Assembly: GCF_002198735.1 (NCBI RefSeq)
Contig: NZ_MWLO01000075.1
Span: 1 to 36,784, forward strand
From: Ideonella sp. A 288
GTDB lineage: Bacteria; Pseudomonadota; Gammaproteobacteria; Burkholderiales; Burkholderiaceae_C
DNA: 36,784 nt
Reading direction: 5' to 3'
The position numbers were made by a program, and so were the translations under genes. The notes under the pieces were generated by a model. That model ran no database searches and was not told the origin of the DNA. It saw only the letters and a list, made by a program, of their open reading frames with translations. Below are positions 1 through 36,784 of this stretch, in pieces (within the stretch, counting starts at the first letter, position 1; each line of letters opens with the position of its first letter).

Positions 1-181
1 GCGGCGGCGGCGCGGCAGGCGCGGGAGGAGGGGTGGCTGGGCCGTGGCGGATGGCATCGAAGCGGGCCGCCAGGGCGGCGTCGCCGAGCACGCCGAAGAA
101 GGCGCCAAAGGCCAGTGACAGGCGTTGCAGCAGCGACGGCGGCGTGCGGCCGTCGGAGGATTTCGGGTCTTGTGGGTTCAT
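1..181 (-). CDS. DUF2760-like protein, N-terminal fragment (runs off the window)
   Basis: An open frame begins with ATG at 181 on the minus strand and stays open to the window edge, giving the first 60 residues. The peptide starts MNPQDPKSSDGRT and continues with a segment reading LLQRLSLAFGAFFGVLGD, followed by ALAARFDAIR and then a Pro/Ala-rich linker. This pattern, RLxLAFxAFF followed by an alanine/proline linker, is what I recall for the N-terminus of DUF2760 proteins. These are proteobacterial proteins of unknown function, often beside Hsp70-like genes. Codon positions are G/C-rich at the third base like the rest of the window. The gene diverges from the phosphoesterase downstream. The Shine-Dalgarno is weak (GGAA about 5 nt before ATG). 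The family call is tentative; that the frame is coding is more secure. Confidence 0.5.
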   Translation of the reverse strand, partial: MNPQDPKSSDGRTPPSLLQRLSLAFGAFFGVLGDAALAARFDAIRHGPATPPPAPAAPPP

Positions 182-408
182 TGCAGGTTCCAGGGCGACC
201 GAAGGCCGCGTGGGCGCGGCGCGGCAGCGCAGCGCCGCCGTCGGGGACCCGGAGTATCGGTGGTCGCGGCGAGGGCCGCATGGCGGGGCGTCATGCACCG
301 GGGCAGTGCCCGGTTGGGGCCCGGGCCCAGGAAAGATCCCGCGCCGGCGGCGGTGGCCGACGAACGCCCGGCCGGGGTGGTCGCCGGCCGTGCAGGCCAT
401 GCGCCAAG

Positions 409-426
409 GCGTCACGCCTGCGTCAC
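409..426 (+). promoter_or_regulatory. Predicted PHO box upstream of the PlcP-like gene
   Basis: Two perfect copies of GCGTCAC (409-415 and 420-426) stand 11 bp apart, the period of PhoB half-sites (E. coli consensus CTGTCAT-N4-CTGTCAT). The pstS promoter carries the same arrangement (GCGTCAC-N4-CTGTCAC). A weak -10-like hexamer CACGAT lies at 437-442, 10 nt after the box, the same distance as in the pstS promoter. The start codon at 451 follows only 8 nt later. Binding by PhoB is inferred from this symmetry and context. Confidence 0.6.
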
Positions 427-450
427 ACCGACCGATCACGATCACGGGCC

Positions 451-1434
451 ATGCGGCATGACCCACCTGCCCCCGACGACGACGCTCCGGCCTCCAAGGC
501 CAGGCTGAGCGTGCGCACGGCCTGGATCTCCGACCTGCACCTGGGCACGCCCGGCTGCCAGGCCGTGGCGCTGCTGGAGTTCCTGCGCGAGCTGGAGTGC
601 GAGACGCTGTACCTGGTCGGCGACATCATCGACGGCTGGCAGTTGCGCCGCAGCTGGTACTGGCCGCAGGCCCACAACGACGTGGTGCAGAAGGTGCTGC
701 GCAAGGCGCGCAAGGGCACGCGGGTGGTGTTCGTGCCGGGCAACCACGACGAGTTCCTGCGCCGCTACGTGGCCCACAACTTCGGCGGCGTCGACGTGGT
801 CGACGAGGCCGAGCACACGCTGGTCGATGGACGCCGCCTGTGGGTGACCCACGGCGACCTGTTCGACGGCGTGATCCAGTGCGCCCCGTGGCTGGCCCAC
901 GTGGGCGACCTGGCCTACGAGTTCACGCTCAAGGTCAACCGCTGGCTGAACGGCGCGCGCGCCCGGCTGGGGCTGCCGTACTGGAGCCTGTCGCGCTATC
1001 TGAAGGGCCGTGTCAAGCGGGCGGTGAGCTACATCGGCGACTTCGAGGCGGCCGTGGCCCGGGAGGCCCAGCGGCGCGGCCTGCAGGGCGTCGTGTGCGG
1101 GCACATCCACCACGCCGAGATCCGCAGCATCGACGGCATCCTGTACTGCAACGACGGCGACTGGGTCGAGAGCCTGACGGCGCTGGTGGAACACCACGAT
1201 GGCCGCCTCGAGATCATCGACCGTGCCAGCACCGCGCGCCTGCCGCACCGGGCTGTGGTGCCCGCGGCCCATCCGGTCGACGTGGCGCTGCCGGGGCTGG
1301 ACCTGCCCGTGGCCGCGTCGCTCGACGTGTCGGTGGCCGCGCATGCGGCGGGTGGCGACGCGGGCACGGTCCCGGGCGCCGTCCGGGCCGACGCGACCGC
1401 CCCACGCCGTGTGATCGATGTGACGGTGATGTGA
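451..1434 (+). CDS. Calcineurin-like phosphoesterase, PlcP-type phospholipase C candidate (LpxH superfamily)
   Basis: This 327-residue protein belongs to the UDP-2,3-diacylglucosamine pyrophosphatase-like metallophosphoesterases. The metal-site motifs are all visible: SDLH (D28, H30), GD (D58), GNHD (98-100), the THGD histidine H134, and GHIHH (H218, H220). True LpxH, as I recall it, carries GNRDF; this protein has GNHDE. It also has the [11 protein letters not shown] and CGHIHHAEI stretches that I associate with Sinorhizobium PlcP, the phosphate-regulated phospholipase C that degrades membrane phospholipids. An Ala/Val-rich tail of about 70 residues after residue 255 is not part of the fold. 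I chose ATG 451 because conserved sequence begins soon after it and the frame upstream looks non-coding. The gene sits directly before pstS with its own PHO box. Automatic annotation would probably say LpxH. The catalytic fold is certain; the substrate is inferred. Confidence 0.75.
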
Positions 1435-1550
1435 CAGTGGCGCCCCGCCTGGACGACCCCGTGGCGGGGGGGGCGACCGTCGCCGTACCGAGACGCGGCG
1501 GGCGATTCTGGATGTTGCCGGGCGGTGCAGTCTGGTGCGAACCGATGACA

Positions 1551-1584
1551 GCGTCACGCGCCTGTCACATGCGCTCCCTAGAGT
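1551..1584 (+). promoter_or_regulatory. pstS promoter with PHO box
   Basis: GCGTCAC (1551-1557) and CTGTCAC (1562-1568) form a direct repeat of period 11 and take the place of a -35 element. Ten bases later TAGAGT (1579-1584) is a good -10, as in PhoB-activated promoters. The expected transcription start near 1591 leaves a leader of about 43 nt. That leader includes a GAAAGG Shine-Dalgarno 6-7 nt before the pstS ATG. The site should drive pstS and probably the whole pst-pho cluster. Confidence 0.75.
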
Positions 1585-1633
1585 CTGGTCATCGGCACTC
1601 ACCGTTGCCAAACCCAACCCTGAAAGGCCCACC

Positions 1634-2668
1634 ATGACATCGACTCTCCTTCGCGCCGCCATCGCTTCGGCGGCCCTGTTCTCCTTCGCAGCGCAAGCCC
1701 AGGACGTGACCGGCGCCGGCGCCACCTTCCCGGCGCCGATCTACGCCAAGTGGGCCGACGCCTACAACAAGGCCACGGGCGCGCGCATCAACTACCAGTC
1801 GGTCGGCTCGGGCGCGGGTCTGAAGCAGATCCGTTCCAAGACGGTGGACTTCGGCGCCTCGGACATGCCCTTGTCCGATGAGGATCTGGCCAAGGACAAC
1901 CTGTTGCAGTTCCCCACGGTGATCGGCGGGGTGGTGCCGGTGGTCAACATCGCGGGCATCGCGCCTGGGCAGATCAAGCTCACCGGGCAGGTGCTGGGCG
2001 ACATCTACCTGGGCAAGATCACGAAGTGGAACGACCCGGCGCTGGTGGCGCTGAACGCTGGCGTGCCGCTGCCGGCGGCCGACATCGCGGTGGTGCGCCG
2101 CGCGGACGGTTCGGGCACCAGCTTCATCTTCACCAACTACCTGTCCAAGGTGAACGCCGACTGGAAGGCCAAGGTCGGCGAGGGCACGGCCGTGAACTGG
2201 CCCATCGGCGCGGGCGGCAAGGGCAACGAAGGCGTGGCCGCGTTCGTGCAGCGCCTGCCCAACTCGATCGGTTATGTCGAGTACGCCTACGTGAAGCAGA
2301 GCAAGATGTCGCATGTGCTGCTGCAGAACCAGGCGGGCGCCTTCGTGGCGCCAGATGACCTGAACTTCAAGGCCGCGGCAGCCAGTGCCGATTGGGCCAA
2401 GAGCTTCTACCAGGTGCTCACCGACCAGCCCGGCAAGGACGCCTGGCCCTTGACCGGCGCCACCTTCATCATGATGCACAAGCTGCAGAGCAAGCCGGCC
2501 AACGCGACCAATGCGCTGAGGTTCTTCAACTGGGCCTTCAGCAGCGGCGACAAGCTCGCGGCCGACCTCGAGTACGTTCCGCTGCCCGACTCGGTCAAGG
2601 CCCAGGTGCGCAAGCAGTGGGCCGACAATCTGAAGGATGGCACTGGCAAGGCGGTCGCCTACAAGTGA
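1634..2668 (+). CDS. pstS: Phosphate ABC transporter, periplasmic phosphate-binding protein PstS
   Basis: PstS captures inorganic phosphate in the periplasm and hands it to the PstCA channel. The 344-residue precursor (E. coli 346) opens with a Sec signal peptide, [10 protein letters not shown] followed by a hydrophobic stretch, with a cleavage site AQA|QD after residue 22. The mature protein starts with the family's [18 protein letters not shown]. It also shows the phosphate-site pieces [16 protein letters not shown] and [19 protein letters not shown] 1634 is chosen because it gives the signal peptide and follows a GAAAGG ribosome site; an earlier in-frame ATG at 1535 lies upstream of the PHO box. 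It is the first gene of the pst operon, under the PHO box at 1551. The 90-nt gap to pstC holds two stem-loops that may raise PstS yield over the membrane subunits. Confidence 0.97.
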
Positions 2669-2671
2669 TGT

Positions 2672-2716
2672 CGCGAAGGGCGGGCGAGCATGCCCTTGCG
2701 CGAGTCGGCCCCGACT
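2672..2716 (+). other. Two consecutive stem-loops in the pstS-pstC gap
   Basis: The first hairpin pairs CGCG-AAGGGC (2672-2681) with GCCCTT-g-CGCG (2692-2702) around a 10-nt loop. The second pairs AGTCG (2703-2707) with CGACT (2712-2716) around GCCC. They begin four nt after the pstS stop and there is no T-run, so they are not a standard intrinsic terminator. A role in stabilising the pstS message or in partial termination before pstC is inferred from position. Confidence 0.5.
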
Positions 2717-2758
2717 TCGGCCTTACCAGCGAGGGGTGCCTTGGCAGCCACGTTCCCC

Positions 2759-3760
2759 ATGAACCCCAACGACCAGGACGAGCGAGTGAAGCCAATGCAG
2801 CACCAGCAGCCGCCCGAGCGCCGCAGGGTGGCGCCGTGGGCCGACAAGGTGTTCTCGCTGCTGGCACACGGGGCGGCGTGGTTCACGCTGGCGCTGCTGG
2901 TGGGGATCATCATCTCGCTGATCGTGGGTGCGGCGCCGGCGATCCGGCACTTCGGGCTGGGGTTCCTGTGGTCGACCGACTGGGACCCGGTGCAGGAGAA
3001 GTTCGGCGGGCTGGTGATGATCTACGGCACGGTGGTGACCTCGGTCATCGCGCTGCTGATCGCCGTGCCGGTGAGCTTCGGCATCGCGCTGTTCCTCACC
3101 GAGATGTCGCCGGGCTGGCTCAAGCGGCCGCTGGGCATCGCGGTGGAGTTGCTCGCGGCCGTGCCCTCCATCGTCTACGGCATGTGGGGGCTGCTGGTGT
3201 TCAGCCCCATCCTGTCCACCTGGATCCAGCAGCCGCTGCAGTCGGTGTTCAAGGGCGTGCCCGTGCTGGGCGCGCTGGTGTCGGGCCCGCCGGTGGGCAT
3301 CGGGCTGCTGTCGGCCGGCATCATCCTGGCCATCATGGTCATCCCGTTCATCGCTGCGGTCATGCGCGACGTCTTCGAGGTGACCCCGCCGATGCTCAAG
3401 GAGTCGGCCTACGGGCTGGGGGCCACCACCTGGGAGGTCGTCTCGCGCGTGGTGCTGCCGTACACCAAGACCGGGGTGGTGGGCGGCATCATGCTCGGGC
3501 TGGGGCGGGCGCTGGGCGAGACCATGGCCGTGACCTTCGTGATCGGCAACTTCAACCAGCTCGACTCGCTGTCGCTGTTCGAGGCCGCCAACAGCATCAC
3601 CTCGGCGCTGGCCAACGAATTTGCCGAAGCCGGCGAAGGGCTGCACCAGGCCTCGCTGATCTACCTCGGGCTGGTGCTGTTCTTCATCACCTTCGTGGTG
3701 CTGGCGCTGTCCAAGCTGCTGCTGTCGCAACTGCGCAAGGGTGAGGGGTCGCGCACATGA
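2759..3760 (+). CDS. pstC: Phosphate ABC transporter permease PstC
   Basis: PstC is one of the two inner-membrane permease subunits of the high-affinity phosphate importer. The 333-residue chain has a polar N-terminus, a first membrane helix near residues 33-55 and a large loop reading [17 protein letters not shown], as in PstC/PstA proteins. Further helices follow, with a binding-protein-dependent permease core containing the EAA-type loop [20 protein letters not shown]. The C-terminal helix ends in a short basic tail. The start is uncertain. ATG 2759 is used here, ATG 2795 is possible, and ATG 2690 would add residues that overlap the intergenic hairpins and do not look like PstC. The stop overlaps the pstA start by four bases (ATGA), so PstC and PstA are probably made together. 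Confidence 0.93.
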
Positions 3761-4659
3761 GTACCCTGTCGAACGAGACCTCGTCCTCCGGGGCCTTCAC
3801 GGCCACGCAGCAGGCCGGCCGGCTGGCCATGCACCGAAGCCGCAAGCGGCGCAACGTGGTGGCGCTGACGCTGTCCCTGGGGGCCATGGCCTTCGGGCTG
3901 TTCTGGCTGGTGTGGATCCTGTTCGAGACCGTGCGGCTGGGCGTGGGCGGGCTGAACCTGGCGGTGTTCACCGAGATGACCCCGCCGCCGCAGGCCGAGA
4001 CCGGGGGGCTGGCCAACGCCATCTTCGGCTCGCTGACCATGGTCGGGCTGGCCACGCTGATCGGCACGCCCATCGGCGTGATGGCCGGCATCTACCTGGC
4101 CGAGTACGGGCAGAAGACCTGGCTGGGCAGCGCCACGCGGTTCATCAACGACATCCTGCTGTCGGCGCCGTCGATCGTGATCGGGCTGTTCATCTACGCG
4201 GCGGTGGTGGCGCAGGTGAAGAGCTTCTCCGGTTTTGCCGGGGTGCTGGCGCTGGCGCTGATCGTCATCCCGGTGGTGATCCGGCAGACCGAGAACATGC
4301 TCAGCCTGATCCCGAACGCGCTGCGCGAGGCGGCGTACGCGCTGGGCACGCCGAAGTGGAAGGTCATCTCGGCCATCACGCTGAAGGCGGCGCGGGCGGG
4401 GGTGGTCACGGGGGTGCTGCTGGCCATTGCGCGCATTGCCGGGGAGACCGCGCCGCTGCTGTTCACGGCGCTGTCCAACCAGTTCTGGACCAGCGACCTG
4501 CGCGAGCCGATGGCCAGCCTGCCGGTGACGATCTTCAAGTTCGCGATGAGCCCGTACGAGAACTGGCAGAAGCTGGCCTGGGCGGGGGTGTTCATCATCA
4601 CGCTGGGCGTGCTGGCGCTGAACATCGCCGCGCGGGTGTTCCTGCGCAACAAGCACTGA
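3757..4659 (+). CDS. pstA: Phosphate ABC transporter permease PstA
   Basis: PstA is the partner permease of PstC. The 300-residue chain has a cytoplasmic Ser/Thr-rich and then basic N-terminus (HRSRKRRN), a first helix around residues 30-55 and a periplasmic loop containing [21 protein letters not shown]. Five further helices follow. The permease EAA loop is visible as [20 protein letters not shown] near residue 195, the site expected to dock on PstB. The chain ends ARVFLRNKH. The gene starts within the pstC stop codon (ATGA overlap), which decides the start. A 51-nt gap then leads to pstB. Confidence 0.95.
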
Positions 4660-4710
4660 CCTGCCACCAGCCCTGCCGCACAAGCCACGAGGCCCCAGAG
4701 GACCCCTGCC

Positions 4711-5496
4711 ATGGACACCCGAGTCGACCACGCCATCACCGAGCGAGCCAAGATCTCGGTGCGGGACCTGAACTTCTACTACGGCGGCTTTCACGCGCTG
4801 AAGAACATCAACCTGGACCTGCCGGAGAACAAGGTCACGGCCTTCATCGGGCCGTCGGGGTGCGGCAAGAGCACGCTGCTGCGGATCTTCAACCGCATGT
4901 TCGAGCTCTACCCGGAGCAGCGCGCCGAGGGGCAGATCCTGCTGGACGGGGCGAACCTGCTGGACCGCAGGATCGACGTGAGCCTGATCCGCGCGAAGGT
5001 CGGCATGGTGTTCCAGAAGCCCACGCCGTTCCCGATGTCGATCTACGACAACATCGCCTTCGGGGTGAAGCTGTTCGAGTCGCTGCCGCGCGTCGAGATG
5101 GACGAGCGGGTGGAGTGGGCGCTGAGGAAGGCCGCGCTGTGGGGCGAGGTCAAGGACAAGCTCAACCAGAGCGGCTCGGGGCTGTCGGGCGGGCAGCAGC
5201 AGCGGCTGTGCATCGCGCGGGGCATCGCCATCAAGCCCGAGGTGATGCTGCTGGACGAGCCGTGCTCGGCGCTGGACCCGATCTCCACGGGCAAGATCGA
5301 GGAGCTGATCACCGAGCTGAAGTCGGACTACACGGTGGTGATCGTCACGCACAACATGCAGCAGGCCGCGCGCTGCTCGGACTACACCGCGTACATGTAC
5401 CTGGGCGACCTGATCGAGTTCGGCCCGACGGCCGACATCTTCATGAAGCCCAAGCGCAAGGACACCGAGGACTACATCACCGGCCGTTTCGGGTAG
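4711..5496 (+). CDS. pstB: Phosphate ABC transporter ATP-binding protein PstB
   Basis: PstB is the cytoplasmic ATPase that powers phosphate uptake through PstCA. The 261-residue protein has Walker A GPSGCGKS (47-54), then the PstB-typical FNRMFELYP with its variable insert. It also has the Q-loop [21 protein letters not shown] signature LSGGQQQRL, Walker B VMLLDEP, D-loop SALDP and the H-loop histidine in [10 protein letters not shown]. An AGAGGA ribosome site lies 10-15 nt before ATG 4711. The stop codon TAG ends at 5496, and the large inverted-repeat element begins at the next base. Length and motifs match the family closely. Confidence 0.97.
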
Positions 5497-5768
5497 AGAG
5501 GGTGTTGACGTGATGAATGGCACCCGCGTGAGGCCCCAGAGTGGGCCCAATCTAGGCGCAAAGCGCAGCCATAGCCCGGCCTATGGCGAGCATTTGCAAC
5601 GACGAGTGGGCCCACTCTGGGGCCTCACCCTTCGGGCCGGGGTACCCAAGGGTGCTGGCGGGCGTTGCACGGCTTGCCCAGGCTGCCAAGCATGCGCTGC
5701 GCCGTGCGCCTACTCCAGCGCCCTTGGCCACCCCGGCGCGGGTGCCATTCATCACGTCAACACCCTCT
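5497..5768. repeat. 272-bp nested inverted-repeat element between pstB and phoU
   Basis: The ends (5497-5528 and 5737-5768) are perfect inverted repeats of 32 bp. Inside are two hairpin arms. Arm 1 has a perfect 22-bp stem (5528-5549 with 5607-5628). Within it an inner stem joins GCAAA (5558-5562) to TTTGC (5593-5597) and GCCATAG (5568-5574) to CTATGGC (5581-5587), with CCCGGC as loop. Arm 2 has a 22-bp stem with three mismatches (5637-5658 with 5715-5736) and an inner GCACGGC/GCCGTGC stem. The whole folds as a three-way junction on either strand. It starts directly after the pstB stop and ends 9 nt before the phoU ATG. No target-site duplication is clear. It may be a MITE- or REP-like mobile repeat, or a structured operon element. 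Confidence 0.85.
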
Positions 5769-5777
5769 GAGGGCACC

Positions 5778-6485
5778 ATGACCGACAAGCACCTCTCCAC
5801 CCAGTTCGACGCCGAACTCAGTGCCATCTCCACCCGCGTGCTCGAGATGGGCGGGCTCGTCGAGTCGCAGGTCATCAATGCGGTTCATGCACTCGCCAAC
5901 TTCGACGGCGACGCCGCAGCGCTGGTGCTCAGGCAGGAGATGCAGGTGAACACGATGGAGGTGGCGATCGATCGCGACCTGTCGTCGATCATCGCCCGGC
6001 GCCAGCCCACCGCACGGGATCTGCGCCTGCTCATCGCCGTCTCGAAGATCATCGCCAACCTCGAGCGCATCGGCGACGAGGCTGCCAAGATCGCCCGCAC
6101 GGTGCAACGTTTGCTGAACGCCGGCAGTTCCAGCCGCATGCGCCTGCCGGTGGCCGACCTGTCGTTCGAGTGCGAACTGGCCACGCGGCAATTGCGCAAG
6201 GTGCTCGATGCGTTCGCACGGCTCGACACTGTGGCCGCGGTGGAAGTGCTCAAGCACGACGACCAGATCGACCAGGAGTTCGAAGGCCTGATGCGCAAGC
6301 TCATCACCTACATGATGGAAGACCCGCGCACCATCTCTGCCGCCATCGACCTGGTGTTCGTGGCCAAGGCCATCGAGCGCGTGGGCGACCACGCCAAGAA
6401 CCTGGCCGAGGTCATCATCTACATCGTCAAGGGCACCGACGTGCGGCACAACCCGTTCGAGACCATCGAGTCGCTGGCCCGCTAG
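5778..6485 (+). CDS. phoU: Phosphate signalling regulator PhoU
   Basis: PhoU links the Pst transporter to the PhoR kinase and keeps the Pho regulon off when phosphate is plentiful. The 235-residue all-helical protein shows two PhoU repeats. The first contains the metal-binding type motif near ERIGDEAAKIAR (about residues 95-106) and the second contains ERVGDHAKNLAE (about 197-208), both hallmarks of the family. ATG 5778 is preceded by GAGGG nine nt upstream. The frame is open further upstream to 5583 through the repeat element, but those residues do not resemble PhoU and are rejected as a start. phoB follows 21 nt downstream, so phoU-phoB-phoR form one transcription unit, possibly with read-through from pstB across the repeat. 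Confidence 0.96.
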   Translation: MTDKHLSTQFDAELSAISTRVLEMGGLVESQVINAVHALANFDGDAAALVLRQEMQVNTMEVAIDRDLSSIIARRQPTARDLRLLIAVSKIIANLERIGDEAAKIARTVQRLLNAGSSSRMRLPVADLSFECELATRQLRKVLDAFARLDTVAAVEVLKHDDQIDQEFEGLMRKLITYMMEDPRTISAAIDLVFVAKAIERVGDHAKNLAEVIIYIVKGTDVRHNPFETIESLAR

Positions 6486-6506
6486 CCGACACCCGGAGAT
6501 GCGAGG

Positions 6507-7208
6507 ATGACCCGAATCGTGGTGGTCGAAGACGAAGCTGCCATCGCGGAGCTCATCGCCATCAACCTGCGGCATGCGGGCCACGAGGTGATCGTGGCGC
6601 CCAGTGCCGAGGACGCGCGCAGCGAAGTCGACGCCGAACTGCCGGATGTGGTGCTGCTCGACTGGATGCTGCCGGGCCAATCCGGTTTGTCCCTGGCGCG
6701 GCAGTGGCGCGCGGCCGAACGCACGCGCGACCTGCCCATCATCATGCTCACCGCGCGCAGCGAGGAGGGCGACAAGATCGCCGGGCTCGACGCCGGTGCC
6801 GATGACTACCTGACCAAGCCTTTCTCGACCAACGAGTTGATGGCCCGCATCCGCGCCGTGCTGCGCCGCAAGGCGCCGCAATCGATCGACGACGCGGTGG
6901 AAGTGGCGGGGCTGCGGCTCGACCCGGCCACGCACCGGGTCGACCACGCCGGGCGCGACGTCAAGCTCGGGCCCACGGAGTTCCGGCTCCTGCACTTCTT
7001 GATGACCCATCCCGAGCGCGTCCACAGCAGGACCCAGTTGCTGGACCGTGTGTGGGGCGATCACGTGTTCATCGAGGAGCGCACGGTCGATGTCCACATC
7101 AAGCGCTTGCGCGAAGCGCTCTTGCCGGCGCAGTGCGCGGGCATGATCGAGACCGTGCGCGGTGCTGGGTACCGGCTCACCCGCCAGACTGGCGCCGTCT
7201 CGTCGTGA
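6507..7208 (+). CDS. phoB: Phosphate regulon response regulator PhoB
   Basis: PhoB is the DNA-binding regulator that, once phosphorylated by PhoR, binds PHO boxes and activates phosphate-starvation genes. The 233-residue protein has a receiver domain (about 1-120) with acidic pocket E8-D9, phospho-acceptor D52 in LLDWMLPG, the switch threonine in IIMLTARS and the lysine in YLTKPFS. A C-terminal OmpR/PhoB winged helix (about 135-228) includes GPTEFRLLHFLMTHPERVHSR and RTVDVHIKRLREAL. A GAGG sits directly before the ATG. It lies between phoU and phoR. The two PHO boxes at 409 and 1551 are its expected local targets. Confidence 0.97.
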   Translation: MTRIVVVEDEAAIAELIAINLRHAGHEVIVAPSAEDARSEVDAELPDVVLLDWMLPGQSGLSLARQWRAAERTRDLPIIMLTARSEEGDKIAGLDAGADDYLTKPFSTNELMARIRAVLRRKAPQSIDDAVEVAGLRLDPATHRVDHAGRDVKLGPTEFRLLHFLMTHPERVHSRTQLLDRVWGDHVFIEERTVDVHIKRLREALLPAQCAGMIETVRGAGYRLTRQTGAVSS

Positions 7209-7221
7209 GTTCGTTTCGCCG

Positions 7222-8574
7222 ATGAGTTCGCTGCTGCAACGCCTGCCGATGGCATTGGCCTCGCTGGCCGTCGGCGGGGTGCTCGGCCGCGTGTTGGGCG
7301 AGGCGGTCGGTTCGCCCTTGTGGGGCCTGACGCTGGGTGGTGTCGTCGGCTCGGCGGCCTGGGTGTTGCTGGATGACCTGCGTGCCTCGCGATTGGTGCG
7401 GTGGCTGTCCATGGCGACGGATCGAGAGGCCCCGCATGGCGCTGGCCTGTGGGGTGAGATGGGCTATCTCGTCGAGCGCGCGCTGCGCCAGCGAGACCAG
7501 GCGTTGGCACGCGAACGTGACCGGCTGACCCAGTTCCTGTCGGCCATCGAAGCTTCGCCGAACGGGGTGTTGTTGCTCGATCCGCTCGACCACATCGACT
7601 GGTGCAGCCTGGTGGCGGCCGATCACCTGGGACTCGACGCCCGTCGCGACCTGCGCCAGCCCATCACCAACCTGGTTCGTTCGCCGGAATTCGTGTCCTA
7701 CCTCAAGGCCGGCGACTGGGACGAGCCGGTGACCTTCGCGCTGCCTGGCGGTGGTTGCACGTTGACGGTGCTGGTCAGGGGCTATGGCGATGGCCAGAAG
7801 CTGGTGCTGTCGCAGGACGTCACCGAACGCCTGCGCGCCGACACCATGCGCCGAGACTTCGTGGCCAACGTGTCGCACGAGATCCGCACGCCCTTGACGG
7901 TGCTGGCCGGCTTCCTGGAAACCATGGAGAGCCTGCCATTGAGCGAGACGGAGCGGGCTCGAATGCAGGCACTGATGCGACAGCAGACCGATCGGATGCA
8001 GGTGCTGGTGGCCGACCTGTTGACGCTCGCGCAGTTGGAAGGCAGCCCGCGCCCACCGGCCGACCGGTGGGTGTCCGTGGACGTCCTCGTGCAGCGGGTG
8101 CTGCAGGACGGGGAGGGGCTGTCGAAGGGGCGGCACCCGATCACCGCCGTGGGCCTCGACGGCGCCGCGATTGCCGGCATTGAATCCGAACTGCAGAGTG
8201 CCCTGAGCAACCTGCTCTCCAACGCCGTGCGCTACACGCCAGCCGGCGGACAGATCGAGGTGACCTGGCTGCTGCGGGCCGATGGCAGTGGCGAGTTGGG
8301 CGTCACCGACAGCGGCATGGGCATCGCAAGGGAGCACCTGTCCCGCTTGACCGAGCGCTTCTACCGGGTCGATGGCAGTCGCTCGCGCGAGACCGGTGGC
8401 ACAGGCCTGGGGCTGTCGATCGTCAAGCACGTGATGCAGCGCCATGGCGGCAACCTCGACATCGAGAGTGAGCCGGGCAAGGGGTCGACCTTCCGGCTGC
8501 AGTTTCCGTCCGGACGGGTGCGACCGGGTCACACCGCGATCAGCGGACCGCGATTCGCCGATACACCAGCGTGA
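7222..8574 (+). CDS. phoR: Phosphate regulon sensor histidine kinase PhoR
   Basis: PhoR is the inner-membrane kinase/phosphatase that controls PhoB according to Pst activity. The 450-residue chain begins with two short hydrophobic segments (about 8-28 and 33-52) without a real periplasmic domain, as usual for PhoR. A linker and PAS domain (about 100-200, FLSAIEASPNGVLLLD) follow. The HisKA domain has H219 in NVSHEIRTPL. The ATPase domain shows the N-box NLLSNAVRYTP, G1 DSGMGIA and G2 GTGLGLSIV. ATG 7222 lies 13 nt after the phoB stop without a clear ribosome site; a GTG at 7162 inside phoB is possible but less likely. Its 3' end overlaps the end of the convergent membrane-protein gene by 35 nt. 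Confidence 0.95.
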   Translation: MSSLLQRLPMALASLAVGGVLGRVLGEAVGSPLWGLTLGGVVGSAAWVLLDDLRASRLVRWLSMATDREAPHGAGLWGEMGYLVERALRQRDQALARERDRLTQFLSAIEASPNGVLLLDPLDHIDWCSLVAADHLGLDARRDLRQPITNLVRSPEFVSYLKAGDWDEPVTFALPGGGCTLTVLVRGYGDGQKLVLSQDVTERLRADTMRRDFVANVSHEIRTPLTVLAGFLETMESLPLSETERARMQALMRQQTDRMQVLVADLLTLAQLEGSPRPPADRWVSVDVLVQRVLQDGEGLSKGRHPITAVGLDGAAIAGIESELQSALSNLLSNAVRYTPAGGQIEVTWLLRADGSGELGVTDSGMGIAREHLSRLTERFYRVDGSRSRETGGTGLGLSIVKHVMQRHGGNLDIESEPGKGSTFRLQFPSGRVRPGHTAISGPRFADTPA

Positions 8575-10201
8575 GTTCGTTGCGTTCGGTCGGCCGTCGC
8601 TCGGCGGCCACTTCCTGCCAGCCCTGAGGCGGCAGCGGCTTCGAAGTGCCGCGGCTGACCAGCACCATCCAGTCACAGGGGCCGTGGGCTGCGCCGATCG
8701 ACGCGTCGACGCGCCGCCGGGCATGAAACTCGAGGGCGGCCACCAGCGACGGCGAGGCCTCGGGTGCCGCCACGCAGGCGCCAGGCGGCAGCGCACGTGC
8801 CACGCGGTCGATCAACGGACGGTAGCTGCGGGCATAGTCCAGCAGGGGCAGCCACAGCGTCATCAGCAGCAGCCAGCACAGGGCGACACCGCCAGCCGGC
8901 AACACCAGGCTCTTCCACAGCGCGGCTCGGTGCCGGCTGGTGCGCCAGCGCACCAGCCACAGCCAAGCCAATGTGCCCAGCGCGCCGAACAACAGTTCAG
9001 GCACCGAGAACGGCGACTCGAAGCCTGGCGCGAGTCTGGCCACATTGGCGGCCGGTTTGGCCGGCAGGCCAGTTTGCAGCGACAGGTAGATCACCCAGAT
9101 GGCCAGCCCGCAGGCGCTGAAGAAAAAGACCGAAAACCAGTCGATCGCCGCCGCCGCACTGCGACGCAGCGTGGGCAGGGCAAAGGCCGCCAGCACGGCG
9201 ATGCCAGGCAGCCCGAGCATCAGGGCGCGGTCGGATCCGCCCATGCCGATGCTGGACCCCAGCGCCACAGCCACCGAGACCAGCGGTACCGCAAGGTGAC
9301 GGTGCCCGAGGTGGCCGCGCCAACGCCACAGCGTCCATCCTGCCAGCGCCCAGGCGGGCCACAGGAACCACAGCCACAGTTTGCCCAGCTGTCGCGGGTC
9401 GATCGCCTGGGGCGCCAGGCGCCAGGCCCAGCTGTGCACCGGCCAGGCCACCAGCGCTGCCAGCAGCATGGCGCCGGCCAGCCAGGGCGCGAGCGATCGG
9501 GCGGCGACGTCCCGATCGCGCCACGTGACGGCCAGTGCCCCCAAGCCCATGGCCAATGCCATCGCGGGCGCCCCGCTGCCCGCCAATGCCGGCAGGGCCA
9601 GCATCACGCCCAGCCGCGCTCCACGTGCCCGGTGCGGCGCCGCGGCCAGGGCCCATTGCAGAGAGGCCACTGCCGCCAACTGCGCGAGTTCCGGCGTCGT
9701 CTCGTGCCCCAGTTGCAGCAGCCCGAGCGTGGCAATGACCGCGAGCAAGGCGCCATCGGCAATGGCACGGGCGTAGTCCACCGTGTCGGCTTCGCCACCG
9801 AAGGCAAAGGGCAAGGGTTGCGCGGCATCGCCTCGGGCGAGATGGAACGTGGCGTACCACACCGCTGCCAGCGTCAGCGCCAACAGCAACGCGAAAGGCA
9901 ACCGGGCAGCCACCGTCGCATCGAGCCAGGGCGACCCGACGACGATGCCCAAGGCGCCGATCCAGTGGGGCAGCAGGGCGGCGTCAGTCGGCACGCCGCC
10001 AAGGGCGGGTGACAGCCAGGGTGCGCGGCCTTCGGCCAGCGCGAGCATCTGTCCGAAGGCGTTGAGGTCGGCGCCGCGCCAGGGGTCGCGACCGAACAGT
10101 CCAGGCAGCACATAGGCCGCGCAGAACAGCATCAGGGCCAACCGCGGCAGACGCTGTACGGCGTCGCGTGCCACCAGGGCGGGAGTGGGTGTCGAGCTCA
10201 C
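8540..10201 (-). CDS. Polytopic membrane protein, GT-C (ArnT/PMT-like) glycosyltransferase candidate
   Basis: The protein is about 553 residues with roughly 11-13 hydrophobic helices and a final soluble domain of about 90-100 residues. After the first helix the loop reads GLFGRDPWRGADLNAFGQ. This resembles the first periplasmic loop of GT-C transferases such as ArnT, where an Asp near the start is catalytic. A second loop with GRAPWLSPALGGVPTDAALLPHW fits the same fold. I see no other diagnostic motif, so donor and acceptor are unknown; lipid-linked sugar transfer at the inner membrane is the likely theme. GTG 10201 is used as start; GTG 10213 is an alternative, and there is no suitable ATG. 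The gene follows rpmE2 beyond a terminator, so it needs its own promoter, which I could not identify. Confidence 0.6.
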   Translation of the reverse strand: MSSTPTPALVARDAVQRLPRLALMLFCAAYVLPGLFGRDPWRGADLNAFGQMLALAEGRAPWLSPALGGVPTDAALLPHWIGALGIVVGSPWLDATVAARLPFALLLALTLAAVWYATFHLARGDAAQPLPFAFGGEADTVDYARAIADGALLAVIATLGLLQLGHETTPELAQLAAVASLQWALAAAPHRARGARLGVMLALPALAGSGAPAMALAMGLGALAVTWRDRDVAARSLAPWLAGAMLLAALVAWPVHSWAWRLAPQAIDPRQLGKLWLWFLWPAWALAGWTLWRWRGHLGHRHLAVPLVSVAVALGSSIGMGGSDRALMLGLPGIAVLAAFALPTLRRSAAAAIDWFSVFFFSACGLAIWVIYLSLQTGLPAKPAANVARLAPGFESPFSVPELLFGALGTLAWLWLVRWRTSRHRAALWKSLVLPAGGVALCWLLLMTLWLPLLDYARSYRPLIDRVARALPPGACVAAPEASPSLVAALEFHARRRVDASIGAAHGPCDWMVLVSRGTSKPLPPQGWQEVAAERRPTERNELTLVYRRIAVR

Positions 10202-10225
10202 GGGTCGATGATGCACGCAGACACG

Positions 10226-10248
10226 AAAAAGGGCAGCCGAAGCTGCCC
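10226..10248 (-). terminator. Intrinsic terminator of rpmE2
   Basis: Read on the minus strand, GGGCAGC pairs with GCTGCCC around a TTCG loop and is followed at once by five T's. It lies 20 nt after the rpmE2 stop. The TTCG loop and T-run make this the clearest Rho-independent terminator in the window. Confidence 0.9.
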
Positions 10249-10268
10249 TCTTGCCAAGCGCTGGGAGA

Positions 10269-10538
10269 TCAACCTTGCTTCTTGTTGATGCCCAGGCTGG
10301 CGAACTTGTTGCGGAACTTCTCGACGCGACCACCGAGGCTGTCGATGCTCTTCTGCGTGCCGGTGTAGAAGGGATGGGTCTCGCTGGTGGTTTCCAGCTT
10401 CACGAGCGGCAAATCGCGGCCATCGTCCATCTTGACGGTTTCTTTCGTCTGCACCGTGGAACGGGTGACGAACTTGAAGCCATTGGACAGGTCCACGAAA
10501 CACACGTCGCGGTAGTTGGGGTGAATGCCCTCTTTCAT
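10269..10538 (-). CDS. rpmE2: Ribosomal protein bL31, type B (zinc-independent)
   Basis: This is the large-subunit protein bL31, which bridges to the small subunit. The 89-residue sequence begins [20 protein letters not shown], the type B signature, and contains the FYTGTQK and EKFRNKF segments. It has only one cysteine (in DVCFVD) and lacks the four-cysteine zinc site of type A bL31, so it does not need zinc. ATG 10538 follows a strong GAGAGGTG ribosome site; in-frame codons further upstream are not part of the family. It lies downstream of rho on the same strand with its own -10 in the gap and a strong terminator after it. In some bacteria type B L31 is repressed by Zur, but I see no certain Zur site here. 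Confidence 0.95.
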
Positions 10539-10612
10539 CGAACACCTCTCGCTGTGATCAACGGCAGCCACGCAGCACCATGCGGCGCACTTGCCAAAGC
10601 GGAAAACCGCGC

Positions 10613-10618
10613 ATTATA
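10613..10618 (-). promoter_or_regulatory. rpmE2 promoter -10 box
   Basis: On the minus strand TATAAT lies at 10618-10613, between the rho stop codon and rpmE2. The -35 region, which falls in the last rho codons, is weak. Predicted start near 10606 gives a leader of about 68 nt that contains a small GCGG-TTTT-CCGC hairpin. Confidence 0.6.
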
Positions 10619-10634
10619 GCGGGTGCGTCTGGCC

Positions 10635-11897
10635 TCAGCCGCCGCGCCGCATCATGTCGAAGAAGTCGAGGTTGTTCTTGGTCGACTTCATCTTGTCGAG
10701 CACGAACTCCATCGCCTCGATCTCGTCCATGTTGTACAGCAGCTTGCGCAGGATCCAGGTCTTCTGCAGGATCTCGGGCTTGAGCAGCAACTCTTCGCGC
10801 CGCGTGCCGGTCTTGTTGATCAGGATCGACGGGTAGACGCGCTTCTCGGCCATGCGGCGATCCAGGTGGATCTCGCAGTTGCCGGTGCCCTTGAACTCTT
10901 CGTAGATGACCTCGTCCATGCGGCTGCCGGTGTCGATCAGGGCCGTGCCGATGATCGTGAGCGAGCCGCCTTCTTCCACGTTGCGCGCCGCCCCGAAGAA
11001 GCGCTTGGGGCGCTGCAGCGCGTTGGCATCGACGCCGCCCGTGAGCACCTTGCCGGAGGACGGCAGCACGTTGTTGTAGGCCCGGGCCAGGCGGGTGATC
11101 GAGTCGAGCAGGATCACCACGTCCTTCTTCAACTCGACCAGGCGCTTGGCGCGCTCGATCACCATCTCGGCCACCTGCACGTGGCGTGCGGCGGGCTCGT
11201 CGAAGGTGGAGCTGATGACTTCGCCGCGCACGGTGCGCTGCATCTCGGTCACTTCCTCGGGCCGCTCGTCGACCAGCAGCACGATGAGGTGGATCTCGGG
11301 GTGGTTGGCCACCAGAGAGTGGGCGATGTGCTGCATCATCACCGTCTTGCCGGTCTTCGGCTGGGCCACCAGCAGGGCGCGCTGGCCTTTGCCGATGGGG
11401 GCGATGAGGTCGATGATGCGGCTGGTGACGTTCTCGTCGGCCTTGATGTCGCGCTCGAGCTTGAACTGCTCCTTGGGGAACAAGGGCGTCAGGTTCTCGA
11501 ACATGATCTTGTGCTTGCTCTCCTCGGGCGTGAGGCCGTTCACCCGGTCGACCTTGACCAGCGCGAAGTAGCGTTCACCGTCCTTGGGTACGCGCACCTC
11601 GCCTTCGATCATGTCGCCGGTGTGCAGGTTGAAGCGGCGGATCTGGCTGGGCGACAGGTAGATGTCGTCGGTCGAGGCCATGTAGCTGGCCTCGATGCTG
11701 CGCAGGAAGCCGAAGCCGTCGGGCAGCACCTCGAGCACGCCATCGCCGAAGACCTGCTCGCCACCCTTGGCGCGCTTCTTCATGATGGCGAACATCAGCT
11801 CCTGCTTGCGCAGGCGGGCGACGTTGTCGATCTCCAGCGCCTCGCCCATCGTGATGAGCTCCGAGACGTGTTGCGCCTTGAGTTCTGAGAGATGCAT
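10635..11897 (-). CDS. rho: Transcription termination factor Rho
   Basis: Rho is the hexameric RNA helicase that ends transcription at untranslated, C-rich RNA. The 420-residue protein (E. coli 419) has the N-terminal helical domain ([15 protein letters not shown]) and the cold-shock-like RNA-binding fold with GFGFLRS. The ATPase core shows Walker A PKTGKT, Walker [17 protein letters not shown], the Q-loop region [17 protein letters not shown] and the arginine-finger region [12 protein letters not shown]. The start is a strong match to the family. A long leader precedes it (11898-12142), with a promoter over the trxA stop codon. Gene order trxA-rho is the same as in E. coli. Confidence 0.98.
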
Positions 11898-12142
11898 TTA
11901 GGGGTTCATCCTCGGGAGGACAGGAAAAGGGGGGGCGCGTGAGGCGGGACAGGCGGGCCGGGCCTGATGCCGGACGCCATCGGGGTGCTTCGACTGCACG
12001 ACCACCCTGCGCTGGGCAGGGTATCGAAGATGCACTGGGGTAGAGGCCGGAACCGCAGGCCTATCGGGTTGGGACCCGACGGCGCGGAGGCAGATCCTGG
12101 GGCGGCTGGCTCCGGCTTGTGGCGGCGGAGCCTGCTGCAATG
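11898..12142 (-). promoter_or_regulatory. Long structured rho leader
   Basis: About 245 nt separate the predicted start site from the rho ATG. On the minus strand the first hairpin pairs TCGGGT with ACCCGA (12079-12064). A second, larger structure pairs CTTCGA (12029-12024) with TCGAAG (11993-11988), enclosing ACCCTG/CAGGGT (12022-12004). Between and after them the RNA is C-rich and G-poor, ending in a run of C's and CCTGTCCTCCC near 11910-11940. This resembles a Rho-binding leader such as the autoregulated rho leader of E. coli. Function is inferred. Confidence 0.5.
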
Positions 12143-12148
12143 GCGAGG

Positions 12149-12179
12149 ATTATAGGTGCGGCTCGATGAAAGCCGTCAA
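12149..12179 (-). promoter_or_regulatory. rho promoter overlapping the trxA 3' end
   Basis: On the minus strand TTGACG (12179-12174) and TATAAT (12154-12149) are both near-perfect hexamers, though the 19-nt spacer is long. The -10 overlaps the trxA stop codon (TAA, 12152-12150), so rho can be transcribed independently of trxA. Confidence 0.6.
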
Positions 12180-12479
12180 CTGCGCCTTCGACAGGGCGCC
12201 GACCTTGGTGGCGGCGAGCTGGCCGCCCTTGAACAGCATGAGCGTCGGGATGCCCCGGATGCCGAACTTGGCCGGCACTTCGCGGTTCTCGTCGACGTTC
12301 ATCTTGGCGACCAGCAACCGCGTGCTGTAGTCCTTGGCGGCCTCGTCCAGGATCGGCGCGATCATCTTGCACGGGCCGCACCATTCGGCCCAGTAGTCGA
12401 CCAGCACCGGCTTGTCGGATTTCAGGACGTCGGTGTCGAACGTGGCGTCGGACACATGCTTGATCAGTTCGCTGCTCAT
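12150..12479 (-). CDS. trxA: Thioredoxin TrxA
   Basis: Thioredoxin 1 reduces disulfides of cytoplasmic proteins such as ribonucleotide reductase, using electrons from thioredoxin reductase. The 109-residue protein matches the family length. It has the active site WCGPC (C34, C37) after VLVDYWAEW, the buried-aspartate region and the cis-proline motif [17 protein letters not shown] 12479 has AAGGAA as ribosome site about 6 nt upstream. It lies 252 nt before rho on the same strand, the arrangement found in E. coli. The upstream region holds an AT-rich patch (CAAAAT at 12508-12503) that could be a -10. Confidence 0.97.
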
Positions 12480-12521
12480 CGTGGTTCCTTGAAGGACCCG
12501 AAATTTTGACACAAAGGTCGG

Positions 12522-12554
12522 GGGCCCATCGCGCTTGCTCCCGCCGATGGGCCC
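12522..12554. repeat. GC-rich inverted repeat in the trxA/pseudokinase gap
   Basis: GGGCCCATCG (12522-12531) is matched by CGATGGGCCC (12545-12554), a perfect 10-bp inverted repeat with a 13-nt spacer. A third GCCCATCGG occurs near 12638. There is no T-run on either strand. It lies between divergent genes, so it is not needed as a terminator. Purpose unknown. Confidence 0.6.
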
Positions 12555-12693
12555 AGTGCGCAGCCTTGTGAGGGGGCCAGCGCGCTGGTTCGGCGCCCGG
12601 CGCACGAGCAACTGCCCGCGCTTGACCGGTCTGTTCGGCCCATCGGCACGGGCTCGGCTTCTGTCCAATCGGGGTTCAGGCTCCCACTTGTCC

Positions 12694-14445
12694 ATGACGC
12701 CGTCGCCCTCGGTCCAATCCCCAGCTCCTGCGCCAACCGCCAGGGCGGTGCGCCACTTCGGGCGTTTCCAGCTGCTTCGGCTGCTGGGCAAGAGTGCCCG
12801 GACCCTGGTCTGGCTGGCCGACGACCCCCGTGTCGGCCAGGAAGTGCTGCTGGCCATGCCGCGCTCCCGTCCGCCGGACGCCGATGCCGCCGACCGTTGG
12901 CGGCACACGGCCCGCAAGGCCTCGCGCATCGACCATCCGTCGCTGGCCCACGTGATCGAGGTCGGGGTCCACGACCAATGGCCGTACATCGCCTACGACC
13001 GGGGCCTGGCCACCGTGCTGTCCGAGACCCTGGGCTCGAATGGCCAACCGGCCCACGAGATGGCGCCGTGGGCGGCACAGGTGCTCGAGGGCCTGGCCTT
13101 CGCGCACGAGGCCGGCCTGGCGCACCATGACCTCCAGACCTGCATGGTGCTGATGCCCACGCACGGCCCTGCGCGCCTGCTGGGCCTGGGCGTGGCCCTC
13201 GAGCCGGCCGCCGATGCCGGGCCTGCGGCACAGGCGCAGCGCCGCGCCACCGAGCGCGACGTGCTGGCCTTCGGCCTCGTGATGCACCATGCGCTGGCCG
13301 GGCATCCCGCGCTCGATCAGCCCGACGTGTCGCAGGCCATCGATCGACTGCCGCCGGCTGGACGCGACATCGTGCGCCTGGGCTGGACGACCGCGCACCC
13401 GGTGCCGGACGCCATGCGCGCCATCGTCAACCGCGCCACCGACCGCCAGGAGCGGCGACGCTACCGCAACGCCCGGACGGTGCTGCGCGCGCTCGAGGGC
13501 TGGCTGCAGGCCGAGGGCGAGCAAGGTGGCGGGCCGATGGCCCTGCTGCTGGACCGCATGCGCAGCGTGGGGCTGCTGCCGGCTTCGCCCGGTGGCGCCG
13601 AGCGCGCCGCCCGCATGGTGCTGATGGAGCGTGAGCGCAACGCCGAACTGGCCGAGGTGGTGCTGCAGGACGTCGCGCTCAGCTTCGAGATGATGCGACT
13701 GGTCAACAGCGCTCAGGTTCGCGGCGTGATGGCCTCCGGCAGCGCGCCGATCCTGACGATCCGCCGAGCGATCGACATGCTGGGCCTCGATGGCGTGCGG
13801 CGTGCCGCGCTCAGCCTGCGCGCCTGGCCGGGTCCGCTGAACTCCGCCCAGGGGGTGGACCTTCAGCAGCACATCGACCGCGCCAAGCGGGCTGGGCGCA
13901 TCGCCCAGTGGTTGCGGCCCGCGGGCTACGACGGCGAAGTGGTCTACCTGCTGGCCCTGATGCAGAACCTGGGTCGCCTGGTCGTGCGCTATCACTTTTC
14001 CGACGAAGCGATGCAGATCGAGCGATTGATGAAGCCGGCCCCGCCGACCGAGGAAGGCGAGGCCGAAGAACCGGGCATGACCGAGGAGGGCGCGTCGTTT
14101 GCCGTGCTGGGCATCGACATCGCATCGATCGGCCAGGCCATTGGCCGCCATTGGGGCCTGGACGAGGGGGTGCTGCGCATGATCCTGCGGGTGCCCCCCG
14201 AGGCGCCGGTGCATGCCTCGGCCACGGACGACGAACTGCTGCGCCTGTCGGCCAGTTGCGCCAACGAAGTGGTCGACGTCGCCGACCTGCCTGCGGGGCT
14301 GCAACCGGCGGCGCTGAACCGGGTGGCGCAGCGCTATGGTCGCGCGCTGCACATCGGACTGCGCGACGTGCAGATGGCCGCCCAGGGCATCTCGCCGGAC
14401 GCCGCTGCGTCCCTGCGCCGATCGGGCGCCGCGGGGCAGGCATGA
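12694..14445 (+). CDS. Pseudokinase-HDOD domain protein
   Basis: The 583-residue protein joins a degenerate Hanks-type kinase domain (about 20-285) to an HDOD domain (about 300-500). It is clearly related to the next gene: [15 protein letters not shown] stands where the partner has ELGRGAQATVWRAHD. Key catalytic residues are lost. The VAIK lysine is replaced (VLLAMP, 51-56). The HRDLKPSN loop reads HHDLQTCM, keeping D146 but losing the Lys and Asn. DFG reads GLG (164-166). Phosphotransfer is therefore unlikely. The HDOD part contains [18 protein letters not shown] and the [18 protein letters not shown] segment. HDOD domains are HD-like modules without metal ligands, used in signalling. ATG 12694 follows no obvious ribosome site, and an in-frame ATG at 12535 would add non-conserved sequence. 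The kinase gene starts 22 nt after the stop. Confidence 0.8.
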
Positions 14446-14467
14446 GGTCGCCGAGGACACACACGCC

Positions 14468-16894
14468 ATGAGCATCGTGCTGGCTCCCCCGTCGCCCGGA
14501 CTGCGGGTCGGTCGATTTCGCCTGAAGTCCGAACTGGGACGCGGGGCGCAAGCCACGGTGTGGCGGGCCCATGACGAGCAACTGGACCGCGAGGTCGCCA
14601 TCAAGCTGCTCGATCCGGCGGCGGACAACCTGGCGCTCAGCCAGTGGATGCATGAGGCTCGCGCCGTGGGCCGGCTGGCGCACCCGAACATCGTGCCGCT
14701 GTTCGAGGCGGGCGAGATCGACGGCCGACCTTGCCTGGTGTTCGAACTGGTCAACGGGCGAACGCTGGCCGCGGTGCTGCGGCAGCAGGGTGCCATGCCG
14801 CCGCGCGACGCGGTGGCGACGATGGTCGACGTGCTGGACGCGCTTCGGGTGGCCCACGAGCACGGCATCGTGCACCGCGACCTCAAGCCGTCGAACATCC
14901 TGGTCGATGGTGAGGGCCGAGCCAGGGTGATGGACTTCGGCATCGCCGCGCGCCTGGCCGACGGCGCCGATGGCCGCATCGTCGGCACGCCGGGCTACAT
15001 GTCGCCCGAGGCCGCGCGCGGCGAGGCGCCGTCACCCGGCATGGACGTGTTCTCCGCCGGCCTGGTGCTGGCCGAGATGATGAGCGGCCAGCGGCTGGTG
15101 CAAGAGAAGGATCCGTTCCGGGCCCTGCACCGCGCGGCGAACGAGGACCTTGCCGTGCCGGCGGAGCCGGCGCTGGACGATGCCCTGCGCAGCATCGTGC
15201 AGCGCGCCCTGGCCCGCGAACGGGCCTTGCGCCACGACAGCATCCAGGCCTTTCGCGACGCGCTGCAGGGTTGGCTCGGGCGGACCGACGCGTCGACCGC
15301 GGCGGCGGCGGCCAGCGGCAGCGGCACGCTCGACTTCCTGCTTCGGCGCATGCGCCACAAGACCGACTTCCCGGCCCTGTCGCAGTCGGTGGTGCGCATC
15401 CAGCGCATCGCGACCTCCGAGCACGAGAGCCTGGGTGCGCTGTCCTCCGAGATCCTGAAGGACGTGGCGCTGTCGAACAAGCTGCTGCGCCTGGTGAACA
15501 CGGCGCACTTCCGCGGTGCCGGTGGTGGCAGCATCAGCACGGTGTCACGGGCCGTGGCCCTGGTGGGTTTCGCGGGCATCCGCAACATGGCGCTGTCGCT
15601 GATGCTCATCGAGCACATGAAGGACAAGGCGCATGCGCAGCGCCTGCGCGGGGAGTTCCTGCGCGCCCTCACCGCCGGCCAACTGGCCAGCGATCTGGCC
15701 GGTAACACCCGCGAAAGCGAGGAGGCCTTCCTCGGCGGCATGCTGTTCAACCTGGGCCGGCTGCTGACCGAGTACTACCTTCCCGAGGAGGCGATGGCCA
15801 TCCGCGAGAGGCTGGCATCGCCCAGCGAAGCCAAGGTCGGTGGCGCCACCGGCGAATCGGTGTCGACCCAGGTGCTGGGCATCGGCTTCGAGGCGCTGGG
15901 CCTCGGCGTGGCCCGCAGTTGGGGCCTGCCCGACACCCTGCAGCGCTGCATGACGATCGGCCATGACGCGCCGCCGCAGCGGCCGGTGTCGACCGGCCTG
16001 GAGCGCCTGCGCTGGATCACCGCGGCCGCCAACGACGCCGCTGATGCACTGCTGAAGGACCCCGCGGCCGACCTGGCGCACTGCCTGCACACCGTGACCG
16101 AGCGCTACGGCAAGGCCTTGTCGCTGGGCCTGCCGGATTTCAAGCGTGCCGCCGAGGCCGCCAAGGCACACGTCGTGCAGATGTCACCGGCCCTTGGCCT
16201 GCCGCCGCCGGAACGATCTCCGGTCGACCGCTCAAGGGCCGGATCGGAAGCGCCCACCCGGGCCACGGCGGCGATGCTGGACAGCACCGAAGCGCTGGTG
16301 GCCGCCGCGGGCGACGACACGTCGTCCGCTGCCACGCTGATCCTGCCCGACCGCACCGCCGCCATCGACGTGGCGCAGGTGCTGGCCGCCGGCATCCAGG
16401 ACATCACCGATTCATTGGCCGCCGATCGCTTCGACCTCAACAGCGTGTTGCGCATGGTGCTCGAGGCGATGTACCGCGGGCTTGCCCTGCAACGCGTCCT
16501 GCTGTGCCTGCGCGATGCCCGCAGCGGCGTGCTCGTCGGCCGCTTCGGCCTGGGCGAAGGGGCCGACGCGCTGAGCCCGGTGTTCCGTGTCGCCCTGCCG
16601 CAGGGCGGTGCAGCGCCACAAGACCTGCTGGCCGCGGTGTGCATGCGCAACGCCGACACCCTGATCGCGGACGCGTCGCTGCCCGCCGTGTCGAGCCGGC
16701 TGCCGGCCTGGTACCGGCAGCGCGTGCATGCACCAACGTTCGTGCTGTTACCGATGGCGCTGAAAGGGGCGCCACTCGGGCTGATCTATGGCGACAAGGC
16801 GGCGGCAGGGAGCCTGGTGCCCAACGAGCGGGAACTGTCCTTGCTGCGCACCTTGCGCAACCAGGCCGTGATGGCCTTCAGGCACGCCAGCTGA
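14468..16894 (+). CDS. Serine/threonine protein kinase with HDOD and GAF domains
   Basis: This 808-residue protein has an apparently active Hanks-type kinase (about 15-280). It shows glycine loop LGRGAQATV, lysine K46 in VAIK, glutamate E63, the catalytic loop HRDLKPSN (D138, N143), DFG (156-158) and GTPGYMSPE. An HDOD domain follows (about 295-500, with ILKDVALSNKLLRLVNTAHF). A low-complexity linker comes next, and then a C-terminal GAF-like domain (about 645-805) with NSVLRMVLEAMYRGLALQRVLLCLRD and a final GLIYGDKAAAG. No transmembrane segment is seen, so it should be cytoplasmic. It probably phosphorylates partners in response to a ligand of the GAF domain, with HDOD relaying the signal; the target is unknown. 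It is the second gene of the pair with the pseudokinase, which is the obvious candidate partner. Confidence 0.88.
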   Translation: MSIVLAPPSPGLRVGRFRLKSELGRGAQATVWRAHDEQLDREVAIKLLDPAADNLALSQWMHEARAVGRLAHPNIVPLFEAGEIDGRPCLVFELVNGRTLAAVLRQQGAMPPRDAVATMVDVLDALRVAHEHGIVHRDLKPSNILVDGEGRARVMDFGIAARLADGADGRIVGTPGYMSPEAARGEAPSPGMDVFSAGLVLAEMMSGQRLVQEKDPFRALHRAANEDLAVPAEPALDDALRSIVQRALARERALRHDSIQAFRDALQGWLGRTDASTAAAAASGSGTLDFLLRRMRHKTDFPALSQSVVRIQRIATSEHESLGALSSEILKDVALSNKLLRLVNTAHFRGAGGGSISTVSRAVALVGFAGIRNMALSLMLIEHMKDKAHAQRLRGEFLRALTAGQLASDLAGNTRESEEAFLGGMLFNLGRLLTEYYLPEEAMAIRERLASPSEAKVGGATGESVSTQVLGIGFEALGLGVARSWGLPDTLQRCMTIGHDAPPQRPVSTGLERLRWITAAANDAADALLKDPAADLAHCLHTVTERYGKALSLGLPDFKRAAEAAKAHVVQMSPALGLPPPERSPVDRSRAGSEAPTRATAAMLDSTEALVAAAGDDTSSAATLILPDRTAAIDVAQVLAAGIQDITDSLAADRFDLNSVLRMVLEAMYRGLALQRVLLCLRDARSGVLVGRFGLGEGADALSPVFRVALPQGGAAPQDLLAAVCMRNADTLIADASLPAVSSRLPAWYRQRVHAPTFVLLPMALKGAPLGLIYGDKAAAGSLVPNERELSLLRTLRNQAVMAFRHAS

Positions 16895-16932
16895 GGCACC
16901 CGCCCGTCGCGGGAGAAGCCGTGCAGGCCACG

Positions 16933-17619
16933 CTACAGGCTGCGCGGCCGGTTGCGATCCGCGGCCACGGCGTCCCGCAGATCGTCCGCCACGCGTCGGG
17001 CCACGCGCCATGCGGCTTCATGGGCCAGGCGCACGATGGCGTCGGGGCCGGCCTCGTACCCGAGCCAGCGCGGCTGCCAGACCTGTCGACCGTCGTCGTA
17101 CTGCCGTGACCACACGGTCCGGCCTTCGGTGTCGAGCAGCCGGACATCGACCGACACCTGGACGTCGGTCTCGGTGTCCCCGACCAGGCCCAGCAGGGGC
17201 ACCGGCAGCAACCACTTCAGGCGCACCCGGTCGACGCATTGCACCGTGTCGACCACCAGCGTGCCGACATGGCCGCCGTCGGCGGGAGGGACCCGGTCCA
17301 CCGCCGACACGCCACCGGACAGCGCGTCCGCCAAGGTCAACTGCAGCGCCGCCTCGACGATGCGGCCGATGGGCAGTTCGAGGTCGCTGGGCCGTCCGCC
17401 CGTCCGCTCGCCGCGGTTCACCGTGGTGGCCACCTGGGGCGGCACGAGCAGGGCCATGCGGCCTTTCAGCGGCGCTGCCGACGTGACCGTGCCACGCGGA
17501 AAGAGTTCGGGCCTGAGCGTGCCCCGGAACATCACGCCACAGCCGCACAGCACCGCCGCAAACAGCGCCAGGACCAGGTGCCTGGTCCACCCCGAGGCCG
17601 CAAGCGCGGGGTCGCTCAT
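16933..17619 (-). CDS. Predicted lipoprotein of unknown function
   Basis: I do not recognise the family. The 228-residue product starts MSDPALAASGWTRHL, then a hydrophobic stretch ends in a lipobox-like VLCGC (cysteine near residue 26-28), so it is likely exported and lipid-anchored. The remaining chain has alternating strands and helices, with DVQVSVDVRLLDTEGRTVWSRQYDDGR as its most protein-like core. This reminds me weakly of outer-membrane-assembly or ABC-auxiliary lipoproteins in which a basal lipoprotein monitors strands. ATG 17619 overlaps the stop of the upstream PDZ lipoprotein gene by four bases (ATGA), so the two are translationally coupled and probably act together. It is convergent with the kinase gene, 38 nt away. 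Confidence 0.65.
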   Translation of the reverse strand: MSDPALAASGWTRHLVLALFAAVLCGCGVMFRGTLRPELFPRGTVTSAAPLKGRMALLVPPQVATTVNRGERTGGRPSDLELPIGRIVEAALQLTLADALSGGVSAVDRVPPADGGHVGTLVVDTVQCVDRVRLKWLLPVPLLGLVGDTETDVQVSVDVRLLDTEGRTVWSRQYDDGRQVWQPRWLGYEAGPDAIVRLAHEAAWRVARRVADDLRDAVAADRNRPRSL

Positions 17620-18455
17620 GGCATGCCGCCCGGCTTCGTCAGGCGGCGCTCCAGGGCCTGGCCATGGCGCCACACCTTCAGCACCAGCGCAGAGCCGGGC
17701 GGCAGGACGAGCACCCGCTCGGCCAGGTCGGCGGCGTCGGCCAGATCGACGCCGTCGGCGGACAGCAGGATGTCGCCTGTTTGCAGGTCTGCGGCGGCCG
17801 CATGTCCGTCGGCCACGACCGCCAGCACCCGCACGCCGCGGCGGTCACCCAGCCCTGCGGCACGCGCCTCGTCCGGCGTCAGGCTTCGAACGTCCAGCCC
17901 GACGCGCGGGCCGGGTGGGGCCACCGCCGGGCCGGGCGGCCGACAGTCCAGGCCGACGCGGATGACCTCGGGATAGCGGATCGACTGCAGGTCGGCGGCC
18001 ACCGAGTGGCCGGTGGCCGCCCCGACGGCCACGCCGCTGAGCACCACGATGACGCCCAGCGGCGGGATGAAGGACAGGGCGGTCGCCCCGACGGCCGCCC
18101 CGATCGCGGCGCCCCCGGCCACCCCGCCCGCCACGGCACCCGCGGCGCCCGGCGGCGCCACCGTGGCCGGGGCGCCGGTGCGGCCCGACGCGCCTGGCGC
18201 CGCCTGGCAAGTCACCTGCAACGGCGCATGGGAGGTGGTCAGGCTCACCGTGCCGGGTGTGCTGGGCAGGGTCCAATGGCCCACGTCGTTGCTCAGTTCG
18301 CAGCGCGCTGCATCGCATCCCGGGGTTTCGATACGCACCGTCTGCGTCATCGGTCGGCCCGGCGCGGCGCACCCCGCGAGCAGCAGGGACAGGACTGCTG
18401 TGCCTGCCAGCATCGGCGTCGAGAAGAGCCCGACCGAGGCGCGAAAGGGGTCCAT
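17616..18455 (-). CDS. PDZ-domain lipoprotein
   Basis: The 279-residue product has a lipoprotein signal peptide ending LSLLLAGC (cysteine at about residue 29). A variable domain follows, with two cysteines close together (GCDAARCEL). A glycine/alanine-rich hydrophobic stretch (about 100-150, with GGVAGGAAIGAAVGA) looks like a glycine-zipper or membrane-inserting segment. A C-terminal PDZ domain (about 190-275) shows LTPDEARAAGLGDRRGVRVL, GDILLSADG and PPGSALVLKVWRHG. PDZ domains of this type bind C-termini of envelope proteins. The start ATG 18455 could also be 18413, which would give a shorter signal. It is the first gene of a coupled pair with the lipoprotein at 16933. TAGAGT eight nt before ATG may be its -10. 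Confidence 0.7.
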   Translation of the reverse strand: MDPFRASVGLFSTPMLAGTAVLSLLLAGCAAPGRPMTQTVRIETPGCDAARCELSNDVGHWTLPSTPGTVSLTTSHAPLQVTCQAAPGASGRTGAPATVAPPGAAGAVAGGVAGGAAIGAAVGATALSFIPPLGVIVVLSGVAVGAATGHSVAADLQSIRYPEVIRVGLDCRPPGPAVAPPGPRVGLDVRSLTPDEARAAGLGDRRGVRVLAVVADGHAAAADLQTGDILLSADGVDLADAADLAERVLVLPPGSALVLKVWRHGQALERRLTKPGGMP

Positions 18456-18463
18456 GCGAGCCC

Positions 18464-18469
18464 ACTCTA
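18464..18469 (-). promoter_or_regulatory. Possible -10 box of the lipoprotein operon
   Basis: TAGAGT on the minus strand is eight nt before the PDZ lipoprotein start codon. The same hexamer serves as the pstS -10. No good -35 is seen. The placement would make the message almost leaderless. Confidence 0.35.
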
Positions 18470-18644
18470 GGCCCGACGGCGGCCGTGCCGTTGCTGCAAC
18501 TCAAGCGACGAGCGGCCGCACCACGCGGCGCGATCGGATCGGCGCAAGGGCGGGGTGTCTGGGGCCTGAGGCCGCCGATGTCACGCCCTGCAGTGGCTGG
18601 GTGTGGCCGGTGCCCGTCGCGGCGAGACTGTGGCCCTGGGGCGT

Positions 18645-18661
18645 CCCTTCGGTGAGAAGGG
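18645..18661 (-). terminator. Hairpin after ffs, probable terminator
   Basis: Just past the SRP RNA on the minus strand, CCCTTC pairs with GAAGGG around a TCACC loop, and flanking bases (GTC with GAC) can extend the stem. There is no T-run afterwards, so it may act as a processing or weak termination signal. The rest of 18456-18644 contains no gene that I can see. Confidence 0.45.
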
Positions 18662-18663
18662 TG

Positions 18664-18756
18664 ACGAGCCTTGCCCTCGGCACTGGTTGCAACGGTTAGG
18701 GCTGCTTGGTTCCCCACCTGACCCGGTTGGCCGCGCTTCCATGCGAGGAGGCCCGT
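18664..18756 (-). ncRNA. ffs: Signal recognition particle RNA (4.5S)
   Basis: The minus strand between 18756 and 18664 contains the conserved apical domain of bacterial SRP RNA: GGTCAGG on the 5' side, AGCAGCC on the 3' side, and a TGG-GGAA-CCA hairpin between them with a GGAA tetraloop (18723-18700). The outer strands GGGCC (about 18754-18750) and GGCTC (about 18670-18666) close a long imperfect stem, giving an RNA of about 93-98 nt, a usual size for betaproteobacteria. It binds Ffh and FtsY to target nascent inner-membrane proteins. It lies downstream of the purM-like gene with its own -10 box. The exact ends are uncertain by a few bases; identity is nearly certain. Confidence 0.93.
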
Positions 18757-18764
18757 CGGGCGCG

Positions 18765-18770
18765 ATTGTA
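18765..18770 (-). promoter_or_regulatory. ffs promoter -10 box
   Basis: On the minus strand TACAAT is followed 7-9 nt later by the predicted 5' end of the SRP RNA. The -35 would lie in the last codons of the purM-like gene and is not well conserved. Confidence 0.6.
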
Positions 18771-18786
18771 GGCGAGTGCGCCCGGT

Positions 18787-19923
18787 TCAGCCCGAGGCGC
18801 GCAACTGCAGCGCGTCGTCGCCGTACTCGATGCCCAGCGGTTCGATGATCAGCCGCTTCGGCCCGGCTTCCACCGTGCCCGCGACCAATGCGTCGATGCC
18901 CAGGCCGCGGGCGATGGCCACGGCCTGGTCGGCCTGGGCCGCTGGCATGAACAGCGCGAAGCCAGCACCCATGTTGAGCGTGCCGTAGGCCTCGAAATCG
19001 TCCTGCTGCGCCTGCTGCTGGATGAAGCGCAGCACCGGCGGCACGGCCGGCACCTGGCGGATGCGGTAGGTGAAGGCGGCCGGGTGGCGCAGCAGCTTGC
19101 GCCAGCCATGGCCGGTGATGTTGGCCGCATAGTGCACGCCGATGCCGGCCTTCCACAGGGCCTCGGTCACCGGCGAATACAGCGTGGTCGGCGCCAGCAG
19201 CGCCTCGCCGTAGCCCAGCCCGGGCGCCACCTCGGTGAGCCACCCGGCGGGCAGGCGCTCGACCAGCTTGCGCGCCAGGCTCAGGCCGTTGGCGTGGATG
19301 CCGCTGGAGGCCAGCAGCACGATCGCATCGCCGGCGCCCAGCCGGTCGCCCAGCGACAGCCGCTCCTTCGGGCTGACCAGCCCGGTGCACGACGCGGCCA
19401 GGTCGATGCGGCCGGCCTCGACGATGCCCGCCAGCGCCGGCGTCTCGCCGCCCCCCCAGGCCACCCCGCACACCTCGCAGGCCTTGCGCCAGCCGGCGAC
19501 CAGCGCCTGGGCGCGTGCGGCGTCGCCGAACCAGTCGGAGCCACCGGCGGCCCAGTAGGCCTGCACCACCAGCGGCGTGGCGCCCACGGTGATGAGGTCG
19601 TTGACCGCCATCGCGATGGTGTCCTGCGCGATGCCGTCATACCAGCTGCGCCCGGTGAGCCGCGCCATCTCGTCGGCCACCAGGGCCTTGGAGCCCAGGC
19701 ATTCGACGATCGAGGCCAGGTAAAAGGGGCCGAGATCGACCACGTAGGCCGACTCGCCGCGCGAAGCCTGCACCTCGTCGAAGCCATGGGCCTGCAGTTG
19801 CACCGCCGTGGCGGCCGCGGCGCGCTGGGCGCTGACCTTCAGCGGGTCGATCAGGTCGTAGTTGACACCGGCGTGTTCGTAACTCAGCGTGCCGTGCGCG
19901 GCGGTCGGGGAGGCGGGCTTCAT
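18787..19923 (-). CDS. Divergent AIR synthase (PurM) family protein
   Basis: The 378-residue protein starts MKPASPTAAHGTLSYEHAGV and has the PurM fold landmarks: IAMAVNDLITVGATPLVV, a GGGETPALAGIVEAGRIDLAA stretch (GGET motif) and LASSGIHANGLSLARKL. The canonical PurM loop GTDGVGTK is missing; the equivalent place reads VVDLGPFYLASIVECLGSK. This suggests a paralogue of phosphoribosylformylglycinamidine cyclo-ligase (formylglycinamidine ribotide to aminoimidazole ribotide, ATP-dependent) rather than the housekeeping enzyme. Automatic tools may still call it PurM. I would expect a standard purM elsewhere in the genome; if there is none, this gene could be the working copy. ATG 19923 lies 7 nt after GATAAT with no ribosome site, suggesting a leaderless message. 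It is divergent from dnaX, 84 nt away. Confidence 0.7.
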   Translation of the reverse strand: MKPASPTAAHGTLSYEHAGVNYDLIDPLKVSAQRAAAATAVQLQAHGFDEVQASRGESAYVVDLGPFYLASIVECLGSKALVADEMARLTGRSWYDGIAQDTIAMAVNDLITVGATPLVVQAYWAAGGSDWFGDAARAQALVAGWRKACEVCGVAWGGGETPALAGIVEAGRIDLAASCTGLVSPKERLSLGDRLGAGDAIVLLASSGIHANGLSLARKLVERLPAGWLTEVAPGLGYGEALLAPTTLYSPVTEALWKAGIGVHYAANITGHGWRKLLRHPAAFTYRIRQVPAVPPVLRFIQQQAQQDDFEAYGTLNMGAGFALFMPAAQADQAVAIARGLGIDALVAGTVEAGPKRLIIEPLGIEYGDDALQLRASG

Positions 19924-19930
19924 CGGCCGG

Positions 19931-19936
19931 ATTATC
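19931..19936 (-). promoter_or_regulatory. Probable -10 box of the purM-like gene
   Basis: GATAAT on the minus strand sits 7 nt upstream of the start codon with no Shine-Dalgarno sequence between, so transcription would begin at or near the ATG. No good -35 is visible. Confidence 0.5.
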
Positions 19937-19995
19937 GGCGACGCGGCCGTCGGCGCAGGCGGCGCCGGGCGGGCCGCGGCCACGGGGCAGGCCCC

Positions 19996-20001
19996 TAGAA
20001 T
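19996..20001 (+). promoter_or_regulatory. Probable -10 box of dnaX
   Basis: TAGAAT ends 6 nt before the dnaX ATG. There is no ribosome site, so the dnaX-ybaB-recR message may be leaderless. The -35 region is GC-rich and unconvincing. Confidence 0.5.
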
Positions 20002-20007
20002 GACCGC

Positions 20008-21984
20008 ATGAGCGACCTCGTCCTGGCCCGCAAGTACCGGCCCCTCACCTTCGACCAGATGGTCGGGCAGGGGCATGTGGTGCAGGCGCTGGGCAACGCG
20101 CTCACCAGCGGTCGCCTGCACCATGCCTACCTTTTCACCGGCACGCGGGGCATCGGCAAGACCACGGTCAGCCGCATCCTGGCCAAGAGCCTCAACTGCA
20201 CGGGGCTGGATGGGCAAGGGGGCGTCACCGCGCACCCCTGCGGCCGTTGCCAGGCCTGCACCGAGATCGACGCCGACCGCTACATCGACTACATCGAGAT
20301 GGATGCCGCCAGCAACGGCGGCAAGGACGAGATCCGCGATCTGATCGAGCGGGCGGCCTACAAGCCCAGCGTCGGCCGCTACAAGGTGTTCATGATCGAC
20401 GAGGCACACCAGTTGTCGAAGGACGCGTTCAACGCGCTCCTGAAGACCCTGGAAGAGCCGCCCGAGTACCTGAAGTTCGTGCTGGCCACCACCGACCCCG
20501 AGAAGGTGCTGCCCACGGTGCTGAGCCGCTGCCTGCAGTTCAACCTGCGACCGATGGCGCCCGAGGTGGTGCATGCCCACCTGCTGGCGGTGCTCGAGGC
20601 CGAGGGCGTGCCGGCCGATGCCGGCTCGCTGCGGCTGCTGTCGCGGGCGGCGCGCGGCTCGATGCGCGACGCGCTGTCGCTCACCGACCAGGCCATTGCG
20701 TTCGGCGCCGGCCGGCTCGAGGAAGCCGGCGTGCGCACCATGCTCGGCACGGTCGACCGCTCGCATGCCACGCGGCTGGTGCAGGCGCTGGCCGCGCGCG
20801 ATGGCGCGGCCGTGCTGGCCACGGTGGACGCGCTGCGCGGCCTGGGCCTGTCGGCCGCCGGCACGATCGAAGAACTGGCCATGCTGCTGCAGCAGATGGC
20901 CATCGAGCAGGCGGTGCCCGGTGCACTGGACGACACCGATCCCGACACCGCCGCCGCGCGCCAACTGGCCGGCGAGATGCCGCCCGACGAGACCCAACTG
21001 CTTTACAGCATCGTGCTGCAGGGTCGGCCCGAGCTGAGCCTGCTGTCCGACGAGTACGCCGCGCTGACGATGGTGCTGCTGCGCCTGTTCGCCTTCCCGC
21101 CGCAGGGCCCGGCGCCGATGGCCGCCGCGCGCCATGCGCCGCTGCAGGCGGCACCGCGTGAGGCCCGCACCAGCGCCCCGGCCCGGCCGGTGGTGGCGCC
21201 GCCGCCCAGGGCCCTGCCAGCGGCCAAGCCGTCGGCGCTGCCCGTGTCGCTGCCGAAGACGGCGGGCGCGACCTCGGGCACGCCGGCCATGCCCCCCCTG
21301 GCCGCAGCGCCGCCGAGCGTGGTCGACGCGGCGAAGCCCAACGCCCAGCCCGCAGCGCCCGCGGCGGCGGTGCGCCGTTCCGACGAACCGCCGCCCTGGA
21401 TGGACGACACGCCGCCGGAGGAAGGCTATGGTGAGCCGGTGTCTGCCGAGCGGCCCGCATCGCCGGCCCCGATGCCGGAGCCGCAGGCCGAGCCGCCTGC
21501 TGCCGAGACATTGCAGCGCGGCGAGCCATCGAGGCCGGCGCCATCGTCCGTGCAACGCACCGAGGCCGGCGACCGCTGGTCCGAGCTCGTCCGCCCGGTG
21601 ATCGCCCGGGGAGGCATCGGGGCGCTGGTGCGCGAACTGGCCTTGCAGGCTGAACTGGTGTCGGTCGACAGCGTCGACGGCGCCGAGGTCTGGCGCCTGC
21701 GGGTCGAGCGCGAACCGCTGCGCGCCGAACCCTTGCGCGACAAATTGCAGGCGGCACTGCAGGCCGAGACCGGACGGCCGATGCGGCTGGTCGTCGAGTC
21801 CGGTGCCGCCCAGGATTCGCTGTCCCGCCGCGATGCCGAGGCCCGCGAGGCGGCCCAGCGAGACGCCGAGCAACTGATCCGCGGCGACCCCGCCGTGCAA
21901 ACGCTGATGGCCCAGTTCTCCACCGCCCGCATCGTGCCGGGCTCGATCAAGCCGATCACCGAACCAAGGAACGACACGCCATGA
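20008..21984 (+). CDS. dnaX: DNA polymerase III subunit gamma/tau
   Basis: DnaX is the clamp-loader ATPase that couples the replicase cores. The 658-residue protein (E. coli tau 643) has [16 protein letters not shown], Walker A GTRGIGKT (45-52), zinc cysteines C64, C78, C81 and C84, Walker B/DEAH (131-134) and sensor LSRC. A long Ala/Pro-rich linker (about 370-500) follows, then the tau-specific C-terminal part that binds the polymerase and helicase. I found no A-rich slippery heptamer of the E. coli type (AAAAAAG) that would yield gamma by frameshifting, so only tau is expected by this route. ATG 20008 is directly downstream of a -10 box. The stop overlaps the ybaB start (ATGA). Confidence 0.97.
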
Positions 21985-22307
21985 TGAAGAACCAACTCGC
22001 CGGCCTGATGAAGCAGGCCCAGGCGATGCAGGACAACCTGAAGAAGGCCCAGGACGAACTGGCCACGATCGAGGTCGAAGGCCAGAGCGGCGCCGGCCTG
22101 GTCAAGGTGCAGATGACCTGCAAGCACGACGTGAAGCGCGTCACCATCGACCCCAGCCTGCTGGCCGAGGACAAGGACATGCTGGAGGATCTGGTGGCCG
22201 CTGCCTTCAACGACGCCGTGCGCCGCGCCGAGGCCACCTCGCAGGAGAAGATGGGCAAGCTCACCGCCGGCATGCCGCAGATCCCCGGCATGAAGTTCCC
22301 GTTCTGA
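21981..22307 (+). CDS. ybaB: Nucleoid-associated protein YbaB/EbfC family
   Basis: This small DNA-binding protein forms dimers that bind the chromosome. It is encoded between dnaX and recR in many bacteria. The 108-residue sequence reads [20 protein letters not shown], an amphipathic N-terminal helix, then [17 protein letters not shown] and the conserved helix [15 protein letters not shown]. It ends in the typical Gly/Met/Pro tail ([13 protein letters not shown]). The start overlaps the dnaX stop by four bases. A second ATG one codon later could be used instead. recR begins 52 nt downstream. Confidence 0.96.
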
Positions 22308-22359
22308 CGGGGGCTGGCAGCCCATTGGCTGGCCTGCGCCTGCGAGCAGCGAGCGCACC

Positions 22360-22947
22360 GTGACCGAACACAGCCTGGAAGGCCTGATCGAGGCGCTGCG
22401 CCGACTGCCCGGCGTGGGCGTGAAGTCGGCCCAGCGCATGGCCTATCACCTGCTGCAGCACGACCGCGACGGCGCGCAACGGCTGGCCGGTGCGCTGCTC
22501 GATGCGGTGCAGAGCATCCACCACTGCACCCGCTGCCACACCTTCAGCGAGGCCGAGGTCTGCGGCATCTGCCGCGACACCTCGCGCGATGCGCACCAGT
22601 TGCTGGTCGTCGAGACGCCGGCCGACCTGGCCGCGATGGAGCGCAGCGGCAGCTACCGCGGGCTGTACTTCGTGCTGATGGGGCGCCTGAGCCCGCTCGA
22701 TGGCATCGGGCTGGCCGACATCGGTGTGCACCCGCTGCTCGAGCGGGCGGCTGACGGGGTGGTCGACGAGGTGATCCTGGCCACCAATTTCACCGCCGAG
22801 GGCGAGGCGACGGCGCATGTGCTGGCCCAGGCCTTGAAGGCGCGCGGCCTGAAGGTCACGCGACTGGCGCGCGGCGTGCCCGCCGGCAGCGAACTCGAGT
22901 ACGTGGACCTGTCCACCCTGGCCCACGCGTTGAGCGACCGGCGATGA
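22360..22947 (+). CDS. recR: Recombination protein RecR
   Basis: RecR acts with RecF and RecO to load RecA on gapped DNA. The 195-residue protein has the N-terminal helix-hairpin-helix ([20 protein letters not shown]), the zinc finger C56-x2-C59-x8-C68-x2-C71 and a Toprim domain ([14 protein letters not shown] onward). The C-terminal part contains [15 protein letters not shown] and [18 protein letters not shown] 22360 is the start, as the sequence upstream is not conserved. The stop overlaps the ATG of the cupin gene (ATGA), making the cupin a fourth member of the dnaX operon. Confidence 0.97.
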
Positions 22948-23327
22948 CGAGCGAACTGAGCGCACTGCTCAAGCTGGGCGCGTCGATGCCCGGCGAGCCC
23001 GAGGTCGATCGCCCCCGCCCTGAACGTCTGATCGACGGCAACCCTCGCCGCGAGACCTGGAACGTCGTCGATGCGCCGCTGGCGCCGGGCAGCCGCCTGT
23101 ATTGCGGCGTCTGGCGCTGTGAACCCGGACACTGGCGCATCGCCTTCGGCCCGCATGAGCACGAGTTGTTCACCGTGCTCGCCGGCCGATGCCGGGTGCA
23201 TGGAGCGGATGGCTCGGTGTGCGAGGTGGGCCCGGGCGAGGCGCTGGCCCTCGCGCCGGGCTTTCAGGGCTCGTTCGAGGTGATCGAGCCGCTGACCAAG
23301 AGCTACGCGATCGTGGACGTGGCCTGA
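22944..23327 (+). CDS. Small cupin-domain protein
   Basis: The 127-residue protein is a single-domain cupin of the EutQ/ureidoglycine-aminohydrolase-like type (Cupin_3). It shows a beta-barrel pattern with [32 protein letters not shown] and [21 protein letters not shown]. The first barrel motif keeps HEHE, which could hold a metal, but the second conserved histidine is not obvious. Substrate is unknown. The protein is likely cytoplasmic, having no signal peptide. The ATG overlaps the recR stop, so translation is coupled to recR. The gene is convergent with mltD, 19 nt away. I know of no functional link between this cupin type and RecR. Confidence 0.75.
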
Positions 23328-23346
23328 ACCAGGCCGGCTGCCGCGA

Positions 23347-24921
23347 TCAGCGCGCGCGGCGCGCCGGCGGGCCCGGCCGCACCACCCGCTTGCCGCCTGT
23401 GGATGCCACGGTGCGCACGTTGGACCGCACCGCCTTGCGCGCCATCACGCTGCGCTTGGCTGGCACCATCACGACCACCGCCTGGCCGGCCTTGAAGTGG
23501 CCGTTGGCAGCTACACCGTTCCACTGGGCCACCTGGGCGGCGCTGACCTTGTACTGCCGTGCGACAGCGGCCACCGTGGTGCCGCGCTTGCCGGCCTTGA
23601 AGCTGACCTTGCGCAGCGGCGGCAGGTCGGGGGCCAGCGCCAGCATGGCGTTGTCGGCCACGTGGGTGGCGACGTCCTGGCTGCGTTGACCGTTGCGCGG
23701 CACGAGCAGGGTGGATCCGGCCTTGACCAGCATGCGCGGGGGGATGCGGTTCACTTCGCGCAGGGCGGCCTCGCTCATGCCCACCTGGCGCGCGGCTTCG
23801 GCCGGGCGCACGGTCTTGGGTGCCACCCAGGCGGTCCAGCTGGCCAGCGGGCCCTTGTGGCGGTTCACCGCCCGCACGAAGGCGTTGGCGGCGTCGTAGG
23901 GCAGCAGCACCTGCGGCGTGCCGGCGGCCAGGATCACCGGCTTGTTCATCTGCGGGTTGAGCTGCTTGAACTCGTCGAGCGGCAGTCCGGCCAGGCGGGC
24001 GGCCAGGTCGACATCGATGTCGCGGTCGATTGGCACGGCCAGGAAGTAGGGGTGGTTCTGCAACGGCGGCAGCGTCAGGCCGAAGGCCTCCGGCCGGGCC
24101 ACGATGTTCTTGATGGCCTGCAGCTTGGGCACGTAGTTGCGGGTCTCGTCGGGCATGCGCAACCGGTCGTAGGTGCCGGGCTGGCCAGCCCGCTGGTTGT
24201 TGGCAATGGCCCGCTTCACGCTGCCCTGGCCCCAGTTGTAGGCGGCCAGCGCCAGGTGCCAGTCGTCGAACATGTCGTGCAGGGTCTTCAGGTAGTCGAG
24301 CGCGGCACGGGTGGACGCGAGCACGTCGCGGCGGTCGTCGCGGAAGATGTTCTGCTTGAGGTCGTAGTCGCGCCCCGTGCCGGGGACGAACTGCCACATG
24401 CCGGAGGCCTTGGCGGTGGACATGGCCTGCGGGTTGAAGGCACTCTCGATGAAGGGCAGCAGTGCCAGGTCGGTCGGCATGCCGCGGCGCTCGAGGTCGT
24501 CGACGATGTGGAAAAGGTAGCGGCCACCGCGTTCGAGCATGCGCTGCATGTACTCGGGCTTGGCGCTGTAGTACTGCTCCCACTTGCGCACCAGATCGCT
24601 GTCGAGGTCGGGCATGGCAAAGCCCTGGCGGGCGCGGCGCCACAGGTCGGTGTGGGCGGTGGCATCGTCCAGGTCGATGCGCACCTCGGGCCGCAGCGGG
24701 TCGACGGGTGCCGCCAGCGGGGTGGTTTCGGCAGGCTGCGCCACGGGCTGGGCCGGGGGCGGCGCTGCCACCACCGCTACCGGCGGCTCCACCGGGGCGG
24801 GGGCCTGCACCGGCTCTGGAGCCACCGCTACCGCCGGGGGCGGCACGGGCACCGGTGCCGTGGCGCAGGCGGCGAGGGTGAGGGCGGCACAGGCCGGCAG
24901 CAGACGCAGCAGGTTCATCAT
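23347..24921 (-). CDS. mltD: Membrane-bound lytic murein transglycosylase D
   Basis: MltD cleaves peptidoglycan glycan strands to form anhydromuropeptides at the outer membrane. The 524-residue lipoprotein precursor has a signal peptide with lipobox LAAC (C19). A Pro/Ala-rich linker (22-78) follows, then the SLT domain with catalytic E159 in LPFIESAFNP and the MWQFVPGTGRDYDL and AAYNWGQGSV motifs. The C-terminal part has two LysM-like repeats (EAARQVGMSEAALREVN and VAAVARQYKVSAAQVAQWNG). It is longer than E. coli MltD (452) because of the linker and a basic tail. ATG 24921 overlaps the gloB stop (ATGA), and a second ATG follows one codon later. It is the second gene of gloB-mltD, neighbours in many proteobacteria. 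Confidence 0.94.
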   Translation of the reverse strand: MMNLLRLLPACAALTLAACATAPVPVPPPAVAVAPEPVQAPAPVEPPVAVVAAPPPAQPVAQPAETTPLAAPVDPLRPEVRIDLDDATAHTDLWRRARQGFAMPDLDSDLVRKWEQYYSAKPEYMQRMLERGGRYLFHIVDDLERRGMPTDLALLPFIESAFNPQAMSTAKASGMWQFVPGTGRDYDLKQNIFRDDRRDVLASTRAALDYLKTLHDMFDDWHLALAAYNWGQGSVKRAIANNQRAGQPGTYDRLRMPDETRNYVPKLQAIKNIVARPEAFGLTLPPLQNHPYFLAVPIDRDIDVDLAARLAGLPLDEFKQLNPQMNKPVILAAGTPQVLLPYDAANAFVRAVNRHKGPLASWTAWVAPKTVRPAEAARQVGMSEAALREVNRIPPRMLVKAGSTLLVPRNGQRSQDVATHVADNAMLALAPDLPPLRKVSFKAGKRGTTVAAVARQYKVSAAQVAQWNGVAANGHFKAGQAVVVMVPAKRSVMARKAVRSNVRTVASTGGKRVVRPGPPARRAR

Positions 24922-25691
24922 CGGTAGGTGTTCTTCCATTCGCGCAGGGCGCCCAGCACGGCGGGGCCGCTGTCGTCGGCCGCACCGCGTTGGCGGGCAG
25001 CGGCCTGCACCGCCGGAATGGCGCAGCGCAGGAAGGGATTGATCTCGAGCTCGCGGCCGATGGTGGACGGCAGCGTCGACCGGCCATCGGCACGCAGCGA
25101 ACGGCAGACCTGAATGTGGTCGGCGATGGCCGCATTGTCGGGCTCGACGGCGGCCGCGAAGCGCAGGTTGGATTCGGTGTACTCGTGGGCGCAGCACACC
25201 TGCGTGTCGGGCGGCAGTGCTGCCAGGCTCGACAGAGAGGCGTGCATCTGCGCTGCCGTGCCTTCGAACAGGCGGCCGCAGCCGGCCGAGAACAGCGTGT
25301 CGCCGCAGAAGAGGATGGGGGCCTGGCCCTGGGGGGGGCGATGGACGAAGGCGATGTGCCCGGCGGTGTGGCCCGGCACGTCGATCACGTCGAAGGCGAG
25401 CCCGGCCACCTGCACCGTGTCGCCATGGTGCAGTGCCCGAAAGGGCGTCGGAATGTCCTCGCGCACCGGCCCGAAGACCTCACCGTGCAAGCTGGACCTG
25501 AGCGCATCGACACCACCGACATGGTCCGGGTGGTGGTGCGTCACTAGAATGCCGGCGAGTTCGAGACCTCTGGACTCGAGCGCGGCCTGCACAGGCTGCG
25601 CGTCGCCCGGATCGACAACGATGGCCCGATGGCCATCGTGGAGCATCCAGATGTAGTTGTCGGTGAATGCGGGCAGGGCAATCAGGTTCAT
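24918..25691 (-). CDS. gloB: Hydroxyacylglutathione hydrolase (glyoxalase II)
   Basis: Glyoxalase II splits S-D-lactoylglutathione to D-lactate and glutathione, the second step of methylglyoxal detoxification. The 257-residue protein has the metallo-beta-lactamase metal motif THHHPDH (H52, H54, D56, H57) and the later ligands in VPGHTAGHIAFV, FCGDTLFSAGCGRLFEG and CCAHEYTESNLRFA. The C-terminal substrate-binding part ends with NPFLRCAIPAVQ. It begins [15 protein letters not shown], the usual start. The start codon overlaps the divergent yafS start codon. The -10 box TATAAT lies at 25713-25708 within yafS coding sequence, 16 nt before the ATG. Confidence 0.96.
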   Translation of the reverse strand: MNLIALPAFTDNYIWMLHDGHRAIVVDPGDAQPVQAALESRGLELAGILVTHHHPDHVGGVDALRSSLHGEVFGPVREDIPTPFRALHHGDTVQVAGLAFDVIDVPGHTAGHIAFVHRPPQGQAPILFCGDTLFSAGCGRLFEGTAAQMHASLSSLAALPPDTQVCCAHEYTESNLRFAAAVEPDNAAIADHIQVCRSLRADGRSTLPSTIGRELEINPFLRCAIPAVQAAARQRGAADDSGPAVLGALREWKNTYR

Positions 25692-26520
25692 GACGCGCGA
25701 TGCATCGATTATAGAGTTGGGGCACTGGCTGAAGAGCCCGCCCGGCCACTACCTGGTGAGCTGGGAGCAGCTTCAGTTCGACCGTGCGGTGGCCGATCTG
25801 TTCGGCTTCCATGCCCTGCAGCTTGGGCTGCCGCAGATCGACGGACTGCGCGCCAACCGCATGCCGCACCGCTGGGTGGCCAGCGACACCATGATGCTGC
25901 CCGAGTCGATGGACCTGCCACCGGTGGACGACACGCTGGCCACGCTGGCGCCGCACGAGTCGCTGGCGCTGCATTGCGATTTCGATGCGCTGCCGTTTCC
26001 TGCGCAGAGCCTGGATCTGGTGGTGCTGCCCCATGCGCTGGAACTGGCGCGCGATCCGCACGAAACCCTGCGCGAGGTCGAGCGCGTGCTGGTGCCCGAA
26101 GGCCGGGTCGTCATCGCGGGCTTCAACCCGGCCAGCCTGTGGGGATTGCGCCAGAACATCGGCCACCTTCGCCAGCGCACCGGCCTGGGTGGGCGCATGT
26201 TCATGCCCGGCGATGGTGAGTTCATCGGCTACTGGCGGCTGCGCGACTGGTTGCGCCTGCTCAGCTTCGAGGTCGAGGTCGGACGGTTCGGCTGCTGGCG
26301 GCCACCGTTCGGCAGCCAGCGCTGGCTCGAGCGCATGGGCTGGCTCGAGCGTGCCGGCGACCGCTGGTGGCCCGTGTTGGGCGCCATGTACTTCGTCGTC
26401 GCCGTCAAGCGCGTGCGTGGCATGCGCCTGGTGGGCATCGCGCGGCGGCGCAGTGTCGGGGCCAAGGCCACCGCTCCTGCGGTGGCGGCGCATTCCAATG
26501 CAACAACGGAGGGTCGATGA
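25690..26520 (+). CDS. yafS: SAM-dependent methyltransferase, YafS family
   Basis: The 276-residue protein belongs to the class I methyltransferases that sit between gloB and rnhA in many proteobacteria (E. coli yafS). It has [18 protein letters not shown], the post-II motif of Methyltransf_11 proteins, and [24 protein letters not shown], the VLxPGG-like motif. The glycine-rich motif I is degenerate, so methyl transfer is not assured and the substrate is unknown. The N-terminus ([16 protein letters not shown]) and the repeated Trp/Arg C-terminal segment are family-typical. ATG 25690 overlaps the gloB start codon; upstream codons are antisense to gloB and not credible. The stop overlaps the rnhA start (ATGA). 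Confidence 0.85.
25708..25713 (-). promoter_or_regulatory. gloB promoter -10 box inside yafS
   Basis: A perfect TATAAT on the minus strand lies 16 nt before the gloB ATG, inside the first codons of the divergent yafS gene. A -35 of the form TCTTCA about 16 nt upstream is weak. Predicted leader is about 10 nt. Confidence 0.6.
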
Positions 26521-26963
26521 CCGACCGCGTGGTGATCTACACCGATGGCGCCTGCAAGGGCAACCCGGGGCCCGGGGGCTGGGGCGCGTGGCTGCGCTGG
26601 GGCGAGCACGAGAAGGAACTGTTCGGCGGCGACCCGGCCACCACCAACAACCGGATGGAGTTGACCGCGGTGATCGAGGCCCTGGCCTCGCTGAAGCGGC
26701 ATTCGCCGGTGGCCGTGTACACCGACAGCGAGTACGTGAAGAACGGCATCACGACCTGGATCCACGGCTGGAAGACCCGCGGCTGGCGCACGGCGAACAA
26801 GCAGCCGGTCAAGAACATCGACCTGTGGCAGCGGCTCGATGCCCTGGTGGCGTCGCACGAAGTGCAGTGGCACTGGGTGCGCGGCCACACGGGTGACCCG
26901 GGCAATGAGCGCGCCGACCAGCTGGCCAATCGCGGTGTCGAGGCCGCCCGGCTGGCCCGTTGA
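26517..26963 (+). CDS. rnhA: Ribonuclease HI
   Basis: RNase HI removes RNA from RNA-DNA hybrids, including R-loops and primers. The 148-residue enzyme (E. coli 155) has the full catalytic set: D10 in [12 protein letters not shown]48 in NRMELTA, D70 in [11 protein letters not shown]124 and D134 in [16 protein letters not shown] strong GGAGG ribosome site lies before ATG 26517, and the start overlaps the yafS stop. In E. coli the next gene region carries dnaQ; here dnaQ is absent and the RND efflux genes follow after 84 nt. Confidence 0.97.
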
Positions 26964-27047
26964 ACGCCCCCGTCGACCTGGGTAGCCCACCCGAGGGCGG
27001 ATCTTGACGGATATCGTTACAGTGGACGACCGGATTCGAACCAGAAC

Positions 27048-28310
27048 ATGAAGACCTCGCACACCGCCGCCCTTGCCGTCCTGTTGGCTGCTGCGTTGGG
27101 TGGGGCCTGGTGGCTTCAGAACCGAACGAATGCGGCCACGGTGCTGGCGGGTGCGGCGCCGGCGGCCTCGGGCGCCACGGCGGGCGGTCCAGGGGCATCG
27201 GCCAGTGGCGGGGCTCGAGGAGGGCCGACCGGGCCGGGCGCACCCGCGGGCCCCATCGCCGTCGAGGTGGGCCGGGTCGAGGTGATGCGCCTGGAGGACG
27301 ATGCCGCGGCCGTGGGGTCGCTGCGGGCCAACCAAGGGGTGATGCTGCGGCCCGAAGTGAGCGGTCGGATCTCGGCGCTCGAGTTCTCCGACGGCCAGCG
27401 CGTGCGCCGCGGCCAGGTGCTGGTGCGCCTGGACGATACGTTGCAGCAAGCCCAGCTGAAGCAGGCCGAGGCCCAGGCCAGCATCGCCCGAACCAACCTG
27501 CAGCGCAGCCGCGAACTGGTCGCGCAGAACTTCGTCAGCCAAAGCGCGGTGGACCAGAACGCCGCAGCCATGGACGTGGCCATGGCGCAGGTGGCCCTGG
27601 CCCAGGCGCAGTTGGCGCGCATGCGCATCCTGGCGCCGTTCGACGGCCTGACCGGCATTCGCAACGTCAGCCTCGGCGACTACGTCAAGGACGGCGCCGA
27701 CCTGGTCGCCGTCGAGGACACGTCGTCGGTCTGGGTGGATTTCCGCCTGCCGGAGCGTTACCTCTCGCGGGTGCGACAAGGACAGCCCGTCCAGCTGTCG
27801 CTCGATTCCATGCCCGGCCGGCGCTTCGAGGCCCGCATCGGCGCGCTCGATGCCCAGCTGGATGCCAATGGGCGATCGGTGCTGGTGCGCGCCCGCATGG
27901 CCAACACCGACGGCACCCTGAGGGGCGGCATGTTCGCCCGCGCCCGCGTCGTCTTCGCCGTGCGCGAGCAGGCACTGGTGGTGCCCGAAGAGGCGCTGGT
28001 GCCGCTGGGCGACAAGCAGTTCGTCATCAAGGTGGTCGACACCCCCGAGGGCGGCAAGGCCGCCAAGCGCATCGAGGCGCGCATCGGCCATCGACTGCCT
28101 GGCAAGGTGGAACTGCTCGACGGCGTGGCCGCAGGTGACCTGGTGGTGATCGCCGGACAGGCGCGCCTGATGCGCGGCGAGGGGCAGGCCCTGCGCATCG
28201 TCGACATCGACAAGCCTGCCGGCACGCGTCCGCCGGGTGCCGGCGCCTCGGGCGCGGCGTCCGGCCCCGGCAACGGGCCGGGTGCGCGCCGCGCGGCGAC
28301 CGCGGTCTGA
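27048..28310 (+). CDS. RND efflux periplasmic adaptor (membrane fusion protein)
   Basis: The adaptor links the inner-membrane pump to an outer-membrane channel. The 420-residue protein begins with a hydrophobic N-terminal anchor (MKTSHTAALAVLLAAALGG) and an Ala/Gly-rich linker. The lipoyl halves follow (LRPEVSGRISALEFSDGQRVRRG and, later, RILAPFDGLTGIRNVSLGDYV) around a coiled-coil hairpin (about 135-185). Beta-barrel (SVWVDFRLPERYLSRV) and membrane-proximal (VPEEALVPLGDKQFV) regions come next, and the chain ends in a Gly/Pro tail. It is not a lipoprotein by lipobox. Its gene lies 84 nt after rnhA, with a TTGACG at 27004-27009 that could serve as a -35, and is followed 20 nt later by the pump gene. 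Confidence 0.92.
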   Translation: MKTSHTAALAVLLAAALGGAWWLQNRTNAATVLAGAAPAASGATAGGPGASASGGARGGPTGPGAPAGPIAVEVGRVEVMRLEDDAAAVGSLRANQGVMLRPEVSGRISALEFSDGQRVRRGQVLVRLDDTLQQAQLKQAEAQASIARTNLQRSRELVAQNFVSQSAVDQNAAAMDVAMAQVALAQAQLARMRILAPFDGLTGIRNVSLGDYVKDGADLVAVEDTSSVWVDFRLPERYLSRVRQGQPVQLSLDSMPGRRFEARIGALDAQLDANGRSVLVRARMANTDGTLRGGMFARARVVFAVREQALVVPEEALVPLGDKQFVIKVVDTPEGGKAAKRIEARIGHRLPGKVELLDGVAAGDLVVIAGQARLMRGEGQALRIVDIDKPAGTRPPGAGASGAASGPGNGPGARRAATAV

Positions 28311-28330
28311 GCCACGGAACGGGGCCCGAC

Positions 28331-31300
28331 ATGAAAGTCTCCGACCTGTCGATCCGGCGCCCGGTGTTCGCCACCGTGATGTCGCTGCTCATCGTGCTGG
28401 TGGGGCTGGTGTCGTACACCAAGCTGTCCGTGCGCGAATATCCTCGCATCGACGAGCCGGTGGTCACCGTGAGCACGCGGCTCATCGGCGCATCGTCGGA
28501 AGTCATCGAGTCGCAGGTGACCAAACCGCTCGAGGATTCGATCGCGGGCATCGACGGCGTCGACATCCTGACCTCGATCTCGCGCTCCGAGCAGAGCCAG
28601 ATCACGGTGCGGTTCAAGCTCACCAAGGAACCTGATTCCGCGGCGGCCGACGTGCGCGACCGCGTGTCGCGCGTGCGCGGTCGCCTGCCGGACGCCGCCG
28701 ACGAGCCGGTGATCGCCAAGGTGGAAGCCGATGCCACGCCGGTGATCTGGCTGGCCTTCGTCACCGACACGATGAGCCCACTCGATGTCACCGACATCAT
28801 CAACCGGGTCGTCAAGCCCAGGCTGCAGACCATCCCCGGCGTGGCCGACGTGCAGATCGGTGGCGACCGCAAGTTCTCGATGCGCATCTGGCTCGACCCC
28901 GATCGCCTCGCCGCGCACCGGCTGACGGTGCAGGACGTCGAAGATGCATTGCGGCGCCAGAACCTCGAGGTGCCTGCCGGCCGCATCGAGAGCACGCAGC
29001 GCGAGTTCAGCGTCACCTCTCGCACCGAACTGGCCACGCCGGCGCAGTTCGCCGACGTGGCCTTGAAGCAGGTCAATGGCTACACCGTGCGGCTGCGCGA
29101 CGTGGGGCGCGTCGAGCAGGCGGCGGCGAGCGAACGCTCGCGGGTCCGCCTGAACGGCCAGCCGTCCATCTCCACCGGCATCGTGCGCAACGCCACGGCC
29201 AATCCGCTGGAGGTGGCGGCCGGGGTGCGCGCGGCCCTGCCGCTGATCCAGCGCGACCTGCCGCCTGGCCTGAAGGTGATCCAGGCCAACGACAACTCGG
29301 TGTTCATCGAGCGGTCCATCCAGTCGGTGTTCCAGACCGTGGCCGAGGCCACGGGCCTCGTGGCCCTGGTGGTGTTCGTCTTCCTGCGCACGATGCGGGC
29401 GTCGATCATCCCGCTGGTCACCATCCCGGTCAGCCTGATCGGCAGTTTTGCGCTGATGGCGGCGGCGGGGTTCACGGTCAACACGCTGACGCTGCTGGCG
29501 CTGGTGCTGGCGATCGGCCTGGTGGTGGACGATGCGATCGTGGTGCTGGAGAACATCTTCCGCCACATCGAGGAGGGTCTCGAGCCCTTCCAGGCCGCGC
29601 TGCGCGGCGCGCGCGAGATCGGCTTTGCCGTGGTGGCCATGACGCTGACGCTGGCCGCGGTGTTCGCCCCGCTGGCCTTCACGCCGGGGCGCACGGGCCG
29701 GCTGTTCGTCGAGTTCGCGCTGACGCTGGCCGGGGCCGTGCTGGTGTCGGGCTTCATCGCGCTGACGCTGACCCCGATGCTGTGCAGCAAGTTGCTGCGG
29801 CACAACCCCACGCCAACGCGCTTCGACCGTGGCATGGAGCGGGTGCTGGTCGGGCTGTCGCGCCAGTACGAGGTGGCGCTGAAGTGGGTGCTTGGCCAGC
29901 GCTGGATCGTGCTGGTGGTGATGCTGGCCAGCGGCGGCGGCAGCTGGTGGCTGTTCTCGACCGCCAAGAGCGAACTGGCCCCGATGGAGGACCGCGGCGT
30001 GATCTTCATGCCGATCAATGCGCCCGACGGCTCGACGCTGGAGTACACCTCGCGCTACCTCGACGCCATCGAGCGGATGACGTCGAACATCCCCGAGATC
30101 GATCGCCGCTTCGTGTTTGCGGGCAACCCGTCGGTGGCCCAGGGCACGGCCATCTTCCGCACGGTGGATTGGGGCGAGCGCAAGCGAAGCACCCTGGAGA
30201 TCGCGCGGTCGCTGCAACCACAAGTGAGCAGCCTGCCGGGCGTGACCGCGTTCGCGATCACCCCACCCAGCCTGGGGCAGGGCTTCCGCGAGCGGCCGAT
30301 CAACTTCGTCATCGTCACCAGCGACAGCTACGACAACCTGTCCCGCGTCTCGCAGCAGATGGTGGCCGAGATGAACAAGAACCCGGGCTTCCAGCAGCCC
30401 GACACCGACCTGCGGCTGAACAAGCCCGAGGTGTTCATGGAGGTCGACCGCGATCGCGCGGCCGACATGGGCGTGGCGGTCGATCAGGTGGCACGCACTG
30501 TCGAGACCATGCTCGGAGGCCGCAACGTCACCCGCTACAAGCGCGATGCCGACCAGTACGACGTGATCGTGCAGACCACCGCGCAGGGCCGCACGACGCC
30601 CGAGGACATCGAGAAGATCTTCGTGCGCGGCCGCAACGACACCATGGTGCCGCTGTCGTCGCTGGTCAAGCTGCGCGAGGCGGTGAGCCCGCGCGAACTG
30701 AATCACTTCAACCAGCGGCGCTCGGTGAGCATCACCGCCAATCTGGCGCCGGGCTATTCGCTGGGCGAGGCGCTGCAGTTCATGGACGAGACGGCGCGCA
30801 AGGTGCTGCAGCCCGGCTATGCCACCGAGTTGAACGGCGTGTCGCGCGAGTTCCGCGCGTCGAGCGGCGCCCTGGGGCTGGTGTTCGTGCTGGCGCTGGC
30901 CTTCATCTTCCTGGTGCTGGCGGCCCAGTTCGAGAGCTTCGTCGACCCCTTCGTCATCATGCTGTCGGTGCCCTTGTCGATGGTGGGTGCGCTGGCGGCG
31001 TTGAAATGGTCGGGCGGCACGCTCAACGTGTATTCGCAGATCGGGCTCATCACGCTGGTGGGTCTGATCACCAAGCACGGCATCCTGATCGTGGAATTCA
31101 GCAACCAGCTGCGCCAGCAGGGGCGCGACGTGCGCACGGCCGTGGTCGAGGCGGCCAGCCTGCGGCTGCGGCCCATCCTGATGACCACCGGCGCCATGGT
31201 CTTGGGGGCCTTGCCGCTGGCGTTGGCCACCGGCGCCGGCGCCGAAAGCCGGCGGCAGATCGGCTGGGTCATCGTGGGCGGCATGTCGCTGGGCACCTTG

Positions 31301-31411
31301 CTGACGATCTTCGTCGTACCCACCGTCTACACGCTGCTGGCCCGCAGGCGCGTGCCGGGTGCGATCACCACGCCGGAAGTGGCAGAGCCTGTGCTCGACG
31401 GCGCGGAGTGA
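28331..31411 (+). CDS. RND efflux pump permease (HAE-1 type)
   Basis: This is the proton-driven inner-membrane pump subunit. The 1026-residue protein has the RND plan of two halves of one plus five helices with large periplasmic loops. It shows the proton-relay aspartates in LAIGLVVDDAIVVLENIFRH and the lysine in LVGLITKHGILIVEFSNQ, the length of AcrB/MdtC pumps and the opening MKVSDLSIRRPVFATVM. The adaptor gene lies directly before it, so the pair forms one unit, but no TolC-like channel gene follows; a channel encoded elsewhere must be shared. Substrates cannot be read from the sequence, though absence of heavy-metal-type motifs favours organic compounds. No regulator gene is adjacent. Confidence 0.94.
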   Translation: MKVSDLSIRRPVFATVMSLLIVLVGLVSYTKLSVREYPRIDEPVVTVSTRLIGASSEVIESQVTKPLEDSIAGIDGVDILTSISRSEQSQITVRFKLTKEPDSAAADVRDRVSRVRGRLPDAADEPVIAKVEADATPVIWLAFVTDTMSPLDVTDIINRVVKPRLQTIPGVADVQIGGDRKFSMRIWLDPDRLAAHRLTVQDVEDALRRQNLEVPAGRIESTQREFSVTSRTELATPAQFADVALKQVNGYTVRLRDVGRVEQAAASERSRVRLNGQPSISTGIVRNATANPLEVAAGVRAALPLIQRDLPPGLKVIQANDNSVFIERSIQSVFQTVAEATGLVALVVFVFLRTMRASIIPLVTIPVSLIGSFALMAAAGFTVNTLTLLALVLAIGLVVDDAIVVLENIFRHIEEGLEPFQAALRGAREIGFAVVAMTLTLAAVFAPLAFTPGRTGRLFVEFALTLAGAVLVSGFIALTLTPMLCSKLLRHNPTPTRFDRGMERVLVGLSRQYEVALKWVLGQRWIVLVVMLASGGGSWWLFSTAKSELAPMEDRGVIFMPINAPDGSTLEYTSRYLDAIERMTSNIPEIDRRFVFAGNPSVAQGTAIFRTVDWGERKRSTLEIARSLQPQVSSLPGVTAFAITPPSLGQGFRERPINFVIVTSDSYDNLSRVSQQMVAEMNKNPGFQQPDTDLRLNKPEVFMEVDRDRAADMGVAVDQVARTVETMLGGRNVTRYKRDADQYDVIVQTTAQGRTTPEDIEKIFVRGRNDTMVPLSSLVKLREAVSPRELNHFNQRRSVSITANLAPGYSLGEALQFMDETARKVLQPGYATELNGVSREFRASSGALGLVFVLALAFIFLVLAAQFESFVDPFVIMLSVPLSMVGALAALKWSGGTLNVYSQIGLITLVGLITKHGILIVEFSNQLRQQGRDVRTAVVEAASLRLRPILMTTGAMVLGALPLALATGAGAESRRQIGWVIVGGMSLGTLLTIFVVPTVYTLLARRRVPGAITTPEVAEPVLDGAE

Positions 31412-31499
31412 GCGCGTGGGGTGCTGTCGTCGGCCTGCCGATGTGCAGTGCGCCCATCAGTCCGGTGCGCGGCAACTGGGCGCCACCGCTGTCAGGCGA

Positions 31500-31811
31500 T
31501 CAGACTTGTCCGTACAGCAGCTTGCGCTGGGCCGTGTAGGCCCACCATGGCGCGGGCGCTGCGCCGCGCATGAAGTCAGTGGCGGCCATGAAGGTGTCCA
31601 GCACGCACGGATCCTGCCGCTTGCCGGTGTGCGCGCACAGCGACTGGTACAGCACGAAGGCATCGCGGTGCGCCAGTTCACGCGGATGCGCAATGCCCAG
31701 CGCACGCAGATCGGCGGCCATGGCCGGGCCGATGTTGGGCAACTGCTCGAGCCGCTGGCATTCGTGGGCCGAGGCGGCCTTGGGTGCCTTGACGACCATG
31801 GCGCGGCTCAC
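31500..31811 (-). CDS. Helix-hairpin-helix protein, Cdd1 (pathogenicity locus) family
   Basis: The 103-residue protein has a helix-hairpin-helix motif ([20 protein letters not shown]) followed by REL...[27 protein letters not shown] and a WWAYTAQRK end. This is the pattern of the small Cdd1-type proteins (PF11731). Such motifs bind DNA non-specifically; the biological role is not established. The GTG start at 31811 overlaps the lexA stop by four bases (GTGA), so it is probably translationally coupled to lexA; ATG 31799 is an alternative start. If so, it belongs to the SOS regulon. It is convergent with the pump gene, 88 nt away. Confidence 0.75.
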
Positions 31812-32485
31812 ATCATCATGTTGTTGCGGATGAGACCGACGGCGATGCCTTCGAGCTCGAAGTCGACATCGCCGAAGGGCACGATGATGGGCTGGAAATC
31901 GGGGTTCTCTGGCAGCAGCTCGATGCTGGTGCGGGTGCGCCGCAGGCGCTTGACGGTGACGTCGTCGCCCAGGCGCGCCACGACGATCTGGCCGTTCTTG
32001 GCGTCGCGCGCCTTTTGCACCGCGAGCAGGTCGCCGTCAAGGATGCCGGCGTCGCGCATGCTCATGCCGCGCACCTTCAGCAGGTAGTCGGGGCGGCGCG
32101 GGAACATGCTGGCCTCGACCAGGTAGGTTTGATCGATGTGTTCCTGCGCCAGGATCGGGCTGCCCGCAGCCACCCGACCGACGAGCGGCAGGGTGAGCTG
32201 GGCGAGGCTGGGCAAGGGCAGCGAGTACTGCTTGCCGCGGGCTTCGTTCAGGGCGCGCAAGGTGTCCGACCGCAGGCGAATGCCGCGCGAGGTGCCCCCC
32301 ACCAGTTCGATGACGCCCTTGCGGGCCAGCGCCTGCAGGTGCTCTTCGGCGGCATTGGCCGACTTGAAGCCCAGCTCGGCGGCGATCTCGGCCCGGGTGG
32401 GCGGGGCCCCGGTGCGTTCGATCGCGCTTTGCACCAGATCGAGAATCTGCTGCTGGCGGGCGGTGAGCTTGGGGCCTTCTTCCAT
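31808..32485 (-). CDS. lexA: SOS repressor LexA
   Basis: LexA represses DNA-damage genes and cuts itself when RecA filaments form. The 225-residue protein has an N-terminal winged helix ([16 protein letters not shown], then [21 protein letters not shown]). The cleavage bond A107-G108 lies in [10 protein letters not shown]. The catalytic dyad is S142 in GMSM and K179 in VTVKR. ATG 32485 has AGGAG about 10 nt upstream. The C-terminal tail NNMMM is short. Two SOS boxes lie upstream at 32569 and 32588, so the gene is autoregulated. A helix-hairpin-helix gene is coupled downstream. Confidence 0.98.
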
Positions 32486-32568
32486 GGGGCGAGACTCCTG
32501 CGAGTGGCACTGCCGCGGTGTGCCGCAGCGGCCGATGGGTGTCGTGGACCGGCAAAGCCGTGCCATGA

Positions 32569-32603
32569 CTGACGTTTTATCCAGTGACTGTATTTTTATC
32601 CAG
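32569..32603. promoter_or_regulatory. Tandem LexA (SOS) boxes between lexA and asparaginase
   Basis: Two 16-bp sites fit the CTG-N10-CAG consensus: 32569-32584 (CTGACGTTTTATCCAG) and 32588-32603 (CTGTATTTTTATCCAG). They are separated by 3 bp, so they also form an imperfect direct repeat of period 19. Read towards lexA they are CTGGATAAAACGTCAG and CTGGATAAAAATACAG. The second ends 11 nt before the asparaginase ATG, so LexA could repress both genes. Confidence 0.8.
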
Positions 32604-32614
32604 AAGAGGTCGGA

Positions 32615-33556
32615 ATGCCAAGCACCATCGTGATCCTGGGCACGGGAGGCACCATTGCCGGCACCGCCAGCGACCCGTCCGACAACGTCGGCTACACCGC
32701 CGCGCAGCGGTCGGTGGGCGATCTGCTGGCGGCCGTGCCCATGCTGGCCGGGCGACCGATCGAGGCCGAACAGGTGGCCCAACTCGACAGCAAGGACATG
32801 GACCACGCCACCTGGCAGCGCCTGGCGCAGCGGACGGCCCATCACCTGTCGCGCGCGGACGTGGCCGGCGTCGTGGTCACCCATGGCACCGACACGCTGG
32901 AAGAGACGGCATGGCTGCTGCACCGGGTGCTGGCGCCGTCGAAGCCGGTGGTGCTGACCGCGGCGATGCGGCCGGCCACGGCCCTGTCTGCGGACGGGCC
33001 GCAAAACCTGCTGGACGCGGTGACGGTGGCGCAGATGCGTGGCGCGCGGGGCGTGGTGACGGTGGTGGCCGGCAACGTGCATGGGCCGGCCGACGTGCGC
33101 AAGGTGCACCCCTACCGCACCGATGCCTTCTCGTCCGGCGACGCCGGGCCGCTGGCCCGGGTCGAGGAGGGCCACCTGCGGCAGCACCGAGACTGGCCTG
33201 ACGGCCCCGCGATGGGACTCGGCCGACTCGCCGTCGACCCGGCGGAGTGGCCCTGGGTCGAGGTGGTCACCAGCCACGCCGGTGCGCGCGGGGGCGGCAT
33301 CGATGCATTGGTGGCGGCCGGGGTGCGTGGCCTGGTGGTGGCCTGCACCGGCAACGGCACGGTCCACCATGCGGTGGACGCGGCGCTGCAACGTGCCACC
33401 CATGCCGGGGTGCTGGTGTGGCGTTGCACGCGCTGTGCGGGCGGGGTGCTGGTCGGTGACCCCGCGCTGTTGTCCCCCGCGGCGGCGATGTCGCCCTGGC
33501 AGGCCCGCGTCGAGATGATGCTGGGCCTGATGGGCGAGCCGCCCGCGGGCGGCTGA
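32615..33556 (+). CDS. L-asparaginase (cytoplasmic type)
   Basis: The enzyme hydrolyses L-asparagine to aspartate and ammonia. The 313-residue protein has the active-site threonine in GTGGTIAG and the second catalytic group [10 protein letters not shown], then the loop [22 protein letters not shown]. There is no signal peptide, so it is cytoplasmic; a typical periplasmic type II enzyme would start with one. The AGAGG ribosome site sits 7-8 nt before ATG 32615. The start is only 11 nt after an SOS box, an unusual place for this gene. The stop codon (33554-33556) abuts the stop codon of the convergent ohr gene. Confidence 0.9.
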
Positions 33557-33982
33557 TCAGACGACCGTGAGCGTCACGTCGATGTTGCCTCGGGTGGCGT
33601 TCGAATAAGGGCACACCTGGTGGGCGGCCGCCACCAGCGCTTCGGCCTGGGCGCGGTCCATGCCGGGCACGGTGATGCGCATGGCCACCTGCAGGCCGAA
33701 GCCTGCCGGGATGGGGCCGATGCCGACGTCGGAGGTGATGGACACGTCGTCCGGCACCTTCAGCTTCATGCGCGCCGCCACGGCCTTCATCGCGCCGATG
33801 AAACACGCTGAGTAGCCGGCCGCGAACATCTGCTCGGGGTTGGTGCCCGGCCCGCCCGCGCCGCCCAGTTCCTTGGGCGTGGACAGCGCCACCTTCAGCA
33901 CGCCGTCGGACGATTCGGCCGAGCCGGTGCGACCCCCGGTGGCGGTGGCGGTGGCGGTGTAGAGAACCTTGTCGAGGGCCAT
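33557..33982 (-). CDS. ohr: Organic hydroperoxide resistance protein Ohr
   Basis: Ohr is a thiol peroxidase that reduces organic and fatty-acid hydroperoxides. The 141-residue protein has catalytic C60 in [12 protein letters not shown], resolving C124 in [14 protein letters not shown]18 and E50, all family-typical. It reads [20 protein letters not shown] at the start. A GGAA ribosome site lies 7-9 nt upstream. It follows ohrR on the same strand after 39 nt, so it can be transcribed from the OhrR-controlled promoter; I see no separate clear operator in the short gap. Its stop codon is back-to-back with that of the asparaginase gene (TGATCA). Confidence 0.96.
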
Positions 33983-34021
33983 GGTGTTTCCTTTCGAGGA
34001 CGTTGGACGAGGTGCGCGGGG

Positions 34022-34510
34022 CTACGGGCCCGTGCGCGTGGAGGAATCGGCGAGCCGGTCGCGCAGCTGGCGCAGCTGGGCGGACAGGCGTGCGAGTTCG
34101 GTCAGGTCGCAGGCGGTGGCGCAGGCCATCGCCTGGGGCACCTTGACCGCTCGCGATTTGAGCTTCCGGCCGTCCGGCGTGAGCTGCAGCAGCACCCGGC
34201 GCTCGTCGGTGGCGTCGCGCAGGCGCCGCACCAGGCCGAGGGCTTCCAGGCGCTTGAGCAACGGGGTGAGCGTGCCGGAATCGAGCGTGAGCCGATCGCC
34301 GAGTTGCGAGACGGTGAGGCCGTCGCCCTCCCACAGCACCAGCATCGCCAGGTACTGAGGGTAGGTCAGCCCCAGCGGCTCGAGCAGCGGCTTGTAGGCC
34401 TTGGTCATGGCCAGCGACGCCGAGTACAGCGCGAAGCACAGCTGATGATCGAGCGCGAGCCAATCATCGGGGCTGGCGGGCCTGGCGTTCGCGGTACGTC
34501 GGGTTGGCAT
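34022..34510 (-). CDS. ohrR: MarR-family organic peroxide sensor OhrR
   Basis: OhrR represses ohr until its reactive cysteine is oxidised by organic peroxides. The 162-residue protein has the sensor cysteine C25 in LDHQLCFALYSASLAM, the hallmark of OhrR. A MarR winged helix follows (about 55-130, with GLTVSQLGDRLTLDSGTLTPLLKRLEA and ERRVLLQLTPDGRKL). ATG 34510 is the start. It lies only 7 nt after the -10 box TATATT, and there is no ribosome site, so the message is probably leaderless. A palindromic operator lies between -35 and -10. ohr follows downstream. Confidence 0.93.
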   Translation of the reverse strand: MPTRRTANARPASPDDWLALDHQLCFALYSASLAMTKAYKPLLEPLGLTYPQYLAMLVLWEGDGLTVSQLGDRLTLDSGTLTPLLKRLEALGLVRRLRDATDERRVLLQLTPDGRKLKSRAVKVPQAMACATACDLTELARLSAQLRQLRDRLADSSTRTGP

Positions 34511-34517
34511 GATCAGA

Positions 34518-34548
34518 AATATAGCGAGCAATTGAATTGCACACAATT
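34518..34548 (-). promoter_or_regulatory. ohrR-ohr promoter and OhrR operator
   Basis: On the minus strand TTGTGT (34546-34541) and TATATT (34523-34518) are separated by exactly 17 nt. Between them the palindrome GCAATT-G-AATTGC (34528-34540) spans the spacer, and AATTG-CACA-CAATT (34535-34548) overlaps it. AATT-centred palindromes of this kind are known OhrR binding sites, so the repressor would cover the promoter. Confidence 0.8.
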
Positions 34549-34705
34549 TAAATGGTCATTGCCAGCACTGTCGGCGGGCAGGGTCGTTGCCCTCGGCGAT
34601 CTATGCTGACGCGTTGGGGCGGACGGGTCCGGCGCGCCGACAATGGCAAGCGCCGAGGCAAAGGCGCCTGCCACAAACCGGGCAGGACAGAGGAGGATTC
34701 GACGC

Positions 34706-34716
34706 GGCCGGCGAGA

Positions 34717-34726
<10 letters not shown>
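34706..34726 (-). other. Stem-loop across the ABC-F stop codon
   Basis: GGCCGGC (34706-34712) and GCCGGCC (34720-34726) pair perfectly around a 7-nt loop that includes the stop codon of the ABC-F gene (34719-34717). It is not followed by T's, so it may stabilise the 3' end rather than end transcription. The remaining sequence between 34549 and 34705 shows no gene. Confidence 0.5.
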
Positions 34727-36750
<2,024 letters not shown>

Positions 36751-36784
36751 GGCTCTCGGGGGCGGCTGGTTCGGGGAAGGCGGG

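Follow-up and report, generated by a model that had tools for sequence, protein, structure and literature searches.

Replacement of membrane phospholipids by the PlcP-Agt route is established in Phaeobacter (PMC4796936), Pseudomonas aeruginosa (PMC8528852), and Methylosinus (PMC9239053), and the passages of these three papers that describe the route base it on mutants and heterologous expression. The same passages place PlcP-driven lipid replacement in Alphaproteobacteria, Pseudomonas, and marine bacteria. A passage of PMC4796936 reports Sinorhizobium meliloti PlcP to be active on PE and PC only, and one of PMC8528852 gives 46% identity between that protein and P. aeruginosa PA3219. For Burkholderia sensu lato, parts of PMC7814305 report Pho boxes predicted upstream of olsB homologues and, as data not shown, the replacement of phospholipids by ornithine lipids under low phosphate. 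Burkholderia cenocepacia is known to produce leaderless transcripts, according to a passage of PMC4603805, and the terms leaderless and Pho box both occur in the text of a Streptomyces paper (PMC6022917).

Here, we describe a gene found in a 36,784-nucleotide stretch of Ideonella sp. A 288, order Burkholderiales (the window; assembly GCF_002198735.1, contig NZ_MWLO01000075.1). We consider it very probable, taking the account as a whole, that this gene is a plcP under PhoB control, expressed from a leaderless mRNA, and that its product removes headgroups and so feeds lipid replacement by Agt and OlsB. New here are the promoter layout shared by many plcP, olsB, and agt genes, the limited linkage of plcP to pstS, and a conserved membrane protein with weak Mpo1 likeness whose gene is paired divergently with agt.

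RESULTS

The window gene encodes a PlcP-type protein

The best coding reading in the ORF analysis of the window extends from an ATG at position 451 to position 1434 on the plus strand and encodes 327 residues, 451 also being the predicted leaderless start. An earlier sequence-only reading had delimited the feature as 409 to 1434; its end is retained, and its start corresponds to the first base of an upstream repeat, with the ATG at 451. The protein contains a calcineurin-like phosphoesterase domain (Pfam Metallophos, above cut-off) and, as that reading had pointed out, carries GNHDE at residues 97 to 101 (codons 739 to 753, plus strand), unlike GNRDF. The DxH, GDxxD, GNHD, HGD, and GHxH motifs of the calcineurin-type metal site are invariant in a 20-row alignment. 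The window protein is 57% identical to P. aeruginosa PlcP over 242 residues and 55% identical to S. meliloti PlcP over 245 residues, values that reach the level between the two characterized PlcPs themselves (46%), and only 25% identical to Escherichia coli LpxH.

Both reference records count as the characterized PlcPs through their gene order. The S. meliloti gene, which adjoins an AHL synthase and a LuxR gene, is taken here to be SMc00171 from the order of the locus in the sinR/sinI neighborhood; the P. aeruginosa gene, with a glycosyltransferase directly downstream, is presumably PA3219, again from gene order. No export signal was seen in the window protein, and a PADLOC scan of it returned no match. 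Its AlphaFold model has low confidence in the C-terminal extension past approximately residue 263. The closest solved structures, by sequence and by fold (Foldseek), are those of LpxH, and no PlcP structure is present among the structure matches listed; the LpxH folds thus show a shared superfamily and nothing more. The sequence marks the gene product as a phospholipase C of the bacterial PlcP type, and its assignment to this known family is well supported.

The genome carries a separate lpxH

A maximum-likelihood tree of 107 rows resolved a PlcP side of 75 rows and an LpxH clade of 32 rows, each with 100/100 support, and the query fell on the PlcP side together with both reference PlcPs. The tree tool flagged long branches, the longest (4.07) being that of the genome's own LpxH. 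A Mitsuaria match took its place among rows from the family of the window, in line with an origin in Burkholderiales. GNHDE is present in 73 of the 75 PlcP-side rows, while GNRDF occurs in 30 of the 32 LpxH rows of the tree alignment. When scored with the LpxH models, the window protein reached 42 bits on NF003743 (cut-off, 134) and 37 bits on TIGR01854 (cut-off, 190). Another gene, located at L011:1432-2268 on the minus strand of contig C28 in this genome, passed NF003743 with 205 bits and missed TIGR01854 with 167 bits. An ORF that by eye looks peptidyl-prolyl isomerase-like adjoins this lpxH, the same neighbor as in E. coli. The window gene is therefore not the genome's sole candidate for the lipid A step. 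The sequence-only reading had held that the gene is not lpxH and had proposed a search for a second, true one; the tree bears out the former, and the search located the latter. An LpxH identity for the window protein was rejected on the separate clade, the NF003743 score, and the presence of the lpxH on C28.

The same reading had warned that automatic annotation may misname the gene, and public records confirm that the misnaming is common. Among 32 matches in a plasmid collection (11 of them from Roseomonas, and the last nine rows below 45% identity or partial), 24 records, among them those of both reference PlcP loci, call the homologue UDP-2,3-diacylglucosamine diphosphatase, and the remaining 8 list no gene at the match. 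Across the order, 135 of 250 genomes match the window protein at 1e-5; 125 of these have a strong plcP (3.7e-43 or better), and the other 10 matches are at 7e-11 or weaker. An lpxH above cut-off was found in 238 of the 250 genomes and coexists with plcP in 122 of the 125 strong-plcP genomes, the three exceptions belonging to one family. In the genus of the window, plcP is present in 15 of 21 genomes, or in 9 of the 12 of good quality (absent from the other 3).

The family with the exceptions (f16) was sampled with seven genomes (G035, G083, G127, G166, G203, G234, and G264), none of which has an lpxH above cut-off; plcP is found in three of them, G035, G166, and G234. Given the absence of an above-cut-off lpxH in all seven, this family probably relies on a different enzyme for lipid A or has no such enzyme.

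Pho-type repeats precede plcP and pstS next to the pst-pho genes

The plcP gene had been described as lying beside pst-pho, and the neighboring genes hold up as such, since PstS, PstC, PstA, PstB, PhoU, PhoB, and PhoR each pass at least one NCBIfam model. All are on the plus strand: pstS at 1634 to 2668 (NF008171, 480 bits; cut-off, 339), pstC at 2690 to 3760 (NF008435, 504 bits from residue 48; cut-off, 502; true start probably further in), pstA at 3757 to 4659 (NF008430, 507 bits; cut-off, 439), pstB at 4711 to 5496 (TIGR00972, 394 bits; cut-off, 343), phoU at 5583 to 6485 (TIGR02135, 210 bits from residue 73; cut-off, 130; true start probably further in), phoB at 6507 to 7208 (TIGR02154, 344 bits; cut-off, 296), and phoR at 7162 to 8574 (TIGR02966, 367 bits; cut-off, 334; start uncertain).

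Upstream of plcP, positions 409 to 426 (plus strand) form a predicted Pho box, an exact match consisting of two GCGTCAC half-sites (409 to 415 and 420 to 426) separated by GCCT. This is the perfect direct repeat of period 11 reported by the sequence-only reading, and it ends 24 nt before the ATG. A -10-like CACGAT, whose role we deduce from its position, follows 10 nt past the box (437 to 442, plus strand). The matching repeat that had been noted in the pstS promoter, GCGTCACGCGCCTGTCAC at 1551 to 1568 (plus strand), is likewise an exact match and a predicted Pho box; a -10-like TAGAGT was read by eye at 1579 to 1584 (plus strand), and 65 nt separate the box from the pstS ATG. The pattern SYGTCAYNNNNSYGTCAY has three matches in the window, against a mean of 0.04 and a largest value of 1 in 100 shuffles.

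The third of these, absent from the earlier reading, is a minus-strand site (1420 to 1437) that extends over the stop codon of plcP, approximately 114 nt ahead of the pstS box. It may be there by chance or be an extra PhoB site.

In the 6.98-Mb genome, the same pattern has nine matches, compared with two for a backwards control, and six of the nine are on other contigs. Exact repeats precede ppk (C60, L109), whose ATG lies 23 nt from the repeat, similarly to plcP, as well as a 2-aminoethylphosphonate transporter operon (C78, L108) and a GT28-type glycosyltransferase gene (C154, L102; box at 7799 to 7816, minus strand). On C30 (L107), overlapping Pho-type repeats in reverse orientation (5549 to 5577, minus strand) are found just before DUF47-like and Pit-type genes, both names being under their NCBIfam cut-offs. 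The repeat on C29 precedes a 45-residue ORF followed by a histidine kinase, and the one on C71 falls in the final part of a lytic-transglycosylase-like coding region, where it is probably due to chance.

Behind the C154 repeat, the GT28-type gene is accompanied by two GT4 glycosyltransferase genes and one heparinase II/III-like gene. These may form a cluster for a polysaccharide or glycolipid under phosphate control.

The repeat is conserved upstream of plcP, olsB, and agt

The upstream regions of homologues were compared at a threshold of 12/14 or better for repeats of period 11. The 70 plcP loci were the best matches of three homologue searches, at most 30 from each; they are partly close relatives and not a random draw, so that counts among them are not independent. 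The 31 lpxH loci were the genome's own and the 30 best order-wide matches, the 18 olsB loci were all matches of the olsB search, and the 13 agt loci were matches of at least 61% identity, with weaker ones (29 to 38% and the like) left out. A period-11 repeat was found upstream of 47 of the 70 plcP loci, compared with 1 to 13 for eight other periods and with a mean of 2.8 (most, 7) in shuffles; the other 23 upstreams are without a repeat at threshold. The corresponding numbers were 16 of 18 for olsB (1 to 6 at eight other periods) and 7 of 13 for agt (0 to 2 at eight other periods), and none of the 31 lpxH upstreams has the repeat. With the pattern used here, the P. aeruginosa plcP locus scores 13/14 and that of S. 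meliloti 11/14. The claim that the gene is Pho regulated thus gains support from footprinting with controls, and plcP of the window is probably switched on by the phosphate starvation regulator, a prediction made from its upstream sequence.

A fixed promoter layout predicts leaderless transcripts

The distance between the repeat and the start codon is similar in four genes of this genome, namely, 24 nt for plcP, 23 nt for olsB, 22 nt for agt, and 23 nt for ppk. Among relatives, an in-frame ATG lies 22 to 24 nt past the last repeat in 27 of the 47 repeat-bearing plcP loci (exactly 24 nt in 20 of them), in 10 of 16 olsB loci, and in 4 of 7 agt loci. ATGs 20 to 27 nt past the repeat in the 47 plcP loci were in frame 30 times and off frame 10 times. 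The motif AnnAT occupies positions 12 to 16 past the repeat in 16 of 47 plcP, 12 of 16 olsB, and 6 of 7 agt upstreams, and was found in none of these upstreams at seven other registers tested. The fixed layout, with the repeat, a 10-nt gap, a -10 box, and an ATG at 22 to 24 nt, would place the start of the transcript at or beside the ATG, which predicts leaderless mRNAs.

An SD-like tetramer was detected in 7 of the 27 plcP, 1 of the 10 olsB, and 2 of the 4 agt loci that have this layout, the agt of this genome being one of the latter 2, and 20 of the 47 repeat-bearing plcP loci are without an in-frame ATG at 22 to 24 nt. Leaderless initiation would thus not be universal. Other genes behind a repeat in this genome have room for a leader, with 65 nt for pstS and 76 nt to the likely ATG for the GT28-type gene, and the phosphonate transporter gene has an AAGGAG site ahead of its likely start. 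No such combination of repeat, -10 box, and ATG is described in the titles and abstract beginnings of the open-licence literature matches listed.

Candidate partner genes for lipid replacement

Two candidate genes for the synthesis of lipids without phosphorus are present in the genome, as expected, like the Pho box in the promoter, for a PlcP. One, on C162, encodes an agt-like glycosyltransferase with 41% identity to P. aeruginosa Agt1; its best NCBIfam match reaches 129 bits, under the cut-off of 480, and its upstream repeat scores 12/14. The other, on C101, encodes an olsB-like acyltransferase (PF13444, 103 bits) that scores 137 bits on NF052554 (OlsB), under the cut-off of 350, and is preceded by four tandem Pho-type repeats. 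No olsA was seen beside this olsB when the ORFs were read by eye. A betaine lipid route was rejected, as a search of the genome for the btaA family (PF11899) found nothing.

While plcP, the agt-like gene, and the olsB-like gene are on separate contigs here, relatives often have them as neighbors. Of the 70 best-match plcP loci, 39 have an agt-like gene at most 1.5 kb away on the same strand (36 downstream and 3 upstream) and 9 have olsB, and neither is beside lpxH in any of the 31 loci inspected. In the genus, an agt orthologue and/or olsB is within 10 kb of plcP for 12 of the 15 genes, the exceptions being the genome of the window, G007, and G009. By comparison, pstS is near plcP in 1 of the 70 loci, which is the window itself (1.5-kb flanks, or as much as the contig offered), and was absent from 16 wider plcP regions, where the sole pst-pho matches were distant ones to PstB, PhoB, and PhoR (30 to 35% identity). 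We therefore rejected a plcP-pst linkage as a general rule: linkage to agt and olsB is common among relatives, and linkage to pstS was observed for this genome alone. The link to membrane lipid phosphate salvage that the sequence-only reading had drawn stands mainly on the agt and olsB neighbors of relatives and not on the proximity to pst.

Divergent from agt, a membrane protein of approximately 200 residues is encoded in all 11 cases available (10 of the 16 wider regions plus this genome, where it is found at L104:6437-7036 on the minus strand; the others are L189-L192, L195, L198-L200, L202, and L204). In 7 of the 11, a repeat of 13/14 or better reads toward this gene. The protein scores 18.4 bits on the Pfam Mpo1-like model, under the cut-off of 24; BLASTP against the P. 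aeruginosa Mpo1-like protein gave nothing significant, and there was no fold match of note in the PDB (best E value, 1.5).

DISCUSSION

The sequences compared here show that the gene is orthologous to plcP, that lpxH is a separate gene, that the repeats exist and are conserved, and that partner genes are present. From these we infer that PhoB binds and where the transcript begins, as well as the reaction, its cellular place, and the lipid products. Under phosphate shortage, PhoB, which is encoded approximately 5 kb downstream, would in its phosphorylated form bind the GCGTCAC repeats at 409 to 426, and transcription of plcP would begin with the ATG at 451 or no more than a few bases from it, yielding a leaderless mRNA. 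The two-metal phosphoesterase PlcP would then strip the phospho-headgroup from membrane phospholipids, which would release phosphate for reuse and leave diacylglycerol. The Agt-type enzyme encoded on C162 could glycosylate this diacylglycerol, and the OlsB-type enzyme encoded on C101 could begin the synthesis of phosphorus-free ornithine lipids.

Three other explanations were considered. That the window gene encodes the lipid A enzyme LpxH (UDP-2,3-diacylglucosamine diphosphatase), or a second isozyme of it, would fit the common superfamily, the LpxH structures that are its best matches by sequence and fold, the lipid A name in 24 of the 32 matching public records, and the divergence of the other lpxH, which stays under the TIGR01854 cut-off. 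We nevertheless find it extremely unlikely, as the protein scores far under the NF003743 cut-off, falls outside the LpxH clade, has GNHDE in place of GNRDF, and coexists with a distinct lpxH. It is moreover missing from roughly half of the genomes sampled in the order, which argues against an essential enzyme such as LpxH, and it is preceded by Pho-type repeats of a kind found upstream of none of the 31 lpxH genes.

If the gene is accepted as a member of the PlcP clade, its substrate or its regulation could still differ from what we propose. A Pho-controlled phosphodiesterase whose substrates are not intact membrane phospholipids but, for example, nucleotides or glycerophosphodiesters is conceivable in that the superfamily is broad and a substrate is not readable from sequence; the 57% and 55% identity to PlcPs whose lipid roles were shown with mutants and the agt and olsB genes found near plcP in relatives nonetheless make it improbable. 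A constitutive gene, with a repeat that is no working PhoB site, could be defended by the 23 of 70 best-match homologues without a repeat at threshold and by the PhoB site here being a predicted one, but is very hard to reconcile with the period-specific conservation of the repeat and with the -10 element and the ATG that stand in a fixed register to it in many relatives. We thus retain a PhoB-controlled plcP that acts on membrane phospholipids as the preferred reading.

A broader proposal is offered tentatively, at slightly less than even confidence: that in this branch of the Burkholderiales plcP, olsB, and agt, with ppk in this genome, form a leaderless PhoB regulon translated without an SD sequence, of which the weakly Mpo1-like protein is a further member. 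If true, phosphate starvation would act on lipid replacement through translation in addition to transcription. Strong plcP genes in 125 of 250 Burkholderiales genomes extend the gene beyond the groups treated in the papers cited above, and relabeling the homologues that carry the lipid A name would alter the reading of phosphate starvation and lipid A data.

Comparison with known systems

The olsB genes of Burkholderia sensu lato resemble those found here in having Pho-type repeats upstream, whereas the passages of PMC7814305 that describe them concern neither plcP nor agt and give no constant spacing between box and start codon. LpxH shares the superfamily with the window protein and is its closest solved fold, yet it forms a separate clade, has GNRDF instead of GNHDE, and is encoded by a distinct gene in the same genome. 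S. meliloti PlcP has GNHDE and 55% identity to the window protein, and its locus is beside the AHL synthase and LuxR genes; it is shorter (281 against 327 residues), the window protein having a longer C terminus, and, compared with its gene, plcP of the window is beside pst-pho and closer to the Pho repeat pattern. The PlcP of P. aeruginosa (PA3219), which operates with Agt1 and Agt2, is 57% identical to the window protein; a Pho repeat precedes both genes, and the genome of the window encodes a relative of Agt1. The P. aeruginosa gene differs in the gap from box to start, which is 43 nt there and 24 nt in the window, and in having the glycosyltransferase gene directly downstream, whereas the genome of the window has plcP and agt on different contigs.
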